Program-made: the position numbers and the translations under genes
Shown here: piece after piece, positions 1-64,000 of the stretch
How positions within the stretch are numbered: the stretch's first letter is position 1
Layout: each line of letters starts with the position of its first letter
DNA from: Aliarcobacter faecis
GTDB taxonomy: Bacteria > Campylobacterota > Campylobacteria > Campylobacterales > Arcobacteraceae
Direction of reading: 5' to 3'
NCBI RefSeq assembly: GCF_013201705.1
Contig: NZ_CP053837.1
Span: forward strand, 1,426,001-1,490,000
Length of the DNA: 64,000 bases
Notes under the pieces: generated by a model
What the model was told of the DNA's origin: nothing
Database searches by the model: none
What the model saw: only the letters and a program-made list of their open reading frames with translations

Positions 1-2
1 AA

Positions 3-770
3 AATGGAGTTATTTTACAGAATAGTTCAACTCAACTATTAAATAATGTAAATATTTTAAATAGCGCTTCAAATAAAGCAGCTGTTGCTCTTGAAGAAAC
101 AGCTGCTGCAATAGAAGAGATAACAGGAAATATAAGACAATCAAATCAAAATATCTCTTCTATGACATCTTTAGCAAATAACTTAAATAAGTCTTCAAAA
201 GATGGAGAGCAACTAGCACATAAAACTACAAATGCTATGCAAAATATAAATAATCAAGTTGAAATGATAAATGAAGCTATTACAGTTATTGATAATATTG
301 CATTCCAAACAAATATTTTATCTTTAAATGCAGCAGTAGAAGCAGCAACAGCAGGAGAAGCTGGAAAAGGTTTTGCTGTGGTTGCACAAGAAGTAAGAAA
401 TCTAGCAACAAGAAGTGCTGAAGCTGCAAAAGAGATAAAAAATTTGGTTGAGAAAGCAAAAGAGATTACAAGTAATGGAAGAGATATTGCAAATAATATG
501 ATAGATGGTTACTCAAAATTAAACAGTGATATAAATTTAACTATTGACTTAATAAGTAGTGTTCAAGGTGCAAGTAAAGAACAACTTTTAGGAATTGAAC
601 AGATAAATAATGCTATCAACTCTCTAGATAAACAAACTCAAGATAATGCAAATGTTGCATCTTTAACTAAAGAAATAGCACAAAGTACAGATAAAATAGC
701 AAAAATAATTGTTGAAGATACAAATAATAAAGAGTTTATAGGAAAAAATAGTATAAAAAAGACTTCATAA
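3..770 (+). CDS. Methyl-accepting chemotaxis protein, C-terminal part
   Basis: This is the cytoplasmic signalling end of a chemoreceptor. The reading frame is open to the left edge, so the sensor domain lies outside the window. The conserved hairpin tip that contacts CheA and CheW is visible ([19 protein letters not shown], followed by [15 protein letters not shown]). It is flanked by heptad-rich helices with [12 protein letters not shown]-type methylation segments. The C-terminus [12 protein letters not shown] resembles that of the MCP at 2585-4672, suggesting related receptors. The gene runs towards that MCP, with the IS256 remnant between them. The family assignment is secure; the ligand cannot be told. 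Confidence 0.95.
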
Positions 771-820
771 AATAAGTAATGGCAAAAGGATAGATGATGT
801 AGAGCTTATAAAATATCGCT

Positions 821-839
821 GTTAGAAATTCCGTGTCAA
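821..839 (+). repeat. IS256 left terminal inverted repeat
   Basis: The left end begins GTTAGAAATTCCGTGTCAA. It pairs with the reverse complement of 2219-2237 at 16 of 19 positions and marks the outer edge of the element, 71 bp before the transposase start. Confidence 0.7.
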
Positions 840-1407
840 TCTGATAAAATAATATCAAGGATGGTCCTCGTTCCTGCGGGGTTACACGACAATGGAAGAG
901 AGAATAAACTTTGACTTTAATGAAGTTTTAGAACAATTTAAAAATGGTAAAAATTTTACAGGTAAAGATGGACTTTTAGCTCCACTTATCAAACAACTAA
1001 CAGAAGCTACTTTAGAAGCAGAAGTAGAATCACATATTGCTAATGATATCCTTTCTGGAACAAGAAATAGAAAAAATGGTGTAAATAAAAAAACTATTAA
1101 AGGTCTATCTGATGGTTCTTTTGAACTTGAAACACCAAGAGATAGGAATGGAACATTCGAACCTCAAATAGTAAAAAAACATCAGACTACAATCTCAAAT
1201 GAAATAGAAGAAAAAATACTTTCAATGTATGGACTTGGAATGAGTTATACAGATATATCTTCACATATTGAATAGATATATCAAGTATCTATTTCAACTG
1301 CAACAATAAGTACTATTACTGATAAAATTATAGATAGAGTAAAAGCTTGGCAAAGTAGACCATTAGATTCTATATATCCATTTGTTTGGTTAGATGCAAT
1401 ACATTAT

Positions 1408-1430
1408 CTTGTGCTTGCACTCTCTTCGAG
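1408..1430 (+). repeat. 23-nt insertion, copy 1
   Basis: This copy begins CTTGTGCTTGCACT and ends TCGAG. It interrupts the transposase between the Tyr codon TAT (1405-1407) and AAA ATC AAA (from 1431). Taking out exactly these 23 nt restores DAIHY-KIKDGG. It contains the palindrome GTGC-TT-GCAC and is followed immediately by AAAATC. No flanking bases are duplicated. Confidence 0.9.
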
Positions 1431-1750
1431 AAAATCAAAGATGGTGGGAAATATGTTTCAAAAGCTGTTTACACAGTTTTAGGTGTAAATATGGAAGGCA
1501 AAAAAGATATATTAGGACTTTACCTTTCAGAGTCTGAAGGAGCTAACTTCTGGCTTTCAGTTCTTACAGATTTAAACAATAGAGGCTTACAAGATATTTT
1601 AATTGCATCTGTTGATGGATTAAAAGGATTTCCAGAAGCAATAAAAACTATTTTTCCTAAAACAGAAGTGCAACTTTGTATTATTCATCAAATAAGAAAT
1701 TCTATTCGTTATGTTGCTGCCAAGAATCATAAAGAGTTCATGAAAGATTT

Positions 1751-1773
1751 CTTGTGCTTGCACTTTCTTTGAG
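1751..1773 (+). repeat. 23-nt insertion, copy 2
   Basis: This copy has the same orientation and length as copy 1 and begins with the same 14 bases. It differs from copy 1 at element positions 15 (T for C) and 20 (T for C). It splits a Leu codon (TT at 1749-1750, A at 1774), and its removal restores MKDLKPVYQ. It is followed by AAAACC, again without target duplication. Confidence 0.9.
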
Positions 1774-2125
1774 AAAACCAGTTTATCAAGCAGTTTCAAA
1801 AGAAGTAGCAGAAGAAGCACTTTTAGCCTTAGATGAAAAGTGGGGAAAACTTTATCCAATAGTGCTTCAATCTTGGAATAATAAATGGGAGAATTTATCT
1901 GTTTATTTCAAATACCCACCAGAGATTAGAAAAGTAATTTATACAACAAATATTATTGAATCAGTACATAGACAATTTAGGAAACTTACTAAGACTAAAG
2001 GTGCATTTCCAAATGAGAACAGCTTATTAAAATTGCTTTATATGGGAATGAAAAATGCTACAAAAAAGTGGAATATGCCAATGTGGAACTGGAACTTAAC
2101 ACTTTCACAATTAGCAATATTTTTT

Positions 2126-2148
2126 CTCACAGAGAGTGCAAGCACAAG
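2126..2148 (-). repeat. 23-nt insertion, copy 3, inverted
   Basis: The reverse complement begins with the same 14 bases as copies 1 and 2 and ends TGTGAG. It differs from copy 1 at element positions 19 and 20. On the plus strand it follows a T-run (2120-2125), so in element orientation it too is followed by AAAA. Removing it restores QLAIFF-EGRLDSELKI and the natural stop at 2179-2181. Confidence 0.9.
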
Positions 2149-2218
2149 GAAGGTAGATTGGATAGTGAACTTAAAATTTAAGTTTGGGTGTGATAGGATT
2201 TCTCCTATCAGAATTACT

Positions 2219-2237
2219 TTGACACGAAATATTTAAC
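2219..2237 (-). repeat. IS256 right terminal inverted repeat
   Basis: Read on the minus strand this is GTTAAATATTTCGTGTCAA, matching the left end at 16 of 19 positions. It lies 37 bp after the restored transposase stop. Confidence 0.7.
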
Positions 2238-2584
2238 GGTCTCTTTTAAAGAGATTTTTACATTTTCTAGGATAGTATCTGTGTCAGCCTCAGATAATTT
2301 ATCAAGCCCTCCTTCAAATTAGATACCTAATTGAGAAATAGTTAAACTCAAATTTTTAATTAGTATAATCCATTTTTGTTCGGCATTTTCTATACCTATA
2401 AATAGCAATTTTAAAAGACTTTTATCCCCCTTTTATTCTTAGTTGATTTTCTAAATTGTATGCACTAATTCAATAATATTTATTGTATAAATTACTCTTA
2501 TTAGATCTTCTTATTTATTAATTTCATACAACCTATATCTTTTAATAATTTAGGGGTTACTATATTTTTACAATTCATTTTCAA
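2238..2584. other. Non-coding gap with a possible decayed minus-strand coding remnant
   Basis: There is no intact gene in this 347-bp gap between the IS end and the downstream MCP stop. On the minus strand a broken phrase can be read across about 2240-2390 (KWIILIKNLSLTISQLGI, stop, FEGGLDKLSEADTDTILE). Its pattern resembles the C-terminal W-x-N-x-L-x-x-x-Q-L part of IS256-type transposases. This could be a remnant of a second, older element, but the match is short and could be chance. Confidence 0.35.
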
Positions 2585-4672
2585 TTAAAAACTTTCCCAT
2601 TCATCATTTGAAGTATTAGATTTTATTGAAGTAACTTTTGTATCTTTTTGAATAGATTTTACGAGTTTATCATTAGCATTATTACTACTTACAGATTTTT
2701 TAATACTTCTACTACCAACTATATTTATCTCTTTAGCCTTTACTTCATCTTTTCCTATAAACTCTTTAGAATTAGCATTACTTACAACCAATTTTGCTAT
2801 ATCATCTGTTACTACTGCTACATCTTGTGTTTGACTTGCTATCATAGCATTTTGTTGTGTTTGCTGATCTAATTGATTTACTGCATCATTAATTTGTTCA
2901 ATCCCCATAAGTTGCTCTTTACTTGCCATTTCAACATCTTTAATCAAATTTATAGTTTGGTCAATAGAGTTATTTAATCCTTCATAACCTTTTATCATAT
3001 TATTAGCTATATCTTTACCTTCATTTGCTTTCAAAGTTGCATTTTCAACAATATTTTTTATCTCTCTTGCTGCTTCTGCACTTCTACTTGCCAAATTCCT
3101 TACTTCTCCAGCAACAACTGCAAACCCTTTTCCAGCTTCCCCTGCTGTTGCTGCTTCTACCGCTGCATTTAAAGATAAAATATTTGTTTGGAATGCTATT
3201 TGATCTATTACACTTATTGATTCATTAATTAGATTTACTTGTTTATTTATTTCATCCATTGCTATTGTTGTTTGACTTGCTAACTTTTCACCTTGACTTG
3301 ATGCTTTTGTTATTTCATCTGAATATTGAGCCATTTTTGCAATATTTTCTGTATTATTTCTTATATTACTTGTTATCTCTTCTAATGCTGCTGCTGTCTC
3401 TTCCAAACTTGCTGCTGCTTCATTTGAACTTAGGTTCAATTTATCTACATTTGAAAGTAAGATATTTGAACTATTTTCTAAAGTCAATCCATTAGCTTTA
3501 TTCTCTTTTAGCATAGTTGTTATTGAATCACCTAGACTATTTACACCATTTGCTAATTTTAATAGATGCTCTTTTAAGCCTTTCTGATCTATTTTATTTA
3601 AATAATTATAACTTGCATATTGCTCTAATATTTTTAATACATTATCTATATTATTTTCTAAATTATTTGCCATCTTATTTAAAACTGATTTTAACTCCAT
3701 TAATGCTGGATTATTAACATTTAAGTTTAATCTTTGACATAAATCTCCTTGTTCGAACTCGCTTAATACTGCTATTGTCTCATCTATTAATCTTCTATCT
3801 TCTTCTATTCCCATTTTTGCTTTATCTATATTTGTATTTAAGACTTTTGCCATTTGACCAAATTCATCTTTTGAGTAATTCTCTATTTTATGAATTTCTT
3901 GTGTTTCTGCATTTAAATATCTAAAAAATTCATCTAAAGTATTTTGGAATATATTTAAAGGTTTAATAATAATTTTATTTAAAGATGGAACAATTATTAA
4001 AATTAACCCAATTGATATAATAATTGTTATTACAACTGCTATAAATAATAACTTATTAATATCATTATTTACATCTTCTCTTAATACATCTATCCCTTTT
4101 TTAATATCATCTGCATAAATTCCAGTAACTAAAACCCAATTAAACTCAGCAATATAAATAGATGATGCCATTTTTAATGTAATTTCTTTTGTAGTTGGAT
4201 TTTCATAATAATATGTTATATATTTTTGTTCTTTTGCATATTTAATTAAATCTTCTCTAAAAGGATAACCCTTTGCATCAGGTGCTTTTATATCTGTTTT
4301 TTGATTATTTAACTTTTGATTTGGATGAAATCCAAAATAGTACCCATCTTCTCTTTTTTCATAAGCAAAAAAATACCCACTTTTATCATCTAAATATCTT
4401 ATTCCATTTAAAAGTTCTATAACTTTTAATTTTGCAACCTCTATATCTTGCTCTTTTGCAATTATAGTGTCAATCATACTTTTAGCGACTTCAAATTCAT
4501 GTTTTATTAAAGCCTCTTTCTCTTTAGTAATTGCAACTTCAAATTTCTTTAAAGTCTCATTTAAAGTATTTTGAGTTCTGGAAAAATTGACACTAGAAAG
4601 TATAAAAATACCAATTATAAAAGGTATCATTGTTATTCCAAAAATCTTAACTTTTAATGAATTTATATTCAT
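2585..4672 (-). CDS. Cache-domain methyl-accepting chemotaxis protein
   Basis: This is a full-length transmembrane chemoreceptor of 695 residues. It has an N-terminal membrane helix (about 10-27), a periplasmic single-Cache-type sensor (about 35-200, with the motif [19 protein letters not shown]), a second membrane helix (about 210-232), HAMP-like helices, and a long cytoplasmic coiled-coil. The hairpin tip ([20 protein letters not shown]) contacts CheA/CheW. The ATG is preceded by AGGAG, which supports the start. The last residues, DEWESF, do not form the aromatic pentapeptide that tethers CheR in enterics. It converges on the IS256 copy. Small organic acids are common ligands of this sensor type, but the ligand is unknown here. 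Confidence 0.95.
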
Positions 4673-4883
4673 TGTAATACTCCTACATATTAAATCCTAT
4701 ATAATAGAAATAATTATCTCTAATCTTTCCATTACAGTACTAAGGTATTTTATTATAATTATTTTTTGTGTATTTTAGAAACAAATCTTTAGTATAGTAG
4801 AAAATAAGCTCTTCTTTATATCTCTTTAACTATAGAAACTTTTAATATTAAGCCTTTTGCATAATTGAGTTTTTTATCTGTTT

Positions 4884-5411
4884 TTATAATATAGTTAGAT
4901 TACTATCTTTTTCTACATAATCCATATCATTTATAGAAGATTGTTTTACTATATTAGCACTCAATGATTTTACTTTTACTTTTTCATAGAGTGGTTTTTC
5001 TATTATTGGAATAGTTACACTATTTGTTTTTAATCCACCATAAGATATATTTGGGTTTACTGATTTTGAGTTTAGGTATATACCACTTTGATTTACTGTT
5101 ATTACATTCCCTTTACTTCTTATTGACACTCCTTGTGTTCCAACTAATTCTATTATCTTTGCTTCTTGTTTTATTGACTTTGAGTTTATATGAAAATTCT
5201 CTTTTACATCAATTCTAAAATCTTTATCTATTTGTTTAAAGAGATTTTGAAGGTATTTTAGTTTTACATCTTTTTCTACATAAGTAATCTTATTACCTTT
5301 TACTCTTTGTATAAAATCCTTTTCTATTAGTTCTTTTATTGTGTTTTTTACTCTTATATTTAAATCTTCATTAGCAACGAGAATATTAATATCTATTTTT
5401 TCATTATAAAT
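4884..5411 (-). pseudogene. Orphan vgrG needle/tail fragment
   Basis: This frame follows the stop of the upstream 171-residue protein without any start codon until ATG 5129. From 5376 to 4925 it is an indel-free, about 98 percent identical copy of 8614-8163 inside vgrG. It encodes the end of the beta-helical needle and the start of the tail (VSIRSKGNVITVNQSGIYL). After the repeat it switches to a short unrelated tail ending DSNLTIL and a stop. It is probably the displaced 3' end of an earlier vgrG allele, left behind when an effector cassette was acquired, comparable to orphan Rhs tips. Separate translation from 5129 (81 residues) is possible but unsupported. Confidence 0.8.
4925..5376 (-). 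repeat. 452-bp direct repeat, downstream copy
   Basis: It matches 8163-8614 with a constant offset of 3238 bp, no indels and roughly ten mismatches counted by eye. Both copies lie in the same orientation. They bracket the vgrG tail extension, the GH19 effector and both candidate immunity genes. Confidence 0.9.
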
Positions 5412-5927
5412 CTAATTTCCAACTTTTTTTAAAACTAAAATTACATCAGTTTGTCTATAGAAATACCATAAATCATTATTATCTATTTCAAAAATACCTG
5501 AATGGTAAGATTGTTCTAAATCATCTTTATTTTCATAAACTTTTAATAATTTTATAAAATCTCTATTCATACCAAAACCTGAAAAATCACTATAGTTTCT
5601 ATCTGGAACATTACCTTCTTCTTTATATCGTTTTATACACTCTATTTTATATATAGGATTTTTTATAGCTTCCTTATCTTGCCAAGAAGGCTCTTTATAT
5701 TCCTCTTTTGTGATTATATACTCACTTCCAATGTTTTTTGAAACTATCATCTCTTCAAGATTTTTATCATAAAAAGAAGAACTTTTCCCAAAAAAATCTA
5801 CAATATAAATACCCAAATAACTTTCTATAGAGTCTTGATTACACTCTTTTTGCATTTTTAAATCTACTTCATCTGCACTTAATATTTTTATAAATATTAA
5901 TAATAGAATAAATAGTTTTTCTAACAT
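5412..5927 (-). CDS. Exported small protein, candidate T6SS immunity protein
   Basis: This 171-residue protein has a hydrophobic start, MLEKLFILLLIFIKILSADE, that looks like a Sec signal cleaved near residue 18, so a periplasmic location is likely. I do not recognise the fold. The body is acidic and contains paired aromatic and charged residues. It lies 2 bp after the stop of the 195-residue gene and is last in the vgrG-effector transcription unit. The position is that of a self-protection protein against the periplasmic cell-wall hydrolase encoded upstream. It could be a second immunity protein or an orphan immunity gene from a previous effector. The role is inferred from context only. Confidence 0.6.
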   Translation of the reverse strand: MLEKLFILLLIFIKILSADEVDLKMQKECNQDSIESYLGIYIVDFFGKSSSFYDKNLEEMIVSKNIGSEYIITKEEYKEPSWQDKEAIKNPIYKIECIKRYKEEGNVPDRNYSDFSGFGMNRDFIKLLKVYENKDDLEQSYHSGIFEIDNNDLWYFYRQTDVILVLKKVGN

Positions 5928-5929
5928 TC

Positions 5930-6517
5930 TTAATCTTTTTTCTTATTTAGGCATTTTTGTATTTTAATTTTTATATCTTCTGTATTATCATCTTCACTAT
6001 ATATACAAGTTAATGGAGTATTTTCATAAAGTAAATTTTGTAATTCGATAAAGTCTAAGATTATATATATATATTTATCTTTAAACTCTTTATAATATAT
6101 CTCAACAGCATAATCTTCTTGAAAACTCCTTCCAACCTGTTTCATTGATATGACTTTTATATTTTCTTTACATTCTTTTATTTCCAAATCAGTATAAGAC
6201 CCCATAGAAGTATTAATAAATTTAAGCATTATAGTATCATCATCTATTTGTTTTATTTCATTTATTGAATGATATGGGAATACTGAATAATAATCATCTG
6301 TAAATATAAAACTACGAAGTGGTAATTTTATTTTAAGTTCTTTATTAAATATTTCTAAATTCTCATAAATATAACAAGTACCATATTCAATACAAGTTTT
6401 TTCTATCTCTTCTTTATTATTAAAAACTTTTTCATTATTATATATAGTATTTATCTTTACATCTTCTCCATATAAATTAAATATAAATAATAATATTAAG
6501 ATTAGTTTTAATTTCAT
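5930..6517 (-). CDS. Exported small protein, likely immunity protein for the GH19 effector
   Basis: This 195-residue protein begins MKLKLILILLFIFNLYGED, a clear Sec signal peptide. The mature part contains several Cys (for example KTCIEYGTCYIYEN near residue 45) that could form disulfides in the periplasm. It starts one base after the stop of the effector gene, so the two are translationally linked. No family is recognised. The expected job is binding and blocking the adjacent GH19-like hydrolase when it arrives in the periplasm from sister cells. That role is inferred from gene order and export signal. Confidence 0.65.
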   Translation of the reverse strand: MKLKLILILLFIFNLYGEDVKINTIYNNEKVFNNKEEIEKTCIEYGTCYIYENLEIFNKELKIKLPLRSFIFTDDYYSVFPYHSINEIKQIDDDTIMLKFINTSMGSYTDLEIKECKENIKVISMKQVGRSFQEDYAVEIYYKEFKDKYIYIILDFIELQNLLYENTPLTCIYSEDDNTEDIKIKIQKCLNKKKD

Positions 6518-6518
6518 T

Positions 6519-7325
6519 TTAATTTACTCCAAAAAATTCTTTTATCCATTTTGTATATTCCTGCCTCTCTTTTAAATTATTTATTCCCCCATTAATAATT
6601 TTTGTAACTTCCATAATATCATTATTTGATAATCCCTTATCCATATATTCCATTAATTTTATTTTATTTGTTTCTCCTTTTAATCCTATTGTTGAAAACC
6701 AACCTGCTGAGTCAAAAGCATAAAATAAATCTGTTGATAGTTTTTTTGTAAAAGGAATAAGTTTATTAATATAAAATTCTTCATTAAGGATAGTGTTATT
6801 ATTAAGTACAGCTTTTACTGAAGTATATTTACCTTTTCTTAATTTATTAAAAATATCATAATAATTTGTATTATAGATATAATCATAATACCCTAGATAG
6901 TTATAATCGTGAGTTAGTTGTTTCATTCCTCTTCCTCTAAAATCACAACCTCCATCATAACCATTACATTTTCCAGATGCTTCTTGTAAAGCCCTGAAAC
7001 TCATAGTTTCTAAATACATTTGTGCTAAAAAATGTATTCTTCTATAACAAGTAGTTATTTGATATTTTTTAAACATCTTATTCATTTCATTAACAAATAA
7101 TTCAATCTTTTTTTCATTATCTTTTAAAATATCATTTTTATTTATAATAATATCTGTAATTTGTTCTTCTCTCTTTAAATCAAAAAAACTTTCTTTATAG
7201 GTCTTAAGATTTTGTTTATCCCTTAAAAAATATATCAATTCAATAAATGTTTTTACATTTAAAGAACAATTCCCAACTTTAATAGTAACTTCTCTACAAC
7301 AATTTAAAATTTCATTATTTTTCAT
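6519..7325 (-). CDS. GH19-like peptidoglycan/chitin hydrolase, probable T6SS effector
   Basis: This 268-residue protein carries a glycoside hydrolase 19 (lysozyme/chitinase) core. The signature FLAQMYLETMSF places a likely catalytic Glu at residue 106. It is followed by RGRGMKQLTHDYNYLGYYDY (130-149), matching the GRG-x-x-QL-x-x-NY motif of the family. The first 90 or so residues are lysine/asparagine-rich and may dock it on the spike. There is no signal peptide, as expected for cargo injected by VgrG. Its start overlaps the end of vgrG by 11 bp. Bacterial GH19 relatives act on peptidoglycan, so the target is probably a competitor's wall. The family call is fairly firm; effector status is inferred from context. 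Confidence 0.8.
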   Translation of the reverse strand: MKNNEILNCCREVTIKVGNCSLNVKTFIELIYFLRDKQNLKTYKESFFDLKREEQITDIIINKNDILKDNEKKIELFVNEMNKMFKKYQITTCYRRIHFLAQMYLETMSFRALQEASGKCNGYDGGCDFRGRGMKQLTHDYNYLGYYDYIYNTNYYDIFNKLRKGKYTSVKAVLNNNTILNEEFYINKLIPFTKKLSTDLFYAFDSAGWFSTIGLKGETNKIKLMEYMDKGLSNNDIMEVTKIINGGINNLKERQEYTKWIKEFFGVN

Positions 7326-10300
7326 AAATCCAACCTTTTATATCGTTTATTTGATTATCTTCAAGATTAAATTCTTTTTGTAAATCTTCTATTTTAAATT
7401 TATACTCTATTTGATTATTATTAACTTTTGAATTATCTTCTTTTATTGCTAGTTCTTTTTGAGTTTTATCGAGTAGAGTTAATTTTATTTTTAATTCTCG
7501 ACTATCTTCCAAATTAATAGTATCAGCTTTTAAAGTATATAAATCATCTTCACTATTTGGATTATCTTTTTCTATTCTAAGATTTGTAATTATTTGTAAA
7601 TCTTCATCAAACACAGCCATAGCATTAGCACTATTTTCTACACTTTGATTATTTTCAATATATGAGTTAAAATTTATCTCATATACCTTCTCTTCTTTTA
7701 TATTATGTCTTATTCTCTCTTGTCCATTATATTTTGAATTTATTTTATTTTCTATCTTCCATCTTATTTGTTTTAATTCATCTTCTGTTGCTTCTTCTAC
7801 ATTTAATATTGCTTTTAGTTCTACTTCTTCATTTGTAATATATTTTAAGGCTATATCTACAACTCTTACATCTCTTTTTAATTCTACTAATACATAACCT
7901 TCTTCTTTTGAGTTATTTGCAAAGGCAAATATATGTGCATATTTATATCTATTTGTTTTTGAAATATTTAGGGATAATTGGGTTTTATTTATAACTATAT
8001 CATCACCATTATCTATCTCATCTATTACTATATTATTATCATTTTTATCATTATTCTTTACTACTACAAATTGAAGTTGATTTAATTGAGATTGATTTAA
8101 GTTAATATCTTCTATCCAAGTATCATTTTTATATATAAGAGTATTTGCTTCTACAATTACAGTATCAGTTATAGAAGATTGTTTTACTATATTAGCACTC
8201 AATGATTTTACTTTTATTTTTTCATATAGTGGTTTTTCTATTATTGGTATAGTTACACTATTTGCTTTTAATCCACCATAAGATATATTTGGGTTTACTG
8301 ATTTTGAGTTTAGGTAAATACCACTTTGATTTACTGTTATTACATTCCCTTTACTTCTTATTGACACTCCTTGTGTTCCAACTAATTCTATTATCTTTGC
8401 TTCTTGTTTTATTGACTTTGAGTTTATATGAAAATTCTCTTTTACATCAATTCTAAAATCTTTATCTATTTGTTTAAAGAGATTTTGAAGGTATTTTAGT
8501 TTTACATCTTTTTCTACATAAGTAATCTTATTACCTTTTACTTTTTGTATAAAATCCTTTTCTATTAGTTGTTTTATTGTATTTTTTACTCTTATATTTA
8601 AATTTTCATTAGCATAGATATTATAATCTTTATTTACAGTTGTTATTTTCTCTTCATCTACAGTTTGTGTTAGGTTCTTTTTTACATTTATTGTATAGTC
8701 TGATTTTACATTTAAGTTTGAGTTATTATTTACATCTTCTTTTTTATCATTCTCTATTAGATTACTTTGATTATGTTTAACTATTTTTGTCTCATCATTT
8801 AGTATTAGAGTATTCATATCTTTTTGAGCTTTTATATTTAACTCTTCATTTCCTTGTTTATCTTCAAAGAGTATTTCATTATATCCTTCCTCATTTTCAT
8901 ATTGAGGAGTTGTATATGTTCTTATATAGCTTTTTGTTTTATTAGCTGGGAGTGGGTAAGGTATTTTATTCTCACCATTATACAAAGTTCCTATTATTAT
9001 TGGGCAATCTGGGTTACCATTTACAAAGCTTACTATTACTTCACTATTTACTCTTGGAATAAATTGTGAGCCATAATTATTTCCACTAGATAGATTTGAT
9101 ACTCTTAAGTAACAAGAGGTTGTTTTATTTCTTTCAAAATGAAACAGAACTCTTACTCTTCCTTCTTCATCTACATCTATACTATTTTGATTTTGGTTTA
9201 TTGGTGAGTTATTTACATCTTGAGAGCTTACTATTGCTGTTTGTACTCCATATATCTTTGGTTTTTTTATTGTAACTTTGGGTTTATATATTATATCTTT
9301 TGGGATTGCTTTAAACTCTACACTATATTGCATATTTGAGTTTATATCTTTTATATCATTTAGTTTTGAATACTCTTCTAAGGCATTTGGAAAGTATGCT
9401 TTATAGTTTACTTCTATTATTATTACATCTTCTTCTTTATTCTCTTTTTCACTTACTATTAAGGCATTTAAACTATCTTTTACTATTAATTCATTTGAAA
9501 CTGCTTCTATTATATTTGATTGACTATACTCTTTATTTGTATCTATATTTGTGTATCTATTTAAATCTTCATACAAGCTTTCATTTAACAAGTTTAGTTT
9601 ATCTCTAAAGCTCTCTTTTTCTATATCATTTCTTAATTGTTTACTACTTGCATTATCTTTTATCTTACTACTAGTTACTACCTTTGTTTTCTCTATTTTA
9701 TACTCTTGGCTTGGATTATTCTTATCATAGTAATCTTCTATATGTTTACTTGCTTTAAACTCTATTTTATGATTATATGTACACAATATCTTACTATCTA
9801 TTTTCTCTACATAATCATTTAATTCACACAATACTATTTTAAAGCTACTATTATCATCTTCTTTAAATATTAAAGAGTATCCCTCTTCTTCACAAAGCAT
9901 TAAGATAAACTCTAAATCACTTTGATTATATTGGGTTGTATAATCTTTTATTGGATATTTTATATTATCTACTCTTATCTCTAATGAAATATTTAATAAG
10001 GCTCTATATCTTGTTACTATTTTATTTATAATATCTGTTGCACTTAGACTATGATATATCTCATATTTATTATTTAATCCCAAATAGTATATTGGATGTA
10101 CCACTTCTATTTTATACATATATTTATTTGATACTATACTATCTTCACTAGCTTTATAAATCTTTCCAAAGATTGTTTTACAAGATTTTAAATTTACTAA
10201 ATCCTCTAAAACTATCTCTACATCTGTATCTACTATATCTTCTACTTCTATTCTTTCATTACTTATAAAGGTTATCTCATATTCATATACTTTATTTACT

Positions 10301-10479
10301 CCACTTTTCCCTTCTAAATTATAGATTGAATAATTCCCATCTGTATTCCCATATAAATCATTACTTTTATAGTTTAAAAGTTTTAACCTTGCTTTTATCT
10401 CTTGAACTTCTTTTTGATTATTCATTATCGTATCTTTGATATCTTTTATTTGATCTTTTAGAAAATTTAGATTTTGCAT
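7315..10479 (-). CDS. vgrG: Type VI secretion spike protein VgrG with long C-terminal extension
   Basis: This is the trimeric tip of a type VI secretion system. Residues about 50-430 form the gp27-like hub, including DYTTQYNQSDLEFILMLCEE, typical of VgrG. An OB-fold of gp5 type follows (DVDEEGRVRVLFHFE, about 440-510), then a beta-helical needle with repetitive N/V/K-rich strands (about 540-760). Residues from about 773 form an extra 280-residue tail absent from minimal VgrGs, probably a cargo-loading module for the overlapping GH19 gene. Residues about 622-773 are encoded by the 452-bp direct repeat. The gene heads the vgrG-effector-immunity unit. No other tss genes occur in the window, so this is an orphan spike locus. 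Confidence 0.93.
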   Translation of the reverse strand: MQNLNFLKDQIKDIKDTIMNNQKEVQEIKARLKLLNYKSNDLYGNTDGNYSIYNLEGKSGVNKVYEYEITFISNERIEVEDIVDTDVEIVLEDLVNLKSCKTIFGKIYKASEDSIVSNKYMYKIEVVHPIYYLGLNNKYEIYHSLSATDIINKIVTRYRALLNISLEIRVDNIKYPIKDYTTQYNQSDLEFILMLCEEEGYSLIFKEDDNSSFKIVLCELNDYVEKIDSKILCTYNHKIEFKASKHIEDYYDKNNPSQEYKIEKTKVVTSSKIKDNASSKQLRNDIEKESFRDKLNLLNESLYEDLNRYTNIDTNKEYSQSNIIEAVSNELIVKDSLNALIVSEKENKEEDVIIIEVNYKAYFPNALEEYSKLNDIKDINSNMQYSVEFKAIPKDIIYKPKVTIKKPKIYGVQTAIVSSQDVNNSPINQNQNSIDVDEEGRVRVLFHFERNKTTSCYLRVSNLSSGNNYGSQFIPRVNSEVIVSFVNGNPDCPIIIGTLYNGENKIPYPLPANKTKSYIRTYTTPQYENEEGYNEILFEDKQGNEELNIKAQKDMNTLILNDETKIVKHNQSNLIENDKKEDVNNNSNLNVKSDYTINVKKNLTQTVDEEKITTVNKDYNIYANENLNIRVKNTIKQLIEKDFIQKVKGNKITYVEKDVKLKYLQNLFKQIDKDFRIDVKENFHINSKSIKQEAKIIELVGTQGVSIRSKGNVITVNQSGIYLNSKSVNPNISYGGLKANSVTIPIIEKPLYEKIKVKSLSANIVKQSSITDTVIVEANTLIYKNDTWIEDINLNQSQLNQLQFVVVKNNDKNDNNIVIDEIDNGDDIVINKTQLSLNISKTNRYKYAHIFAFANNSKEEGYVLVELKRDVRVVDIALKYITNEEVELKAILNVEEATEDELKQIRWKIENKINSKYNGQERIRHNIKEEKVYEINFNSYIENNQSVENSANAMAVFDEDLQIITNLRIEKDNPNSEDDLYTLKADTINLEDSRELKIKLTLLDKTQKELAIKEDNSKVNNNQIEYKFKIEDLQKEFNLEDNQINDIKGWIYEK
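8163..8614 (-). repeat. 452-bp direct repeat, copy within vgrG
   Basis: This is the partner of 4925-5376. It covers the needle end and the first part of the tail (VgrG residues about 622-773). Recombination between the copies would delete 3238 bp carrying the tail extension, effector and immunity genes, and join vgrG to the short alternative tail. Confidence 0.9.
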
Positions 10480-10796
10480 ATGTTACTCTTAGTTTGGATT
10501 ATGATTTAATGATTCAAATTAGAAAATTAAATAACTAAAAATATTAGTATAAGATAATTTATAAAGATATTAAAATTTGGGTTTTCTTTTATATTTTATT
10601 AAAATTTTTATTGAGCTTACTTACTATATTATTAAAAGTTTCTCTTTTTTAGTCATTTTTATATAATTATGTACATTTAATTCGATGTTAGATAATATTT
10701 CAGAACGTATAATTATTATCCCTACTTTTTATTTAAAATATTCAATTTAGTAGGGTTTGTTTATAATATATATTTCTAAATAATTAAAGGTTTTTT
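10480..10796. other. Divergent intergenic region upstream of vgrG and yggS
   Basis: This 317-bp AT-rich spacer lies between two divergent genes and holds no ORF. A TATAAT at 10762-10767 is a plausible -10 element for yggS, 29 bp before its start. The inverted repeat CCCTAC (10720-10725) / GTAGGG (10750-10755) just upstream of it could be a protein-binding site. I found no clear vgrG promoter. Confidence 0.45.
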
Positions 10797-11477
10797 ATGG
10801 ATAAAATTATAGCAACAAAAAATTTAGATAACTTAATAACAAAAGTTGAAGCTGCAAGATTAAGAGTTAGTGAGCATCATATAGTAAAGATTATTGGTAT
10901 CTCAAAATATGCTTCAAGTGAAGATATAAAAACTCTTTATGAAGTAGGACAAAGAGCTTTTGGAGAAAATAAAGTTCAAGATTTAAAAGAGAAAAGTCAA
11001 ACTTTAGAGAATCTGCCTATTGAATGGCATTTTGTCGGAACTTTACAAAAGAATAAGATAAATAACCTTATTGATTTAAATCCTACTTTAGTTCACTCTT
11101 TAGACTCTTTGCCTTTAGCACTTGAATTAAACAAAAAATTAGTTGAAAGAGATAAAAAATTATCTTGTCTTCTTCAAATTAACTCAAGTTATGAAAATAC
11201 AAAATCTGGAGTTGATCCTAAAGAAGCAATAGATATTTATAAAAAAATCTTAGAACTTTGCTCAAATATTACTCTAAAAGGTGTTATGACTATTGGAGCA
11301 AATAGTGAAGATGAAGAATTAATCAAAAAAAGCTTCACTATTACAAAAGAGATTTTTAATACTCTTATTCCTTTTGGAGCAAGATATTGCTCAATGGGAA
11401 TGAGTGGAGATTTTGAATTAGCAATTGCCTGTGGTTCAAACTTAATAAGAGTTGGTTCAACACTATTTAAAAACTAA
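10797..11477 (+). CDS. yggS: YggS-family PLP homeostasis protein
   Basis: This 226-residue single-domain alanine-racemase-fold protein binds pyridoxal 5'-phosphate and keeps its cellular level balanced; no catalytic activity is established for the family. The PLP lysine lies in IIGISKYAS, about residue 37. Other family motifs are FGENKVQDL, EWHFVGTLQKNK, and the C-terminal CSMGMSGDFELAIACGSNLIRVG that binds the phosphate. It starts at ATG 10797 after AAAGG. It is transcribed alone and is followed by an intrinsic terminator shared with the convergent tautomerase gene. Confidence 0.95.
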   Translation: MDKIIATKNLDNLITKVEAARLRVSEHHIVKIIGISKYASSEDIKTLYEVGQRAFGENKVQDLKEKSQTLENLPIEWHFVGTLQKNKINNLIDLNPTLVHSLDSLPLALELNKKLVERDKKLSCLLQINSSYENTKSGVDPKEAIDIYKKILELCSNITLKGVMTIGANSEDEELIKKSFTITKEIFNTLIPFGARYCSMGMSGDFELAIACGSNLIRVGSTLFKN

Positions 11478-11501
11478 GAGCAAATATCTATTTTTGCTCT
11501 T
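11476..11501. terminator. Bidirectional terminator between yggS and the tautomerase gene
   Basis: The perfect 9-bp stem AAGAGCAAA / TTTGCTCTT has an 8-nt loop and is followed by T-rich sequence. It overlaps the last codons of the convergent tautomerase gene and can serve both genes. Confidence 0.75.
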
Positions 11502-11697
11502 TTCGTATTTTTGTAACTGATTTTCCACCTATATAGTAATTATCTGTACTAAATTCTTCCACCAAAACAACTGCATTTGACGATGATCTATTAAAAATCT
11601 TACTAAAAAGTTCTGTTATCCCTTTTGCTAACTCCTCTTTTTGTTCAACTGTTGCTCCACCATCTTCTTTTGTCATTTTTATATTTATAACTGGCAT
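11488..11697 (-). CDS. 4-oxalocrotonate tautomerase family protein
   Basis: This small 69-residue enzyme of the tautomerase superfamily begins MPVINIKMTKEDG, so Pro-2 becomes the catalytic N-terminal proline after Met removal. The rest fits one beta-alpha-beta unit (VEQKEELAKGITELFSKIF), including VVLVEEFSTDNYYIGG near the active-site entrance. Relatives act as hexamers on 2-hydroxymuconate or other enols, but the real substrate here is unknown. AAGGAG precedes the start. It is divergent from the adjacent LysR gene, which probably controls it. Confidence 0.9.
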   Translation of the reverse strand: MPVINIKMTKEDGGATVEQKEELAKGITELFSKIFNRSSSNAVVLVEEFSTDNYYIGGKSVTKIRKEQK

Positions 11698-11722
11698 TTA
11701 TACTCCTTTTTAATTTTTTTAT

Positions 11723-11743
11723 ATTATCATTAAAAGTGATAAT
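11723..11743. promoter_or_regulatory. Putative LysR operator
   Basis: The inverted repeat ATTATCA / TGATAAT has a 7-bp spacer and sits midway between the divergent tautomerase and LysR genes. Its size and position fit a LysR-type binding site. Binding is inferred. Confidence 0.5.
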
Positions 11744-11787
11744 CTGTCAAATATAAAATTAGTATTGATGATATAAGGAAAAGTGAT

Positions 11788-12615
11788 ATGGATTCAAATT
11801 TATTAAAAATTTTTGTTGAAGTTGCAAATGAAAAAAGTATCTCAAAAGCAGCTGTAAATCTAGATTTTGCCCAATCAAATGTAACTTCAAGAGTAAAGCA
11901 ATTAGAAAACTCTATTGGAGTTTCACTCTTTCATAGAGTTCCCAAAGGTGTAATATTAACAAAAGAAGGAGAAAAACTCTACTCTTATGCTATAGAAATT
12001 GTAAAAAAACTTGAACTAGCAAATTATGAAATGCAAAATATAAACCAACAAACTCATTTAATAATTGGTTCAACTGAATCAAATGCAAGTACAAGATTAA
12101 TCCCTTTTTTACTTCAATTAAACAGTGATTTCCCAAATATGAGTTTAGAATTAATTACAAATACAACAAAAGATACTATTAAAAATTTATTAGATTATAC
12201 AGTTGATATTGCATTTATAAGTGGAGAACCAAAAAATGATAATTTGATTGTTTTAAATAAAATAGATGAAAATATAGTTTTAGTTGAACCAAAAAATAAA
12301 GTATCTGTTAATACCTTTTTATCTTTTAAAAATGGTTGCTCTTACAATGAATTTGGACAAAACTACTTAAAAGAGATTTTAAATGAGGATTTTAAACATC
12401 TTGAATTTGGAAATTATGAGACAATTTTAGGCTGTATAAAAGCTGGTATGGGAAAAAGTATTTTACCACTTAGTATAGTAGAAAAATTAAATTATAAAAA
12501 AGATTTAAAAATTACAAAAATATCCAAAAAAATTGTAGATATACCAACTTTTTTAGTTTGCAGAAAAGATTATATTCCTAGAATTAAAGATTATTTAGAA
12601 AACTTTAAATTCTAA
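11788..12615 (+). CDS. LysR-family transcriptional regulator
   Basis: This 275-residue regulator has an N-terminal winged helix-turn-helix (residues 1-60: LLKIFVEVANEKSISKAAVN, then QSNVTSRVKQLENSIGVSLF). A coiled linker follows, then a periplasmic-binding-protein-like effector domain (about 85-270). The C-terminal GCIKAGMGKSILPLSIVEKL is typical. It is slightly shorter than the usual 290-300 residues. Divergence from the tautomerase gene over a 90-bp spacer with a palindrome suggests it controls that gene and itself. The co-inducer is unknown. Confidence 0.93.
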   Translation: MDSNLLKIFVEVANEKSISKAAVNLDFAQSNVTSRVKQLENSIGVSLFHRVPKGVILTKEGEKLYSYAIEIVKKLELANYEMQNINQQTHLIIGSTESNASTRLIPFLLQLNSDFPNMSLELITNTTKDTIKNLLDYTVDIAFISGEPKNDNLIVLNKIDENIVLVEPKNKVSVNTFLSFKNGCSYNEFGQNYLKEILNEDFKHLEFGNYETILGCIKAGMGKSILPLSIVEKLNYKKDLKITKISKKIVDIPTFLVCRKDYIPRIKDYLENFKF

Positions 12616-12721
12616 GTAAATATTTACTTAAAACAATCTATTTATATAATAAAAAATAGTTTAATTTAGTTTTGAGAAATTAGAAATAAAAGACAAAATA
12701 GATTAATTTAAAAGGAAAGAA

Positions 12722-13074
12722 ATGCAATTACCAGATTTAATAGGTATCTATTTAAATAAGTATCTAATGGAACCTATTGGAAATTTTTTAAATATACCTG
12801 AAAGTATTATTATATTTATTTTAATTGGAATAGGAATAATAATTTTTGGATATTGGAGTAAAGCAAAGGTATATAATTTTAATAGAGCTAGTCCTTTAGT
12901 TGAGGAAACCAGTAGAAAAATTAGTGAAAAAAAGCATTAAATGAAAAATTAACATTTAATCAGAGAGTAGCATTATGGGTAGAAGATGGAAAAGGAATAA
13001 AAATTTTCAACAAAATAGGTTTTACAATTATATTAATAAGTATTATATTTTCGATAATAAATAAAATAATTTAA
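12722..13074 (+). CDS. Small membrane protein, frameshifted at an A7 run
   Basis: The first frame (12722-12940, ATG after AAAGGAAAG) encodes 72 residues with one strong membrane helix (IIIFILIGIGIIIFGYW, about 30-46). It ends at a TAA just after the run of seven A at 12927-12933. One more A there would join it to a second open frame ending at 13074, giving KALNEKLTFNQRVALWVED, then a second membrane helix (IGFTIILISIIFSIINKII). The complete product would be about 117 residues with two membrane helices and a charged loop. Either this is a decayed gene, the run is phase-variable, or the base is a sequencing error. No family is recognised. Confidence 0.65.
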
Positions 13075-13080
13075 ATAAAA

Positions 13081-14034
13081 TTAAACCTCTAATTCACAAA
13101 CAACTTGTGCATGGTCACTTTGTTTTAAGCTTCCATTTTGATTTTTTTGTAAATGCTCATCAAAAACTTTATGACTTTTCACACTATTTTTTAGCTCATT
13201 TGATACAAAGATAAAATCAAGAGTATTTCCTTTGCCTACAAAATAGCTTGTAGGTATTCTTTGTATACCTTTAAACTCTGGATGAGGATTATAGACTTTT
13301 TTAGGAGCTAAATCATAGCTATCATATAAAATAAAATCATCTTTTTTTAACTCTTTTATATAAAATCTTCTGTTTGTCAAAGCTTCAATAGTTACTGAGA
13401 ACTCTCTATCATTCAAATCACAAAGTAAAATAGTAGGATTTTTCTGCTTTTTTATATCAAAATGTAGAGTTTTTGCCTCATTTATTCTCTGCTTTAATGA
13501 AAGAGAGTAGTTGTTTTTCAATGCTGTTTCTAATTTCTCTTTTTTCTCTTCTAAAGTGGAGTTTGTAGTGAATTTATACTCAAACTCATTTAATCTATTT
13601 GATTTTAAATGAGCTATATAAACTACTATTTCCAAACTCTCTTTTAAGCAAATAGTAGCTTTTATAGGCTCTCTTGCAAAAGTGAAATCATCTTTTCTTG
13701 ATACTTTTTCAATAGATTTTATAGGAAATTTACTTGCAAGTGCAACAGTTGTACTTTTGTAAGTTTTTGTCTTTTCTTCTAATATTGGTTTATCTACAAC
13801 TATAAAATCTTTAAATCCACACTCAAAACAGAGCTCTTTTAACTCATCTTGTGAAAAGACCTCTTGAAACCCTACAATTTGACAATCCATTTTTAATAAT
13901 TGCTCTTTTATCCAAGCTTTTTTCTCTTGCCAATCTTGTGCTGAGAATCTCTCTTTTTTTGTATAAAAAGAGAACTCTGAAGAGCAAAATTGAAAAAGAT
14001 TAAAAGTTGCTATTTTTAAGTTTATTTTATACAT
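13081..14034 (-). CDS. Endonuclease/exonuclease/phosphatase (EEP) family protein
   Basis: This 317-residue DNase I-fold hydrolase begins IATFNLFQF, with the first metal-binding Asn. It then shows QIVGFQEVF (catalytic Glu about residue 59), VVYIAHLKSNR (His and Asn/Lys of the active site), TILLCDLNDRE (Asp/Asn pair) and the C-terminal QSDHAQVVCELEV with the SDH motif. All key EEP residues are therefore present. The substrate could be DNA, an inositol phosphate or a phospholipid. There is no signal peptide. Its start overlaps the end of the diguanylate cyclase gene by 13 bp, so the two are probably co-transcribed. Confidence 0.9.
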   Translation of the reverse strand: MYKINLKIATFNLFQFCSSEFSFYTKKERFSAQDWQEKKAWIKEQLLKMDCQIVGFQEVFSQDELKELCFECGFKDFIVVDKPILEEKTKTYKSTTVALASKFPIKSIEKVSRKDDFTFAREPIKATICLKESLEIVVYIAHLKSNRLNEFEYKFTTNSTLEEKKEKLETALKNNYSLSLKQRINEAKTLHFDIKKQKNPTILLCDLNDREFSVTIEALTNRRFYIKELKKDDFILYDSYDLAPKKVYNPHPEFKGIQRIPTSYFVGKGNTLDFIFVSNELKNSVKSHKVFDEHLQKNQNGSLKQSDHAQVVCELEV

Positions 14035-15782
14035 ATTGTATTCCTTCCAAGTTTTTTTGCTTCATAAAGATTGTCATCAGCTTCTTTATAAAATTCATCA
14101 CTATTCTTTATATTTTCACCTAGTTTACATAAAGCCCCAAAGGAAGAAGTTATATAGCTTGAAACTTTGCTAGATTTGTGTTCTATTTTTAGATTTTCAA
14201 TATCATTTTTTATTGAATATATAAATTGCTCTATTTTCTCTTTTTCTAAATTTGTAATAATTGCAAACTCTTCTCCTCCAATTCTAAAAGCAAAATCACT
14301 AGCTCTATTTGTTCTACTTTTTAAGACTTTTGTAACCTCTTGTAGTACAATATCACCTTTTTGATGACCATAAGTATCATTATATTGTTTAAAGTAATCT
14401 ATATCCAAAATTATTAAACAAAGATATTTATTCTCTCTTTTTGCTCTATTTATCTCTTCTTCAATTTTCAAATTAAAAAATCTTCTATTAAAAAGTTGAG
14501 TTAGTTCATCAGTAATTGATAACTTTTTAAGCTCTTTTTCAAGACAGTTTTTAACTTCAAGTGTTTTATTTAAGCTATTTCCAAGAGTAACAAACTCTTT
14601 ATAAGTTAATTTTTCTGTATCTATATTCTTATTTTCTAAAGATGCCTTTGTAAAAGCTTGAATTAGATTTTCTATATTCGTATTTATAAAATTAGACATC
14701 TTTTTTGATATAAAATATATAGCTATTAATATGAGTAAAAATATTCCAAATATTGAAGTTAATTGTTTTTGTATATTTTGTTTAAAAATTAGCTCTTTTT
14801 TCTTTATCTCAGCATTAATTTCATCTAAATATACTCCACAACCAATAATCCAACCATATTCGCCATATCGTTTTACAAAAGATATTTTTTCAAACTCTTC
14901 TATACTATTTGGTTTTTTAAATTTATATTCAAAAAAATCTCCATCTAAATTTTTTGAAGTCTCTAATTGTTGTTGAAGAATTATAGGATAAGGATGTGTT
15001 TTAGGCTTGTCTAATTTTTTACCTTCAAAAATTAAACTATTTCCATCTATAGAATTTACAAAAGTGTAGCCACTATTTTCATATTTTAAAGTGCTTATCC
15101 AGTTTAGTAACTCCTCTTTATTTTTTTTTCTTAATTCATCAAGATATTCTCCCATTCCAATATGCCAATCAAAAGGCTCAAAAAGTTTTATATATGATAG
15201 TTTTGAATATTGTGTTTTATCTTTTACATCAGGCTTTATAAAACTATGTATTGTAAAACCTTCATTCTGTTCTAATGCAATTTTTGATTGATCTTGAATT
15301 ACAGGACGATTTTTTATATCTTTTAAATTCCAAATATCAAAATAGCTATCAAAAAAAAGCTCTTTATTAAATAATATAGCTTGTCCCTTATTACTATTTA
15401 TAAAAAAGTAGTTATTATCATCTTTAAATCTTAAATCTTTTAGAGCTTTTGCAATTAAAAATTTTATTTCATCTTCACTTTTTATACTTATATTCTCATT
15501 ATAAATATTCATAGCAATAGTATATGCTTGATTTACTCTAGCTTTTAGTTTATCATTTAAATTTTTTACTAATAATTTCTCTTTATATTCAATTAGACTT
15601 GTTATCATCATCACTTCATTTTTTGCTTCTCTTTTTTTCTGTTCAGTAAACTCCTTCTTTAGATGATTTAAATCACTATTAAAACTATTATATTGGAATA
15701 AGATAGAGGTAAAAAATGCTAATAAAATAGAGGAAAAAGCAGTTATAAATATAAATTTTTTGATAGACTTTGATAATTCCAA
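14022..15782 (-). CDS. Cache-sensor diguanylate cyclase
   Basis: This 586-residue membrane sensor makes cyclic di-GMP. It has a membrane helix at about 10-30, a periplasmic region with two Cache modules (NYFFINSNKGQAILF and GYTFVNSIDGNSLIF, each followed by WHIGMG or WIIGCG), and a second helix at about 343-362. A GGDEF domain follows (TDELTQLFNRRFFN at its start). The active-site signature is GGEEF (RIGGEEFAII), a functional variant, and D-x-D-x-FK-x-YND residues that bind metal and GTP are present. An RxxD inhibitory site is not obvious. It is upstream of and overlaps the EEP gene. Confidence 0.94.
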   Translation of the reverse strand: MELSKSIKKFIFITAFSSILLAFFTSILFQYNSFNSDLNHLKKEFTEQKKREAKNEVMMITSLIEYKEKLLVKNLNDKLKARVNQAYTIAMNIYNENISIKSEDEIKFLIAKALKDLRFKDDNNYFFINSNKGQAILFNKELFFDSYFDIWNLKDIKNRPVIQDQSKIALEQNEGFTIHSFIKPDVKDKTQYSKLSYIKLFEPFDWHIGMGEYLDELRKKNKEELLNWISTLKYENSGYTFVNSIDGNSLIFEGKKLDKPKTHPYPIILQQQLETSKNLDGDFFEYKFKKPNSIEEFEKISFVKRYGEYGWIIGCGVYLDEINAEIKKKELIFKQNIQKQLTSIFGIFLLILIAIYFISKKMSNFINTNIENLIQAFTKASLENKNIDTEKLTYKEFVTLGNSLNKTLEVKNCLEKELKKLSITDELTQLFNRRFFNLKIEEEINRAKRENKYLCLIILDIDYFKQYNDTYGHQKGDIVLQEVTKVLKSRTNRASDFAFRIGGEEFAIITNLEKEKIEQFIYSIKNDIENLKIEHKSSKVSSYITSSFGALCKLGENIKNSDEFYKEADDNLYEAKKLGRNTICIK

Positions 15783-15931
15783 TCTTTTTTTCCTTAACTT
15801 GTTTTATTATTTTAGTTTATCAAAATAGATATTATGATTTGATATATTCGTTAAGTTTATATTAATATTAAATTAAAATTTGATTAAAATGTAAATGCAA
15901 TAATTTCATATATCAAAACAAAGGATAAAAA

Positions 15932-16369
15932 ATGAAAAAAATTGTTTCAAGTTTAGCATTAGCATCAGTTTTAGTAAGTGGATTATATGCACAACATTGT
16001 GATATTAAAAAAGATGGTGAAAGATCATCTATGGATAAAAAACATTCAAAAAAACATCCAGAATTTAGAGGTGGGATTTTAGGTGTATTTAATGAATTAA
16101 ATTTAAATGCTGATCAAAAAACAAAAATTGATGAGATTTTAAAAGATAGTAGAAAAAATCAAGAATTTCCTACTGATGCTTTTTCAAAAGATAGTTTTGA
16201 CAAGGCAAAATTTGCAAAAATCATGAAGGATAAACAAGATAAAAAATTTGAGCAACAAGCAGAAGTTTTAGATAAAGTTTATAAAGTTTTAGATGTAAAA
16301 CAAAAAGAGCAATTAAGAGTTTTACTTGATTTACAAAAAGAGAAAATGAAACAAAGATTTGAAAAATAA
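15932..16369 (+). CDS. Spy/CpxP-like periplasmic protein
   Basis: This 145-residue exported protein has a clear signal peptide (MKKIVSSLALASVLVSGLYA). The mature part is highly charged and alpha-helical, with LNLNADQKTKIDEILKD and a C-terminal DVKQKEQLRVLLDLQ matching the two LTxxQ-type repeats of the Spy/CpxP family. Family members bind unfolded or metal-damaged periplasmic proteins or restrain a sensor kinase. An HCD and KKHSKKHPEF segment could bind metal. It lies 28 bp before a response regulator/sensor kinase pair, resembling the CpxP-CpxRA arrangement, and may report envelope state to that kinase. That link is inferred. Confidence 0.85.
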   Translation: MKKIVSSLALASVLVSGLYAQHCDIKKDGERSSMDKKHSKKHPEFRGGILGVFNELNLNADQKTKIDEILKDSRKNQEFPTDAFSKDSFDKAKFAKIMKDKQDKKFEQQAEVLDKVYKVLDVKQKEQLRVLLDLQKEKMKQRFEK

Positions 16370-16397
16370 AAACTAAAGAATTATAAAAGGAGTAACT

Positions 16398-17078
16398 TTG
16401 ATAAAAATTGCAATGATAGAGGATGATTTGGAGTTAGCAGAGGTTTTATCTTTGTATTTAAAACAATTTAATATTGAAGTTACAAATTTTGAAGAGCCAT
16501 TTTTGGCTCTTTCTGCTTTAAGATTACAAAAATATGATTTAATAATTTTAGATTTAACACTACCTGGAATGGATGGATTAGATGTTTGCAAAGAGTTAGT
16601 AAAAGAGTTTAGTATTCCAATTATAATCTCTAGTGCTAGAAGTGATATTACAGATAAAGTAAGTGCTTTAAAGCTAGGAGCTGATGATTATTTGCCAAAG
16701 CCTTACGACCCAAGAGAGCTTGAAGTAAGAATTACAACTATTTTGCGAAGATTTAATAAATCAATAAAAAATGATGAGACAAATGATAAAAAAATATTTA
16801 TTTTAGATGAAGAGAAAAAAGAGATTAAAAAAGATGGAAATTTTTTAAAATTGACTGCTGCTGAATTTGAGATATTAAGCCTTTTTATAAAAAGAGAGGG
16901 GTTTGTAGTAAGTAGAGAAGATATTTTTGAAAATTCTGATATTTTAAATAGCGATTATGATAGTAGTGGTTCTTTAGCTGTTATTATAAATAGAATACGG
17001 CATAAAATTGAAGATAATCCAAGAGAGCCCAAATATCTTCAAACTATAAGAGGAATGGGATATAAATTTATACAATGA
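16398..17078 (+). CDS. OmpR-family response regulator (ArsR/CpxR-like)
   Basis: This 226-residue regulator has a receiver domain (1-120) with the acidic pocket EDD (8-10), phosphoacceptor D52 in LIILDLTLPGMDG, and switch Lys in YLPKPYDPREL. A winged-helix DNA-binding domain follows (about 130-226, ending YLQTIRGMGYKFIQ). I chose the TTG start at 16398 because AAAGGAG lies 5 nt upstream and the next ATG would remove the first beta strand. It resembles Helicobacter pylori ArsR of the acid-responsive ArsRS pair. Its end overlaps the kinase gene by 4 bp. Confidence 0.93.
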   Translation: MIKIAMIEDDLELAEVLSLYLKQFNIEVTNFEEPFLALSALRLQKYDLIILDLTLPGMDGLDVCKELVKEFSIPIIISSARSDITDKVSALKLGADDYLPKPYDPRELEVRITTILRRFNKSIKNDETNDKKIFILDEEKKEIKKDGNFLKLTAAEFEILSLFIKREGFVVSREDIFENSDILNSDYDSSGSLAVIINRIRHKIEDNPREPKYLQTIRGMGYKFIQ

Positions 17079-18292
17079 ATAAAGATTCTATAATATTTTC
17101 AATAACTTTAAACTATATAATCACAATAGTTTTACTTATATTTTCATTTGCTTTTTTGTTTACAAATGAGAAATTTACACAAGAAGAACAACTTTTTGAT
17201 AGGTATAAACATCTTACAAAAATAGTTCATAAACAAAGAGGTGAATTAAATGTAGATTTTAAAAATATTTTACAAGAGATGAATTATGAGATATTTTTAA
17301 GAGATGATATTGATAAAATTCTCAAAAATAGAGATAGAAAAATATTTTTTTCAAGAAATAAAGGAAAAGATATTTTTGAGATTTTTGAATTAGATAGAAA
17401 AAACTATATTTTATTTGAAAATAATAGAGATAGAATTTTGATAAAAGATAATGAAAGTTTAGATTTTTCAAATAATCTTTATCTAGGATTAGTATTTGTT
17501 TTTCTATTTTTTGTAGTTACATTTTTATATATAAGAACTTTAAGAAAATTACTCCCTTTGAAAGTTTTAAAAGATAAAGTTATAAATTTAGGAGATGAAA
17601 AGTTTGATTTTGAGATAAAAAATAGTGGAAAAAAAGATGAAATTGCCATATTAACTGATGAGTTTAGAAAAAGTGCTCAAAAACTTAAAAATACAAAAGA
17701 GTCAAGAAATATTTTTATACGAAATATTATGCATGAATTAAAAACTCCAATTACAAAAGGAAAATTTCTTTTACAATTAGAAAATAGTCCTGAAAATATC
17801 GAAAAGTTAAAGATGGTTTTTAATCGTTTAGAAAGTTTAATAAATGAGTTTGCAACTATTGAAGAGCTTATTTCTCAAAGTAAAATTTTAGATAAGAAAA
17901 GCTATTTTTTAGAAGATTTACTTGATGAAGCAAAAGATATTTTGATGCTAGATGATGCTTTTGTAGAAAATTATTACTCTAATATTAAATTAAAAGTAAA
18001 CTTTAAACTATTTTCAATAGCTATAAAAAACCTAATAGATAATGCAATAAAATACTCAGATGATAAAAAAGTAGAGATTAAAACTGTAAATGAAGATATT
18101 TTATTTATAAATCGTGGAAAAAAGCTTGAAGGTGATTTTGAAAAGTATTTAGAACCTTTTTATGGTAAAAATTCAAATGAATCTTTTGGTTTAGGACTTT
18201 ATATTGTATTTAATATTTTAAAAGCAAATGGATATAATCTGCAATATAAATATGAAGATGACAAAAACATTTTTGTTATCAAAAAAGGATAA
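17075..18292 (+). CDS. ArsS-like sensor histidine kinase
   Basis: This 405-residue kinase has two membrane helices (about 8-28 and 135-155) around a short periplasmic sensor, then a HAMP segment. The dimerisation/phosphoacceptor helix carries H220 in IMHELKTPITKGK, a sequence very close to H. pylori ArsS. The ATPase domain has the N-box NLIDNAIKYS and the G2 box FGLGLYIV. The region between them is short, as in ArsS relatives, with FINRG replacing the usual DNGxG. It is translationally coupled to the regulator and preceded by a Spy-like gene, suggesting an envelope or pH stress response. Confidence 0.93.
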   Translation: MNKDSIIFSITLNYIITIVLLIFSFAFLFTNEKFTQEEQLFDRYKHLTKIVHKQRGELNVDFKNILQEMNYEIFLRDDIDKILKNRDRKIFFSRNKGKDIFEIFELDRKNYILFENNRDRILIKDNESLDFSNNLYLGLVFVFLFFVVTFLYIRTLRKLLPLKVLKDKVINLGDEKFDFEIKNSGKKDEIAILTDEFRKSAQKLKNTKESRNIFIRNIMHELKTPITKGKFLLQLENSPENIEKLKMVFNRLESLINEFATIEELISQSKILDKKSYFLEDLLDEAKDILMLDDAFVENYYSNIKLKVNFKLFSIAIKNLIDNAIKYSDDKKVEIKTVNEDILFINRGKKLEGDFEKYLEPFYGKNSNESFGLGLYIVFNILKANGYNLQYKYEDDKNIFVIKKG

Positions 18293-18295
18293 AAA

Positions 18296-19441
18296 ATCTT
18301 TGATATAGCAATAATTGGAGCTGGGGCTAGTGGTCTTATGCTAGCTTCAAATTTAGATAAAAGAAAGTATAAAAATATCTGTTTAATAGAGACAAATAGT
18401 AAAATAGGTCAAAAAATAAAAGTTTCAGGTGGAGCAAAATGCAATATTACAAATGAATTTGTGACTTTTAAAAACTATTTAGGAGATAAAGATTTTGCTA
18501 AATTTATTTTAGATAATTTTTCAAAAGATGATTTATTAAAGTTTTTAAATAAACAAAAAATCTATCCAAAGCTAAAAGAAAATTTGGTAAAAGGAGCTTA
18601 TTTTTGTGACTCTAGCCAAGATGTTATAGATATGTTTTTACTTCTTACAACACACATAAAAAAGTTTTTAGATACAAAAGTTTTAGATATTTCATATAGT
18701 GATTTTTTTACAATATTTACAAATAAAGAGCAAATAAAAGCAAAAAAAGTTGTAGTTGCAAGTGGTGGATTATCTTTTTCAACTTTAGGAGCTTCAAGTA
18801 TTGCTTTTGATATTGCAAAAAAGTTTAATCATACAGTTTCAAGAGTTGAACCAGCTCTTGTAGGATTTACAGTTCAAAAAGAACAATTTTGGTTTAAAGA
18901 GCTTTCAGGTCTTTCAATGCCAGTAAATATCTTTGTGGAAGATAAAAAAATTGTGGGAAATCTACTTTTTGCACATAAAGGTTTTAGTGGACCAGCTGTT
19001 TTAACGGCTTCACTATATTGGACAAAAGGTAAAATAAAAATAGATTTTCTTACAAACAATAATTTAGAAAAACTTTTAAGTGGCAACAAAAATATCTCAA
19101 CAGCTTTACTTCTACCAAAAAGATTTACGCAAGAGTTTTTGAAATCTATTGAATTAGAGGATAAAGCTTGTTCAAAACTAACTCTACAAGAGATAGAAAA
19201 ACTAAAAATTTTAAAAAATTACAGTTTTGCTCCAGCTGGAAATTTTGGTTTTACAAAAGCAGAAGTTACAAAAGGTGGTATAGATACAAACGAGATAAAT
19301 CATAGTTCATTTGAAAGTTTAAAGCAAAAAGATTTATATTTTATTGGTGAATGCTTGGATTTGACAGGTGAACTTGGCGGATTCAATTTTCAAATTATCT
19401 TTGCTCAAGCTTTTTTATGTAGTTTAGCTTTAAATAAATAA
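18296..19441 (+). CDS. HI0933/BaiN-family flavoprotein, no standard start codon
   Basis: This putative FAD/NAD(P)-dependent oxidoreductase has an N-terminal dinucleotide-binding motif FDIAIIGAGASGLM, a VSGGAKCNITN segment, KVVVASGGLSF, and a C-terminal FIGECLDLTGELGGFNFQ flavin-binding signature. The first in-frame ATG (18338) would start inside GAGASG-L-M and destroy the nucleotide site. Between the kinase stop (18290-18292) and that ATG no ATG, GTG or TTG occurs in frame. ATC at 18296 lies 6 nt after AAAGGA (18284-18289), so I place the start there. Alternatives are a mutated start or re-initiation. The family function is unsettled. Confidence 0.75.
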   Translation: MFDIAIIGAGASGLMLASNLDKRKYKNICLIETNSKIGQKIKVSGGAKCNITNEFVTFKNYLGDKDFAKFILDNFSKDDLLKFLNKQKIYPKLKENLVKGAYFCDSSQDVIDMFLLLTTHIKKFLDTKVLDISYSDFFTIFTNKEQIKAKKVVVASGGLSFSTLGASSIAFDIAKKFNHTVSRVEPALVGFTVQKEQFWFKELSGLSMPVNIFVEDKKIVGNLLFAHKGFSGPAVLTASLYWTKGKIKIDFLTNNNLEKLLSGNKNISTALLLPKRFTQEFLKSIELEDKACSKLTLQEIEKLKILKNYSFAPAGNFGFTKAEVTKGGIDTNEINHSSFESLKQKDLYFIGECLDLTGELGGFNFQIIFAQAFLCSLALNK

Positions 19442-19453
19442 CAAGTTATTTTT
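19436..19453 (+). terminator. Putative terminator after the flavoprotein gene
   Basis: The short stem AAATAAC / GTTATTT has a 2-nt loop and is followed by TT. It overlaps the stop codon. The stem is AT-rich and therefore weak. Confidence 0.4.
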
Positions 19454-19494
19454 AGATAGGATATTTTAATATTTAGTATAAATTGGAGTTATTT

Positions 19495-20867
19495 ATGTTT
19501 TTTGGAAAAAAAGAACTTGAAAACAAAGTTGTATTACTCGAAGATGAGATAAAAAAGTTAAGATACGAAATTGAACAAAAAAATAAAGATTTAGAGAATC
19601 TTTCAAAAAAATATTCAAATGAGTTGGAAAATATCTCGAAAAATAGTGAAAAATCTTGTGAAATTTATAAACAAATTGCAAGTTTTTCACAAGAAGAAGG
19701 CTTAGTTGTTTTTGATGAAAACAACAAACTCTTTTTTGCAAACTCTTTGTCCAAATCAAATATAAAAGATTTTACTCCAGTTTTAAATAGTGTTTTAAAT
19801 GGACAAAATAGAATTATTTTAGATGAGTGTGAAGCGAATTTAGAAGTTAAGAATTTTGAGAACTATAAAATTGTAAGTTTAAAAAGAACTTCTATTCATG
19901 ATAATAAAGATGGTGGACTTCTTTCAAGACATAATAATAATATGACGAAATCTCTAAGTGATACACAAAGCACTTATTTAAGTCTTTTAGATGAACTTCA
20001 AGAGATGCAAACAGAGTCAAAAGAGACAGCACTTGGTTCTACAAAAGGATTAAATCTAATAAATGAGATAGTTGTTGATACAGATAATTTACATAAAGAA
20101 ATAGCAATTGAAAATATTATTGTTGAATCTTTAGTATCAAAAAGTAAAGATATTGCACAAGTTATTAATATTATTCAAGAGATAGCTTTTCAAACAAATA
20201 TTCTTTCATTAAATGCGGCAGTAGAAGCAGCAACAGCAGGAGAAGCAGGAAAAGGTTTTGCCGTTGTTGCTCAAGAGGTTAGAAATTTGGCAAGTAGAAG
20301 TGCTGATGCAGCAAAACAGATAAAAGATGTAGTTACAACAATTCAAAAAGAGACTGAAAAGATAAAAGAGAGTTCAGACTCTGTTACTACAGTTGTAAAT
20401 GAGACAAAACTAAGAATAGAGCAGTTTATGAAGTTGAAAGTATCTCAAATAAAATTTTTATAAACCTTGCAAAATTAGACCATGTTATTTATAAAAACAA
20501 TCTATATCAACTAATTTTTGGTGGAAATCATAACTTTAAACCAGTTGATCATACAAATTGTAGGCTTGGTCAATGGTACAATGTTGGGCTAGGAAAACAA
20601 GAGTTTAGTTTTGTTCCTTCATATAAAGGTTTAGATAAATATCATCATACAGTTCACCATGAAGCAAATATTTTAGCAAAAGAGTGTTCAGGAAATAGTG
20701 TTTCTTGTTCTAAACAATTAATTGAAGATAAAATCTCTTTAGTTGAAGAAGCTAGTCAGCAAGTATTTATCTATTTGGATAAGATTTTAGACGAGAAGAA
20801 TGACCAAGTTATGAAAGATGCTGCAAATAAACTATTTAATCAAACAGATAAAGAGGTAGTAAAATGA
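19495..20867 (+). pseudogene. MCP with zinc-binding CZB domain, frameshifted
   Basis: This is a soluble chemoreceptor. ATG 19495 follows GGAG by 6 nt. It has a coiled coil (1-50), a PAS-like part (about 60-130) and an MCP signalling hairpin with [20 protein letters not shown]. The frame ends at 20463. The next frame, readable from about 20421 ([19 protein letters not shown]) to the stop at 20865-20867, encodes an intact CZB domain with Zn ligands in AKLDHVIY, DHTNCRLGQWY and YHHTVHHEA. A single lost base near 20419-20424 separates them. CZB receptors sense zinc or hypochlorous acid. The gene is either a pseudogene or carries a sequencing error. Its end overlaps the next ATG. Confidence 0.85.
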
Positions 20868-21235
20868 GTAAAAAATCAATTTTAATAATAGATGATGAAT
20901 CAGAAATTTTAAATCTTTTAAGTAGATTCTTAAGTAGAAATCCAAACTTTTCTATAACAACATATGCAAATCCTGTTAGTGCAATTTCAGATTTTGAAAG
21001 AACTAATTATGATTTAGTTCTTCTTGATATTATGATGCCTCAAATGAATGGTTTAGAAGTTTTAGAAAAATTAAAAGCAAAAAAAGAGGATCAAAAAGTT
21101 GTTATGATGACAGCATATTCAACTTTAGATAAAGTTTTAAAATCACACAAAGAGGGTGCTACAAACTATGTTATGAAACCATTTTCTTCTCTTGAAGCTT
21201 TAGAAAAAAAAGTTATTGAAGTTTTAGAACAGTAA
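20864..21235 (+). CDS. Single-domain response regulator
   Basis: This 123-residue CheY-like receiver has no output domain. The acidic pair is DD at residues 10-11, phosphoacceptor D55 lies in LVLLDIMMPQMNG, the Thr switch in VMMTAYS and the Lys in YVMKPFSS. It starts within ATGA overlapping the end of the CZB receptor frame, and its stop overlaps the next ATG (TAATG), so it belongs to one operon with that receptor and the two kinases. It probably relays phosphate from the kinase at 23109. Confidence 0.93.
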   Translation: MSKKSILIIDDESEILNLLSRFLSRNPNFSITTYANPVSAISDFERTNYDLVLLDIMMPQMNGLEVLEKLKAKKEDQKVVMMTAYSTLDKVLKSHKEGATNYVMKPFSSLEALEKKVIEVLEQ

Positions 21236-23112
21236 TGAGCTATAAAAGCCCAAAATTTATTTTTTTATTTATATTTATAATATTATCTTTTGGGCTTTTT
21301 TTTATCTTTGATTTTTATAAAGAAAAAGAGATAAAATTATCATTAGAAAATAATAAAAAAGAGATTCTACATAAATATAGTGAAATTTTTAGAAACTATT
21401 TTGAGTTTGGTGAACTCATATATTTTAATGAATTTATAAAAGATAAAAAAATTTTAAATATTTTAAAAAATAGCTCTTTAAATCAAAAGAAATATATATA
21501 TGAAAGTAGTGTAGATAGCTTTGCTTTTTACTCAAATTTGGGTCTATCAAATTTCAGTTTTTATAATTCTAATAAAGATTTAATTCTAAGTTTCAATGAA
21601 AAAAGTAGTATAAAAAAAGAGAATTTATCAAAAAATGATGATTTCTGTTTTGTAAAAAATGATGAAAAGCTTTATTTAGCATTTTTAAAACCAATATTTG
21701 ATGAAAAACTAAATTTTTTAGGAATTTTAAGTTTAGAATTTTTATTTGATGATTTTATACAAAAACTTCAAAAAGAGTTAAATCTTACTATCTCTTATGA
21801 GATTTCTAAAATCTTAGAGGAAAAAGTAAAAAAAGATAAAATTTATATAAATATTTTCACTCTAAAAGATAAATCAAATCTATTTTTATTAGTACAAAAT
21901 AATAATTCAGGAATAGAGGCAATAAATAAACTATTTTTAGAAATTTTTTGTTTAGCAATACTTTTTTTATCTATTTTAATTTTTGCAATATTTAAAATAT
22001 TTGATTATAAAACAAAAATGTATATTGAAAAAAAAGATAATGAAGAGTTTTTTACTCATATAGATAAACATATTTTAAGACTAGATACTGATATAAATGG
22101 TAATATAGTTTATATTTCAAAAGCTTTTTGTAAAATCTCAGGATATACAGAAGAGGAGATTATTGGGAAAAATGTCTCTATTTTAAGACATCCTGATATG
22201 TCAAATACTTTTTATAGAAATCTTTGGAGTGAACTTAGAGAGACAAATTTTTGGCAAGGTGAAGTAAAAAATAAAGATAAATTTGGAAATACATATTGGA
22301 TAAAAAGTGTAATTTTTCCAAAATATAATTTAAAAAATGAGCTAATTGGATTTAGATCAATACGATTTGATATAACATCTATTAAGCAACTAGAGAAGAT
22401 AAATAGGCTTTTAAAAGAGGATTTATCAAATAAGTTAAATGAACTAAAACTTAAAGAAAAGACAGATATTGATGTGATAAAAATTGATTTGATGTCAAAA
22501 ATTGTTGATTCTATGTCTCATTTATGGAAAGAACCAATATCAAAAATATCTTTAGAACTTCAAAAAATAGATAATCAAGAGATAAAAGATTTTGTTTCAA
22601 AAGAGCTTTTTTCTCTTTCAAATATGTTAAATGATTTTAAATCTATATTTAAGCACACAGCAGAAAAAACGAATCTTTTAACAGTTTTAGATAGTGTTAA
22701 AAAGAGTTTTACTGATGAAATAGATGGAAAAATTCTAAATATAAAGATTGATAAAAATTTAGATATAAATTTAAATATTCCAAAAAATGAGTTAAAAAAT
22801 ATATTAATAAATATTTTAAAAACCCAATTAGAGTGTTTAAAATTATCATCATTTTTTGATGTTAATATTTTTATCTCAGTTTTGAGTGAGTCTTCAGATA
22901 ATGAGATAATTATAAAGATAGAGGATAATATCAAAAAAGATAAAGTAAATAGTTCTTTTGAAGAACTTTTAAATTCAAAAGATGATAAATTTTTTGATAC
23001 ATCTATTCACTTAGCAAAACTTTTAATAGAGAAAAATAGTGGTCTATTTTGGTATAAGAATAGTATATCAAATACTATTTACTATATAAAGTTAAGAAAA
23101 GATTTAATATGA
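21235..23112 (+). CDS. PAS sensor protein with degenerate histidine-kinase domain
   Basis: This 625-residue protein has membrane helices at about 7-27 and 235-255 around a periplasmic sensor. A PAS domain follows (about 280-385; AFCKISGYTEEEIIGKNVSI, then FWQGEVKNKDKFGNTYWIKS). A His in SMSHLWKEPISKI resembles the phosphoacceptor helix. The ATPase domain is worn: where the N-box is expected there is NILINILKTQLECL, the DxGxG box is EDNIKKDK, and no GxGLG box is seen. It is therefore probably not an active kinase and may act as a sensor that pairs with the intact kinase encoded next. Coupled TAATG start. Confidence 0.85.
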   Translation: MSYKSPKFIFLFIFIILSFGLFFIFDFYKEKEIKLSLENNKKEILHKYSEIFRNYFEFGELIYFNEFIKDKKILNILKNSSLNQKKYIYESSVDSFAFYSNLGLSNFSFYNSNKDLILSFNEKSSIKKENLSKNDDFCFVKNDEKLYLAFLKPIFDEKLNFLGILSLEFLFDDFIQKLQKELNLTISYEISKILEEKVKKDKIYINIFTLKDKSNLFLLVQNNNSGIEAINKLFLEIFCLAILFLSILIFAIFKIFDYKTKMYIEKKDNEEFFTHIDKHILRLDTDINGNIVYISKAFCKISGYTEEEIIGKNVSILRHPDMSNTFYRNLWSELRETNFWQGEVKNKDKFGNTYWIKSVIFPKYNLKNELIGFRSIRFDITSIKQLEKINRLLKEDLSNKLNELKLKEKTDIDVIKIDLMSKIVDSMSHLWKEPISKISLELQKIDNQEIKDFVSKELFSLSNMLNDFKSIFKHTAEKTNLLTVLDSVKKSFTDEIDGKILNIKIDKNLDINLNIPKNELKNILINILKTQLECLKLSSFFDVNIFISVLSESSDNEIIIKIEDNIKKDKVNSSFEELLNSKDDKFFDTSIHLAKLLIEKNSGLFWYKNSISNTIYYIKLRKDLI

Positions 23113-25544
23113 AAATATCTGTTTTTTCAAAAATATTTCTAGTTTTTACTCTTTTCACTTTTGGTTTATTATCTATTCTATTTTTCATTTTTTACAATTT
23201 TTACTATTCATATAATATAAATGAGGATAAAAAAAATAGTGAATTTATAATTAATGAACAAGAAAAACTATTTAGAACTTTTATAAAAAAATATGATGAA
23301 AAGATAGTTTTAATAGAAAATATTATCTCAAATTTTAAAAGTGAAGATGAAATTGTAAGATTTATTAAAGATGTAATTTTTGAAGATAAAACTATTCTAA
23401 GTTTTAAAATAGTTGATTTAAATGCTAAAGAGAGTTTAAAAATATTAAATAATTCATATCATCAAAGTGAAGTTTTAGAGTATAGTAAACTCAGAAATCT
23501 CTTTGCAACAAACTATTTTAAATATATGAGGGCTTTAAATTATAAAGAGCTTTATCACTATTGTTTAAATGATGGTAAAAATAGTATGAATTTTATAATT
23601 AGGTCAAAAGATAATTTTTACTCAATAAAGATTAGTTTAGATCAGATTTTTGAAAATATCTTAAATAAATATCCTAAAAAAATATTTATTGCAAATACAT
23701 ATAATGATTATATAAATTCAATTATTCCAAAAGATTTCACTAAAAATGAATATATTATAAAAAAAATAGATATAGAAAAAGATAGTAATTTTACATTTTT
23801 AGTTGAATTAAATAAAGAGTTCAGAAATGATTTTGTAAATAATTATATTAAAATTATAAGTAGTTCAACTTTTATACTTTTATCTCTTTTAATATTCTTT
23901 TTTTCATTAACCATTTCATATTTATTAAATAAAAGATTAAATTTTAATAAAGCAGAGTTTATAAAAAATGAAAATAATATCTTAGAATTAAATGAAAGAG
24001 ATAAGATTATAGATAGATATATAATGTCTATGGATATCTATCCAAATAAAGAGATAAAAGATTTAAGTAGCTCTTTAGCATATTTTTTGGGCTTTTCAAA
24101 AAATGAGTTAGTTGGTCATGATTATAGTCTATTATTTAAAAAAGATATGGGACAAATTGTAAATTTTGTAAAATCAAAAATAGAATTAAATAGTAAAACT
24201 TATATAGTTGAAGAGTTTGAAGGGATAAAAAAAAGTGGAGAGAATTTTTTCTTTAAAGTTTATGTTGAAGGTATTTTCAAAGATTTAAATTTAGATTATT
24301 ATAGTTTGATATGTGAAGATATAAGTGATAAAAAAAGGGTTGAAAATCTCTATTTAGATTTAAATATTCAAGTAGATGAATATGATGCAATATTTCAAAA
24401 TGTTGATAGTGGAGTTGCTCTTTTAAATAAAGATGGAAAGTTTTTAAAATTAAATAAAAAACTTTGTGAAATTTTGGGATATGAAAGTAGAGAACTTTTA
24501 AATTTAAATAGTGTTGACCTTATAAGTGAAGAGTCTAAAAATGTTTTTCTAAAAATTTTATCAACTCTTGATGATTTAGGAAGTATAAGTAAAATAGAGA
24601 GAATATTTATAAAAAAAGATAAGACACCAATTCATTTAGAACTATCTTTAACTCTTATCTCATATACAAATAAGATAGTTTTTGTTTTAAATCAACTTGA
24701 AGATAAGATAAAACTTCAAGAGTTAAATATTTCATTAGAACAAAGAATAAAACAAGAGCTTGAAAAAAGTAATGCAAAAGATAAAATACATCTTCAAGAA
24801 CAGATAAAAAATGCAAAACTAAGCTATATTGGAGCTATGGCAGCTGGAATTGTGCATGAGATTAATACTCCACTTACATATATAAAGGGAAATCTTGAAC
24901 TTATGCAGTATGATATAAATAATTTGCCAAATGATGAGATAAAAGATAGAATGCTTTATGATAGCAATAAAATAAAAGAAGGAATTATTAGATTAGCAAA
25001 TATTATTGAATCTATGAGAGAGATGTCAGAAAGCACTAAAGAGATAAAAGAGGTGGTAAATCTTTACTCAACTTTACTTACAGTTCTTACTATGGCTTAT
25101 AATAAATCAAAACAAATCTCTAAAATATATATAAATGATAAACTTTTCAATATAGATAATATTGATAAAAATGAGTATGTATTTAATAGTAAAGTTCAAA
25201 AACAAAGGCTTGAACAAGTTTGGGTTATTATTTTAAATAATGCTTTAGATGAGTTAATAAAAATTGAAGATTATGAAAAAAGATTTATAAATATCTCTAT
25301 TTTTGAAGAAAATAAAAATATTGTAATTAGATTTAAAGATAATGCAGGTGGAATAGATGAAGATATTATAGATGATATATTTGATCCTTTTGTATCTTCA
25401 AAAGAACAAGGTGGAATGGGTGTTGGATTGAATATTGCAAAAAAAATAGTAGATGAACAAAATGGAGAAATTATAGCTTTTAATGAAGATAATGGAGCTG
25501 TTTTTGAAATACGATTAAAAAAATATGAAGAAGATTTAGTTTAA
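23109..25544 (+). CDS. Multi-PAS sensor histidine kinase
   Basis: This 811-residue membrane kinase has a membrane helix at about 8-30, a periplasmic sensor and a second helix at about 255-278. Two PAS domains follow (about 300-410 and 425-540), then a coiled coil. The phosphoacceptor sits in GIVHEINTPLTYIKGNLELM. The ATPase domain is complete, with VIILNNALDEL, DNAGGIDED and GGMGVGLNIAKKIVDE. Its start overlaps the previous gene by 4 bp. It should be the catalytic partner for the receiver at 20864 and possibly a heterodimer with the degenerate kinase. The stimulus is unknown. Confidence 0.93.
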   Translation: MKISVFSKIFLVFTLFTFGLLSILFFIFYNFYYSYNINEDKKNSEFIINEQEKLFRTFIKKYDEKIVLIENIISNFKSEDEIVRFIKDVIFEDKTILSFKIVDLNAKESLKILNNSYHQSEVLEYSKLRNLFATNYFKYMRALNYKELYHYCLNDGKNSMNFIIRSKDNFYSIKISLDQIFENILNKYPKKIFIANTYNDYINSIIPKDFTKNEYIIKKIDIEKDSNFTFLVELNKEFRNDFVNNYIKIISSSTFILLSLLIFFFSLTISYLLNKRLNFNKAEFIKNENNILELNERDKIIDRYIMSMDIYPNKEIKDLSSSLAYFLGFSKNELVGHDYSLLFKKDMGQIVNFVKSKIELNSKTYIVEEFEGIKKSGENFFFKVYVEGIFKDLNLDYYSLICEDISDKKRVENLYLDLNIQVDEYDAIFQNVDSGVALLNKDGKFLKLNKKLCEILGYESRELLNLNSVDLISEESKNVFLKILSTLDDLGSISKIERIFIKKDKTPIHLELSLTLISYTNKIVFVLNQLEDKIKLQELNISLEQRIKQELEKSNAKDKIHLQEQIKNAKLSYIGAMAAGIVHEINTPLTYIKGNLELMQYDINNLPNDEIKDRMLYDSNKIKEGIIRLANIIESMREMSESTKEIKEVVNLYSTLLTVLTMAYNKSKQISKIYINDKLFNIDNIDKNEYVFNSKVQKQRLEQVWVIILNNALDELIKIEDYEKRFINISIFEENKNIVIRFKDNAGGIDEDIIDDIFDPFVSSKEQGGMGVGLNIAKKIVDEQNGEIIAFNEDNGAVFEIRLKKYEEDLV

Positions 25545-25581
25545 TCTAATATAATAAGAAAATTTTTTATAAAGAAGATAG

Positions 25582-26415
25582 ATGAGAATAGCATTTATAG
25601 GTGATATTGTAGGTCGCCCTGGAAGAAAAATAATTAAAGAGAATTTAAAATCTATAAGAAAAGAGTTTAATATTGATTTTGTAATAGCAAATGGTGAAAA
25701 TGCAAGTCATGGTTTTGGTCTTACAATTGAAAGTTCTAAAGAGTTATTTTCAAGTGGAATTGATTTAATAACTGGTGGAAATCATAGTTTCGATAAGAAA
25801 AAAGATATGAGTGTTTTACTTGAAAATGGAGCTGTTTTAAGACCGCATAACTATCCTGATGGAGTAATTGGAACTGGGCTTAAAATTTGTGATGTAAAAG
25901 TTGATTCAGATAGTGAAAAGGTAGAAAAATTAGCAGTTTTAAATCTAATGGGACAATATTCAATGCCAATCGTTGATAATCCATTTAATCTAGCAAAAAA
26001 AGTCATTCAAGAATTAAAAGAGAAAAATATAAAAAATATTTTTATAGATTTTCATGGTGAAGCAACAAGTGAGAAAAGAGTAATGCTTATGATGTTTAAA
26101 GGAAAAGTTAGTGCAATTTGTGGGACTCATACCCATGTAGGAACTGATGATTTACAAATATATGAAAATACGGCATATTTAAGTGACATTGGCTTAACTG
26201 GTTGCTATGATAATGTTATTGGAATGGACTCTTATGCTCCAATACAAAGGGCAACTACAGGTCTTGGAACACATTTTGAAGTTCCAAATTCATGTTTTTC
26301 TATTTTACAAATGATGATTGTAGATATCAAAGATGGAGTTGCAATAAATAGTTTTAAGATAAAAAAACTTTGCAATAATAGTGATTTAATAATTACTAAA
26401 GCTACCATTTTATAA
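25582..26415 (+). CDS. YmdB-like metallophosphoesterase
   Basis: This 277-residue calcineurin-like enzyme belongs to the TIGR00282/YmdB family. It hydrolyses 2',3'-cyclic nucleotides in studied members. Metal-binding motifs are in order: FIGDIVGRPGR at the start, ANGENASHGFGLT, TGGNHSFDKK, DFHGEATSEK and GTHTHVGTDDLQ. Length is normal for the family (about 260-280). It starts at ATG 25582 after AAGAAG, 37 bp after the kinase stop, so it may be read from the same transcript. Cytosolic. Confidence 0.93.
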   Translation: MRIAFIGDIVGRPGRKIIKENLKSIRKEFNIDFVIANGENASHGFGLTIESSKELFSSGIDLITGGNHSFDKKKDMSVLLENGAVLRPHNYPDGVIGTGLKICDVKVDSDSEKVEKLAVLNLMGQYSMPIVDNPFNLAKKVIQELKEKNIKNIFIDFHGEATSEKRVMLMMFKGKVSAICGTHTHVGTDDLQIYENTAYLSDIGLTGCYDNVIGMDSYAPIQRATTGLGTHFEVPNSCFSILQMMIVDIKDGVAINSFKIKKLCNNSDLIITKATIL

Positions 26416-26433
26416 AAAAGATTAAGAAGATAA

Positions 26434-26460
26434 GTTTAAAAATTTAAAGCATTTTTAAAC
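26434..26460. terminator. Putative bidirectional terminator between ymdB-like gene and trpC
   Basis: The 10-bp stem GTTTAAAAAT / ATTTTTAAAC has a 7-nt loop and overlaps the end of the convergent trpC. It is AT-only apart from the closing pair, hence weak. Confidence 0.45.
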
Positions 26461-27230
26461 TTTTTAAGCTCATTCTCAATACTTGGAACTCTCATAAAAT
26501 GCTCTCCTATTAAAAAAGCATCTGCTCCAATAGAGTGTAAATTTTTGATAACTTCAACATCACTAACACCAGATTCTGCAACAATAATTTTATTATTTGG
26601 AATAATTGGAATTAGTTTTTCACAAAGAGTCATATCCATCTCAAAAGTTTCAAGATTTCTATGATTTATTCCTATAATATCTGCTCCACTTTTAATTGCT
26701 TTTTCTAAATCTTCTTTATCATGAATTTCTACTAAAACTTCTAATCCTAAAGTTCTAGCATAAGTATAAAGCTCCTTTAAATCCTTAGTACTTAAAGATT
26801 TTGCAATTAAGAGTATAAAATCCGCTCCATAAACTAAAGCTTCTAAAATTTGATATTTATCAAGTATAAAATCTTTTCTTAAAAGTGGAGTTGGAACATA
26901 TCTTCTTATTTGTGTTAAGTACTCTAAATTTCCTTGAAAATAGTGAGGTTCAGTTAATACAGAAATTGCATTTGCTCCATTTTTACTATATTCACTTGCA
27001 ATAAAAAGTGGATCAAAATCTGCTTTTATTACACCTTTACTTGGACTTGCTTTTTTAACCTCAGCAATTATTCTTATAGGCTCATCTTTTGTACTTTTTA
27101 AATAGCTCTTTACATCTCTTGGCATATATGGATTTGAAGATAAACTTCTCCCCAACATATCAAAAGGAAGCTCTTTTTTTCTTTTTTCTAAATCTTCTAA
27201 AGTTCTTCTATTTATCTCATCAAGTATCAT
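26436..27230 (-). CDS. trpC: Indole-3-glycerol-phosphate synthase
   Basis: This enzyme closes the indole ring in tryptophan synthesis by converting carboxyphenylamino-deoxyribulose 5-phosphate to indole glycerol phosphate. The 264-residue TIM barrel shows [13 protein letters not shown] (catalytic Lys and phosphate contacts), [23 protein letters not shown] (catalytic Lys), [21 protein letters not shown] and VAESGV, all canonical. The start overlaps the end of the TPR lipoprotein gene by 4 bp. No other trp genes are near, so the pathway is dispersed. Confidence 0.96.
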
Positions 27231-28531
27231 TTACACTCCTTTATTTTTTCCCAATGTTGTTTTAATTCTTCATCTTCAAGCCCTACTTCATCAATTATCT
27301 TTTTCATAATACTATAAGCTGTTTTACAATTCTTAAGCTTATATTCACCCCACGCTAAAGTATCTAAATATGCTATATTTTCAGCATCTTGTTCAAGTGC
27401 TTTTTTTACTAAATCTACACCTTTTTTTATATCTAACTCATAATCTATTAATAAATATGCTAAAAAGTTTTGATAGATATGATTATTTGAACTTTGTAAA
27501 ACTATTTCTAGTTTTTCTATAACACTAGGAACAATATCTTTTTTATTTGGTGCCATATCAAATTCAACAATAGCAAGCTCTGCTAAAATCTCTTTATCTT
27601 GACTCTCTTCATAAAGCTCTTTTAATAAATCTTTAGCCTTTTGTGGTTGATTTGTAGTTCTATAAGCAGCTACTAAAATATCATCTTTCTCTCTATTTTC
27701 TTCCCAAAAATCTATAATATGATCTTTTTTTATATATTTCCAAAACAGAGTTTTTGTATTATTTAATTGAAGCTGTGAATCATTATTTCTATAATAAAAA
27801 AACATCTCTTTTAAGATATATTCTATTTTTTTCTCATCTTTTAATATCTCATAAAAAGCTATTAGTTGTAAAGATAGATTAAAATCATAATCATATTTTT
27901 TCAAATTATCCTCAAGTTTTGAGACTGCTTCTTGTTGTCTATTTAGTTGAAAAAACTCTAAATTTGCAATAGTACTTAAAGTAATAGCATTTGAAGATAT
28001 GGCAAAAGCTTTAGAGAATATATCATGAGCTTTTTGATACTCTTTTTGTGTTAAATAAATTGTTGCTAAAACATCATAATTTAATTCATTTGGATATAAA
28101 GCAACCAATTTTTCTGCATTTTTAGAAGCTTCTTCTACTTTATCAAGCTTTAACTGTGCAAAGCTATAAAGTCTTAATAAAATCTCTTCTTCTTTTATAT
28201 TAGCTCTTAAATACTTTGCAATTGCAGCTTCAACAAAAACAAAATCTTTTAGTTGAGTTGCTAAAGAGACAGAATTTACTAAATATTCATATTTATTTGT
28301 ATGCTCAAAAAGCTTAAAATATACATCTCTTGCTTCATAATATACTCTTTCATTTTCCATCTCTAAAGCATACATTATATAAAAATCTTCTAATTCAAAT
28401 GGTTTTGGTTCCACTTTTTCAAATACTCTATTATTAACTTTAGTATCATAAGATATTTTTTTTGTAACACAAGCTGTAAAAAATAGTGCTATTAAAAAAA
28501 CAATAGCTAAATTTTTATTATTCCAGGGCAT
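27227..28531 (-). CDS. TPR-repeat lipoprotein
   Basis: This 434-residue outer-envelope protein has a lipoprotein signal ([18 protein letters not shown], Cys about residue 21). The mature part consists of helical tetratricopeptide-type pairs (for example [60 protein letters not shown]). Such proteins scaffold outer-membrane or periplasmic assemblies; the partner is unknown. The start overlaps the YkgJ-family gene by 25 bp and its stop overlaps trpC. It was kept as one gene from ATG 28531 because the signal peptide begins there. Confidence 0.88.
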
Positions 28532-28896
28532 TCTTTATACACCTCATTTTCATTTCTTTTAAAATAATCCCAAAAAGGAAAAGTCCTACATTGAATAGGT
28601 CTTGCCTCATATATCATACACTGTTTTTTTTCTAAATTAAAAAAACAACAAGCAAAATTATTTTTATCTAATTTTATCTCTTTTATACTATATTTATACC
28701 CTACTTTATAAAGACATTTTTCAATTAAGTCTTCAATAGAGATTTTTAAATATTTTGCCAAAGTATCTATCTCATTTTTACTTATCCAAATATAACCACT
28801 ATCACCTATACAACAATTTCCTGCACAACTTTCACAAGCTTTAGGATTAAATGCAAAATTATATCCATCTTTTTTTATTAAACTACTCACATTCAA
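28507..28896 (-). CDS. YkgJ-family cysteine cluster protein
   Basis: This 129-residue protein has the family's clustered cysteines: CESCAGNCCIGDSGYIW near the start, then CCFFNLEKKQCMIYEARPIQCRTFPFW and a C-terminal CPG. The pattern suggests zinc or an iron-sulfur cluster. No firm function is known for the family. It overlaps the methyltransferase gene upstream by 14 bp and the lipoprotein gene downstream, forming a compact operon. Confidence 0.9.
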   Translation of the reverse strand: MNVSSLIKKDGYNFAFNPKACESCAGNCCIGDSGYIWISKNEIDTLAKYLKISIEDLIEKCLYKVGYKYSIKEIKLDKNNFACCFFNLEKKQCMIYEARPIQCRTFPFWDYFKRNENEVYKECPGIIKI

Positions 28897-29599
28897 CCTT
28901 TACACTATGTGTTCCTGCTTCTTTGTAAATATTTTGAACATTTTGTGTAAACTCTTTAACTTCGTCAAAAACAACTAAAGGCTCAAATATTCTAACAAGT
29001 GATTTTGAATCTTTTTTTGTATAAACCATAACTAAACTAGCCTCTTTTGAGATATTTGGATAAACAAATTGTAAAGATTCAAGGTTTAATTTAAACTCAT
29101 TTAAATATAAAATAATTTCATTTAACTGTTTACTATCATAACAGAAAAAAAACTTTCCACCATTTTTCAAAACATCTGAAGCTTTTTTTATAAAATCTCT
29201 TAAAGGCAGAGAGTCATTATATCTTGCAATTTTTATATTCTCATTTTCACTTTTTATAACATTACAGTGATAAAAAGGAGGATTTGAAACACAAAAATCA
29301 AACTTTTTATCAAAATTAAAATCCAAAAATGAACCTTTGTGCATTATTGAAACAATATTATTTATAGCTGAATTCTTAATTGAAAGGAATTGAAAAATTT
29401 CTTGAATTTCTACTTGATTTAAAACTATTTTATGATACTTTTTTGCTAATAATAGCCCTAAAATACCACTTCCACTTCCAATATCCAAAAGTTCGCCATT
29501 TATATTTTTATACTTTTCTAAATTTTTACAAATAAAATTAAACAAAAAATGTGTATCACTGTTGTAACAATAACCATTTTGTGGTTGATATAGTACCAA
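28883..29599 (-). CDS. tRNA1(Val) adenine-N6-methyltransferase-like protein
   Basis: This 238-residue SAM-dependent methyltransferase is of the TrmN6/YfiC type. It has the SAM-binding motif LLDIGSGSGILGLLLAKK (about 37-54) and the catalytic NPPFY (about 110) that marks N-methylation of exocyclic amino groups. The start QPQNGYCYNSDTHFL resembles the family's N-terminus, which positions tRNA. In E. coli TrmN6 modifies A37 of tRNA-Val; the target here is inferred. It is the first gene of the unit running to trpC. Confidence 0.85.
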   Translation of the reverse strand: MVLYQPQNGYCYNSDTHFLFNFICKNLEKYKNINGELLDIGSGSGILGLLLAKKYHKIVLNQVEIQEIFQFLSIKNSAINNIVSIMHKGSFLDFNFDKKFDFCVSNPPFYHCNVIKSENENIKIARYNDSLPLRDFIKKASDVLKNGGKFFFCYDSKQLNEIILYLNEFKLNLESLQFVYPNISKEASLVMVYTKKDSKSLVRIFEPLVVFDEVKEFTQNVQNIYKEAGTHSVKVECE

Positions 29600-29675
29600 A
29601 AAGCTTCCTTTTTTAAAATCCCTTGATTATATCCAAATTATTTATATTTTTCTTTTAATAATATAAGCAAAGATA

Positions 29676-29703
29676 TTGTACTATTACTAGCATAAATTAT
29701 AAA
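29676..29703 (+). promoter_or_regulatory. Possible oorDABC promoter
   Basis: TTGTAC (29676-29681) and TATAAA (29698-29703) are separated by 16 bp, 37 bp before the oorD start. In such AT-rich DNA this is only suggestive. Confidence 0.35.
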
Positions 29704-29740
29704 ATTTATAAATTTTAATTATATTTAATGAAGGTAAATT

Positions 29741-30070
29741 ATGTCAAATATTGAGGCTCCTTTAAAAACACCTGTATGGGTTGATGAAAGTAGATGTAAA
29801 GCATGTGATAGATGTGTATCTGTTTGTCCTGCTGGAGTACTAGGGATGAGACAAGATATTCACTCAACTTTAGGTTCTATGGCTACAGTTGTTCATCCTG
29901 ATGCTTGTATTGGGTGTAATGACTGTGAACTATCTTGCCCTGATTTTGCAATTTTTGTAGCAGATAAAAAAGAGTTTAAGTTCGCAAAATTAAGTGAAGA
30001 TGCAAAACAAAGACAAGAAAAAATTATAAAAAATAGTTATAAAATATTAGATGAAGATAAGAAGGTTTGA
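29741..30070 (+). CDS. oorD: 2-oxoglutarate:acceptor oxidoreductase, delta (ferredoxin) subunit
   Basis: This 109-residue subunit carries two [4Fe-4S] clusters, seen as CKACDRCVSVCPAGVL and CIGCNDCELSCPDFA. It passes electrons from the thiamine-dependent core of the complex that oxidises 2-oxoglutarate to succinyl-CoA in the TCA cycle of this group. The order oorD-A-B-C is that of Campylobacter and Helicobacter. Its stop is 2 bp before the oorA ATG, so the genes are translationally linked. Confidence 0.95.
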   Translation: MSNIEAPLKTPVWVDESRCKACDRCVSVCPAGVLGMRQDIHSTLGSMATVVHPDACIGCNDCELSCPDFAIFVADKKEFKFAKLSEDAKQRQEKIIKNSYKILDEDKKV

Positions 30071-30072
30071 TT

Positions 30073-31203
30073 ATGTCAAGAGAATTAATATCAACAGGAA
30101 ATGAATTAGCAGCTTTAGCAGCAGTTGATTCAAAATGTGAATTTTTTGGAGGATATCCTATTACTCCTTCAAGTGAAATAATGCACTCATTATCATCAAA
30201 ACTACCTGCAATTGGTGGAGTTTGTATTCAAATGGAAGATGAAATAGCAGGAATTTGTTCTGCTTTAGGAGCTGCTATGAGTGGTAAAAGATCAATGACA
30301 GCATCTTCTGGTCCTGGAATTTCACTAAAATCTGAAAATTTAGGACTTGGATATATTGCTGAAGTCCCTTTAGTTGTTATAAATGTAATGAGAGGAGGAC
30401 CTTCAACTGGACTTCCTACAAGAGTGGCACAAGGTGATATTTTACAAGCAAAAAATCCAACTCATGGAGATGTAAAATCTATTACTTTAATGCCTGGAAA
30501 TTTAACAGAGTGTTATAGTGAAGTTGTACGAGCTTTTAATCTAGCAGATAGATTTATGCAACCAGTTTTTGTTTTACTTGATGAAACTATTGGTCATATG
30601 GCTGGAAAAGTTACTCTTCCAGATTTAAAAGAGATAGAAGAAAACATAATCTTGCGAAAAAGATTTAATGGTGATAAAAAAGATTATCTCCCTTATGGTG
30701 TAAAAGATGATGAACCAGCGGTTTTAAATCCTATGTTTGAGGGATTTAGATATCACTTTACAGGGCTTCATCACGGACCAACTGGTCATCCAACAGAAGA
30801 TGGAGTTGTTTGTGATGCTTTAATGAAAAGATTATTTAAAAAAGTTGAAGCTCATACAGATGAACTAGAATTAAATGAAGAGTATATGTTAGATGATGCA
30901 GATATTTTAATAATTGCTTATGGTTCAGTATCACTAGGTGCTAAAGAGGCTATAAACCGTCTTCGAAAAGAGGGAATAAAAGCTGGAATGTTTAGACCAA
31001 AAACTATTTGGCCAAGCCCTGAAAAAAGAATAAAAGAGCTTGTAAACAGATTTGATAAAGTTTTAGTTGCTGAACTTAATATGGGACAATATACTCAAGA
31101 GATACAAAGAGTTAGTGGAAGATTAAACTTTGATACACTTTTAAAAGCAAATGGAAGACCACTTTCACCACTTGAAATAATAGAAAAAGTAAAAGGAATG
31201 TAA
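30073..31203 (+). CDS. oorA: 2-oxoglutarate:acceptor oxidoreductase, alpha subunit
   Basis: This 376-residue alpha subunit has the pyrimidine-binding and C-terminal domains of the pyruvate/2-oxoacid ferredoxin oxidoreductase family. GGYPITPSSEIMH and MEDEIAGICSALGAAMSG form the cofactor interface. TASSGPGISLKSENLGLG is highly conserved, and ADILIIAYGSVSLGAKEA opens the transketolase C-terminal-like domain. I use ATG 30073 with GAAGG upstream rather than the TTG two codons earlier, which would overlap the oorD stop. It acts with oorB as the catalytic pair in the cytosol. Confidence 0.95.
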   Translation: MSRELISTGNELAALAAVDSKCEFFGGYPITPSSEIMHSLSSKLPAIGGVCIQMEDEIAGICSALGAAMSGKRSMTASSGPGISLKSENLGLGYIAEVPLVVINVMRGGPSTGLPTRVAQGDILQAKNPTHGDVKSITLMPGNLTECYSEVVRAFNLADRFMQPVFVLLDETIGHMAGKVTLPDLKEIEENIILRKRFNGDKKDYLPYGVKDDEPAVLNPMFEGFRYHFTGLHHGPTGHPTEDGVVCDALMKRLFKKVEAHTDELELNEEYMLDDADILIIAYGSVSLGAKEAINRLRKEGIKAGMFRPKTIWPSPEKRIKELVNRFDKVLVAELNMGQYTQEIQRVSGRLNFDTLLKANGRPLSPLEIIEKVKGM

Positions 31204-31204
31204 T

Positions 31205-32038
31205 ATGGCTTTTAACTATGATGAATATTTAAGAACAGATAAAATGCCAACTTTATGGTGTTGGGGATGTGGTGATGGAGTTATATTAAAAGCATTAATT
31301 AGAGCTATTGATAAACTTGGTTGGAATATGGATGATGTTTGTGTTGTTTCTGGGATTGGGTGTTCTGGAAGATTTAGTTCATATATAAATTGTAATACTG
31401 TTCACACAACACATGGAAGAACTTTGGCTTATGCAACTGGTATAAAACTTGCAAATCCAAACAAAAAAGTAATAGTTGTTGGTGGAGATGGAGATGGATT
31501 AGCTATTGGTGGAAATCATACAATTCATGCAAGTAGAAGAAATATTGATTTAACATATATTTTAATTAATAACTTTATTTATGGTCTTACAAACTCTCAA
31601 ACAAGTCCAACAACTCCAAAGGGAATGTGGACAGCAACAATGGAGAGAGGAAATATTGACCCAACATTTGACTCTTGTAAATTAGTTGAAGCTGCTGGTG
31701 CTTCTTTTGTTGCAAGAGAGACTATGATTGATCCAAAAAAGCTTGAAAAAACTTTAGTAAAAGCTCTTGAGCATAAAGGTTTTTCATATTTAGAGGTATT
31801 TTCTAATTGCCATGTAAATTTAGGAAGAAAAAACAAAATGGCAAGTGCAACAGCAAATTTAGAGTGGATAGACTCAATTTCTCTAGCAAAAACTAAGTTT
31901 GATATGCTTGAAGATAGTGAGAAAGATGGAAAATTCCCAACTGGAGTTTTAAAACAAGATTTAGAAGCACTTGAATATTGTGAAGCTTATGAAAAAGTAA
32001 AAGAGGCTCACAAAAATAAAACTATGGTTGAGTTATAA
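31205..32038 (+). CDS. oorB: 2-oxoglutarate:acceptor oxidoreductase, beta subunit
   Basis: This 277-residue subunit binds thiamine diphosphate. It has WCWGCGDGVILKAL at the start, SGIGCSGRFSSYI, THGRTLAYATGIKLANP, the metal/ThDP motif VVGGDGDGLAIGGNH, and NNFIYGLTNSQTSPT. It ends one nucleotide plus an RBS before oorC (AAGGAG at 32037). These features match the beta subunits of 2-oxoacid oxidoreductases. The complex uses ferredoxin or flavodoxin, which suits microaerobic TCA operation. Confidence 0.96.
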   Translation: MAFNYDEYLRTDKMPTLWCWGCGDGVILKALIRAIDKLGWNMDDVCVVSGIGCSGRFSSYINCNTVHTTHGRTLAYATGIKLANPNKKVIVVGGDGDGLAIGGNHTIHASRRNIDLTYILINNFIYGLTNSQTSPTTPKGMWTATMERGNIDPTFDSCKLVEAAGASFVARETMIDPKKLEKTLVKALEHKGFSYLEVFSNCHVNLGRKNKMASATANLEWIDSISLAKTKFDMLEDSEKDGKFPTGVLKQDLEALEYCEAYEKVKEAHKNKTMVEL

Positions 32039-32047
32039 GGAGCAAAT

Positions 32048-32614
32048 ATGTCACAAAATCGAACTTTAATGAGATTTACAGGGGTTGGTGGTCAAGGTGT
32101 ACTTCTAGCTGGTGAAATTTTTGCTGCTGCAAAGATTAACAATGGTGGATTTGGTCTAAAAACAGCAACTTATACTTCACAAGTTCGTGGTGGTCCAACT
32201 GTTGTTGATATAACTTTACAAGATGAAGAGATAATCTACCCTTATGCAAATGATGGTGAGATAGATTTTATGCTTTCTGTTGCTCAAATCTCTTTTGATC
32301 TATTTAAAAATGGAGTAAAAAATGGTGCAACAATAGTAGTTGAACCAAACTTAGTAAGACCAAGCAATGAAGATAAAAATAGATGGAATATTATTGAAAT
32401 CCCTATTATTACAATAGCAAAAGAGGAAGTAGGAAATGTAATTACTCAATCTATTTTAGCTTTAGCAATAGCAAACTATTTTACAGGAGAAACAATTCCA
32501 AAAGAGGTTTTAAGAAGTACAATGCTTTCAAAAATCCCTGCAAAACTTCACGATATGAATAATAAAGCTTATGATTTAGGTTATAAATATGCCAAAGAGG
32601 CTGATAATAGATAA
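32048..32614 (+). CDS. oorC: 2-oxoglutarate:acceptor oxidoreductase, gamma subunit
   Basis: This 188-residue gamma subunit has TGVGGQGVLLAGEIFAAA at the N-terminus and YTSQVRGGPTVVDITL, both family signatures. It completes the OorDABC complex. It is the last gene, followed by a strong bidirectional terminator. Confidence 0.95.
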   Translation: MSQNRTLMRFTGVGGQGVLLAGEIFAAAKINNGGFGLKTATYTSQVRGGPTVVDITLQDEEIIYPYANDGEIDFMLSVAQISFDLFKNGVKNGATIVVEPNLVRPSNEDKNRWNIIEIPIITIAKEEVGNVITQSILALAIANYFTGETIPKEVLRSTMLSKIPAKLHDMNNKAYDLGYKYAKEADNR

Positions 32615-32616
32615 GC

Positions 32617-32642
32617 TAAAATTAGGGTTTCCCCTAATTTTA
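32617..32642. terminator. Bidirectional terminator between oorC and the alcohol dehydrogenase
   Basis: The perfect 11-bp stem TAAAATTAGGG / CCCTAATTTTA has a 4-nt loop and starts 3 bp after the oorC stop. It overlaps the stop of the convergent dehydrogenase gene. Confidence 0.85.
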
Positions 32643-33767
32643 AAGAGCATTATTTAAAATCTTCTCTAAATCATCTTTTGAAATCTCTTCTTGAAATGAT
32701 AAATTTTTAATAATTTCAGATATATTCTTTTCATCTAAATCAAACTGTTTTAATCTTGTAGGAGTTCCTATTTTATTAAACCAATTTTCTAAAGCAACTA
32801 TGCCTTCAATTGCACTATTTTTTCCAAAAACCTCTTTTGCAAATCTTATAAATTGTACCTCATTATTTTTATAATACCACTTCATCCAAGCTGGCATTAC
32901 AACAGATAATCCTGCACCATGAGGTACATTATAAAGTGCTGAAAGTGAATGTTCTATCATATGATTTGGAAAAGAAAAACCAGCTGTTCCAACCGTTGTT
33001 GTTCCATTTAGTGCATTTGTTGCAGCCCAAGCAAACTCTCCTCTTGCACTATAATCATCTGGATTTTCTATTAAAATCTCTGTTGTTCTTATAACTGTTT
33101 TTATAATATTTTCTACATAACCACTATTATATTGTGATTGAATTTTTGCAGTAAAATATCCTTCAATACAGTGAGCTATAATATCTGAAGCTGAATAAAC
33201 TAAATAATCCTTTGAAACACTCTTTTGAAGTTCTGGATTTATAACTGATATTTTTGGATAAATAAGTGGTGACCAAATATTAAACTTTTGTTTTGTTTTC
33301 TCATTTGTTATAACAGCATAACCATTCATCTCACTTCCTGTTGCTGCTAGAGTTATAATATCAAAAATAGGTAATGCCTTTGTAATTTGCTCTTTACCTA
33401 AAAAGAAATCCCAAATTTCACACTCACTTAAACTTCCAACAGCGATTGTCTTTGAACTATCAAGCACTGAACCACCACCAACACTTAAAATAGCTTCAAC
33501 TTTTTGCTCTTTTGCCATTTTTATAGCTTCTCTTACAGTTTTTATAATTGGGTTACTTATAACTCCACCAAAGCTTACAAACTCTATACTATTCTCTTTT
33601 AAACTCTTCTCAACTGTATCAAAAAGCCCATCTTTTTTTATTCGTTCACTTCCATAAACTAGCAAAACTTTTTTTACACCAAACTCACTTATATATTTTC
33701 CTATATTTTTCTCTTTATCTTTTCCAAACTCAACTCTTGTTGGATTATAAAAACTAAAATTTTCCAT
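32640..33767 (-). CDS. Iron-containing alcohol dehydrogenase (YqhD/BDH-like)
   Basis: This 375-residue group III alcohol dehydrogenase probably reduces aldehydes with NADPH. It has the nucleotide motif LSVGGGSVLDSSK, metal ligands in DIIAHCIEGYF and HMIEHSLSALYNVPHGAGL, and the usual N-terminal FYNPTRVEFGK. I use ATG 33767, preceded by AAGGAG; an upstream in-frame start 12 codons earlier lacks an RBS. It lies at the end of a cluster led by a YqhC-type AraC regulator, like the aldehyde-defence pair YqhC/YqhD of E. coli. A 172-bp gap suggests its own promoter. Confidence 0.9.
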   Translation of the reverse strand: MENFSFYNPTRVEFGKDKEKNIGKYISEFGVKKVLLVYGSERIKKDGLFDTVEKSLKENSIEFVSFGGVISNPIIKTVREAIKMAKEQKVEAILSVGGGSVLDSSKTIAVGSLSECEIWDFFLGKEQITKALPIFDIITLAATGSEMNGYAVITNEKTKQKFNIWSPLIYPKISVINPELQKSVSKDYLVYSASDIIAHCIEGYFTAKIQSQYNSGYVENIIKTVIRTTEILIENPDDYSARGEFAWAATNALNGTTTVGTAGFSFPNHMIEHSLSALYNVPHGAGLSVVMPAWMKWYYKNNEVQFIRFAKEVFGKNSAIEGIVALENWFNKIGTPTRLKQFDLDEKNISEIIKNLSFQEEISKDDLEKILNNAL

Positions 33768-33939
33768 AAATACTCCTTTTTTTATCTCTAATATTATAAA
33801 CAAATATTTTTATTTTTAGTTGCAAAATACTTTATTTTGTTTGCCTAATACTTCAAATTTCTAAATTTTACCTAAACTTTACACAACTTTAAAATATACT
33901 ACACTCACAATGTTTTGTTTTAGCATATTTAGAAGTTTT

Positions 33940-35157
33940 TTATAAAGTCAAATCTTCAATAAGCCTACTTCTTCTATACTCTGCTCTTGTAATATATGCC
34001 ATAAGCGAACATAAAAAAAGTATCAAAGCACTAAATAAAAATGTCGCAACAAATCCAAGAATATCATATAAAATCCCACCAAAGAATGCTCCAATAGTAA
34101 TAGCAAGTTGAATAACTGCAACCATCAAACCACCACCAGCTTCAACCTCATCACCAATTAAAGTCTTACTCAACCAAGTCCACCAAACAGTTGGCAAAGA
34201 AGTTCCTAAAAATCCCCATAAAAACATCAAAACTAACATATTTAAAAATGAGTGATTAATAAAAATAAATAAAAGTGCAACAACCATCATCAAAAATGGA
34301 AAAAGTATCAGCAACAAATATAGAGTTCTTTTTAGTAGATTTCCCACTATCATATTACCTATAAGCCCAGCTATTCCCATCGTAAAAAGTAGTATTGTAA
34401 GCTGTTGGTAGTTTACATTTATAACTGTTTCTAAATATGGACGAATATATGAAAATAGTGCAAATTGCCCCATAAAAAGAAAGATTATCGCTAAAATCCC
34501 CATAGAAACTATCTTTTTTTTCAAAACTTTAAAGGCACTAAAAACATTTGATTTACGGCTTGTTTTCTCTTGTATTGGCAAATTTGGTAGAGCTTTATAT
34601 TGCCAAATAAAAGTAATTATTGCAAAAGGAACAATGATAAAAAATGCACCTCTCCAGCCAATAACTCCACCTAAATAACTTCCCAATGGAGCTGCTAACA
34701 TCGTTGCTAGTGCATTTCCACCATTCATCAAAGCCAAAGCTTTTGGAACTTCTTTTTCATTTACAATTTTTAGTATAACTGCTGTTTGCATACTCCAAAA
34801 TCCACCAACACTTATACCTAAAATAGCTCTTCCAAGTAGTAAAATAGTTTGGTTTGGAGCAAAAGTTACAATAAGCCCAGAAATAAGCATAAAAAATACA
34901 AAAAGTAAAATAGCTTTTTTCCTATTCATATTTCCTATTATTGAACCTAAAAATAGACTTGTAAAAAAGGCAAAAATCCCTGATATTGAGATACTTTGCC
35001 CTGCTTGTCCTGTTGTGATACTTAAATCATTACTCATCAAAGTTAAAAAAGCTACTGGCATAAACTCACTAGCAATTAAAACAAAAGCACATAAAGCCAT
35101 ACCCCAAACTGCACTCCAAAGAGATTTTTTATCTGTACTATTTATATTTGTTTGCAT
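33940..35157 (-). CDS. MFS transporter (SotB/arabinose-efflux type)
   Basis: This 405-residue inner-membrane carrier of the DHA1 family has twelve predicted helices, beginning AVWGMALCAFVLIASEFMPV. It has the loop 2-3 segment IGNMNRKKAILLF and GRAILGISVGGFWSMQTA. It resembles the E. coli sugar-efflux protein SotB, so it may export sugars or small toxic metabolites by proton exchange. It sits 9 bp after the hydrolase gene in the AraC-controlled cluster. Confidence 0.9.
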   Translation of the reverse strand: MQTNINSTDKKSLWSAVWGMALCAFVLIASEFMPVAFLTLMSNDLSITTGQAGQSISISGIFAFFTSLFLGSIIGNMNRKKAILLFVFFMLISGLIVTFAPNQTILLLGRAILGISVGGFWSMQTAVILKIVNEKEVPKALALMNGGNALATMLAAPLGSYLGGVIGWRGAFFIIVPFAIITFIWQYKALPNLPIQEKTSRKSNVFSAFKVLKKKIVSMGILAIIFLFMGQFALFSYIRPYLETVINVNYQQLTILLFTMGIAGLIGNMIVGNLLKRTLYLLLILFPFLMMVVALLFIFINHSFLNMLVLMFLWGFLGTSLPTVWWTWLSKTLIGDEVEAGGGLMVAVIQLAITIGAFFGGILYDILGFVATFLFSALILFLCSLMAYITRAEYRRSRLIEDLTL

Positions 35158-35166
35158 TTTACTCTT

Positions 35167-36234
35167 TTACTTTAAATTTTTTGAAAAAAACTCTACTATT
35201 TTATCAAATGGAATTTTGTCCATTTTGTCATATAAATCTGTATGAACTGCATCTGCAACGATGATAAGCTCTTTTGGTTCTTTTGCATTTTCAAAAGCTG
35301 TTTGGCTAAAATATCTTGAATGTGCTTTTTCTCCTGCGATGATAAGTATAGGTCTTGGCGAAATTTCATCAATATAAGTTAGGATTTTAGAATTTAAAAA
35401 TGGTAGTGGAGTTGTCATCGTCCAAGCATTACCTGAATTTACAGAACGCTTATGATAACCTCTTGGTGTCATATAATAATCGGCATATTCAACTAAAAAC
35501 TGTGCTTCTCCACCTGCTAGTTTATTATATGGTAGTTGATATGCTGGTTTACCATTTTCAACATCTTTCCATCTTTGTTCAGCTAATTGGTTTAAAAATG
35601 CTTCTTTTTGTTCAAAAGTTGTAGAGTCATTATAACCTTTTGTCATCACTCTTGTCATATCATACATTACAGTTGTTGCAACTGCTTTTATTCTTTTATC
35701 AACAGAAGCTGCATTAAGTGCAAATCCACCCCAACCACAAATACCAATAATTCCGATTTTTTCACGATTTACATTTTTTTGTAAACCAAGAAAATCAACT
35801 GCTGCACTAAAATCTTCTGTGCTAATCTCAGGTGAAGCAAGATTACGAGATTCACCAGAACTTTCTCCTGTATAAGATGGGTCAAAAGCTAAAGTTATAA
35901 ATCCTCTTTCTGCCATAGTTTGTGCATAAAGACCAGATGATTGCTCTTTTACTGCACCAAATGGACCACCAATAGCCAAAGCTGATAGCTTTTTATTTTC
36001 AATATTTTTAGGTACATATAAATCAGCTACTATTTTGATACCATATCTATTTGTAAAACTTACTTTTTTATGCTCTACATTGTTGCTTTTAGGAAAAGTT
36101 TTATCCCAAATATCACTTATTTTTTTATCAGCTTTACTATCATTTGAAAAAGCCATAGTACTTGCTCCTACTAATATTGTTGTTGCTACTGCACTTTTTT
36201 TCAAAAATTCTCTTCTTTCATTATTTTGTTTCAT
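35167..36234 (-). CDS. Tat-exported alpha/beta hydrolase (dienelactone-hydrolase-like)
   Basis: This 355-residue protein has a twin-arginine signal (ERREFLKKSAVATTILVGAS). The alpha/beta-hydrolase nucleophile elbow is GICGWGG, with Cys instead of Ser, as in dienelactone hydrolases. An oxyanion region AIGGPFGAVKEQSSG and a terminal histidine in VADAVHTDLYDK complete the triad. Proteins of this type occur in YqhC-like clusters. Substrate unknown, probably an ester or lactone in the periplasm. It is followed after 9 bp by the MFS gene. Confidence 0.88.
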   Translation of the reverse strand: MKQNNERREFLKKSAVATTILVGASTMAFSNDSKADKKISDIWDKTFPKSNNVEHKKVSFTNRYGIKIVADLYVPKNIENKKLSALAIGGPFGAVKEQSSGLYAQTMAERGFITLAFDPSYTGESSGESRNLASPEISTEDFSAAVDFLGLQKNVNREKIGIIGICGWGGFALNAASVDKRIKAVATTVMYDMTRVMTKGYNDSTTFEQKEAFLNQLAEQRWKDVENGKPAYQLPYNKLAGGEAQFLVEYADYYMTPRGYHKRSVNSGNAWTMTTPLPFLNSKILTYIDEISPRPILIIAGEKAHSRYFSQTAFENAKEPKELIIVADAVHTDLYDKMDKIPFDKIVEFFSKNLK

Positions 36235-36248
36235 TTTTAATCCTTTAT

Positions 36249-36653
36249 TTAATCTTTTGTTATTTCAATAGTTCCAAATAGATTTGGAATATCCTCTTTT
36301 CCACTCTCTACACTTCCTAACTCAAAAAGTCCACTTCCTGTTCCAAAATCTTTATAAAACATAACAACATTTCCCCAAGGAGCATAATATGCTAAAGTTC
36401 CATTTTTAGCATTTGACATAGGTGTATTTGATGTTGAAAGTTTATTTGGTGGATAAAATATCTTCTCATTTGTACTATAATTTTCAACTTTTATTTTTAG
36501 TGGAAGTTGTGAATATAGCTCTTTTGAGGCTGTTGAGTTGTTTAGTTTAAAAACTACTGTATTGTTATTTGCTTTTACATATATTTTCATATCATTACTC
36601 CCATATAAATTTGAAAAAGCTAAAATAATTGCTATAAATATTGCTCTTTTCAT
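36249..36653 (-). CDS. Exported cyclophilin-like-fold protein
   Basis: This 134-residue protein has a Sec signal (MKRAIFIAIILAFSNLYGS). The body MKIYVKANNNTVVFKLNNS, then LPLKIKVENYSTNEKIFYPP and GTLAYYAPWGNVVMFYKDF matches the bacterial cyclophilin-like family (PF18050 type). That family has the cyclophilin barrel but no demonstrated prolyl-isomerase activity. It is the second gene of the AraC-regulated set, 20 bp after the cupin gene. Role unknown. Confidence 0.85.
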   Translation of the reverse strand: MKRAIFIAIILAFSNLYGSNDMKIYVKANNNTVVFKLNNSTASKELYSQLPLKIKVENYSTNEKIFYPPNKLSTSNTPMSNAKNGTLAYYAPWGNVVMFYKDFGTGSGLFELGSVESGKEDIPNLFGTIEITKD

Positions 36654-36673
36654 AAAGTTTTCCTTTTAAAATT

Positions 36674-37159
36674 TTATTCTTTTGCACCATTGTACTCATC
36701 ATCACTTACTTTTTTTGTAGTAAAATTTGCTAAACCATTTTGAGTATTTGGCAAGATATACATCTGTGTTACACTGCTATGTTTTGAAGCACCATGCCAA
36801 TGCAGTACATTTGGTGGACATTTTACAACATCACCTTTTTTCATTATTTCGATTTTTTTACCCTCTATTTGATGATAACCAACTCCGTCTAAAACGATAA
36901 TAATCTGCCCACTTGGATGAGAGTGCCAAACATTTCTTGCTCCTGCTTCAAACTTTTCAACTCCAACTGCTGTTGTGTAAATATCATCTTCTTCTACTAT
37001 CTTATTGTGATAAGATTTTCCAGTTATAATATCTTGTGATAACAACTCCCCCTTTTCAAAAATATCTTCATTTTTTTGATGATAACTACAAGCTGTAAAT
37101 ATAAAAGCTATACCTATGAAAAAAAGTTTTGGTAAATATTTGAATATATTTTTTTGCAT
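36674..37159 (-). CDS. Cupin-domain lipoprotein
   Basis: This 161-residue protein has a lipoprotein signal (FFIGIAFIFTACSYHQ, Cys about residue 24). A single cupin barrel follows with metal ligands in VWHSHPSGQIIIVLDGVGYHQ and PPNVLHWHGASKHSSV. Four His in this order usually bind Mn, Fe or Zn. It heads the cupin-cyclophilin-hydrolase-MFS operon. The 84-bp gap upstream contains an operator repeat matching that before the araC-type gene. Confidence 0.88.
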   Translation of the reverse strand: MQKNIFKYLPKLFFIGIAFIFTACSYHQKNEDIFEKGELLSQDIITGKSYHNKIVEEDDIYTTAVGVEKFEAGARNVWHSHPSGQIIIVLDGVGYHQIEGKKIEIMKKGDVVKCPPNVLHWHGASKHSSVTQMYILPNTQNGLANFTTKKVSDDEYNGAKE

Positions 37160-37225
37160 TTTTTTTCCTTTTTAAATTTTTACTTATTATAGACCAAAAA
37201 GAAATCTTACGACAATTCAATCCTG

Positions 37226-37252
37226 CAAAAAAAGTGTGAAATTCTACAAATT
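37226..37252 (-). promoter_or_regulatory. AraC-type operator before the cupin operon
   Basis: On the minus strand two half-sites of pattern TTTGNAGNAT lie 21 bp apart, two helical turns, in the same orientation; the outer one runs a few bases beyond this interval. The 27-bp core matches 38227-38253 at nearly all positions. It straddles the 3' end of the regulator gene and its downstream gap, just upstream of the cupin gene. Confidence 0.65.
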
Positions 37253-38149
37253 TTGAGTTTTTAGATAGTTTGCATGTTTTTTGGGACTCATTTTATACAT
37301 TTTTGAATAATCCTTACTAAATTGGCTAACACTTTCATATCCAACCATAATAGAAGTTGTCAAAACATCGATATTTTGCAAAGACAAAAGCATTTTTGCT
37401 TCTTGAAGTCTTAAGTTTTTTTGAAACTGTATTGGTGTCATTTGTGTAACAATTTTAAAATTATTGTACAAAGATGACTCACTTATTCCAACTTCATCTG
37501 CTAGTTCTTTTATATTTAATTTATCTGTAAAATTCTCTTTTATTTTAGAAATTACTTGCACTATTTTGTTTGAAATAGTGCTTTGCATAGAAAATTTACT
37601 TAAAAAATTTCCAGCTTTATCGTTTATCAAAATAAATAAAAGCTCTTTTATAATCAAAGATGAAAGATAGTCTATTTCTTCTTTTGGTTTATCCAAAAGC
37701 ATAATAAGTCGATAAATTGCATCAAATAATCTTTCGTTTAATTCATCAAAAAATAGCCCTTTTTCTACTTTTTTATTTTGCTTAAAGTTTGTGGGATTTG
37801 TGTTTTTCAAAACTTCATAAATATCTTCAAGTTTAAAATCAATTTTGTATGAAAGATAAGGTTTTTCTTCACTAGCTTCGATTATTTGCACTTTTGCAGG
37901 AAGATGAGTAGATGAAAGCAAGTATTCATTTTGCTCATAAGTATAAAGATTGTTTCCAAATCCAACTGCTTTTTTACCTTGCAAAATTGAACAAAAAGAT
38001 GGTTCATACTGGATATTTGAATTTTGAGTTTTTTTCTTTTCTAAATAAAAAGTCAAACTAGGAATTTGTGTCTTTATTTCGCCATTTTTTTGCCCATATT
38101 TTTTATATACAAATTCTAAAATCTGTAATCTTTGTTTTTCCATACTCAT
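37244..38149 (-). CDS. AraC-family transcriptional regulator (YqhC-like)
   Basis: This 301-residue regulator has an AraC_N-type sensor domain (about 20-180; YEPSFCSILQGKKAVGFGN, then PYLSYKIDF) and a C-terminal pair of helix-turn-helix motifs (about 205-300; LNIKELADEVGISESSLYNN and ILTTSIMVGYESVSQFSKDY in outline). It closely follows the layout of YqhC, which activates the aldehyde reductase yqhD. The genes downstream include a YqhD-like dehydrogenase. Twin operator repeats before this gene and before the cupin operon indicate autoregulation plus activation of the operon. Confidence 0.92.
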   Translation of the reverse strand: MSMEKQRLQILEFVYKKYGQKNGEIKTQIPSLTFYLEKKKTQNSNIQYEPSFCSILQGKKAVGFGNNLYTYEQNEYLLSSTHLPAKVQIIEASEEKPYLSYKIDFKLEDIYEVLKNTNPTNFKQNKKVEKGLFFDELNERLFDAIYRLIMLLDKPKEEIDYLSSLIIKELLFILINDKAGNFLSKFSMQSTISNKIVQVISKIKENFTDKLNIKELADEVGISESSLYNNFKIVTQMTPIQFQKNLRLQEAKMLLSLQNIDVLTTSIMVGYESVSQFSKDYSKMYKMSPKKHANYLKTQNL

Positions 38150-38226
38150 AAATTTGCCTTTTAAACCTTTATTTAAAAATAGCTTGATTCTACAATAAAT
38201 TAATCTTTTTAAAAAGCAATATTCTA

Positions 38227-38253
38227 CAAAAAAAGTGTGAAATACTCCAAATT
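38227..38253 (-). promoter_or_regulatory. AraC-type operator before the regulator gene
   Basis: This copy matches 37226-37252, with minus-strand half-sites TTTGGAGTAT and TTTGTAGAAT 21 bp apart. It lies about 78 bp before the regulator start, in the 181-bp gap shared with the divergent PatB-like gene. Confidence 0.65.
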
Positions 38254-38330
38254 CTAAATATTTATATATTTAGAAATCCTTATATAAATCATAATTTTGT
38301 ATAATAGAAACTATTTAAAAGGAATATATT

Positions 38331-39497
38331 ATGAAATACAATTTTGACAAAATTATAAATAGAAAAAATACAAATAGCTCAAAATGGGATACAACAAAAG
38401 ATGGTGTTTTACCTATGTGGGTAGCAGATATGGATTTTGAAGTAGCTCCAGTAATAGTTGAAAATATTATAAAAAAAGCCCAACATTCAGTTTTTGGATA
38501 TAGCATAATTCCAAAAGAGTATTATGAAGCCGAAATAAACTGGTGGAAAAAAAGGTATGACTTTATCATTAAAAAAGAGTGGATTGAGCCAACTATAGGG
38601 GTAATACCATCTTTAAGTTCAATAATTCAAACCTTTTGTAAAAAAGATGATAAAGTTTTAATACAATCTCCTGTTTATCACTATTTTAATATCACTATAG
38701 AAAGAAATGATATTGAAATTGTAACAAATAATTTAATCTATGAAAATAACTCCTATAAAATAGACTTTGAAGATTTTGAGAAAAAAGTAAAAGATGAAAA
38801 AGTAAAGCTTTTTATATTATGTAACCCTCACAATCCAGTAGGAAGAGTTTGGGGTAAAAATGAACTACAAAAAATGGGAGAGATTTGTATAAAAAATGGA
38901 GTACTTATAGTAAGTGATGAGATACATAGAGATTTAGTTTTTAAAGGTTTTTCCCACACTCCATTTGCTTCAATTTCTGAAGAGTTTTTGCAAAACTCTA
39001 TTACTTGTACTTCTGCTACAAAAACTTTTAATATTGCTGGTTTAAAAGCTTCAAATATTATAGTTGCAAATCAAGATTTAAGAGTAAAACTAAATAGTTT
39101 TTTAACTAAAAATGAGATAAAAAGCCTAAACATTTTTGGTATAGACACTACTATTACTGCTTATGAAAATTGTGAAGATTGGTTAGATGAACTTTTAGTC
39201 TATCTTGAAAGAAATAGAGATTTTTTAACAGACTTTATAGAAAAAAATATTCCTGAGTTAAAAGTTATAAAAGCTGAAGCCACTTATCTTTTGTGGATTG
39301 ATATAAAAGAGCTAAATATTGACTCTATAAAGTTTACAAAAAGATTAGAAGAGTTAGGAAAATTAAGAGTTATAGCAGGAGCTACTTTTGGAGAAAATGC
39401 AGATAATTTTATAAGAATAAATATTGCTTGTCCTTTTGAAACTTTAAAAGATGGTTTAAATAGATTGAAAGATGGAGTTAATAAGATAAAAGAATGA
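38331..39497 (+). CDS. PatB/MalY-family PLP aminotransferase (cystathionine beta-lyase type)
   Basis: This 388-residue fold-type I PLP enzyme begins NFDKIINRKNTNSSKWD, as in MalY/PatB. It has MWVADMDFEVAPVI, LCNPHNPVGRVWGKNEL, VSDEIHRDLVFKG and the PLP lysine in TSATKTFNIAGLK. Members cleave cystathionine or cysteine to release ammonia, pyruvate and a thiol. Start ATG 38331 follows AAAGGA. It is divergent from the AraC regulator, so shared control is possible. It ends 1 bp before a strong terminator. Confidence 0.93.
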   Translation: MKYNFDKIINRKNTNSSKWDTTKDGVLPMWVADMDFEVAPVIVENIIKKAQHSVFGYSIIPKEYYEAEINWWKKRYDFIIKKEWIEPTIGVIPSLSSIIQTFCKKDDKVLIQSPVYHYFNITIERNDIEIVTNNLIYENNSYKIDFEDFEKKVKDEKVKLFILCNPHNPVGRVWGKNELQKMGEICIKNGVLIVSDEIHRDLVFKGFSHTPFASISEEFLQNSITCTSATKTFNIAGLKASNIIVANQDLRVKLNSFLTKNEIKSLNIFGIDTTITAYENCEDWLDELLVYLERNRDFLTDFIEKNIPELKVIKAEATYLLWIDIKELNIDSIKFTKRLEELGKLRVIAGATFGENADNFIRINIACPFETLKDGLNRLKDGVNKIKE

Positions 39498-39535
39498 TAG
39501 TTTTAGACAATTAATTTATTAATTGTCTAAAACTA
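39498..39535. terminator. Bidirectional terminator after the PatB-like gene
   Basis: A perfect 17-bp inverted repeat begins TAGTTTTAGACAATTAA and has a 4-nt loop. It sits between two convergent genes, with A/T runs inside the stem. Confidence 0.85.
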
Positions 39536-39552
39536 ATCTATAAGTAAAAAGA

Positions 39553-40155
39553 TTATTTTGAATCTTGCCCTCCACTAAACATTTCACTAATAAGACCTTT
39601 ATCACTACTTATTTCAGCTTTTATAACTCCAAAAATATGAGTAAAAACAAAAAATAGAAAAAACCAAAAAGAGTAAGCATGAAGCTCTTTTACCAGTTTT
39701 AAACTCTCTTTTGTAAGATTCAAATCATCTTTAAAAAACATAATAACACCACTAATACATACATAAAAAGTGATAATGTAAAAAATAAAATGGGTAAAAT
39801 TAACAATTTTTATATGAGTATTAGTTTTCTCTTTCAATTTAGAAAGTGGATTATTTTCCATATTTATAAAAAAAGCATAAAATCTAAGAATCAATAAAAA
39901 AACTAACATGAAACCAAAAATATAGTGCCAATTCCACATAGTTTCTCTTAACATTTTTGCTAAAACAACTGATTTTTCATTACTTATTTCTAATCCAAAC
40001 TCTAAAAGTTTATTTTTTATTAAAAGAGCATTATTTGTCTTATCAAACCAAGTTTCCCTAAAAATATATGTAAACATAAGTCCAAAAATTGCAATAAAAT
40101 TAAACCAATGCCAAACTCTTAAATTCAAACTTTTTTTACTATTAAAGTAACCCAT
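39553..40155 (-). CDS. Membrane-bound b-type cytochrome
   Basis: This 200-residue four-helix membrane protein is of the cytochrome b561/hydrogenase-b type. Candidate heme histidines are in LRVWHWFNFIAI, MWNWHYIFGFMLV, FTHFIFYIITF and LHAYSFWFFLFFVFTHIFG. It probably passes electrons between a periplasmic or cytosolic partner and quinone. No partner gene is adjacent. The C-terminus is short and soluble (LISEMFSGGQDSK). Confidence 0.88.
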   Translation of the reverse strand: MGYFNSKKSLNLRVWHWFNFIAIFGLMFTYIFRETWFDKTNNALLIKNKLLEFGLEISNEKSVVLAKMLRETMWNWHYIFGFMLVFLLILRFYAFFINMENNPLSKLKEKTNTHIKIVNFTHFIFYIITFYVCISGVIMFFKDDLNLTKESLKLVKELHAYSFWFFLFFVFTHIFGVIKAEISSDKGLISEMFSGGQDSK

Positions 40156-40252
40156 TGCATAACCTTTTTTTTAGTATTGAGAAAATCTTACTCCTATTTT
40201 ATTAAGGAAATATTAATTTTCAATGTATAAAAACTACTAAATCTTTTATCAG

Positions 40253-41017
40253 CTAACTACTTTTTTCAAAAATATCTTTTAATTCATACTCTTTTTTAAA
40301 TTCTAAGCAAAAATCTATAAAGATTTGGAAATAAAAATCTACTTCATCTTTATCATACCCAGCAAGTGAAATTACAACCTTTCTCTCATTTCCAATAATT
40401 TTTGGTAAAGATGAAAAATCAAGATGATGTGGAATTCTTTTCATACTATCTATCAAATCATTTTCACTACTATTTATAGTGATTGTTTTTCTATATTTTG
40501 AGATATTTTTAGGATAGAGTTTATCTAAAGCTTCTATTACCATACTTTGACTCATAGAGGGAAATCCTGGAGTAAAGAAAAATCTATCTTCTAAATAAAA
40601 TCCTGCTACATTATTTACAATATTTTTAAGAAGTTTTGCATCTAAAGGTAAATATGCCATATTTACTCTATGAGGATAAGCTTCTTTCTTAAACTCTTCT
40701 ATTATTCTTTGTTTAGCATCTTCATGAAACTCCATATTACCATTTGTAAAAGCTTTTGCTGCTACAACTCTTGTAAAATCATCAGGTGTTGCACCAATTC
40801 CACCAAAACAGAACATTACAGAGTTTTCATCAGATTTTATAAGATTAAAAATATTTAATATAAGTTCAGGATCATCTTCAATTATAAAAGAGGCTTTATG
40901 CTCCCAACCACGATTTAAAAGTTCTTTATTTAAAAAAGAGAAGTGAGCATCTTTTCTACGCCCATTAAGAATCTCTGTTCCAATAATAACACTATAAAAA
41001 TTTATCTTTTTATTCAT
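40253..41017 (-). CDS. CinA-like molybdopterin-binding domain protein
   Basis: This 254-residue cytosolic protein has the MoaB/Mog-like fold of the CinA N-terminus. VIIGTEILNGRRKDAHFSFL and MFCFGGIGATPDDFTRVVAA hold the GGxGxTxDD signature, and FFFTPGFPSMSQSMV is also typical. The C-terminal amidohydrolase part of full CinA (about 410 residues) is absent. Such stand-alone domains are annotated as competence/damage-inducible protein A without proven function. It lies 16 bp after the short adenylate kinase gene. Confidence 0.88.
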   Translation of the reverse strand: MNKKINFYSVIIGTEILNGRRKDAHFSFLNKELLNRGWEHKASFIIEDDPELILNIFNLIKSDENSVMFCFGGIGATPDDFTRVVAAKAFTNGNMEFHEDAKQRIIEEFKKEAYPHRVNMAYLPLDAKLLKNIVNNVAGFYLEDRFFFTPGFPSMSQSMVIEALDKLYPKNISKYRKTITINSSENDLIDSMKRIPHHLDFSSLPKIIGNERKVVISLAGYDKDEVDFYFQIFIDFCLEFKKEYELKDIFEKSS

Positions 41018-41033
41018 ATTTTAATTTACTATA

Positions 41034-41603
41034 TTAAATTTTTGATTGTATAAAACTATCCATATCATCTACAATCTCTTGGATAGCTCTTTCACCATTT
41101 ATTTTTTTAAGAAGATTTTTTTCTTCATAAAACTCTTGGATATTCTTTAATGGTTCAGTATAAACCTTCATTCTATTATTAAATACTTCAACATTATCAT
41201 CTGCACCTCTTGAACGTCCTATTACTCTATCTCTTGCAACTTCTTCACTTACAACTACTTCAATACAACTTACAAGTTCTACTTCTTTCTCATTTTTTAA
41301 ATACTTATCAAGTTCACTCATTTGTTCAATACTTCTTGGATAACCATCAATTATTATCGTATTTGTTGGTGCATTTTTAATAGCAATTAAAATCGTCTCA
41401 ATAGCAATATCAATAGGAACAATGTTTCCAGCTTTTATAAAAGTATCAATTATTTGTCCTCTTTGGCTTCCACTTGCAACTTCAGCTCTAAACATATCTC
41501 CAGTTGAATAGTGTGTAATATTTTCATGTTTTTTTGCTATAAGCTCTGCATCTGTTGTTTTTCCACTTCCAGGAGCACCAATGATTAAAAATAGTTTCTT
41601 CAT
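41034..41603 (-). CDS. adk: Adenylate kinase, short Campylobacter type
   Basis: This 189-residue enzyme interconverts ATP + AMP and 2 ADP. It has the P-loop [19 protein letters not shown], the AMP-binding [32 protein letters not shown], and [20 protein letters not shown]. The usual LID insert between RVIGR and RGADDN is missing, as in Campylobacter jejuni Adk, which it resembles closely. ATG 41603 follows AAAAGGAA, which is buried in the 13-bp hairpin described at 41611-41641. It is divergent from a second, long-form adenylate kinase. Confidence 0.94.
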
Positions 41604-41610
41604 ATATAAT

Positions 41611-41642
41611 TTCCTTTTAAATAGTTCCTATTTAAAAGGAAC
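41611..41642 (-). promoter_or_regulatory. Hairpin that can hide the ribosome-binding site of the short adk
   Basis: The perfect 13-bp inverted repeat TTCCTTTTAAATA / TATTTAAAAGGAA (41611-41623 and 41629-41641) has a 5-nt loop. On the minus-strand mRNA the 3' arm contains AAAAGGAA, 7 nt before the ATG. An alternative shorter stem, GTTCCT / AGGAAC (41624-41629 and 41637-41642), uses part of the same sequence and would leave the site open. Two exclusive folds suggest translational control; this is inferred. Confidence 0.55.
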
Positions 41643-41656
41643 CGTTTCTTTTATTA

Positions 41657-41750
41657 CTACTTTTTAATGGAATTTGTACAAAATTCCTAAAAGTAGCTTG
41701 TTCTTTAGAACTCTCTTTGCGAAAACTCTAAAGGGCTTCAAGAATGAAGC
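41657..41750. other. Structured spacer with three further hairpins
   Basis: Three inverted repeats follow in a row. They are CTACTTTT...AAAAGTAG (41657-41664 / 41689-41696) enclosing GGAATTT / AAATTCC, then CTTTAGA / TCTAAAG (41703-41709 / 41727-41733), then GCTTCA / TGAAGC (41735-41740 / 41745-41750). No ORF is present. The density of pairing suggests a structured leader or small RNA, on either strand. Confidence 0.45.
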
Positions 41751-41869
41751 TTTAAAATTTAAGGTTTTATTGTATCAAAAATCTTTTAAATTCTTAATCT
41801 ACAATTTAAAACTTATCTACTATTAAAAGCTTTTTTTATACAATAAACCAAAAAAATTAAGGATAAAAT

Positions 41870-42511
41870 ATGAATTTAATGCTATTTGGAGCACCAGGAG
41901 CTGGAAAAGGAACTCAAGCAAAGTTCTTAATCGAAAAATACAATATTCCACAAATCTCAACTGGAGATATTTTAAGAGCTGCTATTGTAGATAAAACAGC
42001 TATGGGAATGGAAGCAAAAAAATTTATGGATGCTGGGCAACTAGTTCCTGATTCTACTATTATTGGTATTATAAAAGATAGACTTGCAGAATCTGACTGT
42101 AGAAATGGTTTTATTCTTGATGGTTTTCCAAGAACTTTAGCACAAGCAGAAGCTTTAAATGAACTTATGGAAAATATGAAAATCAAACTTGATAAAGTAA
42201 TCTCTTTAAATGTTCCAGATGAATTAATAGTTGGAAGAATAACAGGAAGAAGAGTTTGTTCAAAATGTGGAGCTTCTTTTCATGTAGAGTTTAATCCATC
42301 AAAAAAAGAAAATGTATGTGATTATTGTGAAGCAGAATTAATTATAAGAAAAGATGACAATGAGCAAACAGTAAAAAGTAGGCTTGAAGCATACCATACA
42401 CAAACTTCTCCACTAATTAACTTTTATACTAAGATGAATCTATTTATAGAGCTTGATGGAACAAAAGAGGTAAATGAAGTTACAAAAGATATGATAAAAG
42501 CTCTTTTATAA
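41870..42511 (+). CDS. adk: Adenylate kinase, long zinc-LID type
   Basis: This 213-residue canonical bacterial adenylate kinase has the P-loop MLFGAPGAGKGTQAKFLIEK, the AMP site STGDILRAA, FILDGFPRTLAQAEAL, and a full LID domain (about 123-160). The LID binds zinc through Cys pairs in CSKCGASF and CDYCEAEL. This form differs from the short enzyme encoded divergently 266 bp away, so the cell has two non-orthologous types. ATG 41870 follows AAGGA. A terminator lies immediately downstream. Confidence 0.94.
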   Translation: MNLMLFGAPGAGKGTQAKFLIEKYNIPQISTGDILRAAIVDKTAMGMEAKKFMDAGQLVPDSTIIGIIKDRLAESDCRNGFILDGFPRTLAQAEALNELMENMKIKLDKVISLNVPDELIVGRITGRRVCSKCGASFHVEFNPSKKENVCDYCEAELIIRKDDNEQTVKSRLEAYHTQTSPLINFYTKMNLFIELDGTKEVNEVTKDMIKALL

Positions 42512-42517
42512 ATTTTT

Positions 42518-42546
42518 AAAAAGTAACCATTTTATGGCTACTTTTT
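42518..42546 (+). terminator. Terminator after long-form adk
   Basis: The stem AAAAAGTA-x-CCAT / ATGG-x-TACTTTTT has a 3-nt loop, one internal mismatch and a T-rich 3' arm. It can also act on the convergent Cache-CheW gene. Confidence 0.75.
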
Positions 42547-42551
42547 ATATT

Positions 42552-45107
42552 TTAAACTTTTTTTGTAAAATTATCATCTAATTTCTTAATATCTAAAAGC
42601 ATAGCAACTTTTGACTCTTTAATATCATCTGAATCTTTTATCTCAACTAAACTCTCTATCAAAGTTCCACTCCCTAAAAAGTGATTTTGTATATGCTGAA
42701 TTGATTTTTCTTCTACTGTACAAATAGTTTCAAGAGAAGTTACTAAAAGACCTACACAATGTTCTACATTATCCTTATCATACTCAACTAATATGATATT
42801 TGATAAAGCTTCATCTGTTATCTCTTCATGTATAAAATCTCTTATATCTAAGACTGATATTAGCCTCTCTTTATATAAAACCATACCTTTAAAATGATTT
42901 TTCTTATCAATATCTATTGATTTTTCCAACTCCTCAATTCCAATAGACTCTACTACATTTTTTGAATTTACTGCAAGAAGTTTTTTACCTAAATAAAAAG
43001 TTGCTAACTCTGTAGTGTTTCCTATAAAATCCTTTTTTTGAGAAGTTATAAATTTTGTTTTAGGTGGAACTAAAATAGTTTCCTCTTCAACTTTTCCAAT
43101 TAATATAAAAACAAAAGCTAAAACATCATTTTTATACTCTCTATATCCACTAGAACATTTAACTCCAACAGCATAATAACTCCCTCTAAACTCAACAATA
43201 CGGCTTAATTTTTCTCCAATATTTAATTTAAAAAAATCATCATCTAGTTCTAAATAAGAGTTTACTTCAAAATTTGTACTTGTTGTAGAGATAATTTGTT
43301 TATTTTTATCAGTAAAAAAGGCATAAACTCCTTTTTGCCTTACTCCATTGTTATCTTTTGGCAAAATTTCATCAAGCATTGTATAAAACTGTGATGAAGC
43401 ATCAAAAACCGTAGCAATTCCACCAATAGCACTCTTATTATTTTTTAAAGAAAAAATTGCACTACTATAAATATATGTTGAGTTGTTGTTATAAAGATTA
43501 GTTTTCTCAAACTTTGATACGCAATATTTTGAAGTATTATCTAAAAATAGAGTTTTTTCTACCCAATCTTGAGTTAAAATCTTTCCTATAAAAGAGTTAT
43601 ATTTCTCATTTGAAACAGCAATAACAATTCCATTTTTGTCAAATATTATCAAATTTGTATAAACTGTATATAAACTATTTATATAATTTAAACTTTCAGT
43701 TACTTTTCCGTCATTAAGCTTATTTTCCAAAACCTCTTTAAAATATGGGTTTAAAGCCCACCATCTACAATCATTTGCTCTTTCATAAAGATTTCTATCC
43801 ATAATATCAATAGCAAGTGAAGATAAGAACTCACAATCTTTTAATATTGAAGCTATTATTGTTAAATTTAAATTATCTAAAGATGAACTTGCTTTATTTC
43901 CTGTAACTCCTATCTCATTTAATAAAGCTCTTGAAAAGGCCCTATTTGTTGAGTTAAATTTACTTTGAATAATATTTCCATTCCAAATAACCCTTATTAA
44001 ATTATCTTGAATCTTTTTACTATTTTCAAAAACATCTTTTAACTCTTTTGAAAAGTGTTGTTCATTCTTAATCATAGAGTTAACAATTTTATCATCAATA
44101 CCAAAACCATCATATTTATCACTTAAAAAAGCATACTCAAGTGGTATCATAATATGAGCATACCATTTTGGTCCATAAAAGCCTTGATAACCAGTTGTTT
44201 GTGAACTCTTTGCAATATAGTCTCTTCCAGCAAATGATACAATTTTATACTTCTCATTTAAAATAATTGGTAATTTTACATCTAAATTTATATGTGCTTT
44301 ATCACTACTTGCTATTACATAACCATTTTCATCAAGTATAGTTAGACACTCTTTATTTTTAGGATTTACTAAGTTATTAAAAATAACTTTCATCTCATCT
44401 TTAAATCTAAAACAAAGAGCTAAAACTCCTAAATTCTCAATACTATTTTCTTTTGTAACTTTATATGAATATACTAAAGATTGTTTATATTTTGGGATAA
44501 AATCGTGGTATTGATAGCTCTCAATATAATCTTCATTTGTATTTAAAACTTTTTGAATAAAAGACAAATCAACTTTTTCTATATCAGTATCTTCATTTAA
44601 CCTTACAACAACTCTTCCTTTTGTATCAAATAGAACAATATCAAAATATACAGAGTATTTAGAGATATACTCTTTAAATCTTTTTTGAATATTTTGTTTT
44701 AAAATTAAACTGTTTTCATCATATTTTGAAACAAAACTCTCTAAAAAAGATCTAATATCATCATCCGTTGCTAAAAATCCAATATCAGCTCTTCTTTCAA
44801 AAAGGTTTCTAATAAGTACATCAATAGATACTTGTGATTTAAAATTCATCTCTTGAGTGACTTTTTTAATTTGTTGGATAGATAAATGATTTAGTAGTGT
44901 TGAAGTAAGATTTAGAAAATTATCTTTTGTTTTTCCTATATCTATATTAATATCGCCAAGTTGTCCTAGAAGTGATAAAATATCCCAAGAAGAATTTAAA
45001 GTTCCTAATTCATCTTTATATCTATCAACATCTTCAATATATTTTATAATTGGGTATAACTCATTTTTTATATTTATACCCTTATAATTTATTGTTTCCT
45101 CTTTCAT
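42552..45107 (-). CDS. Cache-CheW fusion chemotaxis protein
   Basis: This 851-residue protein ends in a CheW domain (about 700-840; TELATFYLGKKLLAVNSKNV, then VLYKERLISVLDIRDF). The rest holds two Cache-like sensor modules, around SYQYHDFIPKYKQSLVYSYK to GFYGPKWYAHIMIPLEYAF, and around YTNLIIFDKNGIVIAVSNEK to FRGSYYAVGVKC. I see no membrane helix or signal peptide, so the whole protein should be cytosolic, unlike most Cache sensors. It lacks an MCP hairpin. It may couple an intracellular ligand to CheA directly. ATG 45107 follows AGGAG. Confidence 0.88.
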   Translation of the reverse strand: MKEETINYKGINIKNELYPIIKYIEDVDRYKDELGTLNSSWDILSLLGQLGDINIDIGKTKDNFLNLTSTLLNHLSIQQIKKVTQEMNFKSQVSIDVLIRNLFERRADIGFLATDDDIRSFLESFVSKYDENSLILKQNIQKRFKEYISKYSVYFDIVLFDTKGRVVVRLNEDTDIEKVDLSFIQKVLNTNEDYIESYQYHDFIPKYKQSLVYSYKVTKENSIENLGVLALCFRFKDEMKVIFNNLVNPKNKECLTILDENGYVIASSDKAHINLDVKLPIILNEKYKIVSFAGRDYIAKSSQTTGYQGFYGPKWYAHIMIPLEYAFLSDKYDGFGIDDKIVNSMIKNEQHFSKELKDVFENSKKIQDNLIRVIWNGNIIQSKFNSTNRAFSRALLNEIGVTGNKASSSLDNLNLTIIASILKDCEFLSSLAIDIMDRNLYERANDCRWWALNPYFKEVLENKLNDGKVTESLNYINSLYTVYTNLIIFDKNGIVIAVSNEKYNSFIGKILTQDWVEKTLFLDNTSKYCVSKFEKTNLYNNNSTYIYSSAIFSLKNNKSAIGGIATVFDASSQFYTMLDEILPKDNNGVRQKGVYAFFTDKNKQIISTTSTNFEVNSYLELDDDFFKLNIGEKLSRIVEFRGSYYAVGVKCSSGYREYKNDVLAFVFILIGKVEEETILVPPKTKFITSQKKDFIGNTTELATFYLGKKLLAVNSKNVVESIGIEELEKSIDIDKKNHFKGMVLYKERLISVLDIRDFIHEEITDEALSNIILVEYDKDNVEHCVGLLVTSLETICTVEEKSIQHIQNHFLGSGTLIESLVEIKDSDDIKESKVAMLLDIKKLDDNFTKKV

Positions 45108-45338
45108 AACAATCTCCTATTAGGGCTATTTTGAGTTGTGTTGAACTTTTATGTTCAAAAAAGTTCATTAAAAAATAATCTTTTATTCTCCTATTTTGTG
45201 TATGATTTAAAAAATCTGGCAATTCTATCGAAAAAAAACTTTTATATAGTTTTTATACCTATATTTCAAGAGTAGAGTTTTGTTTTACAAAGCTCATTTT
45301 TACGCGTTTTATTATTTAAAGATCTTTTATTATCTATA

Positions 45339-46118
45339 TTATCTGATTATACTATTTGTAAGATTCATCAAATTCATTTGCCAATCTTCACTAAAAATAT
45401 TATTTTCTATTGCCTTAGCTTTTAAATTTGTAGCTAAAAGATTTGCAAGTTTTTCATCTTTAGAGTAACAATATAAAAGTTTATCTGTATCATTAGCCTC
45501 ACAAAACTTACTTAAATCTTTAAGTTCACTTGTAGTAAACATTTTTTTATCTTGTTTTATAACTTCCAATCTAAATCTATTTGCAAAATAGTCCCAATAA
45601 TCTTCTAGGGCATAAAAACTATTGATTTTACTTTTATTTAAGTTTTGTAAAATTGTCAAAAAAACTTCATCAATTTCATTTAAAAAATCCTCATAATTTT
45701 TTTTATAAAATTTCATATTTCTTTTATCAACTTGTACAAGAGAGTCAAAAATAGTTTTTGCTATATCTTTTATTGCAAATGGGTCTGTCCAAATATATGG
45801 ATTTGAGCTTATTTTATCAATATTTAGTGATAAATCAACAACTTCTAAACTATTATTTTTTTGCTTTAAAACTTTTGCATATCTATTTTCTATATCTAAA
45901 CCAAGATGAAAAAATAGTTTTGAAGTTGATAATCTTTTTAATTCAGAAGATGGGATTTCTACATAATTAGGAGAAAAGCTATGAGTTATCTCTCTTACTT
46001 CAACCTCTTGTTTAGCAATTTTCTTAACAAATTGTGTTTCAAGAGGAAAGTATGTAGTTACTTGAATTTTTGCAAATAGAAAAACAGGAAAAATTAGTAT
46101 AAATATTAAATGCTTCAA
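45339..46118 (-). CDS. ZnuA-like metal-binding protein of an ABC transporter
   Basis: This 259-residue periplasmic protein has a signal peptide (MKHLIFILIFPVFLFAKIQ). Cluster A-I features are HSFSPNYVEIPSSELKRL, LFFHLGLDIENRYAKVL and NPYIWTDPFAIKDIA, where His-x-x-x-Pro and the Asp-Pro segment bind Zn or Mn. The expected third His appears changed. The His-rich loop of many ZnuA proteins is missing. No permease or ATPase gene is adjacent. It is downstream of aspS by 24 bp. Confidence 0.85.
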   Translation of the reverse strand: MKHLIFILIFPVFLFAKIQVTTYFPLETQFVKKIAKQEVEVREITHSFSPNYVEIPSSELKRLSTSKLFFHLGLDIENRYAKVLKQKNNSLEVVDLSLNIDKISSNPYIWTDPFAIKDIAKTIFDSLVQVDKRNMKFYKKNYEDFLNEIDEVFLTILQNLNKSKINSFYALEDYWDYFANRFRLEVIKQDKKMFTTSELKDLSKFCEANDTDKLLYCYSKDEKLANLLATNLKAKAIENNIFSEDWQMNLMNLTNSIIR

Positions 46119-46142
46119 AATATTTCGTAACTATTATTAATT

Positions 46143-47891
46143 TTAAATTTCTGTTTTTCTTACTCTTATATGTAACTCTTTTAGTTGAGCTTCATCAACA
46201 CTTGATGGAGCTTGAGTTAATAGACATTGAGCTTTTTGAGTTTTAGGGAATGCTATAACATCTCTTATAGAATCAGTTCCAGCTAAAAGCATTATCATTC
46301 TATCAAGTCCTAAAGCAAATCCACCATGACTTGGTGCTCCATATTGTAAAGCATCAAGTAAGAAACCAAATTTTTCTTTAGCTTCATCTTGCCCTATTCC
46401 CATAAGTTTAAATACTTTAGATTGAATTTCTTCTTTATGAATTCTTATGCTTCCACCACCTAATTCTGTTCCATTTAAAACAATATCGTAAGCAATTGAT
46501 TCAATATCTTCTAAATCATCTTTGTTTAAATCTTTTGGCATTGTAAATGGATGGTGAAGTGCTTTTGTTCTTCCATCTTCAACTTCAAACATAGGGAAAT
46601 CAACAACCCATAAGAACTCATAAGCATCAACTGGTATTATATTCATCTCAGCAGCTAAAAATAGTCTAAATCTTCCCATATAATCCCAAACTGTTTTTTT
46701 ATCCCCTGCTCCAAAGAATACTACATCACCAACTTCAAGATTTGTAACTTTTACTATCTCTTCTAAATCCTCTTCACTAAAGAATTTAGTTAATGGACCT
46801 TTTAATCCATCTTCTTTCATTTGAAAATATCCAAGCCCTTTTGCTCCAAATTTTCTTACATAATCTTCAAAACCTTTCATCTGTCTTTTTGAGAAGATAT
46901 TATCTCCATTTGGACATCTTAAAGCTTTAATTCTATTTGCTTTTTTATCTTTTGCAATATCAGCAAAAATCTCATTTGAAGATTTTGCAAAAATATCAAT
47001 AACATCAATTAAAGGCATATCAAATCTTAAATCTGGTTTGTCTGAACCATAACTTTCCATAGCCTCAGAATATCTCATTCTTCTAAAAGTTTTTGGAATA
47101 TCTTTTCCACATTTTGTAAATATATCATAAATTAATTTTTCAGCAACAGCTATAACATCTTCTTGTGTACAAAAACTCATCTCAACATCTATTTGAGTAA
47201 ATTCTGGTTGTCTATCTGCTCTTAAATCTTCATCTCTAAAACATTTTGCAATTTGAAAATATCTATCAAATCCTGCAACCATTAAAAGTTGTTTAAATAG
47301 TTGTGGAGATTGTGGAAGTGCATAAAACTCTCCAGCATGAACTCTACTTGGAACTAAATAATCTCTTGCCCCTTCTGGAGTTGATTTTGTTAAAATTGGA
47401 GTTTCAACATCTAAAAATCCTAACTCATCTAAAGTGTTTCTAGCTTGAATAGTTGCTTTACTTCTTAGTTGAAAAATATCAAATGATTTTCTACTTCTTA
47501 GCTCTAAAAATCTATTTCTTAATTTTATCTCATCATTTACTTTCTCATCATTTATATCAAAAGGTATAGCTTTACTTCTATTTTCTATAACAAGATTTTC
47601 TAAAATAATCTCTATTTTTCCAGTTTCTAAATTTGGATTTTCTAATCCTTCTCCTCTTGCTCTTACAGTTCCAGTTGCTATTAAAACATATTCATCTCTT
47701 ACAGTTTCAGCAATAACCAAAGCATCTTTACAATCTTGTGGATCAGCAACAAGTTGAACTAAACCACTTTTATCTCTTAAATCTATAAAAATAATCCCAC
47801 CGTGGTCTCGTCTGCTATTAACCCAACCAGCTACTGTTACTTTTTGTCCTATTAAATTTTCTCTTACACTACTACAATAATGTGTTCTCAA
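46143..47891 (-). CDS. aspS: Aspartyl-tRNA synthetase
   Basis: This 582-residue class IIb synthetase has the OB-fold anticodon domain ([19 protein letters not shown]), motif 2 ([20 protein letters not shown]), the bacterial insert (about 290-410) and motif 3 ([15 protein letters not shown]). In Campylobacterota it is usually non-discriminating and also charges tRNA-Asn, for correction by GatCAB. That is inferred from the group. Start ATG 47891 follows AAAAAGGA. Cytosolic. Confidence 0.97.
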
Positions 47892-47934
47892 AATTAATCC
47901 TTTTTCCTAAATAATTAGCGATTTTATCTAAAAT

Positions 47935-49107
47935 TTACTTAATCTCAACAAATCCATAAGATGTTGCTTTAAAAAGTCTTGGTGTATAAATGGCTTCATT
48001 ATTCTCTATTTTTGTAGGAATTAAACTGTTATTTCCATTCAATAAATAGTTTACTCCAACTAAAGTTGAATAATCAACCCATGAAAAATTTAAATCTGCT
48101 CCCATTGAATTAATCTCATCTTTTAATCTTTTATCTATATTTGCTATTGAGTTTGCAATAATCAATTTTTTTCTATCCTCATCTTGAGTTAAAGTTAATA
48201 AATTTAAATCATAATTTGCTTGTGTACCAAAAATAAAATCTGGATAAATATCACTAGCTCTTAATTGAGATAAAACTAAAGAACTTTTTACAACATCTAA
48301 ATTTAAATACAGACTTGAACCACTAAGCCCACCAATAAGACCTTTAAAATTCTTTTCACTATTTTTAACTTCTCTTTCAATACCACTAGAAACTACATTA
48401 TCATAAGCTTTTTTTATATTTCTACTTAAAAAGGTATCTTGATAGAAAAGAACATTATTTCCATTTGAGTAATAACTTAATTTTTTAAGTTGTTCTTCAT
48501 AAGAGATTGAACCAAAAATTAAATTATCATTATTTTCCAAGCTATCTTTTTTCTCTATTAAAGGAAGATAAACTTTAAAATCAGAATTTACAAATTTATT
48601 TAAACTATTTATTGCTCTTGGTGAAAAAAGTGCTATTACATTTGTTACTCCACTATCTTTTAATTTTGAAAAAGTTTTCTCTATATTATTTGTATTTTCA
48701 TCACTTATTTCAACTACAACTAAATTATACTGAGCATTTTTAAAAGACAAATATCCCGCAACCGTATTTAAAGAGCTTTTTGCATATTTAGATAAATTTG
48801 TAGGATAAACAAAAGCTAAATTTACATTAGCCTTTGTTATATCAATATCAGCAAATTTTTCATCTGATTCAAAAACCTCATTTTTACTTCCACTATTATT
48901 AATAATTTGCTCTTTAATATCAGTTTCCATAATTTCAACAGGAGTAAACTCTTCTACAACTGTAATTTTATCTTCATCCACTTGTTTTGGAGTAGATTGC
49001 TGAACAACTGGGGCTTTTTGTCCTGGCATTTTTAACTGAACAACTTGTTTTTGGTTACAACCTAAAAAAGCAAATGCTACAAAAAGTAAAACTAATAACT
49101 GTCTCAA
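47935..49107 (-). CDS. Lipoprotein with periplasmic-binding-like fold
   Basis: This 390-residue protein has a lipoprotein signal (LLVLLFVAFAFLGCNQKQ, Cys at residue 17). After a Pro/Gln-rich linker and an acidic stretch, the domain from about 95 (VNLAFVYPTNLSKYAKSSL) alternates strands and helices, as in type I periplasmic binding proteins and LpoA-like penicillin-binding-protein activators. The ligand or partner is unknown. Its start overlaps the UDG-like gene by 4 bp. Confidence 0.82.
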   Translation of the reverse strand: MRQLLVLLFVAFAFLGCNQKQVVQLKMPGQKAPVVQQSTPKQVDEDKITVVEEFTPVEIMETDIKEQIINNSGSKNEVFESDEKFADIDITKANVNLAFVYPTNLSKYAKSSLNTVAGYLSFKNAQYNLVVVEISDENTNNIEKTFSKLKDSGVTNVIALFSPRAINSLNKFVNSDFKVYLPLIEKKDSLENNDNLIFGSISYEEQLKKLSYYSNGNNVLFYQDTFLSRNIKKAYDNVVSSGIEREVKNSEKNFKGLIGGLSGSSLYLNLDVVKSSLVLSQLRASDIYPDFIFGTQANYDLNLLTLTQDEDRKKLIIANSIANIDKRLKDEINSMGADLNFSWVDYSTLVGVNYLLNGNNSLIPTKIENNEAIYTPRLFKATSYGFVEIK

Positions 49108-49769
49108 TTTAACTCCTCTAAAAATCTTTTTATATTTAACATATCAAAATAAGTCTCTTTTTTAAATGAAGGGTTTCTTAATAAAAAAGTTGGTGAATAA
49201 ATAGCCATAAAAGCTATATCATTAAACTTTAAAATTTTTCCTCTATTTTGTATAAAATCACTATTTTTTAATAAATACGAGTAAGTTTTTTCCCCTAAAG
49301 CAACAATTAGCTTAGGTTTTACTAACTCAATTTGTTTTAATAAATAGTCATTGCAAGAGTCAAAATTTGAATTTGTTGCACCATTTAAAGATTTACATTT
49401 TACTAAAGATGTAATGTAAACTTCCTCTTTTTTTATATTTAAAACATTTTCTATCATTTTAGATAAGATTTCACCACTATTTCCAACATAAAAAGATTTT
49501 AATTCATCTTCACTTGAAGTTGGTTCATCTTGAATAAACATAATTTGGCTTTTTAAATTTCCAAAACCAAATAAAACATTTTTTCTCGATTTTGATAATT
49601 CACATAAATAACAGTTTGCACTTATATTATTTAGCTCAAGTAAACTATTTGGTAAATTCTGATTTTTCATATCAAAACTTCCAATATCAAAATCTTCATG
49701 ATAGCTATATCCAAATACTTTAAGATTATGTAAATATTTTAAAATTTGATTCTTAACTTTGATTGTCAT
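49104..49769 (-). CDS. Uracil-DNA glycosylase family 4-like protein, variant active site
   Basis: This 221-residue protein fits the family 4/5 fold. It has Fe-S-type cysteines (CYLCELSKSRKNVLFG and CKSLNGATNSNFDSC), then SFYVGNSGEILSKMIENVL, VYITSLVKCKS and LIVALGEKTYSYLL. The first active-site motif, usually GEAPGxxED, reads IQDEPTSSED, so the key Gly-Glu-x-Pro-Gly is altered. It may act on other lesions or be inactive. It lies after the ribosomal operon terminator, hence transcribed separately. Confidence 0.85.
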   Translation of the reverse strand: MTIKVKNQILKYLHNLKVFGYSYHEDFDIGSFDMKNQNLPNSLLELNNISANCYLCELSKSRKNVLFGFGNLKSQIMFIQDEPTSSEDELKSFYVGNSGEILSKMIENVLNIKKEEVYITSLVKCKSLNGATNSNFDSCNDYLLKQIELVKPKLIVALGEKTYSYLLKNSDFIQNRGKILKFNDIAFMAIYSPTFLLRNPSFKKETYFDMLNIKRFLEELN

Positions 49770-49807
49770 ACGAGATTTTACAAAAAATATACTTTAGTAT
49801 TATTGAT

Positions 49808-49847
49808 TTAAAAAAAAATTATTAAATAAGGAGAATTCCTTATTTAA
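49808..49847 (-). terminator. Intrinsic terminator of the S10-spc operon
   Basis: The perfect 11-bp stem TTAAATAAGGA / TCCTTATTTAA has loop GAAT. On the minus strand it is followed by AATAA and a run of nine T. It lies 9 bp after the infA stop. Confidence 0.9.
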
Positions 49848-49855
49848 ATAAGATA

Positions 49856-50074
49856 CTATTTGTATCTGTGAGTAATTCTACCCTTATCTAATGAATAAGG
49901 TGTAATTTCTACTTTTACAGTATCGTTTGGTAAAATTTTAATATAGTGCATTCTCATTTTTCCAGAGATATGACATAAAACTATATGTCCATTATCCAAT
50001 TGAACTCTAAACATTGCATTTGGCAAAGCTTCAACAACTTTTCCATCAACAACAATTACATCATCTTTTGCCAC
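49856..50074 (-). CDS. infA: Translation initiation factor IF-1
   Basis: This 72-residue S1/OB-fold factor binds the 30S A-site during initiation. [20 protein letters not shown] and [20 protein letters not shown] are canonical, as is the standard length. It is the last gene of the ribosomal operon here. The genes rpmJ, rpsM, rpsK, rpsD and rpoA that often follow are absent from this window. Confidence 0.97.
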
Positions 50075-50083
50075 ATTAGTTCC

Positions 50084-50848
50084 TTAATTTTCCGTTTTAC
50101 TTAAAATAACTGCTCGTCCATCAACAACAGCAACTGTATGCTCATAATGACTCCCTCTTAATCCATCAGCTGAAACAACATCCCAACCATTTTTAAGAAT
50201 AACAGGGTTTCTATCTTTTTGACAAATCATAGGTTCTATACAAAAAACCATTCCATTTTTTATTTTTGGTCCAGATTTTGTATTTCCATGTTCCAAGTAA
50301 TTTGGAATTTCAGGATCTTCATGTGGTTTTCTTCCTATACCATGCCCACAAAATCTAACTAGTGGCTGGTATCCTCTAGCAACAATAAAATCTTCAATAG
50401 CCTTTGATAACTCTTTAAATCTCATACCATCTTCAATTATATCAATTGCATAATATAATGAATCTTTAGCACAAGCAATTAAATCTTCATCTTTTTTAGA
50501 GATTTGTCCAATTGGCATAGTAATAGCACTATCACCATACCAACCATCAACTTCAGTTCCAATATCAAGTCCCAAAATATCTCCATCTTTTAAAACAATG
50601 TCCGTAGGAATACCATGAATTATTACTTCATTTAAAGATGTACAAATAGCATTTGGGAATCCATATAAACCTTTAAAAGCAGGTCTTGCTCCTAAATTTC
50701 TAATATATTTTTCACCCATAGCATCAACTTCTTTTAAGCTCATTCCTGCTTTTACATTCTCTTCTAGATATTTAAGAGTTTTTGCAACTGCAACATTTGC
50801 AATTCTGAGTTTTTCAATCTCTTGCGGTTTTCTAATTGCAATAGACAT
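50084..50848 (-). CDS. map: Methionine aminopeptidase, type I
   Basis: This 254-residue enzyme removes initiator Met. Metal ligands are seen in GLDIGTEVDGWYGDS (two Asp), GHGIGRKPHEDPEI (His), FCIEPMI (Glu) and YEHTVAVV. I place the start at ATG 50848, one base after the secY stop, because the first conserved residues are IAIRKPQEIEKLR. An earlier in-frame ATG overlaps secY. Cotranscribed with secY and infA as in many bacteria. Confidence 0.96.
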   Translation of the reverse strand: MSIAIRKPQEIEKLRIANVAVAKTLKYLEENVKAGMSLKEVDAMGEKYIRNLGARPAFKGLYGFPNAICTSLNEVIIHGIPTDIVLKDGDILGLDIGTEVDGWYGDSAITMPIGQISKKDEDLIACAKDSLYYAIDIIEDGMRFKELSKAIEDFIVARGYQPLVRFCGHGIGRKPHEDPEIPNYLEHGNTKSGPKIKNGMVFCIEPMICQKDRNPVILKNGWDVVSADGLRGSHYEHTVAVVDGRAVILSKTEN

Positions 50849-50849
50849 T

Positions 50850-52112
50850 TTATAGTCCAACCGCACTTAGAGTTTGATATTTATTCATATACTGTTGAGC
50901 CTCAATTTTTTTCATTGTATCAATAGCAACTTGAACAACAATTAAAACAGATACTCCACCAAAATAAAATGGTACACCCATAGTTTTTACAATTAACCAA
51001 GGAAGTGTCGAAATTAATCCCATATAAATAGCTCCCCAGAAAGTTAATCTTCCTGCTACACCATTTAAAAATTCAGCAGTACTTGCTCCTGGTCTAACAC
51101 CTGGAATAAAACCACCTTGTTTTTTTAAGTTTTCACTAATATCTTTTGCATTAAATGTAATTGAAGCATAAAAAAATGCAAAAAACACTACAAATAAAAA
51201 CATAAAAATATTAAATGTATATGAACTAGGATTTAAATAATCTGCAATTACCATTAAATATTTATTCTGACTTCCTTGCAAAATTGTTGAAGGAAACATT
51301 AAAATTGCACTAGCAAAAATAGCAGGAATAACTCCACTTAAATTTACTTTAATAGGAATATAATTCATTACTCTTTTACTTTGATTTTGCATAATAACTT
51401 TTCTTGAGTATGAAACAGGAACTCTTCTTTCACCTAACTCAACATAAATAATAGCTCCAACTGTTGCTAAAATAACAACTAAAATACCTATTACTGTTAA
51501 GAAATGCATTTGTCCATTATTTACTAAATCAATAGTTCCACCAATAGCACTTGGAATTGCTGAAACGATTCCTGCAAAGATAATTAAAGAAATACCATTT
51601 CCTATTCCTCTTTGAGTTATTTGTTCACCTATCCACATTAAAAGCATTGTTCCAGTAAGCATTGAAATAGCTGAAACTGCAATGAATGTATTCATATCAA
51701 TAGAAATTGCACTTTGTCCATTTTGACCTGTTAAAGAGTTTAAACCAATTGAAACACCAATAGATTGAATAAGAGTAATTACAATTGTTGAGTATCTGAT
51801 GATTTGCATATATTTTTGCATTCCATCTCTCTCTTTTTTCATTTTACCAAGTGCAGGGAAAGTTGCTGCTAGAAGTTCCATAATAATAGAAGCAGTAATG
51901 TAAGGCATAATTCCTAGTGAGATAATACTTAGTCTTTCAACTGCATTACCACTAAACATATTTACAAGACCTAATGCATTATTTGCATTTGAATCAAAAA
52001 ATTCCTTAACTACATTTATATTAACTCCAGGCACTGGCACATAAGCCAATAACCTGTAAAGCAGAATAAAACCTAATGTAATAAGAATCTTATTTACTAG
52101 ATCTTTACTCAT
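50850..52112 (-). CDS. secY: Preprotein translocase channel SecY
   Basis: This 420-residue inner-membrane channel of the Sec pathway has ten predicted helices, the plug region (MFSGNAVERLSIISLGIMPY), GERRVPVSYSRKV in the cytosolic loop, and GFIPGVRPG in the loop contacting SecA and ribosomes. Position between rplO and map is typical of the spc operon. Confidence 0.97.
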   Translation of the reverse strand: MSKDLVNKILITLGFILLYRLLAYVPVPGVNINVVKEFFDSNANNALGLVNMFSGNAVERLSIISLGIMPYITASIIMELLAATFPALGKMKKERDGMQKYMQIIRYSTIVITLIQSIGVSIGLNSLTGQNGQSAISIDMNTFIAVSAISMLTGTMLLMWIGEQITQRGIGNGISLIIFAGIVSAIPSAIGGTIDLVNNGQMHFLTVIGILVVILATVGAIIYVELGERRVPVSYSRKVIMQNQSKRVMNYIPIKVNLSGVIPAIFASAILMFPSTILQGSQNKYLMVIADYLNPSSYTFNIFMFLFVVFFAFFYASITFNAKDISENLKKQGGFIPGVRPGASTAEFLNGVAGRLTFWGAIYMGLISTLPWLIVKTMGVPFYFGGVSVLIVVQVAIDTMKKIEAQQYMNKYQTLSAVGL

Positions 52113-52114
52113 AA

Positions 52115-52513
52115 TTAATTTCCAGTAGTTGTAACGTTTTCGTCTTTAATCTTAGCGTTTAAATTTTTAGCTGTTGCACCAATAAGTTTTACTTTTACAA
52201 CAGATTTTGATAATTTATATACAGATTTAATTGTCTCAACTGTAATTTCTGGTAATTCAGCAATTGCAGTTACTTTTTCAACATTAATCGAATATGGTTT
52301 AACTACTCTTGATACAAATCCAACTTTAGGAAGTCTTCTAGCTAATGGTTGTTGACCACCTTCAAAACCTCTTTTTACATTATATCCAGATCTAGCTTTT
52401 TGACCTTTATTACCTTTTCCAGCAGTTTTACCGTTACCGCTTCCTTGTCCTCTACCTTTTCTTTTAGCATTTTTTGTGCTACCACAAGCTGGTTGTAAAT
52501 TTTCTAATATCAT
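52115..52513 (-). CDS. rplO: 50S ribosomal protein L15
   Basis: This 132-residue protein has the Gly/Arg-rich N-terminal tail ([19 protein letters not shown]) that reaches into the 50S core, then [20 protein letters not shown]. It directly follows rpsE by 4 bp. In many bacteria rpmD (L30) lies between the two; it is absent here, as in other Campylobacterota. Confidence 0.97.
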
Positions 52514-52517
52514 CTTA

Positions 52518-52958
52518 TTATCCTTTTATTCTTGCAAGAGCTTCAACTGTAGCTTGTACAAGGTTATTTGGATTATTTGAACCTAAAGATTTTGCAATAA
52601 TATCTTTAACTCCTGAAAGCTCAAGAACAGGTCTTGCAGCTCCTCCTGCAATTAGTCCAGTTCCTTCCGAAGCTGGTTTTAATAATATTTTACTTGCATT
52701 ATATTTATGTTCAATATCATGTGCTATAGTAGTACCTTTAATAGAAATAGTAACTAAGCTTTTGAATGCATCATCTAATGCTTTTTTAATTGCATCAGGA
52801 ACCTCTTTTGCTTTACCAGTTCCAAATCCTACTGTTCCGTTTTTATCTCCAACAACAACCAAAGCTGTAAATCTGAATCTTCTTCCACCTTTTACAACTT
52901 TTGTTACTCTTCCGATTTTAACGATTGCTTCTTGAAAATCTTCTCTATTTACTGCCAT
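52518..52958 (-). CDS. rpsE: 30S ribosomal protein S5
   Basis: This is S5, with [39 protein letters not shown] and [16 protein letters not shown]. Two adjacent ATG codons exist; the second (52958) has better spacing (7 nt) from AAGG, so I use it (146 residues). S5 lines the mRNA entry channel. Confidence 0.96.
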
Positions 52959-52967
52959 CATTAATCC

Positions 52968-53327
52968 TTATAATTTAATACCATTTTCTCTTAATGCGTC
53001 AGCAAATGCTGCAACAACACCATGATAAAGATACCCGTTTCTATCATAAACAACAGACTCAATTCCAGCTGCTTTTAATTTACTAGCAAACTCAGCTGCA
53101 ACTTTTACAGCGTTCTCTTTATTACCACTTAAACCCATAGCTTGAGAGCTAACAGCTGCTAAAGTTCTACCTTCAACATCATTGATAGCTTGTGCACTAA
53201 TGTATTTGTTTGATTTAAAAATTGATACTCTTGGTTTTTCATTTGTACCAAAAATACTAGCTCTAACTCTTTTTTTTCTTTTAATTCTTAAAGCAACTTT
53301 TTTTGCTAAATCTTTTACTCTACTCAT
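52968..53327 (-). CDS. rplR: 50S ribosomal protein L18
   Basis: This 119-residue 5S rRNA-binding protein has [40 protein letters not shown] and the terminal [15 protein letters not shown]. Located between rplF and rpsE as usual. Confidence 0.97.
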
Positions 53328-53336
53328 AGTTACACC

Positions 53337-53873
53337 TTACTTCTTAGCAGTTTTTCCGGCTTTTCTAATGATTTTCTCATCAGTATACTTAACACCTTTA
53401 CCTTTGTATGGTTCTGGTTTTCTAAAGCCTCTAATAATTGCAGCAGCTTGCCCAACTTGTTGTTTATCTGCACCTTTAACAGTTATGATATTTTTCTCAA
53501 CTGAAATTTCTAAACCTTTTTGAATTTCAAAGTTAATTGGATGAGAGTAACCTAAGATTAACTCTAAAACATCACCTTTTACAGCTGCTTTATATCCAAC
53601 TCCATTGATTTCTAATGTTTTTGTAAAACCTTCATGTAAACCATTAATAGCGTTTGCTGTTAAGGCTCTATAAGTTCCCCAAAAGGCTGCTGATTCTTTT
53701 GTTTCACCAATTTTAGTTAAAACAACTTGACCATTTGCAACTTCAACACCAACTCTTCCATGAGTTTCAACAGTAGAAACATTGTTTCCTTTTTTAACAC
53801 TAATTAGTGTTCCATTTACTGTTACTTCAATTCCAGTAGGAATTGTGATAGGTTTTTTACCAATTCTTGACAT
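53337..53873 (-). CDS. rplF: 50S ribosomal protein L6
   Basis: This 178-residue two-domain protein near the factor-binding site begins [19 protein letters not shown]. Its C-terminal domain has the signature [21 protein letters not shown]. Confidence 0.97.
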
Positions 53874-53882
53874 TACACTCTC

Positions 53883-54281
53883 CTACCATACAGTACAAAG
53901 TACTTCTCCACCAACATTGGCAGCAAATGCTTCATCATTTGCGATAATACCTTTGTTAGTTGAAAGAATAATAGTACCGTACCCATTTTTAAAGTTTTTA
54001 ATTTCAGAAGCTGGTTTATAAACTCTTCTTCCTGGTTTAGAAACTCTTACAATTTCGTTAATTGCTGATTTTTCTTTATCATCATATTTTAATTCAACTT
54101 GAATTGTTTTTTTATTATTTTGTCCATCTATAACTTTGAATCCAGCAATATACTCTTTTTGTAGTAAAACATTTAAAACACCTACCACAGTATTTGAGTG
54201 TAATAATGTTGCAACTTCTAATCTTCTCATTGCAGCATTTCTAATTCTAGTTAAAGCATCTGCGATTAAATCATTCATCAT
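53883..54281 (-). CDS. rpsH: 30S ribosomal protein S8
   Basis: This 132-residue protein binds 16S rRNA helix 21 and often represses the spc operon. It begins [18 protein letters not shown] and ends [20 protein letters not shown]...EVLCTVW. Two adjacent ATG codons make the first residue ambiguous by one. Confidence 0.96.
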
Positions 54282-54293
54282 AGCTTTTTTCTC

Positions 54294-54479
54294 CTACCAA
54301 CTAGCTTTTCTAACACCAGGTAATAAACCTTCGTTAGCCATTTTTCTTAAACAAACTCTACATAAACCAAAATCTCTATAAACAGAGTGAGGTCTTCCAC
54401 AAACAGAACATCTTGTATATGCTCTTACAGCAAATTTAGGTGTTCTTTGTTGTTTAGCGATCATAGATTTCTTTGCCAT
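54294..54479 (-). CDS. rpsN: 30S ribosomal protein S14, zinc type
   Basis: This 61-residue short form has four zinc cysteines ([20 protein letters not shown]). The last base of rplE's stop overlaps its start. The short C+ form is normal for this group. Confidence 0.97.
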
Positions 54480-55027
54480 TACGCTCTTCCTTTTGTAAAT
54501 GGAATTCCAATTAATTCTAACAATCTATATGATTCTGCATCACTTGTTGCAGAAGTTGCTATTGAAATATTCATTCCATGTGTTTTAATGATGTTATCAT
54601 AAACTACTTCTGGGAACATTAATTGCTCATCAAGACCAAAGTTAAAGTTTCCTCTACCATCAAATCCATTTCTATTTAAACCTCTAAAGTCTTTTACTCT
54701 TGGTAATGCAACATTACATAATTTGTCTAAGAAGTGATACATATTTTCACCTCTTAATGTAACTTTAATACCAACAGGCATTCCTTCTCTTACTTTAAAT
54801 CCAGCAACAGATTTTTTTGCAATAACTTTAACTGCTCTTTGACCAGCTATTAAAGAGATTGTATCTTGCATATTTTGGATTAATTTAGCGTCTTTCATCG
54901 CTTCACCAGCACCAACAGAGATAACAACTTTATCAATTTTAGCTGTTAAAGTTTTATTTTTTGCAAACTCTGCCTCAAGTACAGGTTTAATCTCAGCTTT
55001 ATATTTTTCTAATAATCTTGATGCCAT
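54479..55027 (-). CDS. rplE: 50S ribosomal protein L5
   Basis: This 182-residue 5S rRNA-binding protein contacts the P-site tRNA. It has [37 protein letters not shown], and [19 protein letters not shown]. Starts 4 bp after rplX. Confidence 0.97.
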
Positions 55028-55030
55028 TTC

Positions 55031-55267
55031 TTACCCTTCTACTTTTGCCACATTTGAAATATCAATTGGCATCTCTTTATTTATAAATCCACCATCTGGA
55101 TTTTTTTCTTGATCAGGCTTAACAGTTTTTTTAGCAACTTTACAATCTTTAACGATTACTTTGTTCTCTTTTGGTAATACTTTTAGAACTTCTCCAGTTT
55201 TACCTTTGTCATCACCAGTGATAATTTTAACTGTATCACCTTTTTTAATTTTTAATTTAATAGCCAT
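55031..55267 (-). CDS. rplX: 50S ribosomal protein L24
   Basis: This 78-residue KOW-domain assembly initiator has KIKKGDTVKIITGDDKGKTG and GGFINKEMPIDISNVAKV. Its start overlaps the rplN stop by one base. Confidence 0.97.
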   Translation of the reverse strand: MAIKLKIKKGDTVKIITGDDKGKTGEVLKVLPKENKVIVKDCKVAKKTVKPDQEKNPDGGFINKEMPIDISNVAKVEG

Positions 55268-55635
55268 TATAGTACCTCCGGTGCAAGTGAAACGATTTTC
55301 ATAAATCCTGAATATCTAACTTCTCTGGCAACTGGTCCAAAAATTCTTGTTCCAACAGGCTCTCTTTTAGCATCTAAAATAACAGCTGCATTGTCATCAA
55401 ATCTAATTAATGAACCATTTTCTCTTTGAACTTCTTTATGAGTTCTTACAATTACAGCTTTAACAACTTGACCTTTTTTAATTTTTCCAGTTGGAAGAGC
55501 TTTTTTAACAGAAGCAACAATAACATCACCAACAGTTGCATATCTTCTTTTAGAACCACCTAAAACTTTGATACACATAATCTCTTTAGCACCTGTGTTA
55601 TCTGCTACATTTAATCTTGTAAAACTTTGAATCAT
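55267..55635 (-). CDS. rplN: 50S ribosomal protein L14
   Basis: This 122-residue protein has [20 protein letters not shown] and [20 protein letters not shown], fully canonical. Overlaps the rpsQ stop by one base. Confidence 0.97.
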
Positions 55636-55886
55636 TATTTAACTCCTGTAGCAAGGATTGTCTTTAATCTAAAAGATTTAGTTTTTGACAATGGTCTACA
55701 TTCAACTGCAACTACAGTGTCTCCAACATTTAATTCATTTTTTTCATCATGAATTAAATATTTTTTAAATCTTTTTACAGTTTTGTGATACTTTGGGTGT
55801 AAAACTGATCTTGTAACTAAAACAGAAGCTGTTTTATCACCTGATCTTTTTACTACTACACCTTGAATCTCTCTTTTATGTGTCAT
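55635..55886 (-). CDS. rpsQ: 30S ribosomal protein S17
   Basis: This 83-residue OB-fold protein has [39 protein letters not shown] and [13 protein letters not shown]. Confidence 0.97.
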
Positions 55887-55895
55887 ACTAGATCC

Positions 55896-56087
55896 TTAGT
55901 TAGCTTTTGAAGCTGTAATAGCTGTCTGAATTCTAGCAATATCTTTTTTTGCTGTTCTTAGTTCAGAAGTATTAGTCAACTGCATAGTTTTTAGCTTAGC
56001 TTTTAATTCAAAAAGAAGCACCTTTTTCTCTTTTAATAGTACTTGTAATTCATTCAAGTTTTTATCTTTTAAATCAGTATAGTTCAT
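55896..56087 (-). CDS. rpmC: 50S ribosomal protein L29
   Basis: This 63-residue helical hairpin protein at the exit tunnel has [20 protein letters not shown] and [15 protein letters not shown]. Overlaps rplP by 14 bp. Confidence 0.95.
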
Positions 56088-56499
56088 TTTCGCTATCTCT
56101 TGTTACAATTTTAGTTTTAAAAGGTAATTTGTGCATAGCTAAAGCTAAAGCTTCTCTTGCTAACTCTTCACCAACACCTGCCATTTCAAAACAAATTCTT
56201 CCTGGCTTAATGTTCATTACCCATTTATCAACTGAACCTTTACCTTTACCCATTCTTGTTTCTAATGGTTTTGCAGTAAGTGGTTTATCAGGGAATACCA
56301 TAATCCAAACTTTCGCTTGTCTTTTAACTTTTCTAGTCATTGCAATTCTTGATGCTTCAATTTGTCTTGAATCAATTCTACCATGCTCTAGAGCTTTAAT
56401 TCCGAAATCTCCGTAAGCTAAAGAGTTACCTCTATGAGCTTGACCTCTATTTCGGCCTTTCATCATTTTTCTAAATTTTGTTCTTTTAGGAATTAACAT
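56074..56499 (-). CDS. rplP: 50S ribosomal protein L16
   Basis: This 141-residue protein near the peptidyl-transferase centre has [51 protein letters not shown] and [14 protein letters not shown]. Confidence 0.97.
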
Positions 56500-56501
56500 G
56501 A

Positions 56502-57206
56502 TTATTTACCTCTTTTCTTAGCAGGTCTTCTTTTTGGTCTAGCTTCACTTGTTTCAGCTTTTTCAGTTGGAATTCCTTTAGCTAATACTTCGCCTTTGAA
56601 AATCCATACTTTAATACCAATACAACCATAAGTTGTGTGAGCTTCAGCAAAACCATAATCAATTCTTGCTCTTAATGTATGTAATGGAACTCTTCCTTCT
56701 AAATACCACTCAGTTCTAGCCATTTCAGCTCCACCAAGTCTTCCAGAAACAGATACTTTAATACCTTTTGCTCCACCTTTTAATGCATTTTGCATAACTC
56801 TTTTCATTGCTCTTCTAAATGCAACTCTTCTTTCTAATTGTTGAGCAACATTTTCAGCAGATAATTGAGCAGAAGTTTGAGGTTTTCTCTCTTCTTTAAT
56901 ATTAACTGCTATCTCTTTACCTACAAGTTTAGATAAAGAATCTTTTAGTTTTTCAACATCTGCACCTTTTTTACCAATGATAATTCCAGGTCTTGCAGCA
57001 ACAACTGTAACTCTTACTTTTTTAGCAGTTCTTTCGATAACTGTTTGAGCAATTCCAGCATAATATAACTCTTTTTTAACAAATTTTCTAATTTTGTCAT
57101 CTTCAGCTACATTTGCAGGCATTGTTTCAAATTTAGGGAACCATCTTGAATCCCAGTTTCTATTAATTCCTAATCTTAAACCTATTGGATTAACTTTTTG
57201 ACCCAT
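56502..57206 (-). CDS. rpsC: 30S ribosomal protein S3
   Basis: This 234-residue protein has a KH domain ([20 protein letters not shown]) and a C-terminal domain ([20 protein letters not shown]). It ends with a basic tail ([12 protein letters not shown]). It helps unwind mRNA at the entry site. Confidence 0.97.
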
Positions 57207-57541
57207 TATTTGTCTCCTTTTGTAGAAGCAGCTACTTCAATCATAATATGTGCAGTTGGTTTATGCTTTGGTGACGCTGAACCTCTTGCTCTTGGAGTAA
57301 ATCTTTTTAAAACTGGTCCTTTATCAACTCTAGCTGATGTAATAACCGCATCAACAGGATCTAAACCAGAATTTGCAACAGCTGAAGCTATAACTTTTGA
57401 GATAATTCCAGCAGCTTTGTTTGGAGTAAATTGTAAAGATGCAATTGCATACTCTGCATTCATTCCTTGAACTTCTCTAGCAATAAGTCTTGCTTTAATT
57501 GGAGAAACTCTAATAAATTTTAATATTGCTCTTGCCATCAT
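57206..57541 (-). CDS. rplV: 50S ribosomal protein L22
   Basis: This 111-residue tunnel-lining protein has [40 protein letters not shown] and HIMIEV. Two adjacent ATG codons overlap the rpsS stop (TAATGATG). Confidence 0.96.
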
Positions 57542-57816
57542 TACGCCTTTCTTTGAACAGAACCTTTGTGGCCCTTAAATGTTCTAGTTGGTGCAAACTC
57601 ACCTAATTTATATCCAACATGGTTCTCTGTAATTAATACAGGAACAAAGTTTCTTCCATTATGTACATTAAATGTTAATCCAATCATATCTGGTAATACT
57701 GTAGATCTTCTTGACCAAGTTTTAATTGGTTTTTTATCTTTTGCAGCATTTGCACTTACTACTTTTTTTAATAAGTGTGCATCTATAAATGGACCTTTTT
57801 TTATTGATCTTGCCAT
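57541..57816 (-). CDS. rpsS: 30S ribosomal protein S19
   Basis: This 91-residue protein has [36 protein letters not shown] and [13 protein letters not shown]-like [17 protein letters not shown]. Confidence 0.97.
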
Positions 57817-57825
57817 TTTATACCC

Positions 57826-58653
57826 TTATTTCTTTCTTCTTGAAATGATTAGTTTATCACTAGCTTTTTTCTTTCTAGTTTTATAACCTTTAGTTGGCAT
57901 ACCCCATGGAGTAACAGGATGTCTTCCAGAGTTAGTTTTACCTTCCCCTCCACCGTGTGGGTGATCAATAGGGTTCATAGCAGATCCTCTTGTTTGAGGT
58001 CTAATACCTAGGTGTCTACTTCTACCAGCTTTTCCAACTACCATATTTATATAATCTCCGTTTCCAACTACACCAATAGTAGCCATACAAACACCAAGAA
58101 TTTTTCTCATCTCACCTGATGGTAATCTTAAGATAACATATTTATCTTCTCTACCCATAATTTGAGCATAACCACCAGCAGATCTAGCAAATTGTGCACC
58201 TTTTCCTGGTTTTAATTCAATATTATGAACCATTGTACCAACTGGAATATTTGCTAATTGCATTGCATTTCCTGGTAAAATATCAAGTCCTGAAATAGCA
58301 GATTGTACTTTATCACCAACTTTTAAACCAGCAGGTTGAATAATATATCTTTTATCTCCATCAACATATGATACTAAAGAGATTCTACAATTTCTATATG
58401 GATCGTATTCAACAGTTGCGATAGTACCTTCAATACCAAATTTATCTCTTTTAAAATCGATAATTCTATATAATTTTTTAGCACCTGCTTCTTTGTGTCT
58501 TGAAGTAATTCTTCCGTTATTATTTCTACCAGCTGCAGCTTTTACTCTTACAAGTAAAGATCTAACTGTTGGTTTTGAAGTAATATCAGAGCTATCGATA
58601 ACTGACATAAATCTTCTAGCAGGAGTTATTGGTCTAAATTTTTTAATTGACAT
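57826..58653 (-). CDS. rplB: 50S ribosomal protein L2
   Basis: This 275-residue core protein of the peptidyl-transferase region has [36 protein letters not shown], and the conserved loop [19 protein letters not shown] with its essential His. Between rplW and rpsS as expected. Confidence 0.97.
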
Positions 58654-58663
58654 TTTTTACTCC

Positions 58664-58945
58664 TTATGCTGAAAGGTTCGCAATTGCTGCGCCTTCTGGT
58701 AATGTTACATAGAATTTTTTGAAATCAACTCTTTTTCCAAGTTTCCCTCTAAATCTTTTAACTTTTCCATCTTGTCTTAAAGAGTTAATTTTTGTTGGAG
58801 TTACTCCAAAATACTCTTTAAAAACCTCTTTTAAACCTGTTTTAGTCATTCTAGGACTAGTCTGAACAACGATTACACCATTTTCTTGAAGCTCAATTGT
58901 TTTTTCTGTATATAAAATTGATTTAATATCTGTAATATCTGCCAT
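58664..58945 (-). CDS. rplW: 50S ribosomal protein L23
   Basis: This 93-residue protein docks trigger factor and SRP at the exit site. It has [40 protein letters not shown] and [17 protein letters not shown]. Confidence 0.96.
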
Positions 58946-58946
58946 C

Positions 58947-59558
58947 TTAAGCCTCTTTTGTTAATAAATCAAGTACTGATTTTTCAATTAGCACAGAGTG
59001 GTAAACTGCAATTAAATAAGCATTTACTTCTTGTTTTTCTACCACATAGCAGTTTTTAATATTTCTAAATGCTAAATAAGTTTTTTCATCAATTGTATCA
59101 ACAACAATTAATGTATCTCTTTTATTTATTTTACTTAAAACTGCAACCGCATCTTTTGTTTTACCTGACTCTAATTTGATAGAATCAACAACAAAAAGTG
59201 AACCATTGTTTGCTTGTGCATTTAAAGCATATTTAAGTGCTAAAGCTTTTTGTTTTTTATTTACTTTTTGCTCATAGTTTCTTTTAGTAGGACCAAAAAC
59301 AACTCCCCCACCAACGAATAAAGGAGATCTTTTAGAACCCCATCTAGCAGCACCACTACCTTTTTGAGCTTTAGGTTTTTTACCACCACCACTTACTTGT
59401 GCTCTTGTTTTAGCAGCTGCAGTGTTTGCTCTTAAAGAAGATAAATATGATTTAACATATAAATATAAGTTATGTTTATTTATCTCTTCATAACTTGCTG
59501 GTAAAACTACTTCACCACTATTTTCAAAATTTGCATTTAATACTATTGCTTTACTCAT
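58947..59558 (-). CDS. rplD: 50S ribosomal protein L4
   Basis: This 203-residue protein has the tunnel loop ([20 protein letters not shown], then [20 protein letters not shown]). In E. coli L4 also represses the S10 operon by binding its leader; whether this holds here is unknown, although leader hairpins exist. Overlaps rplC by 4 bp. Confidence 0.97.
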
Positions 59559-60130
59559 TTAGCAACCTTTACTTTACCTAGTCTTCCATTAGCTCCAGAT
59601 ACTGAACCTTTAAGAACTAAAATTCCAGTTTCTGCATCAAATGATAGAATTTCATTTTTTACAGTTACATTTGTATTTCCGTATTGCCCTGGCATCTTTT
59701 TACCTGGTTGAACTCTTCCTGGAAATTCACAGTTACCAATTGAACCTGTTCTTTTACCCATTCTATGTCCGTGTGAACCTCTTCCACCGGCAAAATTCCA
59801 TCTTTTTACAACACCAGAGAAACCTCTACCTTTTGTTTTAAAAGTTGTTTTAACTACTTTTGCTTCACCTAATCCTGAAACATCTAAGTCTCCAGCTTCA
59901 CTATTTGCTACAGTAATTGTTGCAAATTTGTTAAACTCTTTAGATAGGTTATATTTTTTTTGTTGACCTTCTATAGCTTTGTTAATTTTTTTACCATTGC
60001 TATAAGAAACTAATGCTACACCATCAGTAACTTGACATACCTTTGTATCAAGAACTTTTAAAAGTGTAACCGCTGTACTTGGAACAGATACTGTTCTACT
60101 CATACCGATTTTTTGAACTATGAATTCCAT
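59555..60130 (-). CDS. rplC: 50S ribosomal protein L3
   Basis: This 191-residue protein has [54 protein letters not shown] and [12 protein letters not shown]. It is slightly shorter than E. coli L3 (209) and normal for the group. Confidence 0.97.
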
Positions 60131-60149
60131 CTTGTATTACCCTTTCTTA

Positions 60150-60464
60150 TTATTCTTGACCCATTGATCTTACTTCAACATCAACTTCAGGAGCAAGGTC
60201 AAGTTTCATTAATGAATCAACTGTATCAGCAGTAGCTGCTATGATATCAATAATTCTTGAATGAACTCTAATTTCAAATTGCTCTCTTGAATCTTTGTTT
60301 ACGTGAGGACCTTTGATAACTGTATATCTTCTGATTTTCGTAGGAAGAGGGATTGGACCTCTTAAATCAGCACCAGTTCTTTTAACAGCTTCAACAATTG
60401 AAGCAACACTTCTGTCTAAAACTCTATGATCATAAGCTTTTAGCTTTAATCTGATTTTTTCCAT
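60150..60464 (-). CDS. rpsJ: 30S ribosomal protein S10
   Basis: This 104-residue first gene of the operon has [40 protein letters not shown] and [14 protein letters not shown]. It also serves as NusE in antitermination. AAAGGA precedes the ATG. A consensus promoter lies about 70 bp upstream. Confidence 0.97.
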
Positions 60465-60495
60465 ATATTTTTTCCTTTAAAGAACTCGTTAGACA

Positions 60496-60526
60496 CCAAT
60501 AAATTGGCTCTAACCACATTAAGTGG
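60496..60526 (-). promoter_or_regulatory. Two small leader hairpins upstream of rpsJ
   Basis: CCAAT-AA-ATTGG (60496-60507) and CCAC-ATTAA-GTGG (60514-60526) lie between the -10 element and the rpsJ RBS, at the start of the mRNA. They may take part in feedback control of the operon; this is inferred. Confidence 0.45.
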
Positions 60527-60532
60527 ACGCGG

Positions 60533-60561
60533 ATTATAACTTAAAATATGTTAAATGTCAA
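60533..60561 (-). promoter_or_regulatory. Sigma-70 promoter of the S10-spc operon
   Basis: On the minus strand a perfect TTGACA (60556-60561) and a perfect TATAAT (60533-60538) are separated by 17 bp. This is the best promoter match in the window and fits a highly expressed operon. Confidence 0.9.
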
Positions 60562-60592
60562 GATTTATGGGTGTTTGCAAGAAAAATATATA

Positions 60593-60622
60593 ATTTTATT
60601 TCCTTAATAAAAGGAATAAAAT
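60593..60622 (-). terminator. Terminator after the zinc-ribbon membrane protein gene
   Basis: On the minus strand the stem ATTTTATTCCTT / AAGGAAATAAAAT, with one bulge and a 5-nt loop, is followed by T-rich sequence. It lies between this gene and the S10 promoter and would insulate the operon. Confidence 0.65.
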
Positions 60623-60669
60623 ATAGTTTTTATATACTTAGTAAGTGGAATTTAAGAATAGGATTTATC

Positions 60670-61905
60670 CTACTCTTTTAACTCATGTCCACAATTTTGG
60701 CAAAAATGTAGACCATTTATAGTAAATTTTCCACAAGATTTACACTCAATTTGTAAAATATCTTTACAACAAGGGCAATAGTTCATTGTTATATATGAGA
60801 CTCTATTTCCACAGCTATTACAAAGATTTTGATTAAATGATTGAATTTTTGAGATTCTATTATTTTTTAATTTTTCATTATTTTCTTTAAATCTCTTTTG
60901 TATTTTGATAATAATAAATGCAAAAATTATAACAAAAATAATTATAAGAAGATAATAAACTACAAAAGGAATCTCAAGATTATAGAAAAACTCTATTAAT
61001 TTTGATATAAAAACTTTTGGTAAAAATTTATAAATTATTATAAAAATTGTATATAAAATTGGTATTAATGTAACAACTAAAAGATTTTTAAATATTACAT
61101 ATAAAATATATTTTTCATCTTTTATATATTTTTTCATTAAATAGAAAAATATTAAAAGCATTGGCAATAAGAATAGTAAACTTATAATATCAACTTTATA
61201 ATAATAAATTTTATAAGCAGATTTTTCATCTTCTAAATATGAATCTTTTATACTATCCACATAAGAAATTAGTGATTGAACACTTTTTGAGTTTTCGAAA
61301 GAGTCTGATAAATCAGCTCTTTGTTTTTTTATCTCATCTAACTCTTTTATATTCTTATCATAATTCTCTTTTATATTTTCACTATTTATATTGTTTTCAA
61401 TAATAGATTTATCACTATCTTGAGTAGCCATTTTCTCGAATAAAACTGTATTATAGTTATTTCTTAGATAGTTTATTTGATCTTCAATTTTATACTCATT
61501 TGATAATAAAACTCTATCTTTTTTTATGATATCTTGAACATCAATCTCATCTTTTATATTTTGTAGCAAAGTTGCTATATTTTTACATCTGTTATCCAGT
61601 AATTCAAAATTTCTCTCATACTTATCATATTTTCCATAGTAATAGTCATCTTGTACACTATAATTTTTTCCATATATATATGAATTAAAATCTTTTAAAT
61701 TACCTTGCACAACAGTTGAACAAGATCTAGAAAAAGTTTGATTTGGACTATTTACAAATTTTGTTTGAAAACTCAAACCTTCACTAAGTATATAATAGAC
61801 AATAATATTTAGTACTAAAATAGCTAATATTGTAATCTTTGAAAGTTTTTCTTTTGTCCCATAGACAAAGTTATTTTTGTAAAATTTTTGAATAAATCTT
61901 TTCAT
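60670..61905 (-). CDS. Membrane protein with C-terminal double zinc ribbon
   Basis: I do not recognise this 411-residue protein as a named family. It has a membrane helix at about 24-44, a charged coiled-coil-like periplasmic or cytosolic region (45-225) and three more helices (about 232-255, 268-292, 312-336). It ends with two Cys4 ribbons: CNSCGNRV...CPCC and CKSCGKF...CQNCGHEL. Such ribbons usually mediate protein or nucleic-acid contacts on the cytosolic side. It is transcribed towards the S10 operon. Confidence 0.8.
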   Translation of the reverse strand: MKRFIQKFYKNNFVYGTKEKLSKITILAILVLNIIVYYILSEGLSFQTKFVNSPNQTFSRSCSTVVQGNLKDFNSYIYGKNYSVQDDYYYGKYDKYERNFELLDNRCKNIATLLQNIKDEIDVQDIIKKDRVLLSNEYKIEDQINYLRNNYNTVLFEKMATQDSDKSIIENNINSENIKENYDKNIKELDEIKKQRADLSDSFENSKSVQSLISYVDSIKDSYLEDEKSAYKIYYYKVDIISLLFLLPMLLIFFYLMKKYIKDEKYILYVIFKNLLVVTLIPILYTIFIIIYKFLPKVFISKLIEFFYNLEIPFVVYYLLIIIFVIIFAFIIIKIQKRFKENNEKLKNNRISKIQSFNQNLCNSCGNRVSYITMNYCPCCKDILQIECKSCGKFTINGLHFCQNCGHELKE

Positions 61906-61949
61906 TTTCTCCCTTTATTATTTAATTTAGGAGAATATTAACATAAAAA

Positions 61950-62438
61950 CTATAAGAAATATTTTTCTATATTATTTTTAAGTTTTAAAAAGATCTCTTC
62001 AAAAGAAGTAGGATAAACTCTTGTTTCTCCTATTGTAGTAATAAAATTTGTATCTCCAATCCATCTTGGAACTAAATGATAGTGAACATGTTGTTCTATT
62101 CCAGCACCAGCAGCTTTTCCTAAATTCATTCCAATATTTACACCTTCACACGGCATAGTCTCTTTTAAAAGTTTAACTGCTTGTCTTACTCTTTTTGATA
62201 CTCTTTGCCAAATCTCTTCTTCTAAATCTTCTATATTAGAAGTATGAAAGTGTGGAACCACCATAAAATGACCTGGGCTATATGGATATTTATTCATAAC
62301 TACATAACAAAACTCATCACTAAACAAAACTTGATATTTTTCATTATCTCTATTTTTTGAGATATGACAAAAAACACACTCATCTAATTTTTTCTCACTT
62401 ACATAAGAGTATCGCCAAGGTGCATAAATATGTTCCAT
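61950..62438 (-). CDS. HIT-family nucleotide hydrolase
   Basis: This 162-residue histidine-triad protein begins MEHIYAPWRYSYV and has zinc-type Cys in ECVFCHIS. The catalytic HxHxHxx motif is EQHVHYHLVPRW (about 110-121). Length and the YSPGHFMVVPHFHTSNIEDL segment place it with Ap4A phosphorylase/Fhit-like HIT proteins rather than the shorter HinT. It acts on dinucleoside polyphosphates or AMP conjugates. It lies 9 bp after the MurF-like gene. Confidence 0.93.
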   Translation of the reverse strand: MEHIYAPWRYSYVSEKKLDECVFCHISKNRDNEKYQVLFSDEFCYVVMNKYPYSPGHFMVVPHFHTSNIEDLEEEIWQRVSKRVRQAVKLLKETMPCEGVNIGMNLGKAAGAGIEQHVHYHLVPRWIGDTNFITTIGETRVYPTSFEEIFLKLKNNIEKYFL

Positions 62439-62447
62439 TATTTAGCC

Positions 62448-63884
62448 TTATATAAAATTTGGTGCATCATTTGCAAATAAAATCAAATCTCCAACTCTTG
62501 TACTACTTGCCAAAACGGTTTGCATTTGAGATTTATCTTTTAAAATCATTATTTTATCTCTTTCTATATTTGATGTAAAAATATGAGTATTTAAACTTCC
62601 AGTTACTATTACTAAATCAAAAGTCTCATTTATAACTTTTGCAAGCATAATATTTGCCGTATCCGTTGCTTCAACAAGACCAGGAGTAATAATAACTCTT
62701 CTTCCATCATAAGTTGAAGATATTTTTATAGCTTCAAGCATACCTTCAAGATTTCCATTAAAAGAGTCATCTAAAATTATTTTTCCACCTGCTTCTATTT
62801 TCTGAAGCCTATGTTCAACCTGTGGAATAGTTGTAAGAGCTGCTTTTATCTCTAAAATACTCATTCCTAAATTATAAGCTACCAAAATAACTGCCGTTAG
62901 GTTAATAGCATTAAAACTTCCTAAAATTGGTGCATAAAACTCTTCAACTCTTCCACCAACTTCAACCTCAAACCAAATACCATCTAGTGTGCTTTTTAAA
63001 ATATTTAAATTATTTGGAAATTTTGTAATTTTGGGATAATCTTTTATAGGAACACTTTCATGAACAAAACCCATCTCCATTCTAGGAGATTTTAAAAGTT
63101 CCATTTTTGTAAGAATAATATTATTCAAAGTTTTAAAATACTCAATATGTTGTTCTCCAACACTCCCAATAACACAAATTTGTGGTTCTAAAAATAGTGC
63201 TATCTCTTCAATATCACCTTTTATTCTAGCCCCTGCTTCAGCTATATAAATTTGTGTATCAAGAGGTAAATCTCTATTAACATCAAGAACTAATCCAGCA
63301 ATTGTATTTACACTTCTTGGAGTCTTATAAACTTTAAATCTTGATTTTAAAACATGGTATAAAAAGTTTTTAATTGAAGTTTTTCCAAAAGATGCTGTAA
63401 TTGCAACAGTTCTTAACCCTACTATACTCTTATATCTTTGTTTTGCTCTATTTTTAAATGAGATAAAAAATAATCTTTCTAAAATAGAACTTAGAATATA
63501 AGTTAAAATTAAAGGAATAAAAATAATTTTTTTAACACAATCTTCAAAAGTCAAACACAAAGCAATTACAATAAATGCTAAAATTAGAAGTATCGCTAAA
63601 AATCTTTTTACTCTAGCAGTCATTACAAGTGGATTTGTAAGTTTTCTATTCCATAAAATAAAACTTGTAAAATATACAATAAAAAAATATGCTGCAAAAT
63701 ATGGTTCTGGTATTAGGTAAAAAAGAATTATAGGAGATAGGAAATATGTTATATGCCACTGCCATTTATGGTGCTTAAAAATAACTCTATCAAGTTTATA
63801 GTTATACCATTGAAGGTTTGTAATTAAATACCAACCTAAACTCATTATTAAAATAATATGTGTAATAATACTAAGATATTCCAT
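62448..63884 (-). CDS. murF: MurF-like UDP-MurNAc-tripeptide D-alanyl-D-alanine ligase
   Basis: This 478-residue Mur ligase has an unusual N-terminal membrane region of about four helices (1-145). The ATP-binding motif is AITASFGKTSIKNFLYHVL, with Phe-Gly in place of the common GTxGKT. The central domain has EAGARIKGDIEEIALFLEPQ and GSVGEQHIEYF, and the C-terminal domain has ILDDSFNGNLEGMLEAI. It adds D-Ala-D-Ala to the muramyl tripeptide. The membrane-anchored MurF form is known in Campylobacterota. Its start overlaps an upstream alpha/beta-hydrolase gene by 14 bp. Confidence 0.9.
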   Translation of the reverse strand: MEYLSIITHIILIMSLGWYLITNLQWYNYKLDRVIFKHHKWQWHITYFLSPIILFYLIPEPYFAAYFFIVYFTSFILWNRKLTNPLVMTARVKRFLAILLILAFIVIALCLTFEDCVKKIIFIPLILTYILSSILERLFFISFKNRAKQRYKSIVGLRTVAITASFGKTSIKNFLYHVLKSRFKVYKTPRSVNTIAGLVLDVNRDLPLDTQIYIAEAGARIKGDIEEIALFLEPQICVIGSVGEQHIEYFKTLNNIILTKMELLKSPRMEMGFVHESVPIKDYPKITKFPNNLNILKSTLDGIWFEVEVGGRVEEFYAPILGSFNAINLTAVILVAYNLGMSILEIKAALTTIPQVEHRLQKIEAGGKIILDDSFNGNLEGMLEAIKISSTYDGRRVIITPGLVEATDTANIMLAKVINETFDLVIVTGSLNTHIFTSNIERDKIMILKDKSQMQTVLASSTRVGDLILFANDAPNFI

Positions 63885-63999
63885 CTTCCACTCTTTTACT
63901 TATATTTTCTGCATTTTTTAGGAAAAAATAGTGATCACCTATATATGATGTAAAACTAGAATTTTTTATCAAACTAGCTATCTTTTCTCCAGATTCCAA
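63871..63999 (-). CDS. Alpha/beta hydrolase, C-terminal end only
   Basis: This open frame enters from the right edge and stops at 63871-63873. It encodes about 42 residues ending YIGDHYFFLKNAENISKRVE plus DGIS. The GDHYFF segment fits the catalytic-His end of an alpha/beta hydrolase, and this gene precedes murF in related genomes. It overlaps the murF start. Confidence 0.7.
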   Translation of the reverse strand: MESGEKIASLIKNSSFTSYIGDHYFFLKNAENISKRVEDGIS

Positions 64000-64000
64000 A

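Follow-up and report, generated by a model that had tools for sequence, protein, structure and literature searches.

Precise 23-nt insertions in Campylobacterota genomes point to an ultra-small, gene-less mobile element

The closest known system to the element described here is that of the cyanobacterial SDR elements, which it resembles in their reported size, dispersal, and structure. SDRs, the subject of work by Elhai et al. (2008; Genome Res 18:1484), are reportedly dispersed repeats of 21–27 nt that were inferred to be mobile, and are said to be structured, with compensatory changes, and to sit inside other repeats and minitransposons. We know of no enzyme for SDRs, and to our knowledge reports of mobile elements of ~20 nt come from a single further group of bacteria. 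The present element has in common with SDRs a length of ~23–27 nt for most copies, several dispersed copies per genome, and precise insertion, visible from empty sites in IS256-family genes, in palindromes of one genome (G031), and in Campylobacter jejuni prophages; compensatory changes occur here in hairpin 1 alone. It differs in belonging to another phylum, in having Y^AAA as target, in its presence in many genera, and in sites that are empty or filled at the level of isolates. The initial annotation held that no familiar insertion element matches, but the kind has a precedent in the cyanobacterial SDRs, reportedly mobile repeats of ~21–27 nt.

Two further systems bear comparison. REP sequences and REPINs are described (PMC8266576) as small palindromic repeats of 20–50 nt that can fold as single strands. 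Yeast mitochondrial GC clusters (PMC4478555) are flanked by direct repeats of AG or ACT, and the best studied of them (GC42) is 42 nt long. Like the element here, GC clusters are small mobile palindromes that carry no gene, move by a mechanism still under debate, and include merged copies; the element differs in the lack of a duplication and in its usual length of 23 nt.

The window, the whole 64,000-nt stretch of Aliarcobacter faecis DNA that was analyzed, has an IS256-family transposase gene on the + strand (892 to ~2181; the start is from the list of open reading frames and the last stop was placed by eye from the sequence). Three separately searched pieces of the gene match Transposase_mut (PF00872), and the frame is interrupted by a TAG codon and by three 23-nt blocks. 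Copy 1 (1408–1430, + strand) has TTC in the loop of hairpin 2, copy 2 (1751–1773, + strand) has a T at position 15 that is a C in the genome's other copy of this IS, and copy 3 (2126–2148, − strand) lies in the opposite orientation and has the loop variant TGT. All three are recognized by a pattern match together with, for copy 1, an exact 23-nt gain relative to relatives and, for copies 2 and 3, alignment with relatives. These coordinates are as first reported in the initial annotation, and variation among the blocks is, as it said, confined to positions 15, 19, and 20. With up to three mismatches, the 23-nt pattern has three matches in the window and none in 100 of 100 dinucleotide shuffles.

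The proposal that the blocks are true insertions is borne out by 11 IS256-family relatives from other genomes (L185–L195), in which the uninterrupted sites are shorter by exactly 23 nt: the alignment has a 23-column gap at site 2 in 11/11, at site 3 in 11/11, and at site 1 in 10/11 relatives. Next to the 3' end of each copy is a native target AAA (1431–1433 for copy 1 and 1774–1776 for copy 2 on the + strand; 2123–2125 for copy 3 on the − strand), assigned from family target statistics and from its presence at the junction of uninterrupted relatives (L185 at site 1, L190 at site 2, and both L189 and L192 at site 3); some other uninterrupted relatives lack the junction AAA. At the aligned empty sites, of IS256 relatives as well as C. 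jejuni prophages, there is no target-site duplication. In the one relative with a filled site 1 (L189, genome G012), the copy is a different loop variant and probably represents an independent insertion. In genome G030, another place in the same IS256 gene is filled, and the window has the corresponding empty site.

The genome has a second copy of the IS (~C1:1231358–1232721) that is 98.8% identical, has unrelated flanks, and contains the same three inserts, so these were in place before the IS was duplicated. Thus the inserts first counted as three events in this gene are real, but they are shared by both IS copies and predate the duplication. The in-frame TAG (1273–1275), correctly noted earlier, is likewise common to both IS copies, and it is absent from the 11 relatives. 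An IS copy with the three inserts was presumably moved in trans. Just 3' of the interrupted IS is a degraded fragment of an IS256 gene in the opposite orientation (2327–2499, − strand; ~71% identical), and the IS is flanked by genes at 162–770 and 2585–4672 that appear, from their sequence, to encode methyl-accepting chemotaxis proteins. At up to three mismatches, this 23-mer is limited in its own genome to the two IS copies. A 25-nt relative is located apart from them (G000 C1:1141121–1141149; L404, L424). It appears to break a reading frame, the product of which (...HDRFIIIDKKEIYHIGAS / KDLGKKWFAFSK...) is not transposase-like by eye.

Related copies are widespread in Campylobacterota. An 18-mer core was found in 15 of 60 genomes and the 23-mer, with at most one mismatch, in 34 of 397 Campylobacterota genomes with up to 12 copies per genome, whereas the same pattern read backwards was found in 0 of the 397. 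With a covariance model trained on 12 variants (E ≤ 1e-7), the family extends to 52 of the 397 genomes, which represent 22 of the 68 genera, with up to 16 copies per genome; the counts for core, 23-mer, and model each include the source genome. A 12-nt pattern is too short for this purpose, its matches being near control level in most genomes. In a scan of one genome per species across 84,980 species, 113 stretches matched; among the 80 that were listed, 74 are on contigs named as Campylobacterota. Six lie on contigs of metagenome-assembled genomes with the labels Nanoarchaeales, Archaeoglobaceae, Proteobacteria, or bacterium. Of these, the one labelled Nanoarchaeales is likely misbinned because its insertion contexts are common to it and Arcobacter. 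Copies are present on plasmids (7 of 72,556 records, all of Arcobacter, Aliarcobacter, or Sulfurovum), and phage records yielded one convincing match in a Campylobacter prophage and a weak one in a Microcoleus phage. Viral contigs had 0 matches to the 23-nt pattern. The copies collected, most of them by a 23-nt pattern, are mostly 23 nt long; some are 24–27 nt, and some are 42–52 nt with extra DNA in the loop.

The family consensus is CTT, hairpin 1 (typically GTGC-loop-GCAC), T, and CTC-TNY-GAG, followed by the AAA of the target. What is conserved in hairpin 1 is the structure and not the sequence. With a GTGC/GCAC stem, its loop can be TT, TC, TTT, CAT, TTC, AAA, GAA, TTTT, TTTA, or TAAA, and the stem itself can be replaced by ATGGC/GCCAT, GTGGC/GCCAC, GTGCC/GGCAC, GTTC/GAAC, GTTCG/CGAAC, GTGT/ACAC, or GTT/AAC. 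The structural search covered 90 of more than 400 loci, picked to include variants. Across 79 distinct aligned rows, hairpin 1 has 10 cells with changes on both sides versus 1.6 after shuffling, and none of 500 shuffles gave as many. This count leans toward structure since the alignment was fitted to it; the variants listed above can be read without any alignment. Two measures are weaker: 26 of 500 shuffles gave at least the 3 pairs with a both-side change, and 4 of 500 gave at least the 9 further pair types. Of the cells, 95.8% are paired, versus at most 55.6% after partners are slid. The CTC-TNY-GAG segment possibly forms a second hairpin that would have the variable positions 19 and 20 in its loop; its CTC/GAG stem has 0 both-side changes among the 79 rows. 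Counted over the three outermost pairs of hairpin 1, G.T wobbles favor a folded CTT...GAG strand over the other strand by 10 to 3; for the innermost pair the count is 4 versus 6. Rfam gave 0 matches up to E 1 over positions 700–2500 of the window, ruling out identity with an RNA of that collection.

Insertions are base-exact, lie mostly 5' of AAA and after a pyrimidine, and occur in either orientation relative to a gene. We grouped 152 of 159 rows into 107 context clusters, leaving out rows with more than two mismatches or with short flanks. Of the 107 clusters, 105 have an A at target position +1, 100 at +2, and 102 at +3, and 99 have a pyrimidine at position −1. Departures from AAA include GAG|AGC in Campylobacter and GAG|TCA. 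The initial annotation reasoned that many exact gains in unrelated genes would support a mobile unit and that confinement to this IS would favor a local event; the 107 context clusters in several genera, with base-exact empty sites, fall on the side of the former, and the family is not confined to the IS.

Empty and filled sites are found within single genomes and within a species. In genome G031, empty and filled forms of a palindromic repeat (CCAGAT|AAATCTGGCGTTCC) coexist. The palindrome found empty as CCAGATAAATCTGGCGTTCC also exists with either of two element variants inserted at one and the same base. Three more variants occupy CCAGT-type palindromes; the sole empty CCAGT-type copy with AAA has one extra C, and the gain there reads 22 nt. 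A 24-nt copy lies between cje0228 and cje0229 of a prophage in C. jejuni isolate 00-2818. Four other C. jejuni isolates and phage PC10 (five aligned records) have the empty site with near-identical flanks. The nine fully covered homologues listed (H13–H21, four of which are among those aligned) measure 826–828 nt versus 851 nt and are 23–25 nt shorter. The gain in the prophage is a within-species polymorphism.

Some target sites could themselves fold. At 19 of 107 sites, a stem of at least 6 bp spans the junction. Such stems were seen at 217 of 4280 control positions taken from the same loci and, for local controls within 200 nt, at 123 of 1528 (Fisher p 0.0014). The difference is absent for stems of at least 5 bp (26 of 107 sites vs 293 of 1528 local controls, p 0.12), and a rank test of stem length at target sites is not significant (p 0.18), while folding energy at target sites differs from controls (p 5e-7). 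Hairpin-loop targets are over-represented, for a minority of sites only, and a strong hairpin is lacking at most sites.

Copies are carried inside ISs and palindromic repeats, and they are present in a prophage and on plasmids. Within genomes, the carriers are copies of ISs, palindromic repeats, and MITE-like repeats. A simple rule flagged interrupted coding frames in 17 of 107 context clusters, a count from which short contigs may hide some. Pieces from seven of these 17 coding clusters were compared with Pfam: two matched IS1595, one IS256, one was IS3-like (HTH_21), one was an integrase, and two had no match. Transposase and integrase genes as insertion sites are what selection would leave and are not evidence of targeting. 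In another genome, two elements are in tandem, the second abutting the GAG end of the first (L337; G058 C26:14205–14233).

One region of G031 (C1:1659076–1667419; L315, L390–L393) is dense in CCAG...CTGGCGTTCC palindromes around a Y1_Tnp gene (1660708–1660983). This cluster looks like a REP/TnpA_REP system with repeats that act as landing sites for the 23-mer. By hand count, with dnaA positions as reference, copies are oriented against the replication fork in 16 of 21 listed for G031 (26 matches in all) and in 6 of 7 for G166, with mixed orientations in other genomes. Nothing is inferred from this orientation because the host repeats are themselves oriented or carry the copies: across much of G031, host palindromes without a copy share this bias, and the copies of G166 sit in repeats.

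We consider the blocks, with a probability of roughly 0.75, to be copies of an ultra-small non-autonomous mobile element that is moved by single-strand transfer and that also hitchhikes on ISs, palindromic repeats, prophages, and plasmids. That the element itself is mobile is close to certain. The single-strand step is the tentative part, to which we give a little under an even chance. An enzyme acting in trans would recognize the folded single strand of the element and would insert that strand at Y^AAA where the target DNA is single-stranded or forms a hairpin loop, in a reaction that would resemble that of HUH transposases (IS200/IS605 or REP). Conservative recombinases need a core shared with the target, and staggered DDE transposition duplicates the target. 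Junctions that have no core in common with the target and no duplication therefore argue against both, which leaves single-strand transfer of the HUH type or copying from RNA. The one-sided AAA would fit either. Hairpin-loop targets and a foldable element favor single-strand transfer over RNA copying.

As in IS200/IS605 derivatives, the target is not duplicated, one flank has a short and invariant target sequence (TTT when read on the complementary strand), and a hairpin lies near an end. The element differs in that the whole is 23 nt, in that several element-rich genomes have no Y1_Tnp match, and in that CTC...GAG lies directly at the cleavage point and appears to leave no place ahead of it for a guide tetranucleotide. 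By eye, a left guide of the IS200 type has no room on the complementary strand, and pairing with cleavage sites is not convincing. With REP and REPIN (TnpA_REP, RAYT) it shares the form of a small palindromic repeat that could fold as a single strand, but it lacks the conserved tetranucleotide that REPs have 5' of the palindrome, most often GTAG ((C/T)TT precedes hairpin 1 in the 107 contexts, two of which have C at position 2), is located inside genes as well, is not associated with Y1_Tnp, and in G031 sits inside REP-like palindromes. The element is neither a REP nor a MITE, and it does not look like a standard derivative of IS200/IS605. A MITE of a DDE transposon was rejected from the lack of duplication at aligned empty sites and from ends, CTT and GAG, that are not inverted repeats.

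Genes for candidate enzymes do not track with the element. Of the 20 genomes rich in the element, 9 have a match to Y1_Tnp (PF01797), as do 15 of the 36 used for comparison; the 11 element-rich genomes without a match are G012, G022, G211, G241, G253, G395, G405, G042, G391, G288, and G053. For reverse transcriptase (PF00078), the corresponding numbers are 4 of 20 and 9 of 36. The genomes for comparison had been picked as pattern-negative, and eight of the 36 (G006, G024, G027, G032, G247, G327, G415, and G420) gave one to four matches to the covariance model. With those eight moved by hand, there is still no association of either Y1_Tnp (12/28 vs 12/28) or reverse transcriptase (6/28 vs 7/28). 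Copies in a genome may have moved earlier or elsewhere, which weakens such tests of gene presence.

One rival to single-strand transfer is a route through RNA, in which the 3' end of a hairpin RNA is set against AAA and the RNA is reverse-transcribed from a TTT primer of the nicked target. Target-primed copying of an RNA ending in A would give a conserved AAA only 3' of the element, as is seen, and the distribution of G.T wobbles favors one folded strand; RNA intermediates are also said to have been proposed for the cyanobacterial SDRs in the 2008 work of Elhai. However, the AAA is native to the target, both orientations occur inside one gene, and PF00078 is no more frequent in element-rich genomes, with no match in G012, G022, G031, G211, G241, G253, and G395. 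We regard this route as unlikely.

The 23-mer could instead be the leftover of a larger transposon with ends CTTGTG and CACTCTCTNYGAG, such that the pair of ends moves and cargo is optional. Loop length is free across the family, copies of G211 have 22–29 extra nt between conserved ends, and copies of G402 are 42–45 nt, all of which would be expected of such ends. Yet there is no gene between the ends in the loci examined, where we found no gene-bearing, autonomous version but only longer loops and chance right ends, and most copies are 23–25 nt, though most were collected by a 23-nt pattern. In addition, some of the longer copies of G211, in IS1595-like genes, may be nested insertions. This origin is improbable as well. 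Several copies in that genome (L300–L309) have a related extra 22–29 nt (TTAGC...CTGATAAGAC) in the loop of hairpin 1, some of them in IS1595-like genes, and the extra DNA may belong to a further small element that lies within the first.

Removal of the blocks from RNA, or ribosomal bypass, for which mitochondrial byp elements are a precedent, would keep the transposase functional and would explain why an IS with three inserts is present twice in the genome at different places. Mobilization in trans accounts for the two copies, though, and both have an in-frame TAG, the inserts are in mixed orientation within the gene (+ + −), and interrupted coding frames were flagged in only 17 of 107 context clusters, where short contigs may hide some; bypass is very unlikely. 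Local copying of the 23-mer within this IS by recombination or slippage, suggested by three copies in 740 bp and by a 23-mer limited in its own genome (up to three mismatches) to two IS copies, is ruled out by the context clusters across genera, the prophage polymorphism in another genus, and the 25-nt relative elsewhere in the genome. A sequencing artefact is ruled out by independent assemblies, complete plasmid records, and the C. jejuni prophage records.

Four core strings of 17–18 nt had no occurrence in the literature text searched, and among the matches listed for the literature on Campylobacterota, titles and abstract openings mention no such element. The mobile element preferred here carries no gene and is among the smallest seen. 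A broader proposal, which we consider less likely than not, is that it represents phylum-wide mobile DNA near the lower size limit, with one or two mini-hairpins in ~23 nt and no autonomous partner. Its mover may be a housekeeping or replication enzyme that acts on single strands, and the element would then be a DNA counterpart of a viroid, living inside other mobile elements. How so small an element is recognized and moved becomes testable with these data, which comprise ~100 distinct contexts, empty sites that match to the base, a known target motif, a hairpin with covariation, and, in C. jejuni, a polymorphism within the species. Precise gains of 23–25 nt in genomes of Campylobacterota need not be sequencing errors.
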